DNA of 61,465 nt from Proteiniborus sp. DW1 (GTDB lineage Bacteria; Bacillota; Clostridia; Tissierellales; Proteiniboraceae): positions 1-61,465 of the forward strand of contig NZ_FMDO01000039.1 in the NCBI RefSeq assembly GCF_900095305.1, read 5' to 3'. Below are positions 1 through 61,465 of this stretch, piece by piece (position 1 is the stretch's first letter; each line of letters opens with the position of its first letter). The notes under the pieces are model-generated. The model was not told the origin of the DNA, did no database searches, and worked only from the letters and a program-made list of their open reading frames with translations. The translations under genes were made by a program, and so were the position numbers.

Positions 1-8
1 GAAAGATA

Positions 9-30
9 AAAACTGCCAAATGACAGTTTT
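9..30 (-). terminator. Rho-independent terminator after secF
   Basis: A 7-bp stem (AAAACTG with CAGTTTT) around an 8-base loop is followed on the minus strand by a short T run. The stem touches the secF stop codon. It is AT-rich and therefore weak. Confidence 0.6.
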
Positions 31-917
31 TATGCTCTATTAATGTCTGCATTATTTTTACCTTTAGTCCTAGTTTTTAAAAGATACCATATTGGACTTG
101 CAATAAATATTGATGAATATGTTCCTGCTATCATCCCCACAATTAAAGGAAACGCAAAGTCTTTAATAGCATCAACACCTAAAATATACAAGGTAACTAT
201 TGCTAATAGTGTTGTTGTAGTAGTATTAATAGTTCTAGACAATGTTTGCTTTATACTTGTATTGACAATATCCTCATATTTTTCATTTTTCATAAGCTTT
301 AAGTTTTCACGCATCCTATCAAATATAACAATTGTATCATTTATTGAATAACCTACAATAGTTAGTATAGCAGCTACGAAGGTACTATCTAAGGGTATAT
401 TAAATGCTGCATATACAGCAAGCACAACTAGAGCATCGTGAACCAAAGCAATTATAGCAGCTATACCAAATTTAATCTCAAATCTAAATGAAGTATAGAC
501 TAATATACCTATTGTAGCTAGTACTACTGATAGTAATGCTTTTTTTTGAATTTCACTTCCTATAGCAGGTCCAAATTTTTGGGATTGAATAAGAGCTTCA
601 TCTTTAAGTCCATATTTTTCCTTAAACTTAGTAAATATTTCATTTCTTTCCTGACTATCTAAATCTAAAGTAGATTTTATTATTATTTCCTCTTTGTCGG
701 TACCAGCATGAATTATACTAGCTTTCGTATCAAATGTATTTGTAATTTTCTTGATATCTTCAACAGGAACTGTCTGCCCAAAATCTATTTGCAACATGGT
801 TCCACCAGTAAAGTCCAAACCAAGGTTTAGCCCAGTTGCCAAACCATATAGAATGCCAAATACTATTACAATTGCAGATAATATAAAAAATATACTTCTC
901 CTCTGAATAAAGTTCAC
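30..917 (-). CDS. secF: Protein translocase subunit SecF
   Basis: 295 aa. SecF works with SecD, SecYEG and YajC in the membrane and uses the proton gradient to help release exported proteins. A first membrane segment is followed by the conserved GLDFTGGTML motif (about residues 31-40), an extracytoplasmic domain, and a C-terminal block of five hydrophobic helices containing the conserved GYSINDTIVIFDR stretch. A longer frame opens at 941, but the SD AAAGGAGG lies inside it, and the GTG at 917 sits 7 bases behind that SD, so 917 is the start chosen. With this start the gene no longer overlaps secD and follows it by 13 bases, so the two are surely co-transcribed. Confidence 0.96.
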   Translation of the reverse strand: MNFIQRRSIFFILSAIVIVFGILYGLATGLNLGLDFTGGTMLQIDFGQTVPVEDIKKITNTFDTKASIIHAGTDKEEIIIKSTLDLDSQERNEIFTKFKEKYGLKDEALIQSQKFGPAIGSEIQKKALLSVVLATIGILVYTSFRFEIKFGIAAIIALVHDALVVLAVYAAFNIPLDSTFVAAILTIVGYSINDTIVIFDRMRENLKLMKNEKYEDIVNTSIKQTLSRTINTTTTTLLAIVTLYILGVDAIKDFAFPLIVGMIAGTYSSIFIASPIWYLLKTRTKGKNNADINRA

Positions 918-930
918 AATACTTCCTCCT

Positions 931-2196
931 TTAAGCACCATATAATTTTGTATTCTTTACTATGTTCGTTCCAATAAATAGCTTTAATAGGAATTTTGTA
1001 ATAAATACAGCTGTAATCATTGACGCAACAATACCTATTATTAAAGTTACTCCAAAACCCTTTATTGGGCCAGTTCCAAAACTATATAGCACTAAACCTG
1101 CAATAAAAGTAGTGATATTTGCATCTAAGACACTTGATAATGCTCTTTTATATCCACTATCTACTGCTGTTCTAAGAGTTTTACCTAGTTTTAGTTCTTC
1201 CTTAATCCTTTCATATATAACTACATTAGCATCTACAGCCATACCTATTGAAAGTATTAAGCCTGCAATGCCAGGCAAAGTTAATTTAACTCCTAAAACT
1301 ATCATAATACCAATAACCAACATTACATATATTGACAATGCAATATCTGCTATAAAACCTGGTATTCTATACATTATTAACATGTATAAAAATATAAGTA
1401 TTAAACCTATAGCTCCCGCATAAATGCTTTTATCAAGAGACTCAAGGCCTAATGTTGGACCAATTACAGATGTTTGAATTTCTTTAAGCTCCACTGGTAA
1501 AGCCCCTGCTCTAATTAAAGTTGCTAGTTCACTAGCACTTTGAACATCGAATCCTCCCTCAATAACTGCTTTACCATCATTTATTTCTGCTCTAACCACA
1601 GGACTTGAAATAACTTTATCATCAAGTATTATAAAAATTACCTTATCTTGATCAGCAATCTTATTTGATAACCTAGAAGTAGCCTCTGCAAAGCTTTTAG
1701 CACCCTCTTTGTCAAATTCTAAAGTTACAACTGGTACTTCTAGTCCTGTGCTCCCTGTTTGAAAAGCAACCTCCGACTTTTTAACATTTTTTCCAGTCAC
1801 CACTACATTACCTTCGGGATCTACAAACTGAAGTTGAGCAGTTTTACCAATCATATCAAAAGCTTGCTGTACATCATTTAAGCCTGCTAGTTCAATTCTA
1901 ATTCTCTTATTACCTTCTTTAACTATATTTGGTTCAGCCACACCTAAACTGTCTACTCTTTGTCTAATAATAGTAATTGCTTGTTCAATTTTTTTATCTA
2001 ACTCTGCCCCCGTTTCATCTGTCTGAGCTTCTAATAAGACATATACTCCACCTGCTAAATCAAGTCCTAACCCTACCTTTTCTCTTGCTGTAGGAATTTT
2101 AATATTTCCTATTTCAATACCATATATTGCACCATAAGCTACAACACCTACAAGTGCAATAATTAAAATAAACAATAAAATATTTTTCAGGTTCAT
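931..2196 (-). CDS. secD: Protein translocase subunit SecD
   Basis: 421 aa, the usual length for a Gram-positive SecD made as a separate protein from SecF. The N-terminal membrane segment is followed by the GLGLDLAGGVYVLLEA motif, a periplasmic-type domain (about residues 50-240), then a six-helix RND-like membrane block with SIGMAVDANVVIYERIKEE. The ATG at 2196 has the SD AGGAAAGGGG in front; a 16-codon extension to 2244 has none. It is first in the secD-secF pair, 74 bases downstream of the carbonic anhydrase-like gene. Confidence 0.96.
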   Translation of the reverse strand: MNLKNILLFILIIALVGVVAYGAIYGIEIGNIKIPTAREKVGLGLDLAGGVYVLLEAQTDETGAELDKKIEQAITIIRQRVDSLGVAEPNIVKEGNKRIRIELAGLNDVQQAFDMIGKTAQLQFVDPEGNVVVTGKNVKKSEVAFQTGSTGLEVPVVTLEFDKEGAKSFAEATSRLSNKIADQDKVIFIILDDKVISSPVVRAEINDGKAVIEGGFDVQSASELATLIRAGALPVELKEIQTSVIGPTLGLESLDKSIYAGAIGLILIFLYMLIMYRIPGFIADIALSIYVMLVIGIMIVLGVKLTLPGIAGLILSIGMAVDANVVIYERIKEELKLGKTLRTAVDSGYKRALSSVLDANITTFIAGLVLYSFGTGPIKGFGVTLIIGIVASMITAVFITKFLLKLFIGTNIVKNTKLYGA

Positions 2197-2270
2197 AATA
2201 TTTACCCCTTTCCTTTTCATAAGGTTTATTATACAACTTTTCATTATCCTAAATCAATGTTAAGTTTTCA

Positions 2271-2774
2271 TCATTTTTTGTGTTTTTCTGCATACTTGAC
2301 ATAGTCTTTTGCAGATTGCTTCAATTGCTCTATCTCATCATCAGTTAAACTTCTAACTACCTTAGCTGGTGAACCTAAAACCAATGAACCAGAAGGAATT
2401 TGTTTCCCTGTTGTCACAATACTTCCAGCTCCAATTAATACATTGTCCTGTATCTCAGCTCCATCTAGTATAATTGCTCCCATACCTACTAATACGTTGT
2501 TCCCTATTTTACACGCATGCACTATTGCATTATGTCCAACTGTTACATAATCACCTATTTCAGTATTATAATCTTTACTTATGTGAATTACTGTACCATC
2601 TTGTATATTAGTATTATTTCCAATAGTAATAGTATTTTCATCTCCTCTTAAAACACAATTATACCATATACTGGTATACTCCCCAAGCACAACCTTTCCA
2701 ATAACTTCAGCACTTTCAGCTATAAAGCAAGTTTCATGTATATTTGGTTTTATTCCTTCATACTCAATAATCAT
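2271..2774 (-). CDS. Gamma-carbonic anhydrase-like hexapeptide-repeat protein (YrdA/PaaY type)
   Basis: 167 aa, a left-handed beta-helix protein made of hexapeptide repeats (IGxxxxI/V pattern through residues 20-125). Three histidines at H64, H81 and H86 match the spacing of the zinc ligands of Methanosarcina Cam-type gamma-carbonic anhydrases, and the RGDENTITIG block is conserved. Many bacterial members show little or no carbonic anhydrase activity, so metal binding is likely but the substrate is not proven. The start has a strong SD (GGAGGAG). It follows a 322-base gap. Confidence 0.88.
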   Translation of the reverse strand: MIIEYEGIKPNIHETCFIAESAEVIGKVVLGEYTSIWYNCVLRGDENTITIGNNTNIQDGTVIHISKDYNTEIGDYVTVGHNAIVHACKIGNNVLVGMGAIILDGAEIQDNVLIGAGSIVTTGKQIPSGSLVLGSPAKVVRSLTDDEIEQLKQSAKDYVKYAEKHKK

Positions 2775-3096
2775 TAACTCTCCTCCATAACATAAAATAA
2801 GTGTCTCTATTGAAACATTAATAACTAATAGCTTTATAGAAAATGATTAGCGAAAAACGAAAACGCATTCTTTAATAAAAGTTATAAAATAGTACTCTTC
2901 TACCTAATTATAGAAATTAAAACTTGATAAAGCACTTTACGCATTAGTTTTAAAAAATATAAAAGCAGTGGTTGCCCACTACCCTATGTAACAACAACTT
3001 TCCGCTATTTTTTCTACTAAATGAACTCTATGTACTTCCTATTAGTTTAAAATGTAGCACACTGATTATAACACAATTGTAGTACTATTTAAAGAC
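2775..3096. other. Intergenic region, one hairpin only
   Basis: 322 bases without a credible reading frame on either strand. The only structure I see is the terminator-like hairpin at 2951-2980. The rest is low-complexity AT-rich DNA that must carry the promoter of the carbonic anhydrase-like gene, but no promoter stands out. Confidence 0.5.
2951..2980 (-). terminator. Terminator downstream of the YrzE-like gene
   Basis: On the minus strand AGTGG-GCAA-CCACT forms a 5-bp stem with a tight tetraloop, followed by GCTTTTATATTTTTT. This could end transcripts from the TIGR04086 membrane protein gene. Confidence 0.5.
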
Positions 3097-3486
3097 TTAT
3101 TTTATGTTAATTCCAATCATACCACCTATGCATCCTATTAGTATGGCTATAAACCCTTTAATTAATAGATAAATATCAGTAGTAAAATCTTTGATAAAAA
3201 TTTTATTAATAATAAGGATTATAAGAAAATACAATATTCCAATCAGTCCTCCTGTTAGCCATCCTTTTCTTTCTAATTTCCTTGAAGTTAAAATGGCTCC
3301 AGAAGTAATTCCTAAAATCATAATTACTGTATTAATCAATGGTATAAATTCTTCTGAAAGCTTGGTATATGTCAAAATTATAGTAAATATGATTATTAAT
3401 ATAAAAGTAAGTAATAATCCCAAAAAAGCACCTCTTATAATATCTATAAAGTAGCTTGAACTATTTTGATTTTTTGAATAACTCAT
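3097..3486 (-). CDS. TIGR04086 family (YrzE-like) membrane protein
   Basis: 129 aa with four predicted membrane helices and a short polar N-terminus (SYSKNQNSSS). The helices hold the small-residue motifs GAFLGLLLTF, GITSGAI, GGLIGILYF and GCIGGMIGI. Location next to yajC is the typical position of TIGR04086/YrzE proteins in Firmicutes; the function is unknown. The ATG at 3486 is preceded by GGGAGGTGG; a longer frame to 3513 begins before that SD. Its own terminator-like hairpin lies 115 bases downstream. Confidence 0.82.
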   Translation of the reverse strand: MSYSKNQNSSSYFIDIIRGAFLGLLLTFILIIIFTIILTYTKLSEEFIPLINTVIMILGITSGAILTSRKLERKGWLTGGLIGILYFLIILIINKIFIKDFTTDIYLLIKGFIAILIGCIGGMIGINIK

Positions 3487-3552
3487 TAATCCACCTCCCA
3501 TATCCTTAATCAATATTTATGCATGCGCCACCAATTTATTACAAAAAATAAA

Positions 3553-3597
3553 AAAAGATCTTCCTAGTTTTTTAGTATTTACTAAGAAAATCTTTTC
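3553..3597 (-). terminator. Terminator after yajC
   Basis: The minus strand reads AAAAGATTTTCTTAGTA, a short loop, then an imperfect complement ending ATCTTTTTTTATTTT. The long stem and T tract lie 30 bases past the yajC stop, so the yajC operon ends here. Confidence 0.75.
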
Positions 3598-3627
3598 ATC
3601 TCAAAAAAGTTAAGTTTTAAGATCTAT

Positions 3628-3960
3628 CTATTTTTCTGATGCTTCTGTAGATGATTGGATATTACCTATTGCCCATTTAGCAATATCAAATCTTGTCTTA
3701 TCAGCTCCTACTTCTATTGTTATAACTTCATCCTTAATCTTTACAATCTTGCCATAGATTCCTCCAATAGTTAGTACCTCATCACCTACTTTTGCACTGT
3801 TTCTCATTTCCTTAATCTTTTTGTCCTTTTTTTGCTGTGGTCTAATTATAAAGAAATAAAAAATTGCCAAAAATAATACTGGAAGCATCAAGGTGGATAA
3901 TAAGTTTCCAGTTGGCGAATTGCTTTGTGTTGTGGCTCCTAATAAAATAAATTCCTTCAA
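3628..3960 (-). CDS. yajC: Preprotein translocase subunit YajC
   Basis: 110 aa with one membrane helix (about residues 20-41) followed by the family motif FFIIRPQQKKDKKIKEM and the sequence VGDEVLTIGGIYGKIVKI. YajC associates with SecDF at the translocon. The start is a TTG, 6 bases behind a strong SD (AAAGGAGGG); no ATG or GTG fits as well. It is the last gene of the ruv-spoIID-queA-tgt-yajC run and is closed by a terminator. Confidence 0.95.
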   Translation of the reverse strand: MKEFILLGATTQSNSPTGNLLSTLMLPVLFLAIFYFFIIRPQQKKDKKIKEMRNSAKVGDEVLTIGGIYGKIVKIKDEVITIEVGADKTRFDIAKWAIGNIQSSTEASEK

Positions 3961-4018
3961 GCTGTTCCCTCCTTTCTCCTATGTAGTATTCTACATTTTA
4001 AAAATAAATCCTTTATTT

Positions 4019-6204
<2,186 letters not shown>

Positions 6205-6216
6205 TGCAACCATCCT

Positions 6217-7899
6217 TTACTTAACTTTTGCTCCAGTATAGTAGTATTCTAATATTTCCTCGTAGCTATATCCTAGTTCAGCCATTTTTTTAGCTCCCCA
6301 TTGGCTCATACCAACTCCATGACCCCAACCCTTACCACTAAATACAAATTTTCCATCACTATTTAATAAGCCTTGTACTTTTTTATCTGTTAATTCTGTT
6401 CTAACTGTACCATCAGTTATAGTAACGCCCTTCGACAATAGATTAGTATTTAAAGACTTTGCTCCATCAGATGACAGTATATTTACATTATCTAATGATT
6501 GCTTCTCAATACTTCCATTATTTGTATTATAAACATAAATCTCTTGTGTTAGTGAACTACTATTTTTCCCATCACCAAAATAAACTTCATATAAAGTGCT
6601 CTTTATATTATTAGCTCCAAATACTTGTCTAACCTTTTCTTTCTTTAATACTTGTGACCCCATTGTACCCCTAATCATTAGTTCTATTACTCTTCCACTT
6701 TCGGATGTAGACAACACAGAGACATCTGTTATATGCCCTACATCTAAGCCATTTTCAATTAGCTTTGTTCTTATTTCTTCATCACTAATTATAAATTGCC
6801 ATGAGTCGTAAGGAGAACCTAGTGAAAAACTATCATCTACTCCCCTAAGATAGGGAACTTTATTACTCCATACATTTTCACTGTCTTCAGTATAGCCTCC
6901 ACTAGATGAATGATAATAAGCTTCCACTAGTTCATTATTATACATTAAAATCCTTCCTAAAGTTTCGTTTACTGCCCTGTTTGTCATTATGGTTTCCGAT
7001 TTATATCCTCCATATACTTGGCAATGTGAAGTATCACATAAATCGTAGCCTTCATTCGAATGCTTATTACTGTTTATCAGAGCATAGTTCCTTGCTGCAA
7101 CTGCCTGTGCCTTTAATGCCTCTAAAGGCCAAGATGGATAAGTCTCTTTGGGAACAACTCCATATAGATAATTTTTTATCTTTACAGTATTAATTATTAT
7201 TAATTCATCCCCTGTTCTAGAAAAAGTTATATAATCTCTATAGCTATTATTCTCAATATTAATTACACTTTCATCGCTTGCATTTAATGAAGATAAATAA
7301 ATACCTTGATTTTTGTCAAACATCAATAGTATTTCATTGTATTCATCAGTTAACATAATTCTATTCTTGTTGTTATTTTCTATCTCATTTTTTCCACCCA
7401 AGTAGTCTGAATATTTTATAGCTTCTTCGTAAGCTATATTTTCATCTAAATATTGACCTACCCAAATTTCAAATATATCTTGATTATAATAAATAAATGC
7501 ATCAATATTTAAATCCCTAAGATACTTAACTTCATAAAGTGCTTCTTCATATGAAGAAAAAGCTTTATCAGTCTTTATATGAATAGGTCCGTATGTAGCT
7601 TTGTAAATGTCATTAGTTTTCAGGAGATTTCCATATGTGTCTATATAATAGCTGTCAACTCTAGTAAACAGTTTTCTATTATTAACTTCTAAGAAAGGGC
7701 TAAAGCCTTTATCCCATGTACCCAGTTGGAAACCATCGCTACTTAAGCTTGATACATAATTAAGCTCTGACTTTAAAACTGACTTAAGAGCAATCCTAAC
7801 ATACTCATCATCATATGTATTCTCATATGCTAATACTTGTTCAGATAGAGTAAAAGTTAAAAATAAGGCTAAAATAGTTAGTAAAATACTTCTCTTCAA
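6217..7899 (-). CDS. SpoIID/LytB domain protein with SPOR-like region
   Basis: 560 aa with a signal peptide (about residues 1-24). A SPOR-like segment with the EEALYEVKYLRD pattern lies near residues 115-165, and the SpoIID/LytB domain near residues 225-380 plus the C-terminal GKGWGHGVGMSQWGAKKMA block. The catalytic-type Glu is in GVVPKETYPSWP; CDTSHCQVYGG is also typical. SpoIID-type enzymes are lytic transglycosylases acting on denuded glycan. This long, ruvB-adjacent form is probably a general wall protein and not the engulfment SpoIID itself. The start is a TTG 6 bases behind AGGGGG. Confidence 0.9.
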   Translation of the reverse strand: MKRSILLTILALFLTFTLSEQVLAYENTYDDEYVRIALKSVLKSELNYVSSLSSDGFQLGTWDKGFSPFLEVNNRKLFTRVDSYYIDTYGNLLKTNDIYKATYGPIHIKTDKAFSSYEEALYEVKYLRDLNIDAFIYYNQDIFEIWVGQYLDENIAYEEAIKYSDYLGGKNEIENNNKNRIMLTDEYNEILLMFDKNQGIYLSSLNASDESVINIENNSYRDYITFSRTGDELIIINTVKIKNYLYGVVPKETYPSWPLEALKAQAVAARNYALINSNKHSNEGYDLCDTSHCQVYGGYKSETIMTNRAVNETLGRILMYNNELVEAYYHSSSGGYTEDSENVWSNKVPYLRGVDDSFSLGSPYDSWQFIISDEEIRTKLIENGLDVGHITDVSVLSTSESGRVIELMIRGTMGSQVLKKEKVRQVFGANNIKSTLYEVYFGDGKNSSSLTQEIYVYNTNNGSIEKQSLDNVNILSSDGAKSLNTNLLSKGVTITDGTVRTELTDKKVQGLLNSDGKFVFSGKGWGHGVGMSQWGAKKMAELGYSYEEILEYYYTGAKVK

Positions 7900-7926
7900 A
7901 ATAATCCCCCTCATTTTCCATAATAA

Positions 7927-8937
7927 TTAGTCTTCCTTATACTCTATACCAAAATAATCATAACATCTTTTAGTTGCAACTCTGCCTCTTGGTGTTCTGT
8001 TTAAAAAACCTAATTGTAATAAATAAGGTTCATAAACATCTTCTATGGTAGTTCGCTCTTCACCTGTTGAAGCAGCTAAAGTATCTAACCCCACAGGTCC
8101 ACCTTCAAAATTATTAATTATAGTCATTATCAATTTTTTATCTACATTATCTAATCCTAATGGATCGATTTCAAGAAGCTTTAGAGCTTTATCTGCAACA
8201 ATTTTAGTTATTTCCCCATTCTCTACTACTTGTGCATAATCCCTCACTCTTTTTAATAATCTGTTAGCAATTCTTGGAGTTCCTCTAGATCTTTTTGCAA
8301 TCTCTTCAGCCCCCTCCCTATCGATTCTAACTCCAAGTATATTTGCTGATCTGATGACTATTTCCTTTAAGCTTTCTATATCATATAAATCTAATTTACA
8401 CATAACCCCAAATCTATCTCGTAATGGAGAAGTTAATAGACCTGCTCTTGTTGTAGCTCCAATAAGTGTAAATTTAGAAATGTCTAGCCTAATTGACCTA
8501 GCGCTCGGTCCCTTACCTATTATGATATCAAGGGCATAGTCTTCCATGGCAGGATAAAGCACTTCCTCAACACTTCTGTTTAATCTGTGTATTTCATCTA
8601 TAAATAAAACATCATTTTCCGCTAAATTAGTTAAAATAGCTGCTAAATCTCCTGCTCTTTCTATAGCTGGACCTGATGTGATCCTAATATTTACTCCCAT
8701 TTCATTTGAAATGATATTAGCAAGTGTAGTTTTACCTAGTCCAGGTGGCCCATATAACAGCACATGGTCTAGTGGTTCTTTTCTACCTTTTGCAGCTTTA
8801 ATAAATATATCTAATTTTTCCTTTACTTTATGCTGTCCAATATACTCATTTAATGTCTTAGGTCTTAAAGATAATTCAACATCAATATCTTCTTCTATCA
8901 GACTCCTAGTAACGATTCTATTATTTATTTCTTCCAT
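7927..8937 (-). CDS. ruvB: Holliday junction branch migration helicase RuvB
   Basis: 336 aa AAA+ motor that drives branch migration with RuvA. Walker A GPPGLGKT is at 63-70, Walker B DEIH at 114-117, the sensor region [19 protein letters not shown] follows, and the C-terminal winged helix ends with [16 protein letters not shown]. The ATG has an SD AAAGGA 9 bases away. It is 18 bases downstream of ruvA. Confidence 0.98.
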
Positions 8938-8955
8938 GTTTCAAATTTCCTTTCT

Positions 8956-9543
8956 TTATTTTGATAAGTTTCTTAGTGCTAGCTTTATAATTTCCTCAGT
9001 CTTTTTTCCTTCAGTATCTATTTTAGATAATGCCTTAAATATTTCGCTTCTAGTATAGCCAAGAGAAATCAAGGCTATTATAATTTCTTCTGTCTCGTCC
9101 AATGGAATAAATTCATCAGTTCCTTCATCATAAGTAATATCTCCATCAATTTTATCTTTTAATTCAAGTATGATTCTTTCAGCAGTCTTTTTCCCAATTC
9201 CAGGCGCTCTTGAAAGTGTACTAGTATCCTTGTTAATTATAGAGTTTTTAATAGCTGATGTTGTAAGTGTTGATAGTAGTCCAATGGCAACTTTAGGTCC
9301 TATCTTTGTTACTGTTATAAGGAGCTTAAACATTTTAAGTTCCTCTTCAGTAGTAAATCCATAAAGACTCATATTATCTTCTCTCACAATTAAATGTGTC
9401 AATATTTTTCTATTAGTCATATTTTGACCTATATCCACTATGGAGTTTTTTGAAGTATATACAATGTAACCAATACCATTATTCTCTACTACTATGTAGT
9501 CCTCTCCTATATCTTCTATGCTACCTTTTATATATTGATACAA
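8956..9543 (-). CDS. ruvA: Holliday junction DNA helicase subunit RuvA
   Basis: 195 aa. An N-terminal OB fold (MYQYIKGSIEDIGEDYIVVE) is followed by helix-hairpin-helix motifs (TKIGPKVAIGLLS and APGIGKKTAERIILELKDK) and a C-terminal RuvB-binding domain (about residues 150-195). The start codon is a TTG behind the SD GGGGTGATT. It lies in the contiguous ruvC-ruvA-ruvB order. Confidence 0.97.
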   Translation of the reverse strand: MYQYIKGSIEDIGEDYIVVENNGIGYIVYTSKNSIVDIGQNMTNRKILTHLIVREDNMSLYGFTTEEELKMFKLLITVTKIGPKVAIGLLSTLTTSAIKNSIINKDTSTLSRAPGIGKKTAERIILELKDKIDGDITYDEGTDEFIPLDETEEIIIALISLGYTRSEIFKALSKIDTEGKKTEEIIKLALRNLSK

Positions 9544-9553
9544 AAAATCACCC

Positions 9554-10048
9554 CTATTTCATTTTAAACATATCTCTAAAGCTACCAGAATGTGCATGAC
9601 AAATAGCAACGGCTAGTGCATCTGCAACATCATCTGGTTTAGGTGTTTTTTCAAGATTTAAAAGTATTTTAACCATCTCTTGTACCTGTCTCTTGTCAGC
9701 TCTACCATATCCAACTACACCCTGTTTTACTTGAAGAGGAGTATACTCATAAACCTCTATTCCTTTATTCACAGCAGCTAAAATTTGTGCACCTCTTGCT
9801 TGTCCTATTGTTATTGCTGTTTTAGTATTCTTGTTAAAAAAAAGCTCCTCTATTGCCAGAGCATCAGGTTTATATTTTTCAAGCAAGACAGAAATCTCAT
9901 CATATACAGCTTTTAATCTTATGGGAAAAGAGTATTCGTTGGAGGTTTGAACCGCACCATAATCTATAACTTTAAACTTGTTCCCCATGTATTCTAAAAC
10001 TCCATACCCTACTATTGCTATCCCTGGATCTATTCCAAATATTATCAC
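9554..10048 (-). CDS. ruvC: Crossover junction endodeoxyribonuclease RuvC
   Basis: 164 aa. It resolves Holliday junctions processed by RuvAB. The RNase H-like fold has its acidic residues in FGIDPG, AIEELFF and [15 protein letters not shown]. The GTG at 10048 gives the usual N-terminus (MIIFGIDPG) and has the SD GGAG 9 bases upstream; the in-frame ATG at 10063 has no SD. It is the first gene of the ruv-to-yajC run. Confidence 0.97.
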
Positions 10049-10182
10049 ATATATCAGCTCCATTCATTATATAAACATAATTCGATATAATTCTTGTAAA
10101 TCCTTTAGTCATCTATTTAATAATATATAATTTTGTAAAGGGCTTCAACTAAAAAATAAGAATAAATGTTCTGGTGTTTCTG

Positions 10183-10218
10183 ATATATGTTATATATGTT
10201 ATATATGTTATATATGTT
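10183..10218. repeat. Four perfect tandem copies of ATATATGTT
   Basis: Four uninterrupted copies of the 9-mer ATATATGTT lie about 135 bases upstream of ruvC on its transcription side. A short array like this tends to vary in copy number by slippage. Confidence 0.9.
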
Positions 10219-10415
10219 ATTAAAAAATTTATAAATAATTTGAGAGAAAAGTTCAAGTTAAGTAAGCTTTTGTTATGTTAAGAAACTCCTTGTTCATAAA
10301 TACATAAATATAAATTTCTAACACAATGCTATAAACTAAAGAAACTTTTATTGAAGCTCATTAACAAATATGCTTCTTATGTAAGTACATCGATGTAGAC
10401 CTTTCATATTCGTTA

Positions 10416-10459
10416 TAAAAAAGTCAGGATAAAATATTTTTAATATCCTAACTTTTTTA
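10416..10459 (-). terminator. Terminator after the BofC-like gene
   Basis: The stem AAAAAAGT-AGGAT pairs with ATCCT-ACTTTTTT around an AT-rich loop, and ends in a T run on the minus strand just past the stop codon at 10468. Confidence 0.8.
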
Positions 10460-10467
10460 TATATTTA

Positions 10468-11100
10468 TTAGCTTATGTAATTTTCCAATATATCCTCTAA
10501 TTCTTCTTTGCTATTTGTAATTATACCTTTTTCAAGTTTTTTTTGATCTACTTCCTTTAGTAAGGATATTGGTGAATCATTATAAATTTTTTTAATTAGT
10601 CTCTCCCCATTTTCTCCAATTGTAAAAACAGCTATTTTCCCATTCTTTACGCCTATTATGTAGTGGTTTTGACATAGATGGTCTTTATTAATTTTTACTA
10701 GTATTTTTTCATGAGAAAAACTCTCAATTTCCCATTTTGGATGATTTCCCTTTATATATTTCTGAAAGTCGTCCTCACTCATGTTAACCATATGATTTTC
10801 TAATTCTACTGTCTTGATAGCTTCATGACCACACTCTGAATAATAAATCTTATACTCTAGTATAGTACTTGGTCCTATTTTTTCTTCATTTACCATTCCA
10901 GTTTCATGATTATCATCATCTATATCTATTGTATCTATCCTTTCATCTTCTGGATTATCCTGACTGCCTACAATATTTTCAATTTGCGGTTGTGATTTTT
11001 GATTTGTGTTTTTTATTCCTATAAAATATCCTGATAACATACCAGCTGCAGCAAGTCCAAATAAGATTGCTATAGTAGAAACTACTGAAATTCTTTTCAT
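10468..11100 (-). CDS. BofC C-terminal domain-like protein
   Basis: 210 aa. One N-terminal membrane helix (about residues 5-25) acts as an anchor or signal, followed by an acidic linker (DNPEDERIDTIDIDDDNHE) and a domain with YYSECGHEAIKT and EDDFQKYIKGNHPKWEIESF. The position just upstream of ruvC matches Bacillus, where bofC precedes ruvA, and the C-terminal half resembles the BofC C-terminal domain. In Bacillus BofC tunes sigma-K activation through SpoIVB; that role here is inference. The start at the ATG with GGGAGG upstream is preferred over a GTG at 11115. Confidence 0.75.
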   Translation of the reverse strand: MKRISVVSTIAILFGLAAAGMLSGYFIGIKNTNQKSQPQIENIVGSQDNPEDERIDTIDIDDDNHETGMVNEEKIGPSTILEYKIYYSECGHEAIKTVELENHMVNMSEDDFQKYIKGNHPKWEIESFSHEKILVKINKDHLCQNHYIIGVKNGKIAVFTIGENGERLIKKIYNDSPISLLKEVDQKKLEKGIITNSKEELEDILENYIS

Positions 11101-11115
11101 AAATATCCCTCCCAC

Positions 11116-11308
11116 ACTATCTAATTAGATATTTTTCCCAATATCTATAAAAGTATACATTTAAAAGAAAGCGGGGAATGAATTTGGTGCTCATTACATT
11201 TGAACTATGCTGCAGCTATATCAAATCTTTGATCTAGTGTGACTGTGATACTCAAAAACCTGATTCAGAACTTCCTTGTTCCCTGAATTATTTCATAAAT
11301 CGGGTTAG
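11116..11308. other. Intergenic, possible decayed gene
   Basis: About 190 bases that look less AT-rich than the other spacers, with broken short frames on both strands. No motif allows an identification. Confidence 0.3.
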
Positions 11309-11312
11309 AAAA

Positions 11313-11331
11313 AACCTGCATATTGCAGGTT
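11313..11331 (-). terminator. Terminator overlapping the CBS-ACT stop codon
   Basis: A perfect 8-bp stem AACCTGCA/TGCAGGTT with a 3-base loop is followed by TTTTTTC on the minus strand. The 5' arm includes part of the stop codon at 11330-11332. Confidence 0.9.
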
Positions 11332-11962
11332 AATTATTTATCTCAGCTATCTTAAATCCAGCTTTTTCAATTTTTTCAATAAGCTCATCTACTTCAGTTA
11401 TATCTACTCTAACTACTACTTGGTAGACATCCATAACTTTTGCATCCATTACTGCAAAGTTAGCAATATTTACATTAGCCTTTCTTATAGTCTCTGTAAG
11501 TTTTGCAATTTGTCCTGGAATATCATAAACATTTATGAGAATCTTTGTACCTCTATTTAGACCAAAAATTTCGGAAAATGCATTAAATATTGAACTATGG
11601 GTCAGTATTCCTTTAAAATCACCCTTATCATTTAAAACTGGAAGAAATGGAGTTCTAAACTCATTTAATAAATAAGATGCCTTTTCAATATACACATTTT
11701 CATTAATTGTTTTAACATCTGATTTATATAAATCTTTAACCTTAGTTTCTTTCAAATACTTTTCTTTGTCTGTATATCCTTCTTCAAAGTAGTGTCTAAA
11801 TATAGTCTCCTTCATTAGAATACCTACAAATTTGTCCCCATCTAAAACTGGTAGAGATAGAAAATCTCCCTTTATAATTTTATCTAAGGCCTCACTTATA
11901 CTATCTTCAATTTGAAGCATTACAAGCTTATCTTTAGAAAGAACATGATTCTTTACGTACAT
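11330..11962 (-). CDS. CBS domain pair plus ACT domain protein
   Basis: 210 aa. Two CBS motifs fill about residues 1-130 (DFLSLPVLDGDKFVGILMKE and RTPFLPVLNDKGDFKGILTH) and an ACT domain about residues 140-207 (ILINVYDIPGQIAKLTETI). CBS pairs bind adenosyl ligands and ACT domains small molecules such as amino acids, so this is probably a cytosolic sensor. It resembles AcuB-type proteins, but no acetoin genes are nearby. SD GGGGGAG precedes the ATG. Confidence 0.85.
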   Translation of the reverse strand: MYVKNHVLSKDKLVMLQIEDSISEALDKIIKGDFLSLPVLDGDKFVGILMKETIFRHYFEEGYTDKEKYLKETKVKDLYKSDVKTINENVYIEKASYLLNEFRTPFLPVLNDKGDFKGILTHSSIFNAFSEIFGLNRGTKILINVYDIPGQIAKLTETIRKANVNIANFAVMDAKVMDVYQVVVRVDITEVDELIEKIEKAGFKIAEINN

Positions 11963-12106
11963 GAGTACTCCCCCTTATATAATAATATTAAGAAAACTTA
12001 ATATATTTATTCAACAATAATCTTATAAATCCTCCTCATCTATTAATATTAATTACCCCATTTGTTAGTTTATAATCAATTTATATACTTATTTTCTTAA
12101 TATTAT

Positions 12107-12841
12107 CTAGTAATACATACCCAGTACTTTATCATTTACTGCATACCAAAAAGCTTCTTTATATATAATTTTCATTTTCTTAATCAATGCATTTACAATA
12201 GATATGTATACCTTGTCTATTTCCTCCTCTTGTAAAAAATGTTTTTCTTCACTTATATGTATATCATTATATTCAAAATTCATTTTTAATTGCTTGTTTA
12301 TATATTTATCTAGCTCAATAATTTTCTTCTTAATTATTTTATTTGTAAAGGTATATACTAGAGATTCAATATATCTATCTCTTCTTTCTCTATTATCAAT
12401 TTCCTTTATACATCTTTTTTTCATATCTTTTACTGATTTATCAGAATTGTTAAAATGAAAAAGATGATCTATTTTGTAAATCTCTTCTAAACCATATACA
12501 TCTAAGGCTTTTTTTTCAACAATATTTGTCCACTTTTTATTAGAATAACCATGCTTATAGCCTTCTAAATAAAAACAAAGTTCTAGTCTATTAATATCTT
12601 CATGAATGATGTAACTTAAGTTACTAGAGATGATTTCACTATCATCCCTGTTTATAAGTACATACTTAATTTTCCTTTTTAAATCATTTCTACTCATATA
12701 TTTTGGGTATATGCTAGATATATTTTCTTCCAAATCATATAAAGCTAGAAGGATATAGATTGAATTAATATCGTTACTAAATAGAAACTTATCTCTCAAG
12801 CCTCTATACATATCTCGTGTTTTCACTGATAAAGTTTCCAT
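12107..12841 (-). CDS. Uncharacterised protein, 244 aa
   Basis: I do not recognise this protein. It is a soluble, highly charged, mostly helical protein rich in Lys, Ile, Glu and Tyr. Noticeable stretches are LELCFYLEGYKHGYSNKKW (about residues 85-103) and a basic segment around KKRCIKEIDNRERRDRYIE. There is no signal peptide, membrane helix or metal cluster. The ATG at 12841 has a strong SD (GGGAGGGG) 8 bases upstream. It stands alone between yebC and the CBS-ACT gene. Codon use looks like that of its neighbours. Confidence 0.8.
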   Translation of the reverse strand: METLSVKTRDMYRGLRDKFLFSNDINSIYILLALYDLEENISSIYPKYMSRNDLKRKIKYVLINRDDSEIISSNLSYIIHEDINRLELCFYLEGYKHGYSNKKWTNIVEKKALDVYGLEEIYKIDHLFHFNNSDKSVKDMKKRCIKEIDNRERRDRYIESLVYTFTNKIIKKKIIELDKYINKQLKMNFEYNDIHISEEKHFLQEEEIDKVYISIVNALIKKMKIIYKEAFWYAVNDKVLGMYY

Positions 12842-12922
12842 AAGACAATCCCCTCCCACTAGCAATTATTGCCATAATGATAACTGTTATAACATATATA
12901 AAGGATATTTTTGCTTATAGAT

Positions 12923-12966
12923 AAAAAACACTCTCTATATTATATATCGACAAAAGAGAGTGTTTT
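12923..12966 (-). terminator. Terminator after yebC
   Basis: On the minus strand AAAACACTCTC pairs with GAGAGTGTTTT around a 20-base AT-rich loop and runs into TTTTTTATC, directly downstream of yebC. Confidence 0.88.
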
Positions 12967-12984
12967 CAAATAAGTTTTTTTCTC

Positions 12985-13728
12985 TTATATATCTAAATCC
13001 TCTGGCATTTCCCAATTGTGATAAACTTGTTGAACATCGTCGTTATCTTCAAGTATGTCTATTAATTTAAGCATGTTCTTAATGTCTTTTTCATCTTCAA
13101 GCTTTGTTTCGTTTTGAGGAATAAAAGTTATTTCTGAAGTTGAAAATTTGTAGCCTGTTTCTTTTAATGCTTCCTTCACCTGTTCAAAGTTCTCTGGTGT
13201 AGTAGTGATTTCAAAGTATTCTTCTTCTGAGCTAAAATCCTCTGCTCCTGCTTCAATAGCTTGAAGCATTAATTCTTCTTCATCTATATCTTCAGCTCTA
13301 TCTACAATTAAAAGTCCTTTTCTATCAAACATCCAAGAAACGCAACCTGTAGAGCCTAAGTTACCGCCAAATTTATCAAATGCATGCCTCACGTCAGAAG
13401 CCGTACGATTTCTGTTATCAGTCAAACATTCAACAAAAACAGCAACACCTGCAGGACCATAGCCCTCATAGGTAATTTCTTCAAAATTAGCTCCTTCTAG
13501 GTCTCCAGAACCTTTCTTAATAGCTCTTTCTATATTATCGTTAGGCATGTTTTCCGCCTTAGCTTTTTCAATTGCATTTTTTAAGTTCGTATTATATTCA
13601 GGGTCAGGTCCACCTTCTCTAGCTGCTACTGTAATATATCTTGCAAGTTTTGTAAACAACTTTCCTCTCTGAGCATCAGCTTTTCCTTTCTTGCGTTTTA
13701 TCGTAGACCATTTAGAATGTCCAGCCAT
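12985..13728 (-). CDS. YebC family protein
   Basis: 247 aa, normal length, beginning with the signature [22 protein letters not shown]. Other markers are [14 protein letters not shown] and [22 protein letters not shown]. The family was long annotated as a transcriptional regulator; some members have more recently been linked to translation through stall-prone sequences. The strong SD (AAGGAGG) and own promoter (13759-13787) make it a single-gene unit. Confidence 0.95.
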
Positions 13729-13758
13729 TTTAAATCCTCCTTAATTGATTCTGAAAAT

Positions 13759-13787
13759 ATTTTAGCATATTTTAATAGCTACATCAA
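13759..13787 (-). promoter_or_regulatory. Sigma-A promoter of yebC
   Basis: TTGATG, a 17-bp spacer and TAAAAT on the minus strand, about 30 bases before the start codon. Confidence 0.65.
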
Positions 13788-13870
13788 TGTATAGTTAGAT
13801 GGTATTTGTTTTAAATTTTATATTTTTGCATAAAATTCTTTGTTATTATATCATTTAATTTAATAAAATA

Positions 13871-13897
13871 AAAGACGAATGTAAAACACTCGTCCTT
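13871..13897 (-). terminator. Terminator at the end of the ABC operon
   Basis: GACGAGTG pairs with CATTCGTC (one G-T pair) around TTTTA, followed by TTTTATTTTA on the minus strand, right after the last permease gene. Confidence 0.88.
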
Positions 13898-13900
13898 GTA

Positions 13901-15229
13901 TCAAGAATCTAGTTTGTTTTGCATCTCCATACGCTTCCTCCATGCATGGAGCCCCAGTGAAACTCCTATTACACCATATGCGACAAATGCCCTAAAGAAT
14001 TCACCTATTTGAGCTTCACCAAATAGATTCTTACCAGCATTAGGAGAAACAATAAATAATGTATGAAATAGAATTACTCCTAGTAATGCTTGCCCGACTG
14101 TTGCCTTTGATACAGAAGCTCCCCCTATTAACAAAGCCGCAATTGAAAAAGTTGCAATTTGTACATGACTTCCATAAGTGTTTAATGTTCCTAGGTTTTG
14201 TAGAAAGATCAACTGTCCCCAAGCAGCAAGTACTGTAGATATGGTGATTGCTAATACTCTTACTTTATTCACATTAATACCTGAAACCTCTGCTATATGC
14301 TGGCTGTTTCCCACTGTTCTAAAATCCTGTCCTAACTTGGTTTTTACAATTAATATATTGAATAAGCATAGTAATCCTATAAGCAATGAAGTTATTATTG
14401 GTAATTCTAGCTTTTTTAACATTTTTATCTCATTAGGCAGTGTATTAATGAACATTATTGAAAAACTTATTACCACTATTACTAAGCTAAGTACTAGATT
14501 TGTAACTTGTTTAAATTTATTAGTTTCCCCTTTTTTATTTTCTTTTTTCCTTATTAGTTTGTATGCAAAAAATCCTGCAGCTATTATACCTGCAAATAAC
14601 AGAACATTAAATAAAGGTAGTTTTAATATATTATCAAGAGAATACATGATTCCATTATTTCTTGATAAATCAACAGAGTTTCTGATTCCAACTCCATCGG
14701 GTAGTATTAGGTCAGGATTTTTCATAGGTATTAAGGTACCTACAAGAAATAAGAATAGAAACTGATATAATCCATTAGCAAAGAAGCCAACTATCATACT
14801 GGCTATCATCTCTTGACCCTTAGTTTTATTTAGAAGTCTCCCTGTTAAATTGCCAAATAAGATAGCTAAAGGCAAAGAAATAACTGCACATAGAAGAAAT
14901 CCATATATACCAGGCACACCAAAATGTGTTACAAAAATAATCGAAATTTGTGCTGCCATTGCTCCTATAGTTATGCTAAAGTTTAGGCCCATACCTGCCA
15001 ATACAGGAATAATTAATGCTAAAACTAGAAAAGTATCTCTAGTAATCCTTGTCAACAACTCATTAGCTATGAAGAATAAAGGCAACTTCGAAACTATAAC
15101 ACCAGTGAAACATATAACTATAAAAAGAATTGTAACACTGTTATTTATCATAATATCCCTTAACATACGGGATAACTTACTTTTTTCTTCCACTTTCATT
15201 ATGTCTTGTATTTTATTCTCCATGTTCAT
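13901..15229 (-). CDS. ABC transporter permease (branched-chain/sugar type), second subunit
   Basis: 442 aa, a multi-helix inner membrane protein of the BPD_transp_2 (RbsC/PnrC-like) class. Features are AGMGLNFSITIGAMAAQIS near the N-terminus, a long lysine-rich cytoplasmic loop (RKKENKKGETNKFKQ) and the ABC coupling region GNSQHIAEVSGINVNKVR. The ATG at 15229 overlaps the TGA of the upstream permease (TGATG), so translation is coupled. It is followed by a terminator. Confidence 0.9.
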   Translation of the reverse strand: MNMENKIQDIMKVEEKSKLSRMLRDIMINNSVTILFIVICFTGVIVSKLPLFFIANELLTRITRDTFLVLALIIPVLAGMGLNFSITIGAMAAQISIIFVTHFGVPGIYGFLLCAVISLPLAILFGNLTGRLLNKTKGQEMIASMIVGFFANGLYQFLFLFLVGTLIPMKNPDLILPDGVGIRNSVDLSRNNGIMYSLDNILKLPLFNVLLFAGIIAAGFFAYKLIRKKENKKGETNKFKQVTNLVLSLVIVVISFSIMFINTLPNEIKMLKKLELPIITSLLIGLLCLFNILIVKTKLGQDFRTVGNSQHIAEVSGINVNKVRVLAITISTVLAAWGQLIFLQNLGTLNTYGSHVQIATFSIAALLIGGASVSKATVGQALLGVILFHTLFIVSPNAGKNLFGEAQIGEFFRAFVAYGVIGVSLGLHAWRKRMEMQNKLDS

Positions 15230-16269
15230 CACTCTTCACCTCCTACCTTAGTAAGTGCATATAGAATAATTCCATTTTGCACAATAGCTCTCAAAACCTC
15301 AGATAGGTTTCCTGCTGTAATTATTAGATTTGCTACAGGGAGCGATATAGTTAAAAGTCCCTGAAATAGAAATGTACCTAATATTACATGATATATTTTA
15401 GCTTTTTGAGCAGATGCCCCACCGATTAAAATTGATGCTACTGCAGGAAACGCCATCATTAGAGGACCTTCATAAAGCTGAATAAAACCATAGCTTTGTG
15501 AGTATACGATTATACCTATTGCTCCTAGCACTGTAGAAAGAATGATACCTAGTATTCGTGTTTTATCAACATTTATACCTGAAGAAATAGCAAATCTGGG
15601 ATTATCTCCTGCTGCTTTCATGGCTACTCCTGTTTTACTTCTAGTAAATAAAAAAACAATTAAACATAATCCAAAAAAGAATAACAATAAACCTGTAGGA
15701 ATTTTAATCCCCGCAATTTTAAACTCCAAAAATTTATTTAAAATTTCTCCAAATGTAGAATCAAGGGCAATAGTAACTCTTAAACCACGACCAATTGGCC
15801 AAACCATTTCTGGATGTTTGAATGGTAATAGGATCCACAATATACTCATAAAAGATACAATTGAAAAGCCTGTATATGTTGCCACTAACATTTCTGAACC
15901 TTTGATTCTATTTAGAAGCATACCATATACCCAGCCAGTAACTATTGAGAATGGAAGTGAAAACACTATTGAAGCAATAAATGAACTACCACCTGTAAAC
16001 CCAAACTCAATAGCTAAGAGACTACCCACTAGTCCACAAATAATACCAAGAGGCAAAGCGAAGTTAGGTCCTGTTCCAGATTGTATTGCAGGAACCATAG
16101 CTAGAACCATGACTCCATACATTCCAAACCTTCGTAATATATCAGACATTAGTGTTGCAAAAGATAGATCCATTATAACTGCCGTAATTAGTACTAATAT
16201 GAAAAACAAGCTTATAATTATCCTTGGTAGTCCAAATTTATTGGTAAATCTCTTTATAGTTTCAGTCAT
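15229..16269 (-). CDS. ABC transporter permease (branched-chain/sugar type), first subunit
   Basis: 346 aa BPD_transp_2 family permease with about eight to ten hydrophobic helices. It has the coupling region GDNPRFAISSGINVDKTRI and the SILIGGASAQKAK loop, both parallel to those of its partner permease, so the two form a heterodimer. It starts one base after the ATPase stop and uses an SD in the end of that gene (AGGAAGGAGG). Confidence 0.92.
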   Translation of the reverse strand: MTETIKRFTNKFGLPRIIISLFFILVLITAVIMDLSFATLMSDILRRFGMYGVMVLAMVPAIQSGTGPNFALPLGIICGLVGSLLAIEFGFTGGSSFIASIVFSLPFSIVTGWVYGMLLNRIKGSEMLVATYTGFSIVSFMSILWILLPFKHPEMVWPIGRGLRVTIALDSTFGEILNKFLEFKIAGIKIPTGLLLFFFGLCLIVFLFTRSKTGVAMKAAGDNPRFAISSGINVDKTRILGIILSTVLGAIGIIVYSQSYGFIQLYEGPLMMAFPAVASILIGGASAQKAKIYHVILGTFLFQGLLTISLPVANLIITAGNLSEVLRAIVQNGIILYALTKVGGEE

Positions 16270-16270
16270 A

Positions 16271-17884
16271 TTATAAAGCCTCCTTCCTGTGCATCTTGTG
16301 ATATTCTCCCGCCATCATAAGACCATAATCAGCATCACTATCTGTTGGCTTAAGAATTCCTTCTACTTTACCTTCTGAAATAATTGCAATCCTATGGCAA
16401 ATGCCACGCAATTCAGCAAGCTCACTTGATGTCATAATTATGGTCATTCCTAACTCGGTATTCAATTTTACTAGCAAATCCAATACAAGCTTTTTAGCAC
16501 CTATATCAATTCCCCTCGTAGGCTCTGATACAAACAATACTTCTGGCTCAAGTGTTAACGCTCTTGCAATACAGACTTTTTGTTGATTACCACCACTTAA
16601 TTTACCAGCTAATTGTTGAGGTCCTGTACATCGAATATCTAGTTCCTCTATCATTTTTAATGCATGTTGTCTAATACCAACATTGTCCTTTTGTGTAAAC
16701 AATCCAAATCTTTTTAGAAAATTTCCTTTTACCTGCATACTCGTTATAACAATATTATTTTCAATTGAGGATTCTAAAAGAAGCCCTACTCCTCTTCTAT
16801 CTTCAGATAAAAAGGCAAATCCACGATTTAGAGCTGCTTTTGTATCGTTAAGATTAAAGGGGGTACCCTTTACATAAACTTCCCCAGTAGCTGGATAGAG
16901 ACCCATAAAACCATTTGAAATACCGATCTTACCTTGGCCTGCTAACCCCCCAATACCTAATATCTCACCTTTTTTTATATCTAGGTCAACGCCCTTAACT
17001 TGCTCACCAGGCATATTAACTTTAAGATTTCTTATAGAAATTAGTGTTTCTTTGTTAGCTAAGTCAAGTTCTTCTTCAGATTTTTGTGATATCTGTATCT
17101 TCCTTCCCACCATTAACTCTGCAAGTTCTGTTACAGTAGTTTCTTCTTTTTTTCTTGTTGCAACAACTTCACCATCCCTTAGTATCGTAATATTATTTGC
17201 TGCTTGCATTACCTCATCTAGTCTATGAGTTATAAACAATATTGATATCCCTGAAGCTGTTAGTCTTTTCATAGCTTCAATTAAATTATCCGCCTCACTT
17301 TCTGTTAAAACTGCAGTAGGTTCATCAAATACTAAAAACCTAACATTTTTCTTATCTATCTCTCTAGCTATTTCAACAAATTGCATATATCCAACTGGTA
17401 ATCCTGCAACCTTTGTCCATTCTTCTATATTCATCCCAAGAGTATTTAGTGCTTTTCTTGAATCATTGGCCATAGCCTTATAATCAAGAGACTTTAATCT
17501 ACTATCAGATTTTCCAAATAATCTACTTATGAAGTTATGTTTTGTAATTTCCCTATTTATCTTAATATTTTCTGTTATTGTAAACCCTGGTATAAGCATA
17601 AACTCCTGATGTACCATCCCAATACCATACTCCATTGCCTCTTTAGGTGATTTTATTTCTACCTTTTCTCCATTAAGACAAATTTCTCCTGTGAAACCTC
17701 CTGATGAATATATCACTGGCATTCCGAATAGAATATTCATCAAAGTTGATTTACCAGCACCGTTTTCTCCTAATAGTGCATGTACTTCACCAGGTTTTAC
17801 AGATAAATCCACACCCTTTATAACCTTGTTTCCGAAATATTCTTTATGTATGTTTTTCATCTGTAATGTGTATCTTGCCTCCAT
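16271..17884 (-). CDS. ABC transporter ATPase with two nucleotide-binding domains
   Basis: 537 aa RbsA/PnrB-like tandem ATPase. NBD1 has Walker A GENGAGKST (39-47) and Walker B RFLVFDEPTAVL; its signature is the divergent LPVGYMQ. NBD2 has a degenerate Walker A (GLAGQGKIG) but a full signature LSGGNQQK and VLFVSEPTRGID. This asymmetry is common in the sugar/nucleoside branch. It lies between a binding lipoprotein and two permeases. An intrinsic terminator just upstream (17915-17948) should reduce its expression relative to the binding protein. Confidence 0.94.
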   Translation of the reverse strand: MEARYTLQMKNIHKEYFGNKVIKGVDLSVKPGEVHALLGENGAGKSTLMNILFGMPVIYSSGGFTGEICLNGEKVEIKSPKEAMEYGIGMVHQEFMLIPGFTITENIKINREITKHNFISRLFGKSDSRLKSLDYKAMANDSRKALNTLGMNIEEWTKVAGLPVGYMQFVEIAREIDKKNVRFLVFDEPTAVLTESEADNLIEAMKRLTASGISILFITHRLDEVMQAANNITILRDGEVVATRKKEETTVTELAELMVGRKIQISQKSEEELDLANKETLISIRNLKVNMPGEQVKGVDLDIKKGEILGIGGLAGQGKIGISNGFMGLYPATGEVYVKGTPFNLNDTKAALNRGFAFLSEDRRGVGLLLESSIENNIVITSMQVKGNFLKRFGLFTQKDNVGIRQHALKMIEELDIRCTGPQQLAGKLSGGNQQKVCIARALTLEPEVLFVSEPTRGIDIGAKKLVLDLLVKLNTELGMTIIMTSSELAELRGICHRIAIISEGKVEGILKPTDSDADYGLMMAGEYHKMHRKEAL

Positions 17885-17914
17885 CTAGATTCACCACCCT
17901 ATAATTTTGTTAAA

Positions 17915-17948
17915 AATGTAAGGCTGCCAACCTAGGCAACCTTACATT
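17915..17948 (-). terminator. Intra-operon terminator between binding protein and ATPase
   Basis: A long GC-containing stem (ATGTAAGG-TTGCC with GGCAG-CCTTACAT, one mismatch) is followed by TTTTTAAC on the minus strand. It separates the lipoprotein gene from the transport genes and would allow excess binding protein. Confidence 0.85.
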
Positions 17949-17988
17949 CCTAATGAACCAAGCTCATTTTGCATAATAACATATATGT

Positions 17989-19122
17989 CTAAAAATTTAA
18001 GAAATCAAGTAGAACCAGCTGATAATTGTCATAAGTGACTCCATTCTCTTCTAATGCCATAGTCTTTATATCAACTTGTGCATAATCTTTAAATAGTTCT
18101 TGAATTTTAGGAATATCTACTTTGCCTTCAGTATTACCATTTATGTATTGAATTGCATACTCAGCACCAGCTTCTATAAACATCATAGCAACAGGTACTG
18201 GCCATGTGGAAAATCTTCCTGTACCATTTTCTTCTGCTATTCTTTTTTTGATTTCTTCAACCACATAGTCTATATTACCTTTTTTGTCCTCTGGAATCTC
18301 AATTCCTAGAGCTGAAGGAAATCCATGATAAGGTGATGGACAGCATGGTTGTGGATATATTGCTCCCTCATCTAGTGCAGCTTTAATTAGTGGAACTTGC
18401 ATTGCACAGTTAGTACTGAAAAATGCAGTGTCCTTACCGTATTGCTCTACCATTCTTGGAACGTCTTCAAGAATAAATTGTTGAGCACCTGATGTTCCTG
18501 CATCACCTGTTGGATCTGGAGCCGTAGCATCTACAAATTGCAGACCTATTTCTTCACATTTTTCCTTCATTAAATCTCTTCTTGCTGCAAGAAGTGGATA
18601 GGACATGTGTCTTGGGAATGAGTAGTGAACAAAAACTTTTGCCCCTTGTTTTTTAGCCTGTTCAGGTATAGTTGTTCCCATGGACACCTCATCCGCTTGA
18701 AATACAACATCAGCCTTTTCTGCTATCATCTTTGGATCTTCCCCTGGTACTCCAGCTATAATTAATATATCTGGATTTATTTCTCTAACTTTATCTATTG
18801 CAGCTGCAGTTCCAGGAACTGCCTGAACAAACAATAGAGCCTTAAGATCTGGATCTGATGCCATACTAACTGCGTTTGCTATTGTTGTTTCTTGTTCATC
18901 CATAAATTTATCTGGATATGTCATATGGATGATATGCTCTTCTCCATACTTTGCAAGAACATTTTGAGCTGCTCTATATTCTTCTTCATTTTGTGATACA
19001 GTATTAGTCATAATGCCAATTTTCCACTTTCCATCTTTTGCTGTTGTAGTTTGATTGCCACATGCTACTGTACTCATAATTATAATTGTGACTAATAAAA
19101 ACACAATAACTCTTTTAAACAT
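17989..19122 (-). CDS. DUF3798 substrate-binding lipoprotein
   Basis: 377 aa. A lipoprotein signal ends at C21 (lipobox STVACG), followed by a periplasmic-binding-protein fold that starts with KWKIGIMTNTVSQNEEEYRAA. The protein matches the DUF3798 family, which has no assigned ligand. A cysteine pair (PQPCCPSPYHGFP, about residue 265) is unusual for a binding protein. Context with RbsA-like ATPase and two RbsC/PnrC-like permeases makes it the receptor of an importer. A strong SD (AAGGGGGAG) precedes the ATG. Confidence 0.88.
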   Translation of the reverse strand: MFKRVIVFLLVTIIIMSTVACGNQTTTAKDGKWKIGIMTNTVSQNEEEYRAAQNVLAKYGEEHIIHMTYPDKFMDEQETTIANAVSMASDPDLKALLFVQAVPGTAAAIDKVREINPDILIIAGVPGEDPKMIAEKADVVFQADEVSMGTTIPEQAKKQGAKVFVHYSFPRHMSYPLLAARRDLMKEKCEEIGLQFVDATAPDPTGDAGTSGAQQFILEDVPRMVEQYGKDTAFFSTNCAMQVPLIKAALDEGAIYPQPCCPSPYHGFPSALGIEIPEDKKGNIDYVVEEIKKRIAEENGTGRFSTWPVPVAMMFIEAGAEYAIQYINGNTEGKVDIPKIQELFKDYAQVDIKTMALEENGVTYDNYQLVLLDFLNF

Positions 19123-19228
19123 TCAGACTCCCCCTTTTAAACTAATTTTTTAAGTACAAACTCACTTTTGATCTATTACAGCATTACCTTTATACTGGCT
19201 TGTATAATACTTATGCAAAAACTTTGAA

Positions 19229-19258
19229 TATTATAATAAAAAATTAAAAATGTTGTTA
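19229..19258 (-). promoter_or_regulatory. Possible promoter of the ABC operon
   Basis: TTAACA, an 18-bp spacer and TATAAT on the minus strand, about 110 bases upstream of the lipoprotein start. The surrounding DNA is very AT-rich, so chance matches are likely. Confidence 0.35.
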
Positions 19259-19387
19259 AAAGTATTTAAATACTAAATTATATTTGAATATTAAGTAAGT
19301 AGTATATTAATCTTCTCTATACAAAAAAACGCTTTGTTTTTAATGCTCTGTATATTCTGAACACTTCTTTCGGTAAAAAAAATAAAA

Positions 19388-19407
19388 GGTAAAGATTAAT
19401 CTTTACC
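19388..19407 (-). terminator. Terminator overlapping the nadE stop codon
   Basis: A perfect 9-bp stem GGTAAAGAT/ATCTTTACC with a 2-base gap is followed by TTTTATTTTTTTT on the minus strand. The stop codon is inside the stem. Confidence 0.92.
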
Positions 19408-20125
19408 CTTTTCTTGTATACATCTGTGGAAATCTTCTTTTATGCGCACTTCTATTATACATTGCCTCTATTCTTTCTTTTACACTATCTTTAGCTTCTC
19501 CAGTTTTAATATAACCGTCTAATTCAGAATAAGTAAATCCCATTTCTTTTTCATCTGTTTGATTTTCCCATAATCCAGCAGTAGGAGGCTTATTAATAAT
19601 AATTTCAGGAATATTTAAGTATCTTGCTAATTCAAATACTTCTTCTTTTAGAAGGTCTATAATTGGTAATATATCGACACCGCTATCCCCATGCTTTGTA
19701 AAATAGCCAACAGTAAATTCACTTTTATTACTTGTTCCAGTAACTAAATACTTTTTTATTTGTGCATAATAATACAGGGTGGTCATCCTAAATCTAGGCT
19801 TAATATTAGATAATGCTAAAATATTATCTGTACTTTCTAACTCAGTTAAATATAAATCATATACACTACTTAAGTCTACTTTTTTTGTTTCAAGGTCTAA
19901 GGCACAGGCAACTAATCTAGCATGTTCTTCGTCTTCAGGATTGCTATGACAAGGCATGATAATTCCTAGCGATTCGTCTGGAAATGCTCTCTTAGCTAAA
20001 GCTGCTACAACTGCTGAATCTATTCCCCCACTCAGACCAAAGACTAAACCTTTTGAACCTGATTCTTTTACTCTATCTCTTAACCACATAACAATATCTT
20101 CACATAGTTCTTGTATATTGCTCAT
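19403..20125 (-). CDS. nadE: NH3-dependent NAD+ synthetase
   Basis: 240 aa, the short ammonia-dependent form without a glutaminase domain. It adenylates nicotinate adenine dinucleotide and amidates it to NAD+. The PP-loop motif SGGIDSA is near residues 32-38, and the conserved GTSNKSEFTVGYFTKHGD and KPPTAGLWENQTDE (residues about 180-193) form the active site. SD TCTGGAGG precedes the ATG. It has its own promoter and terminator. Confidence 0.96.
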   Translation of the reverse strand: MSNIQELCEDIVMWLRDRVKESGSKGLVFGLSGGIDSAVVAALAKRAFPDESLGIIMPCHSNPEDEEHARLVACALDLETKKVDLSSVYDLYLTELESTDNILALSNIKPRFRMTTLYYYAQIKKYLVTGTSNKSEFTVGYFTKHGDSGVDILPIIDLLKEEVFELARYLNIPEIIINKPPTAGLWENQTDEKEMGFTYSELDGYIKTGEAKDSVKERIEAMYNRSAHKRRFPQMYTRKG

Positions 20126-20154
20126 AAGTTTACCTCCAGATAATTTCTAAAACA

Positions 20155-20183
20155 AATATAGCATATTTTATAAGTCTAAGCAA
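20155..20183 (-). promoter_or_regulatory. Sigma-A promoter of nadE
   Basis: TTGCTT, a 17-bp spacer and TATATT on the minus strand, located between the cysK stop and nadE. Confidence 0.6.
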
Positions 20184-20186
20184 ACA

Positions 20187-21104
20187 TTATTCGAATATAC
20201 CTGTACTTAGATATCTTTCCCCATTATCAGGTGCTATGACTACTACTCTTTTACCTTTTCCCAGCTCTTTTGCTTTCTTTAAGGCAGCAAATATAGCTGC
20301 ACCAGAAGATATACCTAATAACAGACCTTCCTCTCTAGCTAATCTTTTAGTCATATCTATTGCGTCTTCATCCTTTACTCTTTCTATTTCATCAATTATC
20401 TCTAAATCAATAATTTCAGGTATAAAGCCTGCTCCTATCCCTTGAATTTTATGAGGACTTGGATTTCCCCCTGATAAAACCGGAGATTTATCAGGTTCAA
20501 CAGCTATTATTTTCAGATTTTTAACGTTTTTCTTTAATATTCTACCTGCACCTGTTACTGTTCCTCCAGTACCTACACCTGCAACGAATGCATCTATTTT
20601 TCCCTCTGTTTGTTTTAAGACTTCTATACCTGTGGTTTCGAGGTGTTTTAAAGGATTATGTGGGTTTGCAAATTGTTGAGGCATAAAATAATTATTATTT
20701 TCTTTAACTATTTCATTTGCTTTTTCTATTGCTCCCTTCATTCCCTTTTCACCAGGTGTTAAAATAAGTTCAGCTCCATAAGCCTTTAGTAAATTTCTTC
20801 TTTCCATAGACATTGTATCAGGCATTACTAATATTACCTTATATCCTTTTGAAGCACCTACCATAGCTAACCCGATACCAGTATTTCCACTAGTAGGTTC
20901 AATAATAACAGAACCTTCTTTCAATTTGCCCTCTGCTTCTGCCTTTTCTATCATGTTTAGTGCAATTCTATCCTTTACACTACTGCCCGGGTTAAAATAC
21001 TCAAGCTTTACAAGTACTTCTGCCATACTATCATCAACTATTTTATTAAGCTTAACTAAAGGTGTCTCCCCAATTAATTCCACAATACTATTAACAACTT
21101 TCAT
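20187..21104 (-). CDS. cysK: Cysteine synthase A (O-acetylserine sulfhydrylase)
   Basis: 305 aa PLP enzyme of fold type II. The PLP lysine is in [13 protein letters not shown] (about K41-K42), and the phosphate- and substrate-binding loops are [13 protein letters not shown] and [13 protein letters not shown]. It converts O-acetylserine and sulfide to cysteine. SD AAGGAGG precedes the ATG, and a near-consensus promoter lies at 21145-21172. I see no T-box or S-box leader. The divergent TauE/SafE pair might be functionally related through sulfur, but that is inference. Confidence 0.95.
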
Positions 21105-21144
21105 ATTTATCCTCCTTAATTCCTAGTATTCATATATGTTTTTA

Positions 21145-21172
21145 AGTATATCTTATCTAATATTTTTGTCAA
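21145..21172 (-). promoter_or_regulatory. Sigma-A promoter of cysK
   Basis: Consensus TTGACA, a 16-bp spacer and TATACT on the minus strand, about 40 bases upstream of the cysK ATG. Confidence 0.75.
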
Positions 21173-21254
21173 GTGAATAAGTTCTAACTTTTTTAGGAAA
21201 AGTAATATTTATATAAGCTTACTCTTATTATATAAATTTATTCTAGGTGGTTTT

Positions 21255-21620
21255 ATGGTTTTTAAAAAAAGCAAAACTAAATTACTACTAATTGGATTTA
21301 TAATAGGACTAGTTAATGGACTATTTGGTTCTGGTGGTGGTACCATTGCTGTTCCAGCCTTAGTATTTATACTAGGGCTAGAGCAGCATAAAGCACACGC
21401 TACTGCCATTGGTATAATATTTCCCCTATCTCTTATTAGTTCTTTTTTATATTTTAGACATGGTGTACTAAATTTAAAAGTGGCTGGAATAGTAACTTTA
21501 GGAGGAATTATAGGAAGCTACATTGGAGCAAAAAATTTAAATAAAGTACCAAGCAATGTTCTAAAAAAGATATTTGGAGCTTTTATGATAATAGCAGCTA
21601 TAAGGATGGTTATATTATGA
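21255..21620 (+). CDS. TauE/SafE family half-transporter, first subunit
   Basis: 121 aa with about four membrane helices and the family motif GLFGSGGGTIAVPAL (about residues 22-36). Normal TauE/SafE anion exporters are about 250 aa with two such halves; this gene holds only one. Its ATGA overlap with the next gene, which encodes the other half, indicates a two-gene transporter. The substrate, perhaps a sulfur anion or organic acid, is unknown. SD AGGTGG precedes the ATG. It is divergent from cysK. Confidence 0.88.
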   Translation: MVFKKSKTKLLLIGFIIGLVNGLFGSGGGTIAVPALVFILGLEQHKAHATAIGIIFPLSLISSFLYFRHGVLNLKVAGIVTLGGIIGSYIGAKNLNKVPSNVLKKIFGAFMIIAAIRMVIL

Positions 21621-21973
21621 AATTATTTTTAATAGGCTTATTATCAGGAATAATTAGTGGGATGGGGATAGGAGGAGGAACCATTCTTATTCCAAGCCTG
21701 ATAATATTTTCTAACCTTAACCAACACCAAGCTCAAGGAATTAATCTCACTGTCTTTATTCCCATAGCAATTGTTGCTCTAATAACTCATTTTAAAGAAA
21801 AGAATATTAATTTGAAAACTGTCACTCCTATATTTTTTACTGGCTTACTTGGCGCATTTATTGGCTCATTGGTTGCAATGAAAATGACTCCATCTTTTTT
21901 AAGAAAAATATTTGCAGTTTTCTTGTTTGTCATGGGAACATATGAAATCCTCAAAAAAAACACAAAAAAATAG
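21617..21973 (+). CDS. TauE/SafE family half-transporter, second subunit
   Basis: 118 aa with about four helices and the parallel motif GMGIGGGTILIPSL (about residues 15-28). It ends in a basic tail (KKNTKK). It overlaps the first half-gene by four bases (ATGA), so the two are translationally coupled. Both reading frames are intact and each keeps its own motif and start, which argues for a true split pair and not a recent frameshift, though a frameshifted ancestor cannot be excluded. Confidence 0.88.
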   Translation: MKLFLIGLLSGIISGMGIGGGTILIPSLIIFSNLNQHQAQGINLTVFIPIAIVALITHFKEKNINLKTVTPIFFTGLLGAFIGSLVAMKMTPSFLRKIFAVFLFVMGTYEILKKNTKK

Positions 21974-21993
21974 TCTCTATAAAAAATAGAGAC
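21973..21993 (-). terminator. Terminator after the CoA-binding gene
   Basis: GTCTCTAT pairs with ATAGAGAC around a 5-base loop, followed on the minus strand by TATTTTTTTG. It also covers the end of the plus-strand TauE gene, but there is no T run in that direction. Confidence 0.8.
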
Positions 21994-21997
21994 CTTA

Positions 21998-22393
21998 TCA
22001 CTCTCCAAGTTCAACTAAAACACATACATTATAGGCTATCTTAAAGCCTAACCTTTCAGCCTCTGAAACTAACTCTTGGTTTACTGCACCTGGTTGACAC
22101 CATAGATACTCTATCTCTAATTCTTTGGCTATAGGAAGTATGTTAAAAATTGACTCAGGGGGTATTATGAAGTTAATAACATCTGGCTTCTTAGGAAGCT
22201 CCATCAAAGAATTATAACACTTTTTACCATCTATTTCATCATAACTTGGATTTATAGGATAAGTTTCATACCCACTTTCCTCTAACTTTTTCCATACCTT
22301 GTATCCAAATTTCTCCTTTTTTGCAGTAGCACCTATAACTGCCCATACTTTCTTTTCTAGCATTTTCTTTTTTAGTGTTTCAATTTTTTCCAT
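21998..22393 (-). CDS. CoA-binding domain protein (YccU-like)
   Basis: 131 aa, a single Rossmann-type CoA-binding domain like that of succinyl-CoA synthetase alpha. Motifs are WAVIGATAKKEKFGYKV, YPINPSYDEIDGKKCY and IEYLWCQPGAVNQE. The ligand and role are not established for this small family. SD AGGAGGTG precedes the ATG. It is 63 bases downstream of the yigZ-like gene. Confidence 0.88.
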   Translation of the reverse strand: MEKIETLKKKMLEKKVWAVIGATAKKEKFGYKVWKKLEESGYETYPINPSYDEIDGKKCYNSLMELPKKPDVINFIIPPESIFNILPIAKELEIEYLWCQPGAVNQELVSEAERLGFKIAYNVCVLVELGE

Positions 22394-22456
22394 CTAAGCA
22401 CCTCCTAGTTTATCATATTTACCCAAGAAGAATTAAATTTAACATAATAATAACCT

Positions 22457-23104
22457 TTACTTTACTATATTGTTATCTTTCACTGAATAATACCCTTCAT
22501 CTATTTCTTCATATGTCATTCTTGAGCTAGTTAGTTCTGTAAGCAGGTTAATTAAATTCGCTGTGTTTTCTGTTTCACATAAAATTATTAAATTAACAGC
22601 ATCATCATAAATTACATCGCTAATTATATATTCAAGCCTTAATAATTCATTTTCTACCTTTCCATAAAGAGTATAGTCAATCCTAAACTTCATTTTTTTA
22701 TAAAGTACTTTATCTACTATGAGACCTGCTTCAAGTCCTATTTTTGCTCCTTTTGTATAGGCTCTTACAAGACCTCCTGCTCCAAGCTTTATACCTCCAA
22801 AATATCTAGTAACAACAACTACTACATTCCTTAAATCTTCTTTTTTTATTACTTCTAAAACAGGGATACCAGCTGTTCCGCTAGGTTCACCATCATCACT
22901 GTATCTCTGGATATTATTGCTTTCACCAAATACATATGCATATACATTATGGGTAGCATCCTTGTGCTTTGATTTGATTTCCTGTATGAAGGCTATTGCT
23001 TCATCTTCACTTATAATTGGCTTTGCATAACCTATAAATCTTGATTTATTTATGATAATCTCATCACTTCCAAAACTATGTATTGTTCTATATTTAGTAA
23101 GCAT
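22457..23104 (-). CDS. YigZ/IMPACT family protein
   Basis: 215 aa. The N-terminal UPF0029/IMPACT domain carries SRFIGYAKPI, DATHNVYAYVFG, YSDDGEPSGTAGIPVLEVI and VTRYFGGIKLGAGGLVRAY. The C-terminal YigZ domain (about residues 140-205) resembles EF-G domain IV. A role around translation is suspected for the family but not defined. The ATG at 23104 is chosen because TTGGAGGGG lies upstream; a TTG at 23122 is inside that SD. Confidence 0.92.
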   Translation of the reverse strand: MLTKYRTIHSFGSDEIIINKSRFIGYAKPIISEDEAIAFIQEIKSKHKDATHNVYAYVFGESNNIQRYSDDGEPSGTAGIPVLEVIKKEDLRNVVVVVTRYFGGIKLGAGGLVRAYTKGAKIGLEAGLIVDKVLYKKMKFRIDYTLYGKVENELLRLEYIISDVIYDDAVNLIILCETENTANLINLLTELTSSRMTYEEIDEGYYSVKDNNIVK

Positions 23105-23161
23105 CTCGTTTATCCCCTCCAATTCATAGTTAAATTATATCATTATTATATAAAAAAAATA

Positions 23162-23182
23162 AAGGGTAGATAATCTACCCTT
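23162..23182 (-). terminator. Terminator overlapping the Nudix gene end
   Basis: A perfect 9-bp stem AAGGGTAGA/TCTACCCTT with a 3-base loop, then TATTTTTTTT on the minus strand. Confidence 0.9.
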
Positions 23183-23615
23183 ATACCAAAATAGCTTCCT
23201 TCTCTTTTAATTTTAAAAATTTTCTATAAGAAAGGCTTACTAAAGACTTATCTTGACTATAAGTTATCATATCGATAGCTTCGTCAACATTATAAAAGCC
23301 TGCCTCTAATATCCCACAATCTTTGTTAACTACATAATTAGTGTCCTTAGCTTCCATGATGAACCATGTTATTTCATTACATACTGGTTGTTGCCTAGAA
23401 AAAGAATAAAATTCGTAACTAGTTTCCCCGGCTGTAGATATAATCTCCACATCAAGCCCTGCCTCCTCTTTGACACGCTCCATTGCTGTCTCAGAAGCTA
23501 AGAAACCATCACGAATTTTACCTTTTGGTAGAACCCATTCGTTTTTTTCATTTTGCATAATGAAAACCTTTTCATCATGGAAAACAACACCACCTGCGCA
23601 ACTTCTAAATATCAT
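23181..23615 (-). CDS. Nudix-fold protein with degenerate Nudix box
   Basis: 144 aa. The fold is recognised from SCAGGVVFHDEKVFIMQ and WVLPKGKIRDG. The box differs from the canonical G-x5-E-x7-RE-U-x-EE-x-GU: the first Glu is Phe (DGF), and RE is reversed to ER, while EEAGL is kept (about residues 31-54). The protein may hydrolyse poorly, have a different metal arrangement, or bind a nucleotide as a sensor. SD GGGAGG precedes the ATG. It has its own promoter and terminator. Confidence 0.82.
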   Translation of the reverse strand: MIFRSCAGGVVFHDEKVFIMQNEKNEWVLPKGKIRDGFLASETAMERVKEEAGLDVEIISTAGETSYEFYSFSRQQPVCNEITWFIMEAKDTNYVVNKDCGILEAGFYNVDEAIDMITYSQDKSLVSLSYRKFLKLKEKEAILV

Positions 23616-23644
23616 GGTAAACGCCTCCCTCTTCTTTTATATTA

Positions 23645-23673
23645 ATAATACAATAAGTTTTGAACAATTTCAA
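23645..23673 (-). promoter_or_regulatory. Sigma-A promoter of the Nudix gene
   Basis: TTGAAA, a 17-bp spacer and TATTAT on the minus strand, about 30 bases from the start codon. Confidence 0.65.
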
Positions 23674-23777
23674 TACTTTTCAGAAAATTTCATATTTCAT
23701 TAATTTAATAATAATATGCTTCAATTAAGTTTTTATATTCATAATAAATAATTCTTTTTAAAAAAACTTGACAATTT

Positions 23778-23794
23778 GAGCTTAAGGTAAGCTC
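23778..23794 (+). repeat. Inverted repeat GAGCTTA-AGG-TAAGCTC
   Basis: A perfect 7-bp inverted repeat with a 3-base centre that ends on the base before an ATG at 23795, and encloses the only SD-like AAGG of that frame. A TTGACA hexamer lies just before it, but there is no matching -10 box. Confidence 0.6.
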
Positions 23795-24025
23795 ATGGAT
23801 AGAATTTATTATAGTTTTGATGACTCTCATTCTTCTGTTTTTACTGCTGTTATATATAATTATTACCAAAAAACTAAAAGCTTTAAAAGAATATATACCA
23901 ACCATTCCTTACTTTTAACACATTGTCTAAGCAAAAATAGGGTAAAATCTGTTTTTTCCCAGAAGGCTACAATTTGTAGCCTTCTGAAGACCTATAGCTG
24001 CTTATGTAACTTTGAAAAACTATAA
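23795..24025 (+). pseudogene. Possible remnant of a DUF3189-like gene
   Basis: A 76-codon plus-strand frame whose first 25 residues (RIYYSFDDSHSSVFTAVIYN) resemble the start of DUF3189 proteins, which open with IYYCYGG-HSS-like sequence and are about 150 aa long. The second half shows no likeness and includes the palindrome at 23961-23985, so the gene would be truncated and rearranged. The attribution is from memory of the family and is weak; the frame could be chance. Confidence 0.25.
23961..23985. repeat. Perfect 11-bp palindrome without a T tract
   Basis: AGAAGGCTACA and TGTAGCCTTCT flank a 3-base centre. The stem is as strong as any terminator in the window, but neither strand has a T run after it. 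It lies 83 bases past the hflX stop. Confidence 0.85.
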
Positions 24026-24067
24026 TAATTTTTTTCAAATAGATTCAAATACTAAAGAAACGATTTA

Positions 24068-25363
24068 TTAATCCTCACTACTAGTAACAACAAACCGTTT
24101 ATACTTTTCATAATCAATAGAATCTAGTGTTGTAGTAATTAAGGTCCCTCTCTCTTTATATTCATATCTTTCAACCTTTGTATTGTCAAATAAATAATTT
24201 GATAAGCCTCCTTCAAAGTACGGCACTAACAAATCCACTTTATAGAACTTTTGTGGCAAATTATCTTGTATCATTTGAACTAAAAGTTCTATATTGTATC
24301 CAGTTTTGGCTGATATTTTTACAATTGGTCCTTGGATATTAGCAATTACTTCGTTTTTCACAATATCTGCCTTATTAAAAACAGTTATTATGGGCTTATC
24401 TAATACTTCTAAGTCTTTTAATATATTAAGAGTTGTCTGAGTTTGAATATTTATGTCTTGATTAGTCATATCTATAACATGTAAGAGTAAATCTGCATAC
24501 TTCACTTCTTCTAGTGTACCTTTAAAAGCTTCTATTAGCTTAGTAGGAAGCTGACTTACAAAACCAACAGTATCCGTAACCAAAAAGCTCTGGCCATTTG
24601 GTAGCACACTTTTTCTCAAGGTAGTATCTAGTGTAGCAAATAGCATATTCTCAACATAAACTTCCCTATCTTTGCTGTATCCTTCATCAAGCTTTGTAAG
24701 ACTGTTTAGTAATGTTGATTTACCTGCATTGGTATAACCGACTAGTGCAACTATAGGTATTTCGGACTCCTGTCTTTTTTTTCTTTTAATCCTTCTTACA
24801 TTTTCTAATTCTTTCAACTCTTTTTCAATATCAGTGATACGACGAGAAATATGCCTCCTATCCGTCTCAAGCTTTTGCTCTCCTGGTCCCCTAGTCCCAA
24901 TACCTCCACCCGTTCTAGACAGTTGCTTTCCTAATCCAATTAATCTAGGTAGCATGTATTTAAGTTGAGCTAATTCAACCTGAAGCCTACCTTCTTTGCT
25001 AGTGGCTCTTTTTGCAAAAATATCTAGTATTAAATTAGTTCTATCTATTATTTTCCTGTTTAAAATTGATTCAAGATTTCTAATCTGCGCTCCTGTAAGT
25101 TCATTGTTAAATACTATGGTATCAATATCTAATTCATCACAGCATAAAGCTATTTCTTCTGCTTTACCTTTACCAATATAATATGCTGTATCTATTCTGT
25201 CCTTGTTTTGAACTACTTCACTTACTACTATTCCCCCAGCTGCATAAACTAGCTCCTTTAATTCATTCATAGAACTGTCTATATCAATATCACTTTTTTT
25301 ATCTAAGTTCACGCCTACAATAAGTACCTTTTCTTGTTTATCAATATTTTGAATATCGTGCAT
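24068..25363 (-). CDS. hflX: GTPase HflX
   Basis: 431 aa ribosome-associated GTPase, which in other bacteria splits stalled 70S ribosomes. The N-terminal HflX domain has YYIGKGKAEEI and FNNELTGAQIRNLE; the linker has SRTGGGIGTRGPGEQKLE. G1 is GYTNAGKS (209-216), followed by FATLDTT, DTVGFVSQLP and NKAD. SD AGAGGTG precedes the ATG. No hfq or hflKC genes are nearby. Confidence 0.96.
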   Translation of the reverse strand: MHDIQNIDKQEKVLIVGVNLDKKSDIDIDSSMNELKELVYAAGGIVVSEVVQNKDRIDTAYYIGKGKAEEIALCCDELDIDTIVFNNELTGAQIRNLESILNRKIIDRTNLILDIFAKRATSKEGRLQVELAQLKYMLPRLIGLGKQLSRTGGGIGTRGPGEQKLETDRRHISRRITDIEKELKELENVRRIKRKKRQESEIPIVALVGYTNAGKSTLLNSLTKLDEGYSKDREVYVENMLFATLDTTLRKSVLPNGQSFLVTDTVGFVSQLPTKLIEAFKGTLEEVKYADLLLHVIDMTNQDINIQTQTTLNILKDLEVLDKPIITVFNKADIVKNEVIANIQGPIVKISAKTGYNIELLVQMIQDNLPQKFYKVDLLVPYFEGGLSNYLFDNTKVERYEYKERGTLITTTLDSIDYEKYKRFVVTSSED

Positions 25364-25407
25364 TATTTCACCTCTTAAGAGTATTTTTTACTCATCTAGT
25401 AATTTTA

Positions 25408-25435
25408 ATTATATAATAATAGTTATATAATTCAA
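25408..25435 (-). promoter_or_regulatory. Possible sigma-A promoter of hflX
   Basis: TTGAAT, a 16-bp spacer and TATAAT on the minus strand, about 45 bases upstream of the hflX start. Confidence 0.5.
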
Positions 25436-25455
25436 GTTTTATATTATCTGGTTGC

Positions 25456-26100
25456 TTAGTCAATAATATTAGGAACCTCTTCTTCGGGTATAAAAACATA
25501 GCTCTCAGGTACATCTCCAACTATAATTGTTTCTGCAACTGGAATATTTGTCACTATTTTAATAACATCAGATGCAAGAGGTACTATTACTCTTACTTCA
25601 GTAATTATAACTAAATATACTTTATGTATAGTCTGATTTATTCCAGACTCAATAAATTCCGTAGTAAAGTCTACAGTTACGGTTCCTTGAGGAACAATAG
25701 TAATATTAATATTGGGTCCCTTAATTAGCTGTGAATTAAGAGCATTACCTATGGGGATCTTAACTGGTTTAGCTGCAACATTTCTAATATTCTCTTGTAC
25801 TTCTAAAGCTACGTCTGAAGCAATGCTGTTCATCATTATAGTATTAGCCTGCATCATAGTTACTTTACCATCTTTATCAAAGTTAACAAATATGAGATCC
25901 TTATATTTAATATCATCTTTTATTTTATTCTTTACTGCCTCGTTTATAGCTTGTGTTGCAACTTTTCTTGCTTGGACTTCTGACACTGCTAAAACAGTAG
26001 GTTTTATGTTTTTGTCTATCCAAACAAATCCATATATTAATAAAACAAAAAAGATAACAGTGATAATGAATAGTCTGTTCTTTTTATTTCTTCTTTTCAA
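25456..26100 (-). CDS. yunB: Sporulation protein YunB
   Basis: 214 aa with an N-terminal membrane helix (about residues 9-28) and an extracytoplasmic remainder, matching YunB (NEAVKNKIKDDIKYKDLI; VPQGTVTVDFTTEFIESGINQT; TNIPVAETIIVGDVPESY). In Bacillus yunB is expressed in the mother cell under sigma-E and is needed for normal sporulation; its molecular role is unclear. The start is a TTG behind GGGGTG. A CATATATT element 24 bases upstream resembles a sigma-E -10, but its -35 is poor. Confidence 0.88.
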   Translation of the reverse strand: MKRRNKKNRLFIITVIFFVLLIYGFVWIDKNIKPTVLAVSEVQARKVATQAINEAVKNKIKDDIKYKDLIFVNFDKDGKVTMMQANTIMMNSIASDVALEVQENIRNVAAKPVKIPIGNALNSQLIKGPNINITIVPQGTVTVDFTTEFIESGINQTIHKVYLVIITEVRVIVPLASDVIKIVTNIPVAETIIVGDVPESYVFIPEEEVPNIID

Positions 26101-26421
26101 AACAACACCCCTTCTACAATATATGTAATTAATTTTAAATGTTTAAAATAATTAATAATATTGTTCTTATATAATAGAACTTTTTTGCAATAATTATAGT
26201 CATACTATTATGAATGGAAGCAATAAATAATGGTATACTCCTAATATATTAAATAATTTAATTAATATTATTCTATATAACAATTTTAAGACCAACACAA
26301 TAGTAGAAGAACATACATTCGTTTTTTAGTGCTAATATTATTAACAAATTATAAGTATTATGATATAATTTCTATGATATAGGCTTATGATGTTTCCACC
26401 TATATATTAAGGAGGTTAGTT
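26101..26421. other. Divergent intergenic region of yunB and PBP1A
   Basis: 321 very AT-rich bases. They hold the PBP1A promoter (26341-26369) and must hold that of yunB. A short hairpin-like TTCTTATATAATAGAA is the only other structure seen. No gene is apparent. Confidence 0.55.
26341..26369 (+). promoter_or_regulatory. Sigma-A promoter of the PBP1A gene
   Basis: TTAACA, a 17-bp spacer and TATAAT on the plus strand, about 50 bases upstream of the ATG at 26422. Confidence 0.7.
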
Positions 26422-29355
26422 ATGACACAAGAAAATTCAAGCAAAGACAGCAAAAAGAAAAAAAATAGAAATAAGAAAAAGAAGCTAAGTATTTTTAGAC
26501 TTATCATAGTATCTTTCTTAATAGTAGGCTTCATTGCAGCAGGAATAGTTGGGGGATATGTGCTTGCTGTTATAAAAACAGCCCCTAAAATTGATCCTAC
26601 AAGCATTGATGATTACCTACATCAAAACTCTTATATTCTTGACGAAAACGGTAATGTTATAGAAAAATTGCTTACTGTACAAAATAGAACTTCTGTAACC
26701 CTAGATAAAATACCTAAGAATCTTCAAAATGCCTTTATTGCAATAGAAGATGAGAGATTTATAGACCATATAGGTGTAGATATTAGAGGTATAATGAGTG
26801 CTATTGTAGATAATATTAAAGCAGGTGCAACAGTTAGGGGAGCAAGTACTATAACTCAACAGCTAGCTAGAAACCTTTATTTGACACATGAAAAAAAGCT
26901 AGACCGTAAGATAAAAGAAGCTTATCTGGCTATTCAAATTGAAAAACAGCTTACAAAAGAGCAAATTCTAGAAGCATATTTAAATACAAGCTATCTAGGC
27001 CAGGGTGCATATGGAGTTCAGGAAGCTGCACAAACTTATTTTTCTAAGGATGTAGGTGATTTAACTTTAGCCGAGTGTGCATTAATAGCTGGGCTTACTA
27101 AAGATCCTAATCATCTGCCCCCATACAAGCTTTATTTACCAGATGATGTCGATGATGATGACGATGTAGTCGGTCAAGTAGATATTCTGGGTACCAGATA
27201 TATTGCTGTATATAATCCAGCTCCTATTAAGAGACAACAAACTATACTATATAAAATGAAAGAGTTAGGCTATATTAGTGAATCAGAGTATGAAGAAGCT
27301 ATGAATGAGGACATAAGAAGTGCTATTAAACCTGGCAAAAGGGAATTGATGGGAATTACTTCTTACTTTGCAGATTATGTAAAAACACAGGTTTTAAATG
27401 ATTTAATTGAAAAAGCAGGATACACACAAGAAGAAGCTGAAAACAAACTCTATAAGGGTGGTCTTAAAATCTATTCAACTATGAATTTAGAAATGCAGCA
27501 AAAAGTTGAGAGAGCTTATGAAAATTTTGGAGAAATCCTAGTTGGTGGAAACTTAGACAAGATTAAAGGTCCTATTCTTGTTGAATGGTCTTTAGATAAA
27601 AACAAAAATATTATTGGTGAAGATAAAAAAATTGTTCTTTACAAAGAATCAAATCTAATAGATGAAAATGGCTATTTAATCATAGATTCAGGAACATACA
27701 ACGTAACTGATGATGGTGATTTAGTTATTAAAAACAATAAGCTAAATATCTATCCAAAAACTATTGATATTGAAGATTATTATACAATAGATGAGAAAAA
27801 GAATCTTGTTAAGCATGTAGTAGGTTCTTTAGCTCTTACAATGGATAACTATTATGTTAGCGATAATAAAGAGCTTGTCATTAAAAGTTCATATCTTGGT
27901 GATAATAAGGATTTTTATAAAGTAAACGAGAATGGTACTCTGTTAATTAATCCAAAATACTTTCAAAACAATGATAAAAATGGCGTAGTTCAACCGCAGT
28001 CTGCAACTGTTGTCATAGATTACTATACTGGTCAGATAAAGGCCTTAGTTGGTGGGAGAGATGTTGAAGGGAGCAGACTGTTTAATAGGGCACTTTCACA
28101 GCGTCAGCCAGGTTCTGCAATCAAGCCTATTGCAGTGTATTTACCTGCATTAGATAATGGCTTTACTGCTGCAAGTGTTATTGATGACATACCTCATTAT
28201 AATCAAAACGGAAAATTATGGCCTAGAAACTGGTACACTGGTTATCGTGGGCTAATGACACTAAGAGAATCCGTAGAACAATCTGTAAACGTAAACTCTG
28301 TCAAGATGTTAAGTAATATTGGTACTGATATTTCAAAAGAATATTTGGCAAAGCTAGGCATAATAAAAGAAAATGGAAAGGATAGCTTTGTAACTAGACA
28401 AGAAAATAATAGAACCAATGACGAAAATTTATCTGCTTTAGGTTTAGGGGGTATGACTAAAGGTCTAACTCCATTAGAAATAGCATCTGCCTATGGTGCA
28501 ATTGCTAATAACGGCGTAGCCATTGAACCTATAGCCTATACCAAGGTATTAGATAGATATGACAATGTTATATTGGAGAATACTCCTAAAAAAACAAAAG
28601 TAGCATCTCCAGAAGCATCTTACATCATGTCTGACATTTTAAGAACTACTGTATATAATGGTATTGCTGGAAGAGCCAAACTAAAAAACAATTTACAAAT
28701 ACCTGTAGCTGGAAAAACAGGTACAACACAAGATCAAGGTGATGTATGGTTCGCAGGATATACCCCTTATTATGTAGCTGCAGTTTGGATAGGAAACGAT
28801 TCTCCTCAAATTAAATTATCAAGGGGTAGTGTAATTGCATCAGAGTTCTGGTCATACATCATGACTAATATTCATGAAGATTATGAGCCTAAGAGCTTTT
28901 CAAAAGTCGATAATATCATCACAAAGCAAATATGTAAAATATCTGGTAAACTTGCAACCGATTTGTGTGCTCGTGACCCAAGAGGAAGTACTGTAAGGAC
29001 AGAAATATTTGCCAAGGGAACTGAGCCCACTGAAGAATGTGATATCCATGTAGAAGTAGCGATAGATACTAGCACAGGTAAACTTGCTTCAGAATATTGT
29101 CCATCAGAATTAGTTGAAAACAAAGTATTTATTAGGCGTACTCCACCATATAACCCAAGTGAACATAATGGATTGGTGCCAAATGATTACCAGTATACTG
29201 TACCTACTGACGAATGCGATATACATGTTGAAGCTCCAGTAGTAGATGATGATAATTGGTTTGATTGGCTTGATTATTGGCTCAATAACAATAGTGACAA
29301 TAACAACGACGACGACTCATATGGAGATGATAGCTCAGATTCTAACGATGATTAA
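26422..29355 (+). CDS. Class A penicillin-binding protein (transglycosylase/transpeptidase)
   Basis: 977 aa PBP1A type. A very basic cytoplasmic tail (residues 8-21) precedes one membrane helix (about 25-51). The GT51 domain has its catalytic Glu in EDERFIDH (109-116), STITQQLARNLY and EAYLNTSYLGQGAYG. A linker (about 380-515) is built of short repeats. The transpeptidase has S565-xx-K568, S621-V-N and K765-TG. Two ECDIHVE motifs (872-878, 931-937) and an Asp/Asn/Ser-rich acidic end follow. SD AAGGAGG precedes the ATG. It is one of only a few plus-strand genes. Confidence 0.96.
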   Translation: MTQENSSKDSKKKKNRNKKKKLSIFRLIIVSFLIVGFIAAGIVGGYVLAVIKTAPKIDPTSIDDYLHQNSYILDENGNVIEKLLTVQNRTSVTLDKIPKNLQNAFIAIEDERFIDHIGVDIRGIMSAIVDNIKAGATVRGASTITQQLARNLYLTHEKKLDRKIKEAYLAIQIEKQLTKEQILEAYLNTSYLGQGAYGVQEAAQTYFSKDVGDLTLAECALIAGLTKDPNHLPPYKLYLPDDVDDDDDVVGQVDILGTRYIAVYNPAPIKRQQTILYKMKELGYISESEYEEAMNEDIRSAIKPGKRELMGITSYFADYVKTQVLNDLIEKAGYTQEEAENKLYKGGLKIYSTMNLEMQQKVERAYENFGEILVGGNLDKIKGPILVEWSLDKNKNIIGEDKKIVLYKESNLIDENGYLIIDSGTYNVTDDGDLVIKNNKLNIYPKTIDIEDYYTIDEKKNLVKHVVGSLALTMDNYYVSDNKELVIKSSYLGDNKDFYKVNENGTLLINPKYFQNNDKNGVVQPQSATVVIDYYTGQIKALVGGRDVEGSRLFNRALSQRQPGSAIKPIAVYLPALDNGFTAASVIDDIPHYNQNGKLWPRNWYTGYRGLMTLRESVEQSVNVNSVKMLSNIGTDISKEYLAKLGIIKENGKDSFVTRQENNRTNDENLSALGLGGMTKGLTPLEIASAYGAIANNGVAIEPIAYTKVLDRYDNVILENTPKKTKVASPEASYIMSDILRTTVYNGIAGRAKLKNNLQIPVAGKTGTTQDQGDVWFAGYTPYYVAAVWIGNDSPQIKLSRGSVIASEFWSYIMTNIHEDYEPKSFSKVDNIITKQICKISGKLATDLCARDPRGSTVRTEIFAKGTEPTEECDIHVEVAIDTSTGKLASEYCPSELVENKVFIRRTPPYNPSEHNGLVPNDYQYTVPTDECDIHVEAPVVDDDNWFDWLDYWLNNNSDNNNDDDSYGDDSSDSNDD

Positions 29356-29369
29356 TTAGTGATACTATC

Positions 29370-29402
29370 AAAACTAGAGACCAGTCACTGGTCTCTAGTT
29401 TT
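29370..29402. terminator. Bidirectional terminator between PBP1A and spoVAEa
   Basis: A perfect 15-bp stem AAAACTAGAGACCAG/CTGGTCTCTAGTTTT with a 3-base loop. T runs follow in both directions, serving the convergent PBP1A and spoVA transcripts. Confidence 0.95.
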
Positions 29403-29959
29403 TAATTTATTATACTTCTATTGACTATTTCCTTTAGAGCTTTTGTGATTAATGGTGCTCCATTAGTATATCTATCTACACCAAAAATTTTGCCAATATC
29501 ACCAATTCCAATAATAAGTGGAACTGAAAAACTATTCAAAATATCTACTGTATCCCCGTACAATATTTTAGTATCTGTTTCAAATCCATTCTTATCTACA
29601 GCATTTTCTACAATCTTGCCAGTATGATCAATAGAAAAATCAACCTCAATCCCCTTTACGCCCTCAGTATTAGATGCTACTGCTATAACTCCTAACACTT
29701 CAATATTTGGGTTAGTAAGTAGATGGGCTAAAGCCTGTTCACCTTTTCCTAGATTGGGATCTCCAATATCATCAACCATAACTACTACAGGGTCGTATAA
29801 TGCTGATTCAATTAGCTTTGCTATTTCTTCACCACTTATTGGAGTAGGATTGCCAGCAGATCTAGAAATACATCTACCCCCAATATTCATAGTAGCTCTT
29901 TCTACTGCTTTTTGTGCAACTTCATCTCCATCTGTAACAAGTATTATTTTCCTTTTCAT
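29402..29959 (-). CDS. spoVAEa: Stage V sporulation protein AE, SpoVAEa type
   Basis: 185 aa soluble protein beginning KRKIILVTDGDEVAQKAVE, with RSAGNPTPISGEEI, MVDDIGDPNLGKGEQALAHLL and a C-terminal GIGDIGKIFG. SpoVAEa is the soluble member of the spoVA operon. The operon's products move dipicolinic acid into the spore and out at germination. It is the last gene, ending at a strong bidirectional terminator. Confidence 0.9.
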   Translation of the reverse strand: MKRKIILVTDGDEVAQKAVERATMNIGGRCISRSAGNPTPISGEEIAKLIESALYDPVVVMVDDIGDPNLGKGEQALAHLLTNPNIEVLGVIAVASNTEGVKGIEVDFSIDHTGKIVENAVDKNGFETDTKILYGDTVDILNSFSVPLIIGIGDIGKIFGVDRYTNGAPLITKALKEIVNRSIIN

Positions 29960-29979
29960 TTCCTCTCTTCTACTCCTTA

Positions 29980-30336
29980 TTATTCTTTAGTCTTTGGATT
30001 GAAAATAACAGCCATAATATAACCAAAGAAAATTGCTGCAGCTACACCTCCAGCAGTTGCAGTTATTCCACCAGTAAAGGCCCCTATTATTCCGTCCTTT
30101 TTAACCGCCTCTATTACACCCTTACCTAATGCATATCCGAATCCTGGTAATGGGACAGTAGCTCCTGCACCTCCAAATTGAACAATAGGTTCATATATTC
30201 CTATAGCTGTAAGTACGACTCCTGTTGTCACAAATAGAACTAGTACATGTGCAGGAGTAAGCTTTGTAGTGTCCATAATTATTTGTCCAATTACGCATAT
30301 AATACCTCCTACTATAAATGCTTTAATAATATCCAT
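29980..30336 (-). CDS. spoVAEb: Stage V sporulation protein AE, membrane subunit SpoVAEb
   Basis: 118 aa, four membrane helices, with GGIICVIGQIIMDTTKLTPAH and FGGAGATVPLPGFG typical of the SpoVAC/SpoVAE membrane family. It is a likely channel component for dipicolinic acid together with SpoVAC. SD GGGAGG precedes the ATG. It is 11 bases downstream of spoVAD. Confidence 0.93.
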   Translation of the reverse strand: MDIIKAFIVGGIICVIGQIIMDTTKLTPAHVLVLFVTTGVVLTAIGIYEPIVQFGGAGATVPLPGFGYALGKGVIEAVKKDGIIGAFTGGITATAGGVAAAIFFGYIMAVIFNPKTKE

Positions 30337-30347
30337 AAAACGCCTCC

Positions 30348-31364
30348 CTATCTCACATTGCTAATTGTCACTGCATGGGCTATTCCTGGAATTGATTCTC
30401 CTTGCTGAATTATGGTTGGAGACAAGAGCGCTCCGGTGGAAACTAGCATTATTCTTTTTAATTTTCCTGCTTTTAATGCCTTATATAAATATCCTGCAAA
30501 GACTACTGCTGAGCAACCACAGCCACTTCCTCCAGCATGAGTATCTTGTCTTTCCGCATCGAATATTTCAATTCCACAATCCATAAAGACTTTTGATACA
30601 TCATACCCTTCCTTAACAATTAGCTCCTCTGCTATCTCCTTTCCTACAGTAGCTAAATCACCAGTAATTATCATATCATAATCTTCAGGCTTAAATCCGG
30701 TATCCTTAAAATGTTGTATTATAGTATCAGCAGCTGCAGGAGCCATAGCTGGTCCCATATTATTAGCATTTGAAATCCCTGGATCTATAATCCTTCCTGT
30801 AGTCAAATGGGTGATATATGGTCCATTTCCATTCGAAGATAATACAGATGCTCCTGCTCCTGTAACTGTCCATTGTGCAGTTGGCGGCCTTTGATTACCG
30901 TGTTCTAAAGGAAACCTAAACTGTCTTTCAGCTGCGCTAAAATGACTAGACGTAACACATACAACCGTATCTGCAAATCCACCATCTATTGCCATAGCTC
31001 CTAAACTTAAGGACTCTGTCTTAGTAGAGCATGCTCCATACAAGCCAAAGAATGGTATCTTAAGTTGTCTTGCAGCATAGGATGATGAAACTATTTGATT
31101 TAGTAAATCGCCTGCAAATAAATAATCCACCTGAGAAGGTACCAGTTTTGCATTTTTTAAAGCTAGATTAACTGCTTCCTGCTGTAACTTTGCTTCTGCT
31201 TTTTCCCAGCTATCCTCTCCCCATAAGTCATCAGCTAAAACTAAATCAAAATAATCTTTTAGAGGACCATCTCCTTCTTTAGGCCCTACTATAGTAGCTG
31301 TAGAAATTATGGAAGGAGGATTTTCTAGAGTTACTGTTTGCTTACCTAATCTTTTTTGTACCAA
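30348..31364 (-). CDS. spoVAD: Stage V sporulation protein AD
   Basis: 338 aa thiolase-like fold. SpoVAD binds dipicolinic acid in Bacillus. Markers are ENPPSIISTATIVGPKEG, LFGACSTK-like YGACSTKTESLSLGAMA and HAGGSGCGCSAVVF. The start is a TTG with the SD GGGAGG 7 bases upstream. It is located in the normal AC-AD-AE order. Confidence 0.96.
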   Translation of the reverse strand: MVQKRLGKQTVTLENPPSIISTATIVGPKEGDGPLKDYFDLVLADDLWGEDSWEKAEAKLQQEAVNLALKNAKLVPSQVDYLFAGDLLNQIVSSSYAARQLKIPFFGLYGACSTKTESLSLGAMAIDGGFADTVVCVTSSHFSAAERQFRFPLEHGNQRPPTAQWTVTGAGASVLSSNGNGPYITHLTTGRIIDPGISNANNMGPAMAPAAADTIIQHFKDTGFKPEDYDMIITGDLATVGKEIAEELIVKEGYDVSKVFMDCGIEIFDAERQDTHAGGSGCGCSAVVFAGYLYKALKAGKLKRIMLVSTGALLSPTIIQQGESIPGIAHAVTISNVR

Positions 31365-31376
31365 ACTATTACCTCC

Positions 31377-31820
31377 CTATTTACTAAGTAGTAAGTAAAT
31401 AATACCAACTAATATTGAGCTCCCATATCCATATACCAATACAGGACCTGCTATAACAAACATTTTAGATGCTACTCCAAGAACAAAACCTTCTCTTTTA
31501 AACTCCATAGCAGGAGAAACTATGGCATTAGCAAAACCTGTAATAGGAACTATAGAGCCTGCCCCTGCTCTTTTTCCTAATCTATCGTATACTCCTAGCC
31601 CAGTCAAAAATGAACCTAAAAAGACTAATGATATAGCTGTTGCAGCAGCTACAGCTTTTTCATCTAAATTTTTTCCTTTAAAGAAGTTTGTGATTATTTG
31701 ACCTATTACACTAATTAATCCTCCAACAATAAATGCCCAAATACAATTTTTAATATAGTTAGGCTTGGGCATTTTTTTCTTCACATATTCGTAATAATCT
31801 TTTTGATTTATATTGTCCAT
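31377..31820 (-). CDS. spoVAC: Stage V sporulation protein AC
   Basis: 147 aa with four membrane helices after a polar N-terminus (NQKDYYEYVKKKMPKPNY). It has FIVGGLISVIGQIITNFF and AGAGSIVPITGFANAIVSPAMEF. In Bacillus SpoVAC behaves as a mechanosensitive channel component for dipicolinic acid. SD GGGAGATG precedes the ATG; it starts 15 bases after the 48-aa small gene. Confidence 0.95.
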   Translation of the reverse strand: MDNINQKDYYEYVKKKMPKPNYIKNCIWAFIVGGLISVIGQIITNFFKGKNLDEKAVAAATAISLVFLGSFLTGLGVYDRLGKRAGAGSIVPITGFANAIVSPAMEFKREGFVLGVASKMFVIAGPVLVYGYGSSILVGIIYLLLSK

Positions 31821-31835
31821 TTAATTCATCTCCCT

Positions 31836-31982
31836 TCACCTAATATTATTTGTTTTTTCTTTTAATTTTATCTTAGATATATGGTCATAAGGGTGATAGT
31901 TATTATCTTGATATCTACTTCTTTGATTCTCTATCTCATCATTAATATGAGACACTATACTGATATCCTTATATCTATCCAT
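31836..31982 (-). CDS. Small protein gene in the spoVA operon, 48 aa
   Basis: This fills the spoVAB-spoVAC gap. ATG at 31982, stop TGA at 31836. The product is hydrophilic with no membrane segment (starts MDRYKDISIVSHINDEIE, ends KEKTNNIR) and is rich in Asp, Tyr, Arg and Asn. An SD-like AAGAAGGTG lies 11 bases upstream, slightly far. It keeps the tight spacing of the operon (24 bases after spoVAB, 15 before spoVAC). I recognise no family. Confidence 0.6.
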   Translation of the reverse strand: MDRYKDISIVSHINDEIENQRSRYQDNNYHPYDHISKIKLKEKTNNIR

Positions 31983-32006
31983 AAAAAACTTTTCACCTTC
32001 TTTAAA

Positions 32007-32429
32007 TTAATGTTTTCCTATAATACCCCAACTAAAGAAAGAACCTACTACTTTACCTAAAGCAATTGATATAAGTACTGCAAGAATATATTTTTCTATT
32101 TGTACTCTTCTAAATAATACTGGCATGACATTAAGCACCTCTGCTAAGGCTGAAGCTAATAGTCCTACAAATGCACCAAATGTAAATCCCATTAATATTA
32201 GGAATACTTTAGATTTAATTCCTATACTCCATCCAATTAATGTTGATAGTGCAAAATAAGTCGCAGAAAAAGATAAGGTAATTTCATACGTTCCTATTTT
32301 ATCTGAAGTATCTGTAACCTGTGCTAATCTTGGAACAATATCTAAAAGAGCTATAAAAGCTGCAGCTGCAGTTCCAACTAAGGCTCCGCCAGATAGGGCA
32401 AGCACAAAAAGGAATAGTTGCTTTATCAT
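32007..32429 (-). CDS. spoVAB: Stage V sporulation protein AB
   Basis: 140 aa, about four to five helices, with LSGGALVGTAAAAFIALLDIVPRL and GFTFGAFVGLLASALAEVLNVMPV as in SpoVAB. Its exact role in dipicolinic acid movement is not known. SD AAGGTGG precedes the ATG by about 12 bases. It follows spoVAA by 22 bases. Confidence 0.93.
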   Translation of the reverse strand: MIKQLFLFVLALSGGALVGTAAAAFIALLDIVPRLAQVTDTSDKIGTYEITLSFSATYFALSTLIGWSIGIKSKVFLILMGFTFGAFVGLLASALAEVLNVMPVLFRRVQIEKYILAVLISIALGKVVGSFFSWGIIGKH

Positions 32430-32451
32430 ATAAATATAACACCACCTTAAG

Positions 32452-33063
32452 TTAATTATGCTTAGTTTTGTCTAGTATATAGTCATCAATATTTTTTTGA
32501 TACATAAACATTTCAACTTCAAGTGGACTAGGTTCCTTTTTCCATTTATTTTGGAACATGTGATTAAAAAATACAGTCATGCCAGTGCCTATTCCAACTG
32601 AATAAGGTATTAACAATATTAGAGGCTTACTATTCTCCTCACCCGTAACCATATGATAAATTATCTGTAATGATTGATGCATATTTACATCTGCATGAAA
32701 ATTAACTATAGCTAGACCTGCTCCAAGAAAAAGAATGAAACAAACTAAAACTGTTTTTATTATATTAAATATCTTGCTTTCATTACTATTATTTCCCTGA
32801 ACATCAACCAATATCTCTGCTTCACCCATTACGGTTAATTCTATGTCTTTGTTGAACTCATGTATTACATTGATAATTCTCAAGGCAGGGATTACATCGT
32901 TTATTTTTTTGCCAGATACATCATGGACTTTAAGTTCTAATAGCGAATCTTCCATAGTCTTATCAGTACACAACAATGATGCTACATCCTTAATTCTAAT
33001 TGTCTGCCCTGGTTTTGCAGTAATTTTAGGCTCTATTTGAATATATAGCTTTACATTGTCTAT
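32452..33063 (-). CDS. spoVAA: Stage V sporulation protein AA, apparent AUA start
   Basis: 203 aa with this start, close to the about 206 aa of Bacillus SpoVAA. The N-terminal domain (KLYIQIEPKITAKPGQTIRI) aligns with the start of Bacillus SpoVAA; two helices follow and the conserved PSPLEVEMFMYQ ends the protein. The frame from its upstream stop (33088-33090) to this domain holds no ATG, GTG or TTG. The first such codon is a TTG at 32976, which would remove the conserved N-terminus and has no SD. An AUA at 33063-33061 sits 6 bases behind GGGGGGG; AUU at 33069 is the other option. Confidence 0.85.
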   Translation of the reverse strand: MDNVKLYIQIEPKITAKPGQTIRIKDVASLLCTDKTMEDSLLELKVHDVSGKKINDVIPALRIINVIHEFNKDIELTVMGEAEILVDVQGNNSNESKIFNIIKTVLVCFILFLGAGLAIVNFHADVNMHQSLQIIYHMVTGEENSKPLILLIPYSVGIGTGMTVFFNHMFQNKWKKEPSPLEVEMFMYQKNIDDYILDKTKHN

Positions 33064-33077
33064 AAAAATCCCCCCCT

Positions 33078-33218
33078 TTACTCTAAGTTAATTACTAAAG
33101 TTGCTCGTTTTGGTTCTTCGTTTGCTGAATTATAGTTTTGATAGCAAAAATAACTTGCTATAATTATTGACAGTATTATAAAGCAAAATCCAATTACTTT
33201 TGCTATTTTAATTTTCAT
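33078..33218 (-). CDS. Small membrane peptide gene at the head of the spoVA operon, 46 aa
   Basis: ATG at 33218, stop TAA at 33078-33080. The peptide has a short basic start (MKIKIAKV), one hydrophobic helix (about residues 8-24) and a polar tail (NSANEEPKRATLVINLE), so it should be a single-pass membrane peptide. SD GTGGAG lies 8 bases upstream. Its stop codon runs directly into the SD of spoVAA (TAAAGGGGGGG), so it may couple translation of spoVAA. I recognise no family. Confidence 0.65.
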   Translation of the reverse strand: MKIKIAKVIGFCFIILSIIIASYFCYQNYNSANEEPKRATLVINLE

Positions 33219-33246
33219 ACAATCAACTCCACTTAGTTTATAACTT

Positions 33247-33276
33247 TATTATTTACTAATACATTTTTTTAATGCA
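33247..33276 (-). promoter_or_regulatory. Possible sigma-G promoter of the spoVA operon
   Basis: TGCATT, a 17-bp spacer and AATAATA on the minus strand, about 30 bases upstream of the 46-aa gene. This is near the sigma-G pattern (GCATR, then CATNNTA); spoVA is under sigma-G in Bacillus. The -10 lacks the first C, and the region is AT-rich. Confidence 0.4.
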
Positions 33277-33283
33277 AAAAAAT

Positions 33284-33307
33284 AAAGGTATGATTTTTCA
33301 TACCTTT
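33284..33307 (-). terminator. Terminator overlapping the sigF stop codon
   Basis: A perfect 10-bp stem AAAGGTATGA/TCATACCTTT with a 4-base loop is followed by ATTTTTTT on the minus strand. It separates the spoIIA-sigF transcript from spoVA. Confidence 0.92.
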
Positions 33308-34065
33308 GTTAACATATCTTTCATGTCATGAAGAACTCTTTTTTCAATTCTAGATACTTGTACCTGTGAAATACCAAGCATGCTTGCTATTTCAGTCTGA
33401 GTTTTATCTTTAAAATACCTCATTATTATGATTTGTCTATCTCTTGGCTTTAATTGACCCAAAATTTGTTTTAAGGTTATCTTATCCAATACTTCAATAT
33501 CTTCATCTTCATTTGTCATGACTTTATCTATTAAATGTATAGGAGAACCGTCATTTTGATGAATCACATCATAGAGATAATCAGGCTGAGCATTGGAGTC
33601 TAATGCCATAACAACTTCTTCCTTATCTACACAAATTTCATCAGCTATTTCTTGAATATTAGGTTCTCTTCCTAAATCTTTTGTTAACTTCTCTTTCGCA
33701 ATATTTGCTTTCATAGCAGTTTGTTTTAAGGATCTACTGACTTTTATTATTCCATCATCCCTTAAAAACCTTTTTATTTCTCCAACAATCATTGGAACAG
33801 CATATGTTGAAAACTTCACATCATAATTTATATCGAATTTTTGAATTGCCTTTAATAATCCAATACAGCCTAATTGATACAAATCTTCGGGCTCATGACC
33901 TCTATTTATGAATCTCCTAAGTACGCTTTTTACAAGACCAAGATTATGGTTTACTAACAAAGTCTGTGCATTTTCATCACCCTGCTGGGCTTTTTTTATC
34001 AAATCCATTGTTTCAGAGTGACTCAACAAGCCATAATTATTTTTTTTAACAGAGCTAGATTCCAT
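33298..34065 (-). CDS. sigF: RNA polymerase sigma-F factor
   Basis: 255 aa forespore sigma factor. Region 2 has DLYQLGCIGLLKAIQKFD and YAVPMIVGEIKRFLRDDG; region 4 ends with SMLGISQVQVSRIEKRVLHDMK. Third gene of spoIIAA-spoIIAB-sigF, with an SD (GAGGAG) at the end of spoIIAB. It is held inactive by SpoIIAB and freed when SpoIIAA is dephosphorylated. Confidence 0.97.
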   Translation of the reverse strand: MESSSVKKNNYGLLSHSETMDLIKKAQQGDENAQTLLVNHNLGLVKSVLRRFINRGHEPEDLYQLGCIGLLKAIQKFDINYDVKFSTYAVPMIVGEIKRFLRDDGIIKVSRSLKQTAMKANIAKEKLTKDLGREPNIQEIADEICVDKEEVVMALDSNAQPDYLYDVIHQNDGSPIHLIDKVMTNEDEDIEVLDKITLKQILGQLKPRDRQIIIMRYFKDKTQTEIASMLGISQVQVSRIEKRVLHDMKDMLTKV

Positions 34066-34070
34066 ATTAT

Positions 34071-34508
34071 CTACTCCTCAACTTTTACACTTTTAAATAC
34101 TTTCACCATTTTAATCTTGGTGCCCTTTCCTACTTCTGAAGATAACTGAAGTTCATCCATAAATGTTTCCATAACAGTAAAGCCCATTCCCGATCGTTCA
34201 AGTTCTGGCTTAGATGTATAGAATGGTTCAGTGGCTTTATCGATGTCCTCAATCCCTACTCCATTATCTTCAACTATAATTTCAATTTTATTTTCTTCAA
34301 TTTTACATTCAATAATTACTGTTCCTATTTTATCTTCATATCCATGAATTATAGCATTTGTAACAGCTTCAGAAACTGCAGTCTTTATATCAGATAATTC
34401 TTCAATTGTAGGATCTAGTTGAGCAGCAAAAGAAGCTACAACCACTCTTGCAAATGCTTCATTTTGTGACTTACTAGGAAATTCTAATCTCATACTATTT
34501 TGTACCAT
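34071..34508 (-). CDS. spoIIAB: Anti-sigma-F factor SpoIIAB
   Basis: 145 aa GHKL-family kinase and anti-sigma factor. The N box is [13 protein letters not shown] and the G1/G2 boxes are [11 protein letters not shown] and [15 protein letters not shown]. It binds SigF and phosphorylates SpoIIAA. It lies 15 bases downstream of spoIIAA and 5 bases upstream of sigF. Confidence 0.97.
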
Positions 34509-34523
34509 ATAAAATCACTCCTT

Positions 34524-34859
34524 TTAAAGATTTACTGGAATATCTTCTAAACTATTGTACATTTGTACAATTTTTAGAATCCCAGACATCTTTAATATTT
34601 TTTCAACTCTTGGAGAAACATTTATTAAAAACAACTTTCCCCCATTATCAGATACATTTTTATATCTTCCCATTATTAATCCAATACCTGAACTATCCAT
34701 AAAGTTTAATCGTTTTAGATCTAAGACAATATGTACCAATCTCCTTTCAAAATATGCCTTATCTATCTCCTTTCTAACTTCCTCTGAATAATGATGATCA
34801 AGTTCTCCGTTAAAATTCACAATAAGCATTTTATCTCTTGTATCAAGTGAAATTCTCAA
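34524..34859 (-). CDS. spoIIAA: Anti-anti-sigma factor SpoIIAA
   Basis: 111 aa STAS-domain protein. The phosphorylation site is S56 in FMDSSGIGLIMGRYK, and GELDHHYSEEVR is conserved. The unphosphorylated form releases SigF from SpoIIAB. The start is a TTG behind GGAGGAGAGG. It is first in the operon, about 40 bases downstream of a sigma-H-type promoter. Confidence 0.97.
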   Translation of the reverse strand: MRISLDTRDKMLIVNFNGELDHHYSEEVRKEIDKAYFERRLVHIVLDLKRLNFMDSSGIGLIMGRYKNVSDNGGKLFLINVSPRVEKILKMSGILKIVQMYNSLEDIPVNL

Positions 34860-34898
34860 AATCCTCTCCTCCTCTATTCGCTAATTCTCTTTTGAGTT

Positions 34899-34926
34899 AT
34901 TCTCTATATAGATAAACTTCTCCTTC
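34899..34926 (-). promoter_or_regulatory. Sigma-H-type promoter of the spoIIA operon
   Basis: GAAGGAGAA, a 12-bp spacer and AGAGAAT on the minus strand, fitting the sigma-H pattern (RNAGGAWWW, 11-12 bp, RNNGAAT) with one mismatch. spoIIA is a known sigma-H/Spo0A target in Bacillus. No exact Spo0A box is visible nearby. Confidence 0.65.
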
Positions 34927-35026
34927 AATGAAAATTGTCTTGTTTTGTTTTTATATATGTTAAAATGGAACTTATTGTATGTGTAAAACAAGAATTTTTG
35001 TAAAGATAAAAAAACAAAAAAATAAA

Positions 35027-35044
35027 AAGGACCTTTTGGTCCTT
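35027..35044 (-). terminator. Terminator after folD
   Basis: AAGGACC/GGTCCTT with a 4-base loop, then TTTATTTTTTTGTTTTTTT on the minus strand. Confidence 0.92.
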
Positions 35045-35058
35045 ATAGTGATTACTTG

Positions 35059-35910
35059 TTATTTTAATATATTCTTACATGCAATGATTACATGGCTTAG
35101 CAGTATTGCTGATGTAACACTACCTACTCCTCCAGGTACAGGAGTAATGGCTTTTACATTTGAAACTACATTGTCATAATCTACATCTCCACATATTTTC
35201 CCTTCACCTGCATCATTAATTCCTACATCTACCACAACACTGTTCTCGGTAAAATATTCTTTACCTAGCATTCTTGCCTTACCAACAGCTGCCACTACTA
35301 TATCTGCATTAGCAGTTACCTCTGGTAAATTCTTAGTTTTTGAGTGACATATTGTAACAGTTGAACTTTCGCCTAAGAACATCATGCTTAGTGGCCTTCC
35401 AACTACCATACTTCTATTTATAATAGCTACATTTGCGCCCACTAGCGGTATGTTATAGTGCTTAAGAATCTCTATAACTGCCTTCGGCGTACAAGGAACA
35501 AATCCGTCTAATTCTCCTTCAAAAACTTTTTCAAGATTCAAAGGATTCATGCAATCAACATCTTTTCTTGGATCTATTAAGTTTTTAATTATTTCATAAT
35601 CAATGTGAGATGGTAAAGGTCTAAACATCAAAATTCCATGAATATTATTATCCTCATTCACATTCTTTAATAGCTCAACAAATTTATCCATCGGAGTATC
35701 TACAGGCACTTCAAATACACGAGCTTGTATGCCTACAGACTCGCAGTTTTTAATTACACCTTTTTCATAAGAAACATCATCTGGTCTATTTCCCATTCTT
35801 ATAATTCCAAGAGTTGGAATAACCCCTTTTTGCTTCAGTACATCAGATTCTGACTTAATTCTTTCCTTTATTGTCTTAGCAACAGGTGCTCCTTTCAAAA
35901 TTTCAGCCAT
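35059..35910 (-). CDS. folD: FolD-like methylenetetrahydrofolate dehydrogenase/cyclohydrolase, variant active site
   Basis: 283 aa, normal FolD length. The NADP-binding half has AIINRSMVVGRPLSMMFL, ADIVVAAVGKARML and the C-terminal TPVPGGVGSVTSAILL. In the catalytic half the Tyr is kept (Y48), but the Lys four residues later is Val (V52), the Gln of the QLPLP motif is Phe (F96 in MFRPLP), and DVDG is DVDC. Lys and Gln are needed for cyclohydrolase activity in characterised FolD, so this may be mainly a dehydrogenase or have another folate role. It is a single gene with terminator. Confidence 0.85.
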   Translation of the reverse strand: MAEILKGAPVAKTIKERIKSESDVLKQKGVIPTLGIIRMGNRPDDVSYEKGVIKNCESVGIQARVFEVPVDTPMDKFVELLKNVNEDNNIHGILMFRPLPSHIDYEIIKNLIDPRKDVDCMNPLNLEKVFEGELDGFVPCTPKAVIEILKHYNIPLVGANVAIINRSMVVGRPLSMMFLGESSTVTICHSKTKNLPEVTANADIVVAAVGKARMLGKEYFTENSVVVDVGINDAGEGKICGDVDYDNVVSNVKAITPVPGGVGSVTSAILLSHVIIACKNILK

Positions 35911-36053
35911 ATATAAAACCTTCCTTTCCTTTATTTTTTAAATTAGTCAAGAAATAGTATGTAAGATGTAGTTGCTTGAAACAAGCTATTCTATATAATT
36001 TTAGCACAATAGCAAACTTTTATTCACTCTAACACATGAAATCCTAAGATTAA

Positions 36054-36113
36054 AAAGTTCTATTAGATATGAAGATTCATATAAATCAAATACTAATAAA
36101 ACTTTCTAAATCA
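36054..36113 (-). terminator. Weak terminator-like hairpin after the NlpC/P60 gene
   Basis: AAAGTTTTATTAG and CTAATAGAACTTT can pair around a 30-base AT-rich loop, followed by TTAATCTT on the minus strand. The stem has a mismatch and is weak. Confidence 0.35.
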
Positions 36114-36121
36114 CAAGATTT

Positions 36122-37174
36122 TTAATTTTCAATTATTCTTCTTGCAGTAACATATCTTTTACCGTAGTAAGAAGAATTTATTTCATCAATTTTTACTTTC
36201 TTAGATCCTGTAGAAGAATGTATCATTTTACCATCTCCAATATAGAGACCTACATGTGATATTCCTTTTCCGCTAGTGTTAAAAAATACCAAATCTCCAA
36301 CACTTAAATCCTCCTTGTCCACCTTCACACCTAAATTAGCTTGTTGACTAGATGAACGCGGTAGCTTTATTCCTATCTGTAAGTATGCAGAGTATATCAA
36401 ACCTGAACAATCATAACCTTTTTTACCAGAATCCCCGTAGACGTAAGGTTTACCAATTGAATTATATGCATATTCTACTACCTTGCTAACATTGGTAGCT
36501 GCTTTTCTATTAAAAGAAGATCTTGAAGCCTGTATGTTCTCATTATTAAGAGATACCAGTAACGAATTCACCAAAAACTCATTTCCTTCTTCATCTAGTA
36601 TTATGTATTGATTATCTCTAAAATCTTTTATGTATAGTATATCTGCCTTTTTAATATGTAAATATTTATTTTCAGTATTTTTTACAGTAATGGTTGCTGT
36701 TGCTATTCCATAAGATATATTTTCTTTTTCTATGGAGCGTTCCTCAACATCTGAAAGGAGTACATACCCAGTTTTTTGATCTTCTTCTGTCTTAAACAAG
36801 CCAAATTGCTCACCTAAGCTCTCTAAATGAAGAATTTCATCTACTACTAATTCTTTAAGAGGACTTGAATTAGTATTAGGTTCACTATACATAACAGCTG
36901 TGTTATTTTTGATTTTAAATATCTTTGTTTTTTTCGTGGTTAAAAGTATATAATGCTTGTCCACATAATATATCCCTTTATCATCGTTAATTATATACTG
37001 ATTTTCATTTTCATCAGAAATATACACCCTATCTCCTTGCAAAAAAGTGGTAACGTTTTCATTGTCCTTATCTATTAAATTTGCTTTATTAACAAACACT
37101 CCTGTATCTCCAAAAGCTGTGTCCGACATAAATATTAAGGCTGCTACAGTTATTGCTGCTAATCCTCTTTTCAT
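36122..37174 (-). CDS. Secreted NlpC/P60 endopeptidase with SH3-like domain
   Basis: 350 aa. A signal peptide (about 1-22, ending near TAFG) is followed by an SH3-like or unassigned wall-binding region (about residues 80-150) and a C-terminal NlpC/P60 domain (about 225-345). The catalytic Cys is in KKGYDCSGLIYSAYLQ, the His in ISHVGLYIGDGKMIH. It should cleave the wall peptide. The start at 37174 uses the SD GAGGGG at 11 bases; a GTG at 37183 lies too close to it. It follows rnpB on the transcript side, separated by a terminator. Confidence 0.92.
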   Translation of the reverse strand: MKRGLAAITVAALIFMSDTAFGDTGVFVNKANLIDKDNENVTTFLQGDRVYISDENENQYIINDDKGIYYVDKHYILLTTKKTKIFKIKNNTAVMYSEPNTNSSPLKELVVDEILHLESLGEQFGLFKTEEDQKTGYVLLSDVEERSIEKENISYGIATATITVKNTENKYLHIKKADILYIKDFRDNQYIILDEEGNEFLVNSLLVSLNNENIQASRSSFNRKAATNVSKVVEYAYNSIGKPYVYGDSGKKGYDCSGLIYSAYLQIGIKLPRSSSQQANLGVKVDKEDLSVGDLVFFNTSGKGISHVGLYIGDGKMIHSSTGSKKVKIDEINSSYYGKRYVTARRIIEN

Positions 37175-37291
37175 CAGCTTCACATCCCCTCAGTTAGTTA
37201 CAAATATATAATTAGAAACTCAATTATTAATATTATATTACATTAGTATTACAATGGCAACATACTTTGAACTTTTTCTGTTTAAACATAT

Positions 37292-37325
37292 AAAGAAAAC
37301 TCAATGTATTAAAATCACTGAGTCT
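37292..37325 (-). terminator. Terminator after rnpB
   Basis: ACTCAGTG pairs with CATTGAGT (one G-T pair) around a 9-base loop, then TTTCTTTAT on the minus strand. Confidence 0.75.
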
Positions 37326-37339
37326 TCATGAATAATATC

Positions 37340-37720
37340 AAGTAAGTCTATAAGCCGAGTTCTGTATCAAATGATCATCTATCTAGACCTATTGTCGCCA
37401 ATAGGCTCAAGCGACCTACCTACGGGAGACGACGGGCAGCCGTTTTTTCTAGTCCCTACTTGGTCTTGCTCCAGATGGGGTTTACATAGCAAACTAGTCA
37501 CCTAGTCTCTGGTGAGCCCTTACCTCACCTTTCCACCCTTACCAGATAACACTATATGTTATTTCACTACAAAATCAGTAATCATACTGTATTTTAAGTT
37601 CTGGCGGTATCTCTCTGTTGCACTTTCCTTGGAGTTGCCTCCACTGGGTATTACCCAGCACCCTGCCCTATGGAGCTCGGACTTTCCTCATGCCAATGCA
37701 TGCGATCATCTGACTTACTT
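37340..37720 (-). ncRNA. rnpB: RNase P RNA (class A-like)
   Basis: The RNA component of RNase P, which matures tRNA 5' ends. Conserved stretches on the minus strand are GAGGAAAGTCCGAGCTCC near the 5' end, GGTAAGGGTGGAAAGGTGAG in the middle, and the universal AACTCGGCTTATAGACTTACTT at the 3' end. The ends pair (AAGTAAGTC with GACTTACTT) as helix P1, fixing the boundaries to within a few bases. A strong sigma-A promoter lies just upstream and a terminator downstream. Confidence 0.97.
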
Positions 37721-37742
37721 AACTATTTAGTTTGCATAATAA

Positions 37743-37771
37743 AATATACCATGTTCTATACCTAAAGTCAA
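37743..37771 (-). promoter_or_regulatory. Sigma-A promoter of rnpB
   Basis: TTGACT, a 17-bp spacer and TATATT on the minus strand; the expected start is about 15 bases before the mature RNA end. Confidence 0.8.
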
Positions 37772-37846
37772 ATTAAAATAATTACTATTATGTCAATATT
37801 TTGAAATCAAAATCCTTATTAATATTAAAATAATAATAAATACTCC

Positions 37847-38572
37847 TTACATAACTTTTTTTGATTCCTCATAATATAGAATTCGTCCACAATTATCACA
37901 ATATGTTATTTCATCTTTGTTTTTTAGTTTGGACATAATGAACAAAGGTATAGTCATATGGCAACCATTACATTTCCCATCATACACTTGAGCCAGCACT
38001 TTTCCTTTAGTTTCTTTAAGTGTGTAATATTTTTTTCTAAGTTCTTCTGTTAAGTTAGATGATATCTTATCTATAATTATCTTCTCTCTCTTGATCTCCA
38101 GCTTTATTTGGCTTAATATTGACTCATATTCTTGTGACCTATTTTTTATTTCTTCTTTAAGCTTGTTATATGTATCAAGCACTTCAATTAAATCTTGTTC
38201 TAGCCTTTCTGTCTCTTCCATCAAACATAATATGTCTTTCTCTAATTTACTTGACTCTTTCTTAATATCCATAGCTTCTTTATTCATAAATGTCAATTGT
38301 TTAAGATCTGAAATACTGCCATCATAGAGTTTTTTTTCAATATCTTTTAGCTTTACTGACATATAATCCAGCTTACTATTGGCTCTTTGAATTTTTAGTT
38401 CATTTACTTCTTTTTGGGTTTTCTTATTAGTTACATCATATTCAAATTGCTGAAGCTTAACTACCAAATCATCCATTTTCTTTTCTTTATCAACTTCCTT
38501 AAGCTTTTGTATTAGTTGTGCCAATCTCCTATCATGTTGCTGCATCCTCCATAATAGCTTTAGCTGACTCAT
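37847..38572 (-). CDS. Coiled-coil protein with C4 zinc ribbon
   Basis: 241 aa. A long antiparallel coiled coil (about residues 15-185) is followed by a zinc ribbon with CNGCHM and YCDNCGR (about residues 202-232). This architecture fits the C4-type zinc-ribbon family (HP0958/CdsZ-like). Its partner is unknown here. It lies 39 bases after the Nif3-like gene, consistent with one operon with trmK. Confidence 0.88.
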   Translation of the reverse strand: MSQLKLLWRMQQHDRRLAQLIQKLKEVDKEKKMDDLVVKLQQFEYDVTNKKTQKEVNELKIQRANSKLDYMSVKLKDIEKKLYDGSISDLKQLTFMNKEAMDIKKESSKLEKDILCLMEETERLEQDLIEVLDTYNKLKEEIKNRSQEYESILSQIKLEIKREKIIIDKISSNLTEELRKKYYTLKETKGKVLAQVYDGKCNGCHMTIPLFIMSKLKNKDEITYCDNCGRILYYEESKKVM

Positions 38573-38611
38573 CTTTACTCCCCCCTCAAGGTAAATAAAT
38601 GGTAAATGTAA

Positions 38612-39718
38612 TTATATAGTCATAAAAGGTATACTTTTATCATTATAGCTTATTACCTTAACATCATCACTAACAGCTTCCTCTAAAAACTCCTTAATAT
38701 ATGGTAGCACTATTTTTTCAGTATAAAAGTGCCCTGCATCAATTATGGATACTCCTGTCTCTAGAGCAAGCTGAGCATCATGATATTTTATGTCCCCTGT
38801 AATGTATACGTCAGCTTTTTTTAAATATACATCCTTTATAAAAGCACTTCCACTTCCCCCACATATTGCAACTTTTTTTATTTTTGATTTAGGGTTCCCA
38901 TATAATTTTACACTATCACACCCCAAAACTTCTTTAACAAATAGTGCCATATCATATAAGGTCTTTTCTTTTTCTAATTCCCCAACTCTACCATACCCAT
39001 ACTCTTTACCTTCGTTATGAAGCTTATATACATCATAAGCAACTTCTTCATAAGGATGGACTTTAGTCATAGAACAAATTACATTATTTAAATTTCGCTC
39101 ATCGACTATAGTTTCAATTTTAACTTCTTCTACATATTCTATTTTGTTTGCTTCTCCTATAAAGGGGTTAGTTCCTTCTCTAGGTTTAAAAGTGCCTGTC
39201 CCTTTCGTATTAAAAGTACAATGACTATAATTACCTATAAATCCCCCTCCACTATTAGCCATAGCCTCCCTCACACTGTCACTATGTGAAATTGGCACAT
39301 AAACCGCTATCTTATATAGTTTCTCGCTATAGCTCCTTGTTAGCACTTCTGTATTTAATAACTTTAGATGCTTACCTAGCACCTCGTTAATTCCATTTTC
39401 TGCCGAATCTAAGTTTGTATGAATACTATATACTATTATATCATTTTTTATTAAATCTGTTATCATCCTGCCTTTGGCGCTATCTTGTAAAATAGATTTT
39501 ATTGGTGTGAAAAAAAAGGGGTGATGAGAAATAATCATATCTATGTTATTATCAAGTGAGTATTTTACAGTAATTGGACTTACATCTAATGTAACCAAAA
39601 TTTTCTTAATGTCTCTTTCTAGATCACCTATTTGTAAACCTGAATTATCCCAACTTTTCTCAATTAGCTTAGGAGGGGCTATGCTGTCTATTATCTTAAT
39701 AATATCTCTAGCTAACAT
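38612..39718 (-). CDS. Nif3-like dinuclear metal-centre protein
   Basis: 368 aa DUF34/Nif3 protein. Metal-binding residues are in ISHHPFFF and YSIHTNLDSAENG at the N-terminus and in DAGHFYTEKI (about residue 326) at the C-terminus. The middle (about residues 130-235) is the inserted PII-like domain seen in Firmicute members. The family's biochemical role is unsettled; GTP cyclohydrolase-like folding is known. The start overlaps the end of trmK by 7 bases (SD AAAGGAG), a conserved pairing. Confidence 0.93.
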   Translation of the reverse strand: MLARDIIKIIDSIAPPKLIEKSWDNSGLQIGDLERDIKKILVTLDVSPITVKYSLDNNIDMIISHHPFFFTPIKSILQDSAKGRMITDLIKNDIIVYSIHTNLDSAENGINEVLGKHLKLLNTEVLTRSYSEKLYKIAVYVPISHSDSVREAMANSGGGFIGNYSHCTFNTKGTGTFKPREGTNPFIGEANKIEYVEEVKIETIVDERNLNNVICSMTKVHPYEEVAYDVYKLHNEGKEYGYGRVGELEKEKTLYDMALFVKEVLGCDSVKLYGNPKSKIKKVAICGGSGSAFIKDVYLKKADVYITGDIKYHDAQLALETGVSIIDAGHFYTEKIVLPYIKEFLEEAVSDDVKVISYNDKSIPFMTI

Positions 39719-40404
39719 AACTCCTTTAAAACCTCCTTATAATTAATTAGCTTGCTTTTCAAATATTCATATCTAAGCTTACCTTCTGCTGTTTCAGTAT
39801 CACTTAAATTTATAAGCACTTTTTCTATCTTTTTAATTTTGCTTTCGATAAATTCTCTAAGATGTTTATCTTTATTTTCAAATAGCTTTATGCCTATTTC
39901 GTAGTATATATCCTTGTCTATTTTTTCTTTACCATGGATTACTTCCATAACCTCATATAATTTACTTCCTTCTTTTGCAAGCTTCTCGTCTATAATCGTA
40001 TAGTCGTTGTTATATAAATATCTCCTTAATTCTGCTGAAGCTACCATAGGCTGAAGTATAAAGCGTTTTGCTGTCTCTGTAATCTCTTTGGAATTATCAA
40101 GAATTTCTGCAATTAAGTGCCCTCCCATACCAGCTATTATTATGGTATCAACTTCATTAGGTAATAAACATTTAAGTCCATTTCCTAACCTAGTTTCTAT
40201 AAATTCCCCGTAGTTTTTTTTATCAATATATGATTTGGCATTTTCCAATGGTCCAATATTTATATCAGTTGCAATAATTCTACTAGCTATTTTATTACTT
40301 ACAAGATAAACAGGAATATATCCGTGGTCTGTACCTATATCTGCTACTACAGCTTCTTTTGGAACATAATCTGCAATAGCTTGTAACCTTGGTGATAATT
40401 TCAT
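39712..40404 (-). CDS. trmK: tRNA (adenine(22)-N1)-methyltransferase TrmK
   Basis: 230 aa SAM-dependent methyltransferase. The SAM motif is VVADIGTDHGYIPVYL (about residues 19-34), followed by NGLKCLLPNEVDTIIIAGMGG and ILQPMVASAELRRYLYNN. A C-terminal coiled coil (about 175-225) is typical. It makes m1A22 in tRNA. It lies between rpoD-dnaG and nif3 as in Bacillus. Confidence 0.94.
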   Translation of the reverse strand: MKLSPRLQAIADYVPKEAVVADIGTDHGYIPVYLVSNKIASRIIATDINIGPLENAKSYIDKKNYGEFIETRLGNGLKCLLPNEVDTIIIAGMGGHLIAEILDNSKEITETAKRFILQPMVASAELRRYLYNNDYTIIDEKLAKEGSKLYEVMEVIHGKEKIDKDIYYEIGIKLFENKDKHLREFIESKIKKIEKVLINLSDTETAEGKLRYEYLKSKLINYKEVLKELC

Positions 40405-40423
40405 ATAATTACCCCTCTAATAA

Positions 40424-41143
40424 TTATTTCAATACACTTGGCAGTGACTCGACAAATTTACGAAAATCTTCCATACTTCCCTTATAATCGGATATATATT
40501 CTGGCGATTTCCTATCTATTAAGCAGTCATCTACTAAAAAAGTTTTTATTCCTAAAGTTGATGATATCATATCTTCCTGTACATCATTCCCTACCATCAT
40601 ACAGTTTTCTGGTTTCTTATTGATAATTTCTAATATTTCTTCATAATACTGTTTATTAGGTTTACAAAAATGCATATTTTCATAAGATGTAATAAAATTA
40701 AAGTCACTAATATTTAGTCCTGCCCATTCAATTCTATGATTTATAGCTTCCTTTGGAAATAATGGATTAGTAGCTACAACTAGTGTATACCCTTTCGCTT
40801 TTAGTAACTTAATAATATCACTAACAATAGGATTTGGTTCTACTTCATCTTTAATATTCGCAAAATCCTTCATGTAGAACTCATCAAAGATTGGATGCAA
40901 ATCATCTAAATTATGGTCTATTCTTTTCTGAAAATCTTCAAAGAAACAATCTTTATTAGTTTTTTCTTTTTCTATATTAGAAATCATATATTTTGTAGAA
41001 GCCCAAACTGCATCCTGAAGTGTTTTGGGCTCAAAAATAGAAGCAAACTTATTGCATAATTCGTTGAAATATCTTAATGTGAACTTCTCCATATCTAATG
41101 GGAGTAAAGTTCCATCTAAGTCAAATAAAAAAGTATCTACCAT
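40424..41143 (-). CDS. HAD superfamily hydrolase
   Basis: 239 aa. Motif I DLDGTLLPLD (about residues 8-17), motif II VVATNP, motif III Lys in FCKPNKQYYEE, motif IV MVGNDVQEDM. A helical cap (about residues 20-105) suggests a subclass I phosphatase. The substrate is unknown. It lies between rpoD and trmK. Confidence 0.9.
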   Translation of the reverse strand: MVDTFLFDLDGTLLPLDMEKFTLRYFNELCNKFASIFEPKTLQDAVWASTKYMISNIEKEKTNKDCFFEDFQKRIDHNLDDLHPIFDEFYMKDFANIKDEVEPNPIVSDIIKLLKAKGYTLVVATNPLFPKEAINHRIEWAGLNISDFNFITSYENMHFCKPNKQYYEEILEIINKKPENCMMVGNDVQEDMISSTLGIKTFLVDDCLIDRKSPEYISDYKGSMEDFRKFVESLPSVLK

Positions 41144-41183
41144 TTTGATCCTCCATCAATAAATAATTAAAAATCATAATTAA

Positions 41184-41203
41184 AGATTCGCAAGTGCGAA
41201 TCT
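41184..41203 (-). terminator. Terminator after rpoD
   Basis: A perfect 9-bp stem AGATTCGCA/TGCGAATCT with a 2-base centre, then TTAATTATGATTTTT on the minus strand. The T tract is interrupted. Confidence 0.7.
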
Positions 41204-41223
41204 CTAAAACTAAGTCTTGTAAA

Positions 41224-42333
41224 CTATTCAAGAAAGTCCTTAAGTTTTTTGCTTCTGCTTGGATGTCTTAGTTTTCTAAGAGCCTTTGCTTCTATTTGTC
41301 TTATTCTTTCCCTTGTAACATCAAATTCTTTACCCACTTCCTCAAGGGTTCTAGCTCTTCCATCATCAAGTCCAAATCTAAGCCTTAAAACTTTTTGCTC
41401 TCTAGGTGTAAGCGTGTCTAGTACTTCAATTAATTGCTCTTTTAGCAATGTAAACGTGGCTGCTTCGGCAGGAGCTTGTGCAGCATCATCTTCTATAAAA
41501 TCACCTAAATGACTATCTTCTTCTTCACCTATTGGGGTCTCAAGTGATACAGGTTCTTGAGCAATCTTCATTATCTCTCTAACTTTTTCTTCGTCTAAAT
41601 TCATCTCCTTAGCAATTTCTTCAGGAGTTGGCTCTCTACCTAAATCTTGTAGAAGTTGCCTTGAAACTCTTATTAATTTATTTATAGTCTCCACCATATG
41701 AACTGGAATCCTAATAGTTCTTGCCTGGTCAGCAATTGCCCTAGTTATAGCTTGCCTAATCCACCAAGTTGCATAAGTACTAAACTTAAATCCTTTTCTA
41801 TAATCAAATTTTTCTACTGCTTTGATAAGCCCAAGATTGCCTTCTTGAATAAGATCTAAAAATTGCATTCCTCTTCCTACATATCTTTTAGCAATACTAA
41901 CCACTAGTCTTAGATTTGCTTCAGCAAGTCTTCTTTTAGCCTCTTCATCACCTTGCTCCATTCTCATTGCTAATTCTGTCTCTTCATCTGCATCAAGTAA
42001 TGGAACCTTTCCTATTTCTTTAAGATACATTCTAACAGGGTCATCTACACTAATTCCTTTTGGAGGTGATAAATCTTCTTTTTCAATGTCTATTATCTCA
42101 TCGTCTTCCATATCTTTATCAATCAATATATCTTCTTCTTTATCACCTACTATATCTATTCCCATTTCTTCGAAATTTTGATATACTTCATCTATTTGAT
42201 CAGTATCCAGATCTAATTCCTCAAGAGTATCCATAATTTCTTTATATGAGAGCATTCCTTGCTTTTTTCCTTTATCTATCAGGCCTTTAACAATGCCCAT
42301 ACTTGGTTCTTTTTGCTTTTCTGAATTGTTCAT
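41224..42333 (-). CDS. rpoD: RNA polymerase primary sigma factor
   Basis: 369 aa sigma-70 housekeeping factor. Region 1.2 has [17 protein letters not shown]; region 2 [19 protein letters not shown] and [17 protein letters not shown]; region 4 [20 protein letters not shown]. It lacks a long non-conserved insert, as in Firmicutes. It lies 25 bases downstream of dnaG with the SD GGGAGGGG. Confidence 0.98.
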
Positions 42334-42358
42334 TTTAGTCCCCTCCCTTCAGCAAAGA

Positions 42359-44185
42359 CTACTGATGTAGCTTTAGTTCCTTGTCTATTTCGATTATTTT
42401 TAAACATAGTTCTCGTATTAATTTCTCAACATCTCCTTTAAAACTATCCTTGTTATTCTGTATATTGGCAATTTGCTCCTTGATATCATTCTTCTGAATT
42501 TTTAATTCATAATAATTTATTTTTTTTATATAATCGTCTGCAGCTTTGACTTTTTCATCTTCATCAAAGTCATCTTCTAAGTTAATAACTTCTTTAAGTT
42601 TTTCAAGCTCTTCTCCTTCAAAGTAAGCAATGATTCTATCTAGATGTATTTCTTCTTCATTGTCATATGCATCAAATATAATTTCAGCAACTCTCCTATA
42701 CACTTGATCTAAAAAATCACTGGGCAAAAATCTTCCTTTTATATGGTTATATATTTTTTTGTCTTTAATTAAAAAATTTAATAAATTCTTCTCCGCCATT
42801 AAATGTCCTGGCTCAAGATTGTACTTCACTGGCAAAATATTATATTTATTAGTATTCCTATAATTATTATTAATATACTTGTCCTTAATACTGGAATTAA
42901 TCTGTCCCTTCTGCTTTATTTCTTCTTTAATTGCTTCTATAGATATATTGGTTTCTAAAGACACTTTATTAATATAAGCATCGCGTTCTATAGGACTTTC
43001 AACTTCTTTAAGCATATTAGATATTTCTTTAGTAAAGTCAATTTTACCTTCTAAAGTATTTAGATTATATCTTTTTTTATAAAATAAAATTTTAAAATCT
43101 AAATAATTGTATGCGTTATTTAAAAAATATTGAAATCTATCCATTCCATTTTCTTTTACAAATTCATCTGGGTCTTTACCTTCAGGAAGAAGAATTACCT
43201 TTGCTTCTATCTTCTCTTCTTTCAAAATATCTAAAGCTCTACTTGCAGCATTTAACCCTGCATTGTCTGAATCATAGCATATATAAATATCATTACTATA
43301 TCTTTTTAACAACTTAGATTGATTAGGTGTTAAAGCAGTTCCTAATGATGCAACACAGTAATTTATTCCATGTTGGTAAAGTGAGATTACATCCATATAT
43401 CCTTCTACTAAAATAATTTTGTTTCTGCAATACTTTTTTGCAATATTTAAACCATAAAGATTATTTCCTTTAGAGAAAGCTGATGTATCAGGAGAATTTA
43501 AGTACTTAGGCTGAGCATTCCCAGTTGTTCTCCCTCCAAAGCCAATTACACGTCCCCTAGTATCTATTATAGGAAACATAATTCTTCCCCTAAATCTATC
43601 ATAGTATCTATTACCATCACTATGCTTTACAACCAGACCTGACTTCTCAATCTGTTCTAATGAATATCCTCTATTTAACAAAAAAGATAATACATCATCC
43701 CAGCTATCTCTTGAATATCCAATTCCATATGCTCTTATGGTTTTTTCTTTCAATCCTCTATTATATAGATAATCTAGAGCACTTCTGTCATTTAACAAGT
43801 TATTATGAAAATATCTTGCAACCTCTTTATTTATATTAGTTGCAATTTCTTTATCTTTTTTAGTTTTTAAATCTACATTTGCTTCTTTTTCATCTATTGT
43901 TATATTCACCCTATTTGCCAATAATTTTACTGCTTCAATAAAGTCTAAATTTGTGTATTTCATAATAAATGATATGACATCTCCACCTTCTCCACATCCA
44001 AAACAATGGTATATTTGCTTAGAAGGAGAAACAGAAAACGAAGGTGTCTTTTCATTATGAAATGGGCATAATCCAATAAAATTTGCTCCTGCATGTTTTA
44101 GTGTAATATACTCAGTGATAACATCTACTATGTCATTACTTTCCCTAATATCTCTTATAATATTCTCATCTAAAATATATGGCAT
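42359..44185 (-). CDS. dnaG: DNA primase
   Basis: 608 aa. The CHC2 zinc site is C40, H43, C61 and C64. The TOPRIM core has KIILVEGYMDVISLYQHG and YICYDSDNAG. The C-terminal DnaB-binding domain spans about residues 470-605. It makes RNA primers for replication. SD AAAGGTGG precedes the ATG. Upstream lie a sigma-A promoter and a Spo0A-box palindrome. Confidence 0.97.
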   Translation of the reverse strand: MPYILDENIIRDIRESNDIVDVITEYITLKHAGANFIGLCPFHNEKTPSFSVSPSKQIYHCFGCGEGGDVISFIMKYTNLDFIEAVKLLANRVNITIDEKEANVDLKTKKDKEIATNINKEVARYFHNNLLNDRSALDYLYNRGLKEKTIRAYGIGYSRDSWDDVLSFLLNRGYSLEQIEKSGLVVKHSDGNRYYDRFRGRIMFPIIDTRGRVIGFGGRTTGNAQPKYLNSPDTSAFSKGNNLYGLNIAKKYCRNKIILVEGYMDVISLYQHGINYCVASLGTALTPNQSKLLKRYSNDIYICYDSDNAGLNAASRALDILKEEKIEAKVILLPEGKDPDEFVKENGMDRFQYFLNNAYNYLDFKILFYKKRYNLNTLEGKIDFTKEISNMLKEVESPIERDAYINKVSLETNISIEAIKEEIKQKGQINSSIKDKYINNNYRNTNKYNILPVKYNLEPGHLMAEKNLLNFLIKDKKIYNHIKGRFLPSDFLDQVYRRVAEIIFDAYDNEEEIHLDRIIAYFEGEELEKLKEVINLEDDFDEDEKVKAADDYIKKINYYELKIQKNDIKEQIANIQNNKDSFKGDVEKLIRELCLKIIEIDKELKLHQ

Positions 44186-44262
44186 TTAAACCACCTTTGT
44201 TTTACTATTCGTCATAAAAGTTCATTTTCCTTCTTATTGTTTAAGTCTATTTTAATATTCTA

Positions 44263-44291
44263 TTTATAGTATATAGTATACGGAAATTCAA
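44263..44291 (-). promoter_or_regulatory. Sigma-A promoter of dnaG-rpoD
   Basis: TTGAAT, a 17-bp spacer and TATAAA on the minus strand, about 75 bases before the dnaG ATG. Confidence 0.6.
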
Positions 44292-44299
44292 AAACATCC

Positions 44300-44322
44300 A
44301 GAATTATATTCGACATAATTCT
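44300..44322 (-). promoter_or_regulatory. Palindrome containing a Spo0A box upstream of dnaG-rpoD
   Basis: AGAATTAT and ATAATTCT flank a 7-base centre; across the centre the minus strand reads TGTCGAA (44309-44315), an exact core Spo0A box. It begins 8 bases upstream of the -35 of the dnaG promoter. Confidence 0.5.
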
Positions 44323-44337
44323 CTAATCTCCTTCTTT

Positions 44338-45354
44338 TTAATATTGATTCCATGATTTGGGCACAAAGATTTCTTTGTATTTATTAATTACATATCTATC
44401 TGTCATTCCAGCAATATAGTCACATACCATATCCTCTTGATTACAATCCAAGTCATCATAAATGCTTTTATGCTCCCTTGGCAGTTCATCAAAATTATTC
44501 ATATAATATTCATAAAGAAGTCTGATTATTTTTTTTGCCTTTTCTTCTTCACTTTTAGCTTTTCTATTTAAGTAGACGTTTTTAAACATAAAATCCCTTA
44601 ACTTGTCTGTATAATATTTCACTTCCTCACTCATACTAATTTTATCCTTATTGTAGCTATTAAGTATAACATCTTTTATCATGGTATTAATCCTTTCTCC
44701 ATGCTTCTCTCCTAACATCTTTAAACAGTCTCTAGGTAACATGTCCTCTGAAATAATATTTGCCCTCAGTGAATCGTCTATATCATGATTGATGTAAGCT
44801 ATTCTATCAGCAAATTTGATTATTTGCCCTTCTAATGTTACAGCTAGAGAGTCTCCTGTATGATTTAATATTCCATCTCTTACTTCATAGGTGAGATTTA
44901 AGCCCCTTAATTTTCTGGTGCTCTCAAGCAAGTCAACTACTCTAAGACTTTGAACATTATGTTTAAAACCATTTCTATGGATTTCATCTAGTACATTTTC
45001 ACCTGTATGTCCAAAAGGAGTATGTCCCAGATCATGTCCTAATGCAATAGCCTCAGTTAAATCTTCATTTAGTCGTAAAGCTCTTGCAATTGTTCTAGAA
45101 ATTTGAGATACCTCTAATGTATGAGTTAGCCTTGTTCTATAGTGATCTCCTTCAGGTGCAATAAAGACTTGGGTTTTATGCTTTAGTCTTCTAAAGGCCT
45201 TGGAATGAATAATTCTGTCCCTATCCCTTTGAAAATCAGTCCTAATGGAACACTTTTCTTCTTCAATTTGTCTCCCTCTTGAATTCTTACTTAGGGTTGC
45301 ATATTTTGAAAGAAGAATACTTTCCATTTTTTCTGTTTCTATTCTAATATTCAT
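44338..45354 (-). CDS. dgt: Deoxyguanosinetriphosphate triphosphohydrolase-like protein
   Basis: 338 aa HD-domain protein. HD motif residues are in RLTHTLEVSQISRTIARAL and LGHDLGHTPFGHTGE, with FADRIAYINHDIDD completing the site. It is the short, Firmicute type with a RDRIIHSKAFRRLKHKTQV leader. The ATG at 45354 has SD GGAAGG; a longer frame to 45429 lacks one. It lies upstream of dnaG, hinting at a dNTP-pool role near replication genes. Confidence 0.9.
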   Translation of the reverse strand: MNIRIETEKMESILLSKYATLSKNSRGRQIEEEKCSIRTDFQRDRDRIIHSKAFRRLKHKTQVFIAPEGDHYRTRLTHTLEVSQISRTIARALRLNEDLTEAIALGHDLGHTPFGHTGENVLDEIHRNGFKHNVQSLRVVDLLESTRKLRGLNLTYEVRDGILNHTGDSLAVTLEGQIIKFADRIAYINHDIDDSLRANIISEDMLPRDCLKMLGEKHGERINTMIKDVILNSYNKDKISMSEEVKYYTDKLRDFMFKNVYLNRKAKSEEEKAKKIIRLLYEYYMNNFDELPREHKSIYDDLDCNQEDMVCDYIAGMTDRYVINKYKEIFVPKSWNQY

Positions 45355-45501
45355 AAATCTGCACCTTCCTGAATAATTAGTATCTTGAGTTTTGCCAATA
45401 AAAATAATTTTATTATATATATACCACAAAATTACCCATAATCCTTTATTGATTTAAAACTTTATCCATAGATTTAAATAACAATATGGATAAAGCAAAA
45501 A

Positions 45502-45526
45502 GAGTACTGCATTGAATGCAATACTC
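45502..45526 (-). terminator. Terminator after the PPDK regulator gene
   Basis: An 11-bp stem GAGTATTGCAT/ATGCAGTACTC (one G-T pair) with a 3-base loop is followed by TTTTTGCTTTA on the minus strand. Confidence 0.88.
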
Positions 45527-45536
45527 ACAAAACATC

Positions 45537-46352
45537 TTATATTTCACTAGTAAGCTTTATCATTTCTAAAATAATACCTGCTGTTTCTTCAACCGCCTTA
45601 GTTGATACATCTATAACAGGGCATCCTAACTTTTTCATGATTTTATCAGAATACTCTAACTCGACTCTAATCCTATCCATACTTGCATAGTTAGCATTGT
45701 TGCTTAATCCTAAAGCCCTTAGTCTCTCTTGTCTAATTTCATTTAATTTAATAGGATTTGCAGTTAATCCTATTATTTTTTTAGAATCTAGTTCAAATAA
45801 CTCATCTGGCGGTGGTACTTCCGGTACTAATGGAACATTGGCCACCTTCAGGTTTTTATGCGCTAAATACATACTAAGAGGAGTTTTTGATGTTCTAGAA
45901 ATTCCCACCAGTACAATATCAGCTTTTTTTATCCCCCTTGTATCTTTTCCATCATCATATTTTACTGCAAATTCTACTGCCTCAACCTTTCTAAAGTACT
46001 GCTCGTCTAATTTTCTAATTATTCCAGCTTCTCTTTTCGGTTCCATACCAACTATGCTTTTAAGAGAGTCAAGTACTGGAGTTAAAAGATCAATAACTTG
46101 GATATTATACTCTTTAGCCTTCTCTAATATGAATACTCTTAATCTTTCAATTACAATAGTAAATACTATTATACATCTCTCATGTTTTGCTTCCTCAAAA
46201 ACTTCTAATATTTGCTCCTCATCTGTAATAAAAGGAAATCTTCTCGTTTCATACTTTCCTGAATTAAACTGACTAATAGCAGCCTTAGCTACTTGTTCAC
46301 CTGTCTCTCCTATTGAGTCAGATAATACATATATTATGGTACTCTTACCCAT
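45537..46352 (-). CDS. Pyruvate,phosphate dikinase regulatory protein (kinase/phosphorylase)
   Basis: 271 aa DUF299 (YqfL) family. It begins with IIYVLSDSIGETGEQVAKAA; the P-loop is GISRTSKTPLSMYLAH (about residue 152). In characterised members it phosphorylates and dephosphorylates a Thr of PPDK. It is paired with the CcpN-like gene 13 bases upstream, as yqfL and ccpN are in Bacillus, so both should control the PEP-pyruvate node. No PPDK gene is in the window. Confidence 0.95.
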   Translation of the reverse strand: MGKSTIIYVLSDSIGETGEQVAKAAISQFNSGKYETRRFPFITDEEQILEVFEEAKHERCIIVFTIVIERLRVFILEKAKEYNIQVIDLLTPVLDSLKSIVGMEPKREAGIIRKLDEQYFRKVEAVEFAVKYDDGKDTRGIKKADIVLVGISRTSKTPLSMYLAHKNLKVANVPLVPEVPPPDELFELDSKKIIGLTANPIKLNEIRQERLRALGLSNNANYASMDRIRVELEYSDKIMKKLGCPVIDVSTKAVEETAGIILEMIKLTSEI

Positions 46353-46365
46353 ACTTAACCTCCTA

Positions 46366-47004
46366 TCAGCTATTGCATAAATCTACAAATACTCTTATTA
46401 CATTAGTTTTAGAAACTCTTCCTATTATTCTATACCCGCTTTTATTATTTATAGAAGCCTCTTCAACTACTGGTAAACTGTCAACTTGGTGTTCAATTAT
46501 TTTAGTTGCAGCATCTAAAACACTTTCTTTAGGTGTAATAGTAATTATATTAGGCATCCTTGTCATAATAACGCCTACAGGAATATTATTCAAATCAATA
46601 CCACCAATAGCATTTTTTAGAAAATCCTTCCTTGATAATACTCCAGTTAATAATCCATCTGATGTAACATAAATAGAACCAACATCTTCTAAGAACAATG
46701 TGACTATAGCATTGTAAACTGTAGTCTGTTCATCTACCACAATAGGCACTGATTTTATTTCCGAAACATTTATACTTTTTATCTGTTCTAGAAGAAATGA
46801 AAAAGCTTCTTTTCCACTATAAAAATAACCAACCTTAGGTCTTGCATCAAGTATTCCTGACATAGTCAATATTGCTAAGTCTGGTCTTATAGTAGCTCTA
46901 GTGAGGTCTAGCTTTTTAGCTATTTCTTCACTAGTTATTGGCTGACTAGTCTTAACTATATCTATTATCCTTTCCTGTCTTTCTGAAAGCTGTATATTAA
47001 TCAC
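46366..47004 (-). CDS. ccpN: CcpN-like transcriptional repressor, HTH plus two CBS domains
   Basis: 212 aa. An N-terminal winged helix (SEEIAKKLDLTRATIRPDLAILTMSG, residues about 24-50) is followed by two CBS motifs (VGSIYVTSDGLLTGVLSRKD and VDSLPVVEEASI). CcpN of Bacillus represses gluconeogenic genes. A GTG at 47004 aligns with the Bacillus N-terminus, but it is embedded in the only SD (AAGGGGTGAT); with that SD the best-spaced codon would be ATA at 46995. The start is therefore open. Confidence 0.9.
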   Translation of the reverse strand: MINIQLSERQERIIDIVKTSQPITSEEIAKKLDLTRATIRPDLAILTMSGILDARPKVGYFYSGKEAFSFLLEQIKSINVSEIKSVPIVVDEQTTVYNAIVTLFLEDVGSIYVTSDGLLTGVLSRKDFLKNAIGGIDLNNIPVGVIMTRMPNIITITPKESVLDAATKIIEHQVDSLPVVEEASINNKSGYRIIGRVSKTNVIRVFVDLCNS

Positions 47005-47140
47005 CCCTTCAACTTTTGGGTATATTCTAAGGTTATTTTAACAGAATTTATAAAATAAATCCATAGGTACTAAAAAGTCATAAAATACGATAAGATATGC
47101 TTTAATGTAGTTAAATCAAATTATATCATATTCCATAAAA

Positions 47141-47221
47141 ATAGACCCTCGGCTTTACCTAGAATGACAATGGCTAGATATTGAGCCTATTGTTCATACT
47201 TAGTAGCTAAAAGGGTCTTTT
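47141..47221 (-). terminator. Branched terminator-like structure after glyS
   Basis: AGACCCT pairs with AGGGTCT across 62 bases, and ATTTTT follows on the minus strand. Inside, CAATAGGCT can pair with AGCCATTG (one bulged A). It lies between glyS and ccpN. Confidence 0.5.
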
Positions 47222-47233
47222 AATCAATAAAAT

Positions 47234-48625
47234 TTAAAATTCTATCTTCTCTTCTATAATTCTTTCTAAATCTTCTATCTTAACCCTTTGTTGTTCCATT
47301 GTATCTCTATTTCTTATAGTTACACAATTATCTTCAAGTGAATCAAAGTCATATGTTATACACAAAGGAGTTCCTATTTCGTCATGTCTTCTATATCTTT
47401 TACCAATGCTACCAGATTCATCATAATCAACATTAAATTTCTTTAATAGCTTATTGTAAAGGTCTAATGCAGGTTCATTCAATTTTTTTGTAAGAGGAAG
47501 AACTGCTGCTTTAAAAGGCGATAAAGCTGGATGTAGTTTTAATACTACCCTCTCACTCCCATCCTCTAGCACTTCTTCAGCATATGCATCTACAAAAAAG
47601 GCTAATAGTACTCTATCAACACCTACTGAAGGCTCTATACAATATGGAACATATTTTTCATTTGTAACAGGATCTAGATAACTTAAGTCTTGTCCAGATA
47701 CATTAATATGTTGTTTTAGGTCAAAATCAGTTCTATCTGCAATGCCCCATAGTTCACCCCAACCAAATGGGAATTGATATTCTATATCAGTTGTTGCGTT
47801 ACTATAATGTGAGAGTTCTTCTTTATCATGATCTCTAAGTCGTATATTTTCTTCGGTCATATTTAAACTAAGCAACCAGTTTTTGCAAAAATCTCTCCAA
47901 TAATCAAACCATTTTAAATCTTCGCCTGGCTTACAGAAAAATTCAAGCTCCATTTGCTCAAATTCTCTTGTTCTAAAAATGAAGTTACCAGGAGTTATTT
48001 CATTTCTAAAGGACTTACCTATTTGTCCTATACCAAAAGGTATCTTTTTTCTTGTAGTTCTAGCTACATTCTTGAAATTAACAAATATACCTTGTGCAGT
48101 TTCAGGTCTCAAATAAATCTCTGACTTTGAATCTTCCGTCACTCCCTGGAAAGTTTTGAACATAAGGTTAAATTGTCTAATTGAAGTATAATCAAAGGCA
48201 CCACATTCTGGACACTCTATATTATTATCTTTTATGTAATTTTCCATCATTTCATTAGACCAACCATCTACATTTACCTGTTCTTTTCCAGACTTTATAA
48301 TAAAATCTTCAATTAACTTATCAGCTCTAAATCTAGCTTTACACTTTTTACAATCCATTAGAGGGTCGCTAAATCCACCAACATGACCAGATGCCACCCA
48401 TACTTGTGGATTCATCAAAATAGCCGAATCTAAACCAACATTGTATATAGATTCTTGAACAAATTTTTTCCACCAAGCTTTTTTTACATTATTTTTTAAC
48501 TCCACTCCTAAGGGACCATAATCCCAAGTGTTTGCAAGCCCGCCGTATATCTCTGAGCCTGGAAATATGAATCCTCTAGTTTTAGCTAGAGATACTATTT
48601 TCTCCATGGTTTTTTTGCTATCCAT
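47234..48625 (-). CDS. glyS: Glycyl-tRNA synthetase, dimeric alpha2 type
   Basis: 463 aa class II synthetase of the single-chain type, unlike the alpha2-beta2 enzyme of Bacillus. Motif 1 region [18 protein letters not shown]; zinc-like CKKC and CPEC; motif 2 [14 protein letters not shown]; motif 3 [13 protein letters not shown]; the anticodon-binding domain starts near residue 365. The ATG at 48625 has SD AAAGGAGG; a 14-codon extension begins before it. It is controlled by the T-box leader. Confidence 0.97.
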
Positions 48626-48644
48626 AATCTTTCCTCCTTTTAAA

Positions 48645-48845
48645 ATTAAAATAAAAAAAGTAACCACATCCCTATAGGGACGAAAGGTTACTTCCGCGGT
48701 TCCACCCTACTTGATATCTTACAAGATATCCACTTAGCAGATATTGCTCTAAAGCTCCATTAACTAAGAAATTATATCAGTTTCCACCATCCCTGACTCT
48801 CTTTAATAATTATTCTTAGCAACTTCTTCATCATCGCAACAGTTT
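48645..48845 (-). promoter_or_regulatory. T-box riboswitch, glycine type
   Basis: On the minus strand the leader begins GCGATGATGAAGAAG, has an AGAGAGTCAGGGATGG stem I part, and the T-box AGGGTGGAACCGCGG (48694-48708) that pairs with the acceptor end of uncharged tRNA. The terminator follows (AAGTAACC with GGTTACTT, then TTTTTTTATTTT). A GGA codon (48756-48758) in the expected specifier region fits Gly. Uncharged tRNA-Gly should turn on glyS. Confidence 0.93.
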
Positions 48846-48860
48846 TCATTTTCAATTCAT

Positions 48861-48889
48861 AATCTAGCAAAAATATTTTATATTGTCAA
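48861..48889 (-). promoter_or_regulatory. Sigma-A promoter of the T-box-glyS unit
   Basis: Consensus TTGACA, a 17-bp spacer and TAGATT on the minus strand, just before the T-box leader. The -35 nearly touches the end of the DUF4342 gene. Confidence 0.7.
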
Positions 48890-48891
48890 TA

Positions 48892-49386
48892 CTAGTCTTC
48901 AGTTTCATTTTCATCTGAAAAATTTTGAGTATTAGAATCAAATCTGTCATCTTTTTTGAAGCCTTTTTTTACCTTATCTACTGTCTTCTCAGCCATTTCA
49001 TTAATATTTATTACCTCTCCATCTTCTCTTGTAATCTCAATACTGCATTTTGAAATTACTGCAGCAGTTAATCCTAGTGCTGTTAAAGGTAATGCTAAAA
49101 TTACTCCTATAGCCCCAGCTGTAACTGGTAGGTTGACAATAGTCTCTCCGTCTTTTTTGACTACTATTTTCGTTACATTTCCTTTTCTTAAAATTTCCCT
49201 AAGGGTTTCTATTATTTCCTCTCCCTTATTGGATAGATTGTCACTCCAAGAATGTTTATTTTCTTCAAGCTCTATTAATGCTTCTAATACATCCCCATTA
49301 TGCTTTTCCAAGACTTCTTTTGCTTCCTTGTAGCTTACTCCTGTTCTTTCTCTTATTATATCAATACTCTCTAAATTAATGTCCAT
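48892..49386 (-). CDS. DUF4342 domain protein with UBA-like N-terminus
   Basis: 164 aa. Residues 5-42 (IDIIRERTGVSYKEAKEVLEKHNGDV) form a UBA/EF-Ts-like helical motif. The DUF4342 part (about 60-130) has KGNVTKIVVKKDGETIVNLPV and a hydrophobic stretch (AGAIGVILALPLTALGLTAAVI) that may be a membrane hairpin. The tail is acidic. The function is unknown. SD AAAAGGAGG precedes the ATG. It follows recO by 13 bases. Confidence 0.87.
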   Translation of the reverse strand: MDINLESIDIIRERTGVSYKEAKEVLEKHNGDVLEALIELEENKHSWSDNLSNKGEEIIETLREILRKGNVTKIVVKKDGETIVNLPVTAGAIGVILALPLTALGLTAAVISKCSIEITREDGEVININEMAEKTVDKVKKGFKKDDRFDSNTQNFSDENETED

Positions 49387-49399
49387 CTCTATCCTCCTT

Positions 49400-50146
49400 T
49401 TACCCCTCTAAATTTTTTAAAAACTCTAAGGATTTAAAATTTCTTTTTTCTATATGATTCATCACATATTCTAACACTAGACTTTCAATAATATTTAAAT
49501 CTTTTGATGGTATACATAATTCTTCTATATTATCTAAAGGTACATAGAGAAGTTGATCAATTTTTGCTATTATATCTTTACTCACTGCATAACCATTGTA
49601 ACCACGATATGAACATTCTTCACAAATAGAACCTCCATGTGCAGCGCTTAATTTTACTCTATTACCTAATTCCTTATTGCAAATCACACAGCTTCTTAAA
49701 TGAGGTCTATATCCTATAAAACTGATATACTTTAATTCAAAAGCAATAAGAAGTTTCTTGTAATCCTTTTTAAGCTTAGATAGAACTCTAAGAGTTTTAA
49801 TTGATAAGTCAAATAACTTTATATTTGCTAACTCATCTACAGCACCTGCATCAACTAGTTCGGCAATATAAGTAGCATATGCAAGCTTGTATAAATCATC
49901 TCTTAGTGAAAAAAAAGACTCTATTATATCAGCTTGATTTACTTGATATAGATTTTTTCCTCGATACAACAAAAATTCACTATAAGCAAAAACTTGAGTA
50001 CCTACTATTAAGCTTCCTTTAGGTCTCCTCGCCCCCTTAGCAATAGCTTGAATTTTTCCATTATTTCTTGTGAATATAGTAAGTATTTTATCCCAATCAT
50101 CATATTTTGTTTGTCTCAATACCAATCCTTCTGTCTTTAATACCAT
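49400..50146 (-). CDS. recO: DNA repair protein RecO
   Basis: 248 aa. An N-terminal OB fold (LKTEGLVLRQTKYDDWDKILTIF) is followed by a helical domain and a zinc site CVICNK...CEEC (about residues 153-180). It loads RecA with RecR in gap repair. The gene order era-yqzL-recO-glyS matches Bacillus. Confidence 0.95.
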   Translation of the reverse strand: MVLKTEGLVLRQTKYDDWDKILTIFTRNNGKIQAIAKGARRPKGSLIVGTQVFAYSEFLLYRGKNLYQVNQADIIESFFSLRDDLYKLAYATYIAELVDAGAVDELANIKLFDLSIKTLRVLSKLKKDYKKLLIAFELKYISFIGYRPHLRSCVICNKELGNRVKLSAAHGGSICEECSYRGYNGYAVSKDIIAKIDQLLYVPLDNIEELCIPSKDLNIIESLVLEYVMNHIEKRNFKSLEFLKNLEG

Positions 50147-50171
50147 TTATCCACCCCAGGTCTTACACTTA

Positions 50172-50312
50172 TTAGGCTCTTTTCTCTTCTTTTGTAAACT
50201 CTAATACCTCCTTTTCATTTTCTTTTGATGTATTACAACATGCCTTATAATATAAATATGCATCTATGTTTCCAGTACTTTCAAAAATTTTCCACATTTT
50301 ATTCATCAACAT
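50172..50312 (-). CDS. yqzL: YqzL family small protein, 46 aa
   Basis: ATG at 50312 behind a perfect SD (AAGGAGG), stop at 50172. The start MLMNKMWKIFESTGNIDAYL matches the YqzL pattern (W-x-x-F-x-x-TGNI-x-x-Y), and the position between era and recO is the family's. The C-terminal half (NEKEVLEFTKEEKRA) is charged, and there is a CC pair at residues 25-26. The function is unknown. Confidence 0.85.
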   Translation of the reverse strand: MLMNKMWKIFESTGNIDAYLYYKACCNTSKENEKEVLEFTKEEKRA

Positions 50313-50423
50313 ATTTTGTCCTCCTTAAAATGATAATGTATATAGTAGTTTGTTACTATATAATCTTTTAATTCCATGCAATTTATGCTACTAAAGTTAA
50401 AATGAACAAAATATGCTATATTC

Positions 50424-51311
50424 TTATTTGTATCCAAAATATTTTATTATCTTTTCCTTTTCTCTCCAGTTTTTTTCTACCTTAACCCAAAGTTCAAGAT
50501 AAATTTGACTTCCAAGCAATGCCTCAATATCTTGTCTTGCACTTTTACCAATACCCTTTAATTTTCTTCCATTTTTACCTATAATAATTCCTTTATGTGA
50601 TTCCCTCTCACAGTATATTGTTGCATTTATATCTATAATATCCTTATCTTCCCTTTGTCTCATCAGATCTATTCCTACTGCAATTCCATGAGGAACCTCT
50701 TCATCAAGGTAATTAAGAGCCTTTTCTCTTATGATTTCTGAAACTATTTGTCTTTCAGGCTGATCTGTAATCATATCAGCTGGAAAATATTGAGGTCCCT
50801 CTGGTAATTCCTTTAATATAGCCTTTATTAAAGTATCTACACCTTTTCCTTTAATTGCAGATAATGGAATGATATCTTTAAATATACCTAGTTGTTCATA
50901 GTTATTTCTAATTAATTCTATCTCCTCTGATTTCAATTTATCTATTTTGTTAATAACTAATATTTTTTCTGTTTTAATATCTTTTAATTCTTCTAGTATA
51001 AATTTATCTCCTGGTCCCATTTCTAAGCTTTCATCCACAAGCCACAATATGACATCAACCTCAGACAATGTGTCTTTTGAAATATTTACCATATACTCTC
51101 CAAGTTTATTTTTAGGCTTATGTATACCAGGTGTATCAATAAAAATAATTTGAAAATCTTCACCAGTATATATACATTGGATTTTGTTTCTAGTTGTTTG
51201 AGGCTTATCTGATACTATGGCCATTTTTTCGCCTATTATGTAATTTAAAAGTGTAGATTTCCCTACATTTGGTCTCCCTATTATAGTAACAAATCCTGAT
51301 TTATATTTCAT
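50424..51311 (-). CDS. era: GTPase Era
   Basis: 295 aa. G1 GRPNVGKS near residue 12, switch region KPQTTRNKIQC, DTPGIHKPKNKLGEYM, NKID, and a C-terminal KH domain with GIIIGKNGRKLKGIGKSAR. It binds the 3' end of 16S rRNA and helps 30S assembly. Two ATGs are adjacent (51314, 51311); the second is better spaced from GGGAG. It follows cdd. Confidence 0.96.
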   Translation of the reverse strand: MKYKSGFVTIIGRPNVGKSTLLNYIIGEKMAIVSDKPQTTRNKIQCIYTGEDFQIIFIDTPGIHKPKNKLGEYMVNISKDTLSEVDVILWLVDESLEMGPGDKFILEELKDIKTEKILVINKIDKLKSEEIELIRNNYEQLGIFKDIIPLSAIKGKGVDTLIKAILKELPEGPQYFPADMITDQPERQIVSEIIREKALNYLDEEVPHGIAVGIDLMRQREDKDIIDINATIYCERESHKGIIIGKNGRKLKGIGKSARQDIEALLGSQIYLELWVKVEKNWREKEKIIKYFGYK

Positions 51312-51328
51312 CATTTCACTCCCATTAT

Positions 51329-51724
51329 CTATTTGTCAAGGTCTTCAGGTCCAAAGCTATACGGCAACAAATCATCCAAACTATAAAGTTTATATTCTTC
51401 TTCACTTTTCGCAATTATTATTGTAGCATTCTTTCCGAATTCTCTAATTACCTGTCTACATACACCGCAAGGGTAGGTAAAGTCCTCCATATTCCCTACT
51501 ACTGCTATAGCCTCTATGTCTCTATCCCCTTCCGACACAGCTTTAGATATAGCCGTTCTCTCAGCACATATTGTAGGAGTAAAAGACGCTGATTCTATGT
51601 TACATCCTGTATAAATTTTGCCACTCTTTGATAGAAGCGCTGCTCCTACTTTGAAGTTTGAATAAGGTACATATGCTCTTTCCCTAGCATCCAAAGCTAT
51701 ATTTATTAGTTCCTTCACATTCAC
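51329..51724 (-). CDS. cdd: Cytidine deaminase
   Basis: 131 aa homotetrameric type. The zinc ligands are C53 (with catalytic E55 in ICAERTA), C86 and C89 (PCGVCRQVIREF). It deaminates cytidine and deoxycytidine for salvage. The start is a GTG behind GAGGTGAT. It lies between DUF3048 and era. Confidence 0.96.
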   Translation of the reverse strand: MNVKELINIALDARERAYVPYSNFKVGAALLSKSGKIYTGCNIESASFTPTICAERTAISKAVSEGDRDIEAIAVVGNMEDFTYPCGVCRQVIREFGKNATIIIAKSEEEYKLYSLDDLLPYSFGPEDLDK

Positions 51725-51738
51725 TTAATATCACCTCA

Positions 51739-52812
51739 TTATATAATTTCTACATCTGGATCAGGTTTAGTATATTGAATCCAAGTAATTCCTGAATTTA
51801 ATTTAATTTCATTGCCATCAGCATCAAGAAAAGTTATTTTATCATTGACTGAAGCCTTTTTCCAAGTAATATTAATATATTTTCCGTTAGTTATATAGTA
51901 ACCTTTTCCTTGGCCTATAACTTGTATGTCCATTCTACCCGCATCATCAATTATCTTGGTCTTAGCTTCGAGTATAAGTATATTTTTCGCAACAATTGGC
52001 CCATTATCAATCTCATCTATATGTAGCTTTCCGTCTTTATATCTTTTATATACCTTGTTTTCTAAATCATACTCATATTTTGTGGTATTACTGGAATAAT
52101 ATTTAATTAATACTTCTTTGGCTTCCATACCCTCTATATCATAGTCCTTGTCACTAAAAGTGAAGCCTTGATATTCTCCTTTTTCATTATATTTCAATCT
52201 TTTCTGCTCTTTTCTTATTCCTTCCATGCTTATATACATATTATTCGGTGCCTTTTTTCCTGTTTTAGTATTTCTCCAAAATGCACCACTATACAATCCA
52301 TCTATATCAGCTATTTTGTACTTTTTTACATCTGCTTTTGCTTGTTCACTTCCTCCTACTCTTACATATAAAGGATCGTACTCTAACAAAGTAGCTACAA
52401 AATATGGTCTAGCACTTCTTACAGGACCAATTAACTCAGGTTCATTTACTAAGAAAATACCCATATATCTTGTATAAGGAGGTTCTACTAAGAATTCATA
52501 TATTACTTCTGCTTGGCTAAGCCCAGCTTGCCATCTAGCTTTAGGGTCGTTATCAAACATCACAGCCACAGGTCTTCTATTGATTTTTTCCTCTTCTGCA
52601 TATATGCCACTTAGAGGCGAAGGGATACCCTCAGGTAGTATGACTTCTGATTCATCTTCACTATCTTTATTATCTTCATTGCTTTGAATGTCCTCACCAT
52701 CAACTATAATATCCGGACTATCGGTTTCTTTACTTTTACCATTACAGGCTGTTAAAGCTACGAGTATTAGGAGCAGTAAAGAAATAGTGATTAGAAATGT
52801 TTTTTTTCTCAT
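51739..52812 (-). CDS. DUF3048 lipoprotein (YerB-like)
   Basis: 357 aa. Lipoprotein signal with lipobox LTAC at about residue 23, an acidic linker (DNKDSEDESEVIL), then the DUF3048 region (about 65-345) with NRRPVAVMFDNDPKARWQAGL and RYMGIFLVNEPELIGPVRSARPY. The function of the family is not known. SD GAGGGGG precedes the ATG. Confidence 0.92.
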   Translation of the reverse strand: MRKKTFLITISLLLLILVALTACNGKSKETDSPDIIVDGEDIQSNEDNKDSEDESEVILPEGIPSPLSGIYAEEEKINRRPVAVMFDNDPKARWQAGLSQAEVIYEFLVEPPYTRYMGIFLVNEPELIGPVRSARPYFVATLLEYDPLYVRVGGSEQAKADVKKYKIADIDGLYSGAFWRNTKTGKKAPNNMYISMEGIRKEQKRLKYNEKGEYQGFTFSDKDYDIEGMEAKEVLIKYYSSNTTKYEYDLENKVYKRYKDGKLHIDEIDNGPIVAKNILILEAKTKIIDDAGRMDIQVIGQGKGYYITNGKYINITWKKASVNDKITFLDADGNEIKLNSGITWIQYTKPDPDVEII

Positions 52813-52837
52813 ATGTTTTCCCCCTCGTATAATATAT

Positions 52838-52865
52838 TTAGACCCAGTTTTTTATGGTGTCTAAA
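52838..52865 (-). repeat. Imperfect inverted repeat in the DUF3048 leader
   Basis: TTTAGACACC and GGGTCTAAA pair around a T-poor centre about 25 bases upstream of the ATG. It could be an operator or a leader hairpin. Confidence 0.4.
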
Positions 52866-53030
52866 CATATTATTATTTTATTTTTGTTTACAATTTTTAA
52901 TTGAGATATCCTAATGCTAAAATAGAGTTAGGAATAATTAACAAAGGATAATTCTTTTCTCCCTCGCAAAGCCCTTAGGCTATTGCCTTCAAAGCTTGCT
53001 TCCTAACTTAGTTGTCAAATGCTTTTTACT

Positions 53031-53142
53031 TCAGATGCTGCATCTCTTTGACTAGATCAACAGCACAGAAAGTCTTTTGTTGATATGGATAAAACTAATC
53101 CATTAGATGCCTTTATTATTGCTGACTTTGCTAAATGTTGAA
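53031..53142 (+). pseudogene. IS110-family transposase remnant
   Basis: The plus strand encodes KSFVDMDKTNPLDAFIIADF, which matches the conserved D-K-T-D-P-x-D-A-x-x-I-A-D motif of IS110 DEDD transposases, then runs into a stop. An in-frame stop also lies 13 codons upstream. No terminal repeats or further domains remain, so this is a decayed fragment. Confidence 0.5.
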
Positions 53143-53297
53143 GAAATACAATAAAATATTATCCTATCCTCAACCTATTTTTAGAAAGTTTCATAGGTCC
53201 TATTAAAGTTACCCTTTTTTAAACATTTCTCATGATTTCTTTAAAAATTTTCTCTTGACATATTACCATATAGTTTCAGTTGATTACTAGATTTATT

Positions 53298-54578
53298 TTA
53301 TAATTCATCTGTTCTTTTCACTTCAACAGTTACAATTCTTCTATTATCTAATTCAATCACAGTCATTTGAAGCCCTTCATAAATAACTATATCTCCTTGT
53401 ACTGGTACTCTACCAAGTGTACTAAATATAAACCCCCCTAGAGAGTCAAAGTCTTCTCCTGGTAGATTAGTGCTAAAAGTCTCATTTATCTCCTCTAATG
53501 AAACATCTGCCTTTACCAAAAACACATTATCATCTATTTTTTCAATTAAATCAACTTCATTATCATATTCATCTAATATATCTCCTACAATCTCTTCCAA
53601 TATATCTTCTATAGTAACTAGTCCTTCTGTTCCGCCATATTCGTCTAATACAATTGCTATGTGAATCTTTTGTTGTTGCAATTCCTTAAGTAGTTGATTA
53701 ACTTTTTTTGTTTCTGGAACATAATAGGCAGGCCTCATTAATTCTGTAATACCTTTTTCATTAAATCTTTGGTCCTTAAATGATGCAAAAGGCAACATAT
53801 CTTTTGCATATAAAATACCTACTATATTATCAATAGTGTCCTTATATACAGGAATCCTAGAATGACCATATGTGATTATAAGGTCTAAAGCTTCTCTTAA
53901 ATTAGCCTCTTCAGAAATAGCTATAACATCGATTCTAGGTACCATAACCTCAGAAACATCAATATCATTAATTTCAAATATTCCCTTTATCATTTCTTTT
54001 TCCTGATGCCTGATAGTACCTTCCTCTTCCCCTACATCTACTAATGATCTAATTTCTTCTTCAGTAACAAAAGGATTGTTAGTTACTATTTCTCCGCCTA
54101 AAAGCTTAATTATAATATTAGTTGTCTTAGTTAATATGAAAAGAATAGGTCTAAAGAGTGTAGCTAATAATTCTAAGGGTTTTGCAACTTTTACAGCTAC
54201 TTTTACAGGGTTTTGCGTTGCAAAAGACTTTGGTGTTATCTCTCCAATAACTAATATTAATAAGGTCATTATAATAGTAGCAATTAATGTGGAATTTTTA
54301 GAAACAAATCTCTCTACTATTAGTTCGGTTAATACTGCAGTTGCCGCAGTATTTACTATGTTATTCCCAATAAGTATGGAAGCTATGATATCGTTTGTTT
54401 TTCTCTTCATATTTTTTAATATTTCTGCAGATTCTTCGTCTTCTTCTTTAAGCTGATGTATCTTAGCTATAGGAATAGAAGTTATAGCAGTTTCAGAACT
54501 TGAAAAAAAAGCAGAAAAAAGCAACAATACAAATACTACTATAATTCGCATGTACATACTAGAAGCAGTCAAATTCAT
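53298..54578 (-). CDS. CNNM/CorC-HlyC family membrane protein
   Basis: 426 aa. An N-terminal DUF21/CNNM domain with four helices (about 10-170; FSAFFSSSETAITSI, GEITPKSFA) is followed by a CBS pair (VMVPRIDVIAIS; HIAIVLDEYGGTEGLVTIEDILEEI) and a C-terminal CorC_HlyC domain (about 345-420). Members take part in Mg2+ or other cation homeostasis; the old hemolysin label is not informative. The ATG almost abuts the GGAGGG; a TTG two codons on is better spaced. Confidence 0.92.
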   Translation of the reverse strand: MNLTASSMYMRIIVVFVLLLFSAFFSSSETAITSIPIAKIHQLKEEDEESAEILKNMKRKTNDIIASILIGNNIVNTAATAVLTELIVERFVSKNSTLIATIIMTLLILVIGEITPKSFATQNPVKVAVKVAKPLELLATLFRPILFILTKTTNIIIKLLGGEIVTNNPFVTEEEIRSLVDVGEEEGTIRHQEKEMIKGIFEINDIDVSEVMVPRIDVIAISEEANLREALDLIITYGHSRIPVYKDTIDNIVGILYAKDMLPFASFKDQRFNEKGITELMRPAYYVPETKKVNQLLKELQQQKIHIAIVLDEYGGTEGLVTIEDILEEIVGDILDEYDNEVDLIEKIDDNVFLVKADVSLEEINETFSTNLPGEDFDSLGGFIFSTLGRVPVQGDIVIYEGLQMTVIELDNRRIVTVEVKRTDEL

Positions 54579-54690
54579 CCCTCCACCTTACCATAAACAA
54601 AATATATCACATTTGATAGTATTCCTAATAATGTATCATCAAATACTTAAATGGAGGTACGAATTTTTTCTATGTTCTTAGTTGCTATAA

Positions 54691-55056
54691 TCAATAAAAT
54701 CTAATACTAATCTTAGAAAAAAAAAGTAGATATGCTACAATTATAGCATTAATTGCAGCTATTAGTACAGAACCTGCAGCTACATTTTTAGCTATTTTTG
54801 CAAGAGGATGATATTCTTTTGTAAACATATCTATTGTTTTTTCTATTGCAGTGTTAATCATTTCAGTGACTATAACTAGTGAAATAGTAAGAAATAATAC
54901 TAGTAGCTCTGTTTTAGTAAGATTCATAAAAACTCCCAAGCAAATTGCGCAAATAGCAGCTACAAAGTGAATTCTCATATTTCTCTGGGTTTCTAAGGTA
55001 TAAGTAATTCCTGATATTGCATATTTAAAGCTCTCTATTAATTTCCTCACTTTCAC
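54691..55056 (-). CDS. dgkA: Diacylglycerol/undecaprenol kinase (DgkA type)
   Basis: 121 aa with three membrane helices and the signature EMINTAIEKTIDMFTKEYHPLAKIAKNVAAGSVL in part (about 65-98). Gram-positive members phosphorylate undecaprenol. The start is a GTG 7 bases behind AGGTG. It follows ybeY by 19 bases in the usual order. Confidence 0.95.
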   Translation of the reverse strand: MKVRKLIESFKYAISGITYTLETQRNMRIHFVAAICAICLGVFMNLTKTELLVLFLTISLVIVTEMINTAIEKTIDMFTKEYHPLAKIAKNVAAGSVLIAAINAIIVAYLLFFSKISIRFY

Positions 55057-55075
55057 AGAGCAACACCTATCTATA

Positions 55076-55531
55076 TTAATTTTTAAAGATACCCAAAGTC
55101 ATCATAACTTTCTTTTCTTTATCTCTCATAACCAATTTCTCATCTTCATTCATGTGATCGTATCCCAATAAGTGAAACATACTATGAGCTGTAAGATATG
55201 CAATTTCTCTTTCCAAGGAGTGGCCATACTCTTCTGACTGCCTTTTGGCAGTTTCAGCTGAAATTACAATATCTCCTAGTAGAGTATCTCCAGGTATATC
55301 AAATTCATTTTCCTCTAATGGGAAAGAAAGAACATCTGTAGCTTTATCCACTGCTCGATATTCTTTGTTAAGTTCTCTGATTTCTTCATCATCTACAAAG
55401 GTAACACTAATCTCATAGTCGAATCCCTTATTTTCAAGCTTTAGGCATTCTAATACTACTCTTTCAATTAACTCTTTTACAGTATCATCTATTATTATTT
55501 TCTCTTGTGAGTTATCAATTACTACATTCAT
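55076..55531 (-). CDS. ybeY: Endoribonuclease YbeY
   Basis: 151 aa metalloprotein. The zinc motif H-x3-H-x5-H is in TAHSMFHLLGYDH (about residues 118-130), and EIRELNKEYRAVDKATDVLSFP is conserved. It matures rRNA ends and takes part in 70S quality control. Its ATG directly follows the TAA of yqfF. Confidence 0.95.
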   Translation of the reverse strand: MNVVIDNSQEKIIIDDTVKELIERVVLECLKLENKGFDYEISVTFVDDEEIRELNKEYRAVDKATDVLSFPLEENEFDIPGDTLLGDIVISAETAKRQSEEYGHSLEREIAYLTAHSMFHLLGYDHMNEDEKLVMRDKEKKVMMTLGIFKN

Positions 55532-57628
55532 TTAATTATCTCCCTTCAACTCCGCTAAATCTAGCTTTGGATATTCTATCCTTTCATGGAATATTCCTAG
55601 TAATACTCTTACAAAAGTATTTGCAATCGTATTTAAGTCTTTTAGTGTTAGTCCACATTCATCAAGCTGTCCATCATTTAATTTGTCTTTTATTATCTGC
55701 CTAACTAAACCTTCAATTTTTCCTTTTGTAGGTTCTGGCATAGCCCTAGTTGCAGCCTCTACAGAATCTGCAAGCATTACTATAGCAGCTTCTTTAGTCT
55801 GAGGCTTAGGCCCAGCATACCTAAAATTCTCTGCTTTTACTGTATCTCCGTTTTCGCTATTTAGTGCCTTATGATAGAAATAAGCTACTAAAGTTTGACC
55901 ATGATGCTGTATAATTATATCTCTAATAGCACTTGGTAGCTTGTATTTTTTTGCTAACTCATCTCCATCTTTTGTATGATTAGTAATTATCAAAGTACTA
56001 AGACTTGGATTAATCTTGTCATGTGGATTTTCTCCATTATATTGATTTTCTTTAAAAAAGAACGGGCGTCTAAGCTTTCCAACATCATGATAATAAGCAC
56101 CAACTCTTGCTACTAATGGATTACCTCCAACCTCCTCAGCAGCAGCCTCACTAAGATTGCCTACTATTATACTATGGTGATATGTTCCCGGAGATTCAAC
56201 AAGCAATCTTCTCAGCAATGGTTGGTTAGGATTTGATAACTCTAAAAGCTTTAAGGGTGTCAATATATCAAATAAATTCTCCCACAAGGGTAAAGAGCCT
56301 ATAGTCAGTATAGCACTAAATAGTCCATTTAAAGCTCCATAAAGACTAGTATATAATATTTCCTTAAATTCAACTCCATGTATAAAACCAAATGCACTAA
56401 TAGTAAGTATATTAATAGTACTGACAATTAGTCCTGTTAATACGATATTATATCTTTGGTGTGTATTTATTATAGCAAAGGTACCAACTGTACCTCCTAT
56501 AAGGAGAAGAATCATTATATTCATATCATTTACTGTTATTGTTCCAATGAAAATAGACATTATTAAATTTACTAATATAGCTAGCTTTGGGTTAATTAAT
56601 ATCGAAATAAGCATTGTAGCTACTGAAATAGGCATCAAATATTCTGATATTCTATACATGCCCTTTGATATGGCAGTTATGGACAATATTATTATTGCTA
56701 AAACTAATAGTAATTTTGTGTCATAAAAAACCTCTTTGTCAAAAATGTATAAATATGACACTATCAAGGCCTCAAGTATCAAAATAAAAGTCATAGTTCC
56801 ACCAATAAGCTTATAATCCGGGCCTTCTGTCTCCTTAAGCAATCCCGTCTTCTTAACTAAAGAGTAAATTCTTTCGTCAACTAACTGCTTCTTTTCGACT
56901 ATTATTTGCCCTTCTTTAATAACTACTGGTGTTACCTGATCTGCAGCTTCTTGTCTTTTCTGAAAAGTAGTATCTACATCCACAAATTTATTTGGTTGAA
57001 TGGTTTTTTCAATAATACTTATACCTAAAGTCTTTGCATTTTCTGATAGATGTTCTAACTCTTCAAAACTCCTCGATATGCTTTCTTTTTTAGATTCAAG
57101 CTCCTCTTCTATTATTCCCATACCCATAACCTGACTTATCATGTCTTGGACATTGTTCTCAAGAGTCGTTAAAGCATCACCAGATATTGATAATGCAATG
57201 CTATATTCTTCAATTCCAAGATTGATATTAGTTCTATTTTGGAGAATTTCCATTTTGTTAGCATGGGTTTCATCTTCCATGTTTCTTATCTCTCTTAAAA
57301 TTATAAAAAACCTATTGATGTCATTCTTTATCTTCACCTGTACTGATGTTTCAACCCTATATATTGTATCAATACTTTTCATTGCTTCTTCTTTTAGTTT
57401 CTCAGTTGTAATCTCATCTATCATTTCCTTTGTTGCTCTAATATCATCTGGGGCAAGGTCTCCGACTTTTACAGTTATTCTTTCAGGTGCCATACTACTA
57501 CCTACAATAAAATACATCAGCAGTGTAAATACCACAGCCAATAATATTTGCTTTACAATAGTCTTGTTCAAGAAAGAAAACATATTCTTCGTAGTTAGTT
57601 TGTCCTCTTTTTTCTTATTAGAAACCAT
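55532..57628 (-). CDS. yqfF: 7TM-HD domain protein YqfF/PgpH (c-di-AMP phosphodiesterase type)
   Basis: 698 aa. A cytoplasmic basic start, one helix (about 22-43), an extracytoplasmic 7TMR-HDED domain (about 50-265), seven helices (about 270-455), then an HD domain with YHHSIIVGNLSEAA and GAYYHDVGKLRRP. PgpH of Listeria, of the same layout, degrades c-di-AMP. The ATG at 57628 has GGGAGGGG; a longer frame overlapping phoH lacks an SD. Confidence 0.93.
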   Translation of the reverse strand: MVSNKKKEDKLTTKNMFSFLNKTIVKQILLAVVFTLLMYFIVGSSMAPERITVKVGDLAPDDIRATKEMIDEITTEKLKEEAMKSIDTIYRVETSVQVKIKNDINRFFIILREIRNMEDETHANKMEILQNRTNINLGIEEYSIALSISGDALTTLENNVQDMISQVMGMGIIEEELESKKESISRSFEELEHLSENAKTLGISIIEKTIQPNKFVDVDTTFQKRQEAADQVTPVVIKEGQIIVEKKQLVDERIYSLVKKTGLLKETEGPDYKLIGGTMTFILILEALIVSYLYIFDKEVFYDTKLLLVLAIIILSITAISKGMYRISEYLMPISVATMLISILINPKLAILVNLIMSIFIGTITVNDMNIMILLLIGGTVGTFAIINTHQRYNIVLTGLIVSTINILTISAFGFIHGVEFKEILYTSLYGALNGLFSAILTIGSLPLWENLFDILTPLKLLELSNPNQPLLRRLLVESPGTYHHSIIVGNLSEAAAEEVGGNPLVARVGAYYHDVGKLRRPFFFKENQYNGENPHDKINPSLSTLIITNHTKDGDELAKKYKLPSAIRDIIIQHHGQTLVAYFYHKALNSENGDTVKAENFRYAGPKPQTKEAAIVMLADSVEAATRAMPEPTKGKIEGLVRQIIKDKLNDGQLDECGLTLKDLNTIANTFVRVLLGIFHERIEYPKLDLAELKGDN

Positions 57629-57647
57629 AAAACCCCTCCCTTTTTTA

Positions 57648-58625
57648 TTAGCAAGTCTCTTCTTTTTTGTCATATTTATCGTATGCTTCTATAATCCTCT
57701 GTACAAGTTGATGTCTCACTACATCTTTTTTAGTTAAATAAACAAAGTCGATACCCTTAATATTGTTTAGTATCTTAGTTACTTGTTTTAATCCAGAATT
57801 TTTGCCCTTTGGTAAATCTATCTGTGTTATATCACCTGTAATTATCGCCTTTGAGCCAAAACCTAATCTTGTAAGAAACATCTTCATCTGTTCATTAGTT
57901 GTGTTTTGTGCCTCATCTAGAATGACAAAGGAAGAATCTAATGTTCTTCCCCTCATATATGCTAGTGGCGCAACTTCAATTAAGCCTCTTTCCATATATT
58001 TAGCATACACTTCTGGTCCTAGTATATCATATAATGCATCATATAATGGTCTTAAATATGGATCAACTTTTTCTTGTAAGTCGCCAGGCAAAAATCCAAG
58101 ACTCTCTCCTGCTTCAACAGCAGGTCTAGTTAAAATAATTCTATTAACCTCTTTATTCTTAAATGCTGATATTGCCATAGCCATAGCCAAATATGTCTTT
58201 CCTGTACCTGCTGGCCCTATACCAAAAACAATATCATTTTCCTTAATAGAATTTACATATATTTTTTGCCCTATGGTTTTAGGCTTAATGGTTTTTCCAG
58301 ATGCTGTAATGCAAACTGCCTGGTCTAATAATTCTTTTAACGTATCCTCCTGCCCTTCTAAAACAAGCTGAATAGCGTATGTTATTTCTTGTTTAGTCAA
58401 TTTCCCTTGTTTCTCGATTATTCTAATAAGGCTATTTACTAACTTTTCAGCAAATAATATTTTAGGCTCATCACCTATTATTTTTATTTCTCCTTCTCTA
58501 GAAACTATATCTACATCAAGCTCTCTTTCAATTAACTTTATATTTTCATCAAAACTTCCGAAGAGTTCCAATGCATGGTCATTTCTATTTATGCTAATTC
58601 TTCTTTCTTGTATTTCTCTTTCCAA
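57648..58625 (-). CDS. phoH: PhoH-like ATPase
   Basis: 325 aa. N-terminal KH-like part (about 15-75), Walker A GPAGTGKTYLAM (about 141-152), LTRPAVEAGESLGFLPGDL, Walker B SFVILDEAQNTT and ITGDITQIDLP. Its role is thought to be in RNA metabolism together with ybeY. The start is a TTG behind AGGAGG. It lies between yqfD and yqfF. Confidence 0.95.
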   Translation of the reverse strand: MEREIQERRISINRNDHALELFGSFDENIKLIERELDVDIVSREGEIKIIGDEPKILFAEKLVNSLIRIIEKQGKLTKQEITYAIQLVLEGQEDTLKELLDQAVCITASGKTIKPKTIGQKIYVNSIKENDIVFGIGPAGTGKTYLAMAMAISAFKNKEVNRIILTRPAVEAGESLGFLPGDLQEKVDPYLRPLYDALYDILGPEVYAKYMERGLIEVAPLAYMRGRTLDSSFVILDEAQNTTNEQMKMFLTRLGFGSKAIITGDITQIDLPKGKNSGLKQVTKILNNIKGIDFVYLTKKDVVRHQLVQRIIEAYDKYDKKEETC

Positions 58626-58627
58626 TA

Positions 58628-59830
58628 TTAATCCTCCTGATTATTACTAGTTATTTTTTCTTTTACACCAATATCTTCATTTACTTCTATAATTACTTCT
58701 GTAACAAGTATATTATCTTCAATGCTATATCTAACATCCTTTGAAATTACAGTTGAATCTTTAGGAATTTTAGCCATTAGTTTTTGTGTTCCTTTTACAG
58801 CTGAAATCTTTTTCAAAGCTTCAACGTCTTGTTTTATTTTTGTCTTCTGTACTTCTTTAAAAGTATGTTGAATTGTTACTATAGGTAGTTTGATGATTCC
58901 TAAATCTCCAATTTCTTTTATCTTCTCTACTTCTACATAGTCCTTAAAAGGTATTTCTCCATTCATTAGCTGAATTCTCTTTTTTCCTATTATTATTTCC
59001 CTTGTTGTAAATGTATTACCTGTTTCATCATCAATTGTCTTGACAATTGGTTCCTCAATTTTTTCGGTGTATATTGTTCTTGCAATTATACTTCCTTCAG
59101 AATGTACCAGAAGTGGTGATTCCAAAGTTTCTGAGTTTATAACCCCAGTTATCAAAATCTGTCCTTCTTTTACAATATCTCCCTTTGAAACCAAGCCTTT
59201 TCCATTTTTTACAATTACCTTTTCTATAACTGCTTTTTTTGAGGCTAAAATGTTGCAAGGTACATCATCTTTTAATTCTACTTGAACTAATTCCCTTTCC
59301 TTAACTTCTACAATCATCTTTGTTCCTTGTATTTGAACATTTGCAAATGCTAAGTCTTGGATGCTCAATAATAAAGCATTGCTAATATCTATATCTCTAG
59401 CAGCTCTTTTACTTACACCTTCTCTTATTTTTAATGACTCTAAAACATTGATAATTTCTTCATCCTTTATGCGTTCGTTTCCAACAATATCTATATTCCA
59501 AATGAAGGAGGTTAGAAAAATGATTAGAGATATTGATAATACTGATCCAATAGCAAGCATTTTCCTGTATTTGAATTTATTTATAAAGAAAGGGTAGCCT
59601 TTCTTCTCTATTACATTTACCCTACAGCCTACCTTCTGTACTATGTCTCTTAGCTCTTTGAAACCAGCTACGCTGACCTTTGCCTTCAATGTAGTATAAT
59701 CTATTCTAGTTATATCCCATAAAATAATATTCTTGGCTATTGCCAGATTAATAAACTTTTCTAGTGTGAGTCCTTCAATTTTTATAATAACATAACCGCG
59801 AAAATAATTCCATATACGAATAAGTAACAA
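58628..59830 (-). CDS. yqfD: Sporulation protein YqfD
   Basis: 400 aa with one central membrane helix (about 85-107) and SpoIVAA/POTRA-like parts after it (IVGNERIKDEEIINVLESL). It matches YqfD, needed for normal spore formation in Bacillus. The TTG at 59830 lies 7 bases behind GGGAGGTG, which itself overlaps the yqfC stop (TAATGGGAGG). Confidence 0.93.
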   Translation of the reverse strand: MLLIRIWNYFRGYVIIKIEGLTLEKFINLAIAKNIILWDITRIDYTTLKAKVSVAGFKELRDIVQKVGCRVNVIEKKGYPFFINKFKYRKMLAIGSVLSISLIIFLTSFIWNIDIVGNERIKDEEIINVLESLKIREGVSKRAARDIDISNALLLSIQDLAFANVQIQGTKMIVEVKERELVQVELKDDVPCNILASKKAVIEKVIVKNGKGLVSKGDIVKEGQILITGVINSETLESPLLVHSEGSIIARTIYTEKIEEPIVKTIDDETGNTFTTREIIIGKKRIQLMNGEIPFKDYVEVEKIKEIGDLGIIKLPIVTIQHTFKEVQKTKIKQDVEALKKISAVKGTQKLMAKIPKDSTVISKDVRYSIEDNILVTEVIIEVNEDIGVKEKITSNNQED

Positions 59831-59844
59831 TGTTTCACCTCCCA

Positions 59845-60120
59845 TTATGTAAATTCTACTGATTCTATTTCTCCAATAATAATTATTTCTTCCGCAACTA
59901 TATTCTTTATCACCATATTTTTTCCTAGTATTCTTAAAATACCAGTATTAGTATTTACTCTAATCCTCAAGCTTCCATACTCTATAATACCTTTATGGTT
60001 TTCTATATATAATTGTAGATTCCCTACTAGGGTAACTTTGGGTAAATCTAGCATGATATCCTTTGGAAGTTCAAGTATATCTGATAAATTTGACTTTATT
60101 TCATTTATCTTTTTTTTCAC
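59845..60120 (-). CDS. yqfC: Sporulation protein YqfC
   Basis: 91 aa with ELPKDIMLDLPKVTLVGN and GKNMVIKNIVAEEIIIIGEI, typical for the YqfC/YabP fold. It works with YqfD in the mother cell in Bacillus. The start is a GTG behind GGAGGAGG. A sigma-E-like promoter lies immediately upstream. Confidence 0.94.
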   Translation of the reverse strand: MKKKINEIKSNLSDILELPKDIMLDLPKVTLVGNLQLYIENHKGIIEYGSLRIRVNTNTGILRILGKNMVIKNIVAEEIIIIGEIESVEFT

Positions 60121-60141
60121 AGTAATCCTCCTCCATATATA

Positions 60142-60170
60142 AATCTATGCGCTTTATAATCTATGTATTC
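60142..60170 (-). promoter_or_regulatory. Possible sigma-E promoter of yqfC-yqfD
   Basis: GAATACA, a 14-bp spacer and CATAGATT on the minus strand; sigma-E prefers KMATATT and CATACAHT. Seven of eight -10 bases and five of seven -35 bases fit. The leader would be only a few bases ahead of the SD. Confidence 0.4.
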
Positions 60171-60212
60171 TTATGGTAGATAAAACCTTGTTTTCAAAAA
60201 ATTATTCTAAAA

Positions 60213-60239
60213 AAAGGTATGCTGAATCAGCATACCTTT
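60213..60239 (-). terminator. Terminator after the endonuclease/phosphatase-family gene
   Basis: A perfect 13-bp stem AAAGGTATGCTGA/TCAGCATACCTTT with a 1-base centre (shorter in practice to form a loop), followed by TTTT on the minus strand. Confidence 0.92.
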
Positions 60240-60248
60240 AGAGGAGTT

Positions 60249-61385
60249 TTAATATTCAATATCTACGATTACTGGAAAATGATCTGAGTATTGAACTTTC
60301 TCAACCTTATATCTATTTATTTTTATGGACTTACTAGTAAATATATAGTCTATTCTATACTCATTTCTAAAAACATTTAATGTGTTTACATATCTATATA
60401 TGGTTTTATCTCCCACATCATTAAGCTTCTGCTGAATCTTAATAATATTAGGATCATTATCAGTTACATTAAAGTCTCCCACAAGTATTAAATCTTCTTC
60501 ATATAAACCTACATATTCTAATATGCTATTAAATTGCTTTTGTCTTTCGTTAACATCTAAGCCTAAATGAGTAACCATAAAATTTAGCCTTCTATTTTTA
60601 TCAATTAGCACATTAGTCTTTAATAAGCCTCTAGGTTCTTTGCCTTGCATTATTATGTTTTCAGAGTTCTGTAAAGGATACCTACTCAGTACTCCATTTC
60701 CATATTCACCGCTTAAAAATCTTTTATTTGACCCAAAATAATAGTACATTTCTAGCTTGTCCGCTAGAATTTTAAGCTGATCTTCAAAGTTAGTTCTTGA
60801 TACATTTTTATCAACTTCTTGTAACCCAATGATATCAATATTATAACTCTTAATAAATTCTCCTATATGGTTAAGATTAGAATATCCCACCTTGTCTCTC
60901 CCACGATGTATATTATAAGTTGCTATTCTAATTAACTTTTTTTCTTCTTCTCTATCATTTATATCATTAGCACTATACTGAATGGATAAAACTCTATCTT
61001 CTGCTTTTTCAGTTATACTATAAAGAATAGAAGAAATATCACATTCAGCTATTAGCTTAGTATTATAGTATACTTTTATAATATCAGTATCAACTATATC
61101 TTTTCCTTTACTAGATACTACAAATTCATTATATCTTTTCCCAGAATATTCTCTAATAGTAAAATAATCTTTGTAAATAATGTTTTTTATAATTCCTTCT
61201 TCAGATATTATTTCAACTTTTAACTTTTCTACATCCAATGATGTTAGTATTTGAATGAATATATCTTTGTTTTTTTGACGTGCCTTTAGTGTAACACTTA
61301 TTTGAGAAAATGTATTCTCATAATGAGGGGGAATATTTAGTATTATCACAGTTAGCAATAAAATTAAAAATCTCTTCTTTGTCAT
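60249..61385 (-). CDS. Exported endonuclease/exonuclease/phosphatase family protein
   Basis: 378 aa. A signal peptide or anchor (about 1-22) is followed by a beta-rich unknown domain (about 25-145) and an EEP domain (about 150-378). Active-site pieces are ATYNIHRGRD, IGLQEVDKNVSR, THLGLD, LVGDFNVTDND and YSDHFPV. It may act on nucleic acid, a lipid or a sugar phosphate. The ATG at 61385 has GGGGGGACAGG upstream; a TTG at 61400 overlaps that SD. Confidence 0.92.
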   Translation of the reverse strand: MTKKRFLILLLTVIILNIPPHYENTFSQISVTLKARQKNKDIFIQILTSLDVEKLKVEIISEEGIIKNIIYKDYFTIREYSGKRYNEFVVSSKGKDIVDTDIIKVYYNTKLIAECDISSILYSITEKAEDRVLSIQYSANDINDREEEKKLIRIATYNIHRGRDKVGYSNLNHIGEFIKSYNIDIIGLQEVDKNVSRTNFEDQLKILADKLEMYYYFGSNKRFLSGEYGNGVLSRYPLQNSENIIMQGKEPRGLLKTNVLIDKNRRLNFMVTHLGLDVNERQKQFNSILEYVGLYEEDLILVGDFNVTDNDPNIIKIQQKLNDVGDKTIYRYVNTLNVFRNEYRIDYIFTSKSIKINRYKVEKVQYSDHFPVIVDIEY

Positions 61386-61421
61386 ATCCTGTCCCCCCAA
61401 TATTTTTCGATTATTTTAAAA

Positions 61422-61450
61422 ATTATAACACTTTAAAAGGAATATAACAA
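61422..61450 (-). promoter_or_regulatory. Sigma-A promoter of the EEP-family gene
   Basis: TTGTTA, a 17-bp spacer and perfect TATAAT on the minus strand, 37 bases upstream of the ATG. Confidence 0.75.
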
Positions 61451-61465
61451 TGTTGAGAATTTGGA

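Follow-up and report, generated by a model that had tools for sequence, protein, structure and literature searches.

The spoVAA locus of Proteiniborus sp. DW1

We analysed a 61,465-nucleotide stretch of Proteiniborus sp. DW1 DNA (contig NZ_FMDO01000039.1 of assembly GCF_900095305.1), hereafter called the window, in which all features described here lie on the minus strand. In reading direction, the first is a sporulation sigma factor gene (33298..34065) with Pfam sigma-70 regions, which we take from its context to be sigF. At its end stands an intrinsic-terminator-like hairpin (33284..33307; one found against a mean of 0.3 in shuffles), followed by a T run. Next come a small open reading frame (ORF; 33078..33218) of 46 amino acids with one N-terminal hydrophobic stretch and a C-terminal PKRATLV, and then spoVAA (32452..33063, 203 codons plus stop if read from the AUA codon described below), recognised by its PF12164 domain and a predicted strand. 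Both spoVAB (32007..32429) and spoVAC (31377..31820) were identified with Pfam and start with ATG; the TTG-initiated gene at 30348..31364, presumably spoVAD to judge from its sequence and the gene order, served as a control gene. With sigF, spoVAB and spoVAC as neighbours, spoVAA lies in the context of a spoVA operon. The hairpin after sigF suggests that the small ORF may open a transcription unit of its own together with spoVAA.

Inspection of the spoVAA 5' end revealed an unusual start region. The frame is closed upstream by a stop codon at 33088..33090, from which the minus strand reads TAA CTT AGA GTA AAG GGG GGG ATT TTT ATA. A Shine-Dalgarno (SD) tract, AAAGGGGGGG, occupies 33070..33079, and its run of seven G residues (G7, 33070-33076) is separated by 6 nt from the ATA at 33061..33063 (aligned spacing 8). 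The first-pass annotation of this DNA had listed exactly these codons and proposed that spoVAA starts at this AUA (or at the AUU), and the position of the G7 tract 6 bases ahead of the ATA was confirmed. Between the stop and position 32976 the spoVAA frame contains no ATG, GTG or TTG (collectively NUG); the first one, TTG 32976, lies 29 codons 3' of the ATA and within the Pfam domain. The match to PF12164 (SporV_AA) scored 58.6 bits against a cut-off of 25 and covers residues 4-88 counted from the AUA. In a structure predicted from 15 aligned sequences, a model of fair overall quality (mean pLDDT 77.1, pTM 0.41), the first beta strand would already span residues 4-9 (local pLDDT about 84).

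The main alternative raised earlier was that an ordinary start is concealed by an error at the G7 or T5 tract, introduced during sequencing or assembly. Such tracts are error-prone in principle, and the window comes from a 62-contig assembly. Upstream of the ATA, however, all three frames run into stops (TAA, TAG, TAA) before any NUG, so that a one-base insertion or deletion in G7 or T5 cannot yield an ordinary start. Moreover, an AUH start (AUA, AUC or AUU) recurs in 37 other genomes, as detailed below, many of them without such a homopolymer; they include Clostridiaceae bacterium M8S5 (L064), where it lies on a complete chromosome, and the single-contig genome G002. An error of this kind is therefore practically excluded. 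No sign of control by a local hairpin was seen either, since 193 of 200 shuffled versions of the 120-nt start region folded at least as stably as the region itself (z = +1.62).

Start codons of spoVAA within and beyond the Tissierellales

A recognisable spoVAA gene was present in only 64 of 249 genomes of the order Tissierellales, Proteiniborus sp. DW1 included. When the relatives' spoVAA 5' regions were aligned, the AUA of the window fell in register with the starts of the 63 other genomes. The aligned start codon was ATA in 24, ATC in 10, ATT in 4, ATG in 23, TTG in 2 and GTG in 1, amounting to 38 AUH and 26 NUG starts and no other codon; for G032, G043, G018 and G187, whose alignment offset differed, the start column was placed by eye. 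An earlier set of 60 related genomes had given 34 matches, one of them weak and with internal stops, and most of the 30 loci taken from that set had no ordinary spoVAA start. Codons flanking the start varied, and the start itself was ATH in 38 of 38 AUH loci. Since 38 of the 64 spoVAA-bearing genomes share this anatomy, with at least six changes between AUH and NUG on the tree of neighbouring genes described below, the ATA start of the window is not due to chance.

The trait was distributed by family (given here by code). Every sampled genome carried AUH in f1 (3/3), f8 (4/4), f9 (2/2), f10 (3/3) and f17 (2/2) and in the single-genome families f11, f12 and f16, 17 genomes in total. Mixed families were f13 (AUH in 4/5), f18 (2/4), f7 (14/19) and f5 (1/17); the single genomes of f15 and f19 had ATG and TTG, respectively. 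A set of 75 named loci was also obtained by scanning genome contigs, and their start codons were read by eye. AUH was found in this way, among others, in Sporosalibacterium faouarense, Thermohalobacter berrensis, Anaeromonas frigoriresistens, A. gelatinilytica, Tissierella simiarum, Clostridium sp. Cult1 and Cult2, Schnuerera sp. xch1 and Clostridiaceae bacterium M8S5, as well as in Anaerosalibacter bizertensis, Caloranaerobacter azorensis and [Clostridium] ultunense, which are among the cultured species with this start. NUG starts were read in Tissierella praeacuta, T. creatinophila and T. pigra.

Translation might instead begin at a NUG, either a GTG in or next to the SD or a codon inside the domain such as TTG 32976, which would give a shorter protein. 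An in-frame GTG does lie three codons upstream of the AUH, in or next to the SD, in 16 of the 38 AUH loci, and an annotation program might pick such codons. Thirteen of these 16 GTGs, however, have no SD match at all, and the other three only a weak one. In 14 of the 38 loci there is no NUG whatever from the upstream stop through codon 11 past the AUH; among the remaining 24, many have the GTG just described, and in the others the NUG lies further up- or downstream. A start at 32976 shared by relatives, which would have spoken against the AUA, was not seen, the first downstream in-frame NUG being scattered between 5 and 126 codons into the 38 AUH loci. In the window, a start at TTG 32976 would also cut off the first three strands of the predicted structure. 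We consider a NUG start very improbable.

To compare genes by one rule, we counted as an ordinary start any in-frame NUG between −12 and +10 codons whose SD duplex was at least as strong as −6 kcal/mol, the standard anti-SD being assumed. No such SD-served NUG was present in 35 of 38 AUH loci, compared with 3 of 26 NUG loci of spoVAA; the other three AUH loci do have some NUG with an SD of this strength. The same rule left without an ordinary start none of 61 spoIIAB, 2 of 62 sigF, none of 62 spoVAC and none of 62 spoVAD genes, and 8 of 64 spoVAB genes, six of which form the frameshift-like clade described at the end. Both sigF exceptions and the remaining two of spoVAB have a NUG with a weaker SD. 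Under a cruder rule that ignores the SD, the numbers without an ordinary start were 14/64 for spoVAA, 3/64 for spoVAB and zero for the other four genes.

The AUH codon itself is served by an SD duplex of −9.2 kcal/mol or stronger in all 38 loci. Median duplex energies were −12.4 kcal/mol for AUH starts and −9.3 kcal/mol for NUG starts of spoVAA (rank test p ~2e-8, with kinship ignored), and the spacing was tighter at AUH (33/38 at 8-9, within an aligned range of 6-9). On kinship-independent pairs, about 3.7 of 5 went in the same direction, which is not significant; SD compensation for a weak start, strong as it is in the raw numbers, was therefore not retained. The AUA start proposed for the window is nonetheless strongly supported by the aligned starts of the relatives, the lack of an SD-served NUG and the closed upstream frames, and on these comparative grounds AUH is almost certainly the real start of spoVAA. 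Comparison shows the predicted AUH start to be SD-served and long kept and, to judge from the alignments, it is conserved between species within the order.

Outside the order, only NUG starts were encountered. In a class-wide sample of 391 genomes there were 28 spoVAA matches, 26 of them outside the order, with AUH in 0 of 26; a phylum-wide sample of 398 genomes gave 19 matches, 17 of them new and outside the order, with AUH in 0 of 17. AUH was thus read in 0 of 43 spoVAA genes sampled outside the order, compared with 38 of 64 inside. The Bacillales, Alkaliphilus and Tepidibacter loci of the named set, read by eye, likewise had NUG. The gene of the window resembles the known SpoVAA of the SpoVA channel in its domain (PF12164) and in its operon neighbours sigF, spoVAB and spoVAC, whereas SpoVAA of the sampled Bacillales and other Clostridia differs in starting with AUG, GUG or UUG.

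We examined the history of the trait on a 63-row tree combining SigF and SpoVAC, made by a quick method, with 29 of 60 inner branches starred and the G242 row less than half filled. It required at least six changes between AUH and NUG, and at least nine third-base changes among A, U and C inside the 38 AUH rows. Since changes between AUH and NUG are not much rarer than those within AUH, the trait, as read from this tree, is kept over long stretches and is not locked.

A small ORF that ends at the spoVAA start

The small ORF in front of spoVAA recurs in the spoVAA-bearing genomes of the order. Counterparts of 44-72 amino acids with a PKRAKLV-like motif, ending at the spoVAA start, were found in 63 of the 64 genomes. 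All 63 contain a strongly hydrophobic stretch (best 18-residue mean of at least 2.18), by which the products would be single-transmembrane proteins. Of the 64 retrieved regions, 62 contained sigF; the two exceptions were G242, where the small ORF is present, and G187, where it is absent as well. In the window, the stop of the small ORF lies 14 nt 5' of the AUA; elsewhere, the end of the small ORF overlaps the start of spoVAA by 8 nt in 34 genomes and by 4 nt in 9, and in all 63 it falls at most 38 nt beyond the start and at most 15 nt ahead of it. The order-wide occurrence of the AUH trait and the conserved small ORF ending at the start both go beyond the first-pass annotation.

This arrangement could mean that programmed frameshifting or readthrough joins SpoVAA to the product of the small ORF, so that a start codon is not needed. 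The overlapping or abutting layout in 63 of 64 genomes would fit such a scheme, but the reading-frame offset from the small ORF to spoVAA varies (the three registers occur in 44, 16 and 3 genomes), the window has a stop upstream of the AUA in every frame, and the same layout occurs in genomes with an ATG start. A fusion is thus extremely improbable. Sequencing error, frameshift fusion and an internal NUG start of spoVAA were each rejected after comparison or frame tests.

The small ORF and its overlap accompany AUG starts as well as AUH starts. Coupling of the two ORFs therefore does not explain AUH, and coupling and the AUH start are best regarded as separate features. By eye, related ORFs, with KADLV and YSGAKFV forms of the motif, were seen ahead of spoVAA in many of the other Clostridia inspected; among the 11 Bacillales loci inspected, no motif-bearing small ORF was seen. 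Four representatives compared with Pfam and NCBIfam matched no family over cut-off, and a small ORF ahead of spoVAA was not described in the titles and abstract beginnings of the literature matches listed. The small membrane-protein ORF thus seems to be undescribed, and the analysis exposes it in many Clostridia.

Parallels, possible role and a side case in spoVAB

The infC gene, which encodes initiation factor IF3, is the classic example of a gene with an AUH start, and the first-pass annotation had drawn attention to it. We matched infC in 58 of the 60 relatives and fetched 30 loci (L189-L218), 29 of which were readable. By eye, all 29 start with AUH (23 ATT, 3 ATC and 3 ATA), including the ATT of Proteiniborus sp. 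DW1 itself (L199). The third base partly follows lineage, with ATC in 3/3 of f14 and ATA in 3/4 of f19. Because infC has AUH in 29 of 29 loci, members of the order very probably do initiate at such codons, and the comparison with infC was an apt one. The two genes are alike in that an AUH behind a strong SD has been kept over long evolution, and both have it in the same order. They differ in that spoVAA encodes no initiation factor, which leaves no autoregulatory loop, in that AUH at spoVAA is confined to one order among the genomes sampled, and in that spoVAA adjoins the end of a small ORF. By analogy with other bacteria, control of spoVAA by initiation factors, as raised earlier, is plausible.

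Weak starts are found in other genes as well. The AUU start of Escherichia coli pcnB is said to limit the amount of protein; pcnB shares a weak start with spoVAA and differs in phylum and gene. A study of Staphylococcus aureus mentions IF3 autoregulation at infC, states that conserved AUA, AUU and AUC starts are known in few bacterial genes, and reports that infC, ccpN and cvfC1 start at AUA or AUU with extended SDs (PMC13009471). In that study, reporters of cvfC1, ccpN and citZ reached about 10% of the AUG level in poor medium, that of ccpN up to 30% in rich medium, and the non-canonical start of ccpN is conserved from S. aureus to Bacillus subtilis (PMC13009471). The ccpN (AUA) and cvfC1 (AUU) genes share a conserved non-canonical start and an extended SD with spoVAA; they differ in gene function, and their starts were measured by ribosome profiling and reporters whereas that of spoVAA is deduced by comparison. 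Initiation at an engineered AUU is reported for Clostridium sporogenes and C. butyricum (PMC11040787). AUH starts are thus already known as a kind, and spoVAA adds an unusually widespread case. An AUH start of spoVAA was not described in the titles and abstract beginnings of the literature matches listed.

On the basis of these comparisons, we propose that the strong SD would position the near-cognate AUA (33061-33063) in the P site of the ribosome, to be read there as methionine by initiator tRNA at reduced efficiency, as has precedent in other bacteria. Most SpoVAA synthesis would probably come from ribosomes that, having terminated at the end of the small ORF, re-initiate at the SD/AUH site. 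The likely purpose would be to hold the level of SpoVAA below that of the other SpoVA proteins and to make it sensitive to initiation-factor activity, as with infC. Coupling, tuning and IF3 sensitivity are inferred. The output need not be low, as the strong SDs may raise it again. For the explanation as a whole, in which a weak, SD-driven AUA start is probably coupled to the small ORF and tunes the output of SpoVAA, we estimate a probability of roughly 0.6.

A different reading accepts that AUH is real and sees in it the drift of an AT-rich lineage, in which a weak start is tolerated, perhaps through coupling to the small ORF, and controls nothing. It is consistent with the existence of relatives with AUG, GUG and UUG and at least six changes of the trait, with the small ORF accompanying both start states, and with an SD difference that loses significance on independent pairs. 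Against it, AUH has been kept through whole families with interchange of A, U and C and with strong SDs, and the AUH pattern is absent from four other genes at these loci. Reconstructions in 36 prokaryote groups found a change of AUG to AUU only once in 61,358 ancestral AUG starts (PMC5622118), which also makes drift harder to invoke. We regard drift as possible but doubtful, and lean towards a weak start that is kept for dosage or control rather than merely tolerated.

In B. subtilis, deletion of SpoVAA leads to premature germination according to a review (PMC11841064), and the dose of SpoVAA may therefore be important. A more far-reaching possibility, speculative and on balance unlikely, is that the spoVA leader is a translational control module: the small membrane protein and the AUH start would tie SpoVAA synthesis to termination of the small ORF and to the initiation-factor state of the forespore, metering SpoVAA low or late, and in many Clostridia the small protein might itself belong to the SpoVA machinery or regulate it. 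A weak start kept in a sporulation gene over most spoVAA-bearing genomes of the order offers a natural test of why evolution keeps weak starts. Since the same gene has AUG in close relatives, an experiment in which the starts are swapped is well posed. The N-termini of spoVAA genes are likely to be misannotated.

A separate observation concerns spoVAB. In a clade of six f7 genomes on the tree (locus L157 in G214, L151 in G224, L158 in G223, L160 in G221, L161 in G222 and L162 in G056), the aligned spoVAB start has no in-frame NUG. Nearby in-frame NUGs are a poorly served ATG 7 codons upstream in G221 and TTGs 5 and 7 codons downstream in G214 and G223, respectively. An in-frame GTG is found at the spoVAB start of G212 and G218, two nearby genomes. 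In the clade, an ATG (GTG in G221) stands one register off and is immediately followed by GGA AAG, giving the slippery heptamer G GGA AAG in 6/6. The frame of this NUG ends after 3-5 codons, and the spoVAB frame is open for 137 codons in 6/6. From its sequence, spoVAB of this clade looks like a candidate for −1 ribosomal frameshifting at codons 2-3.
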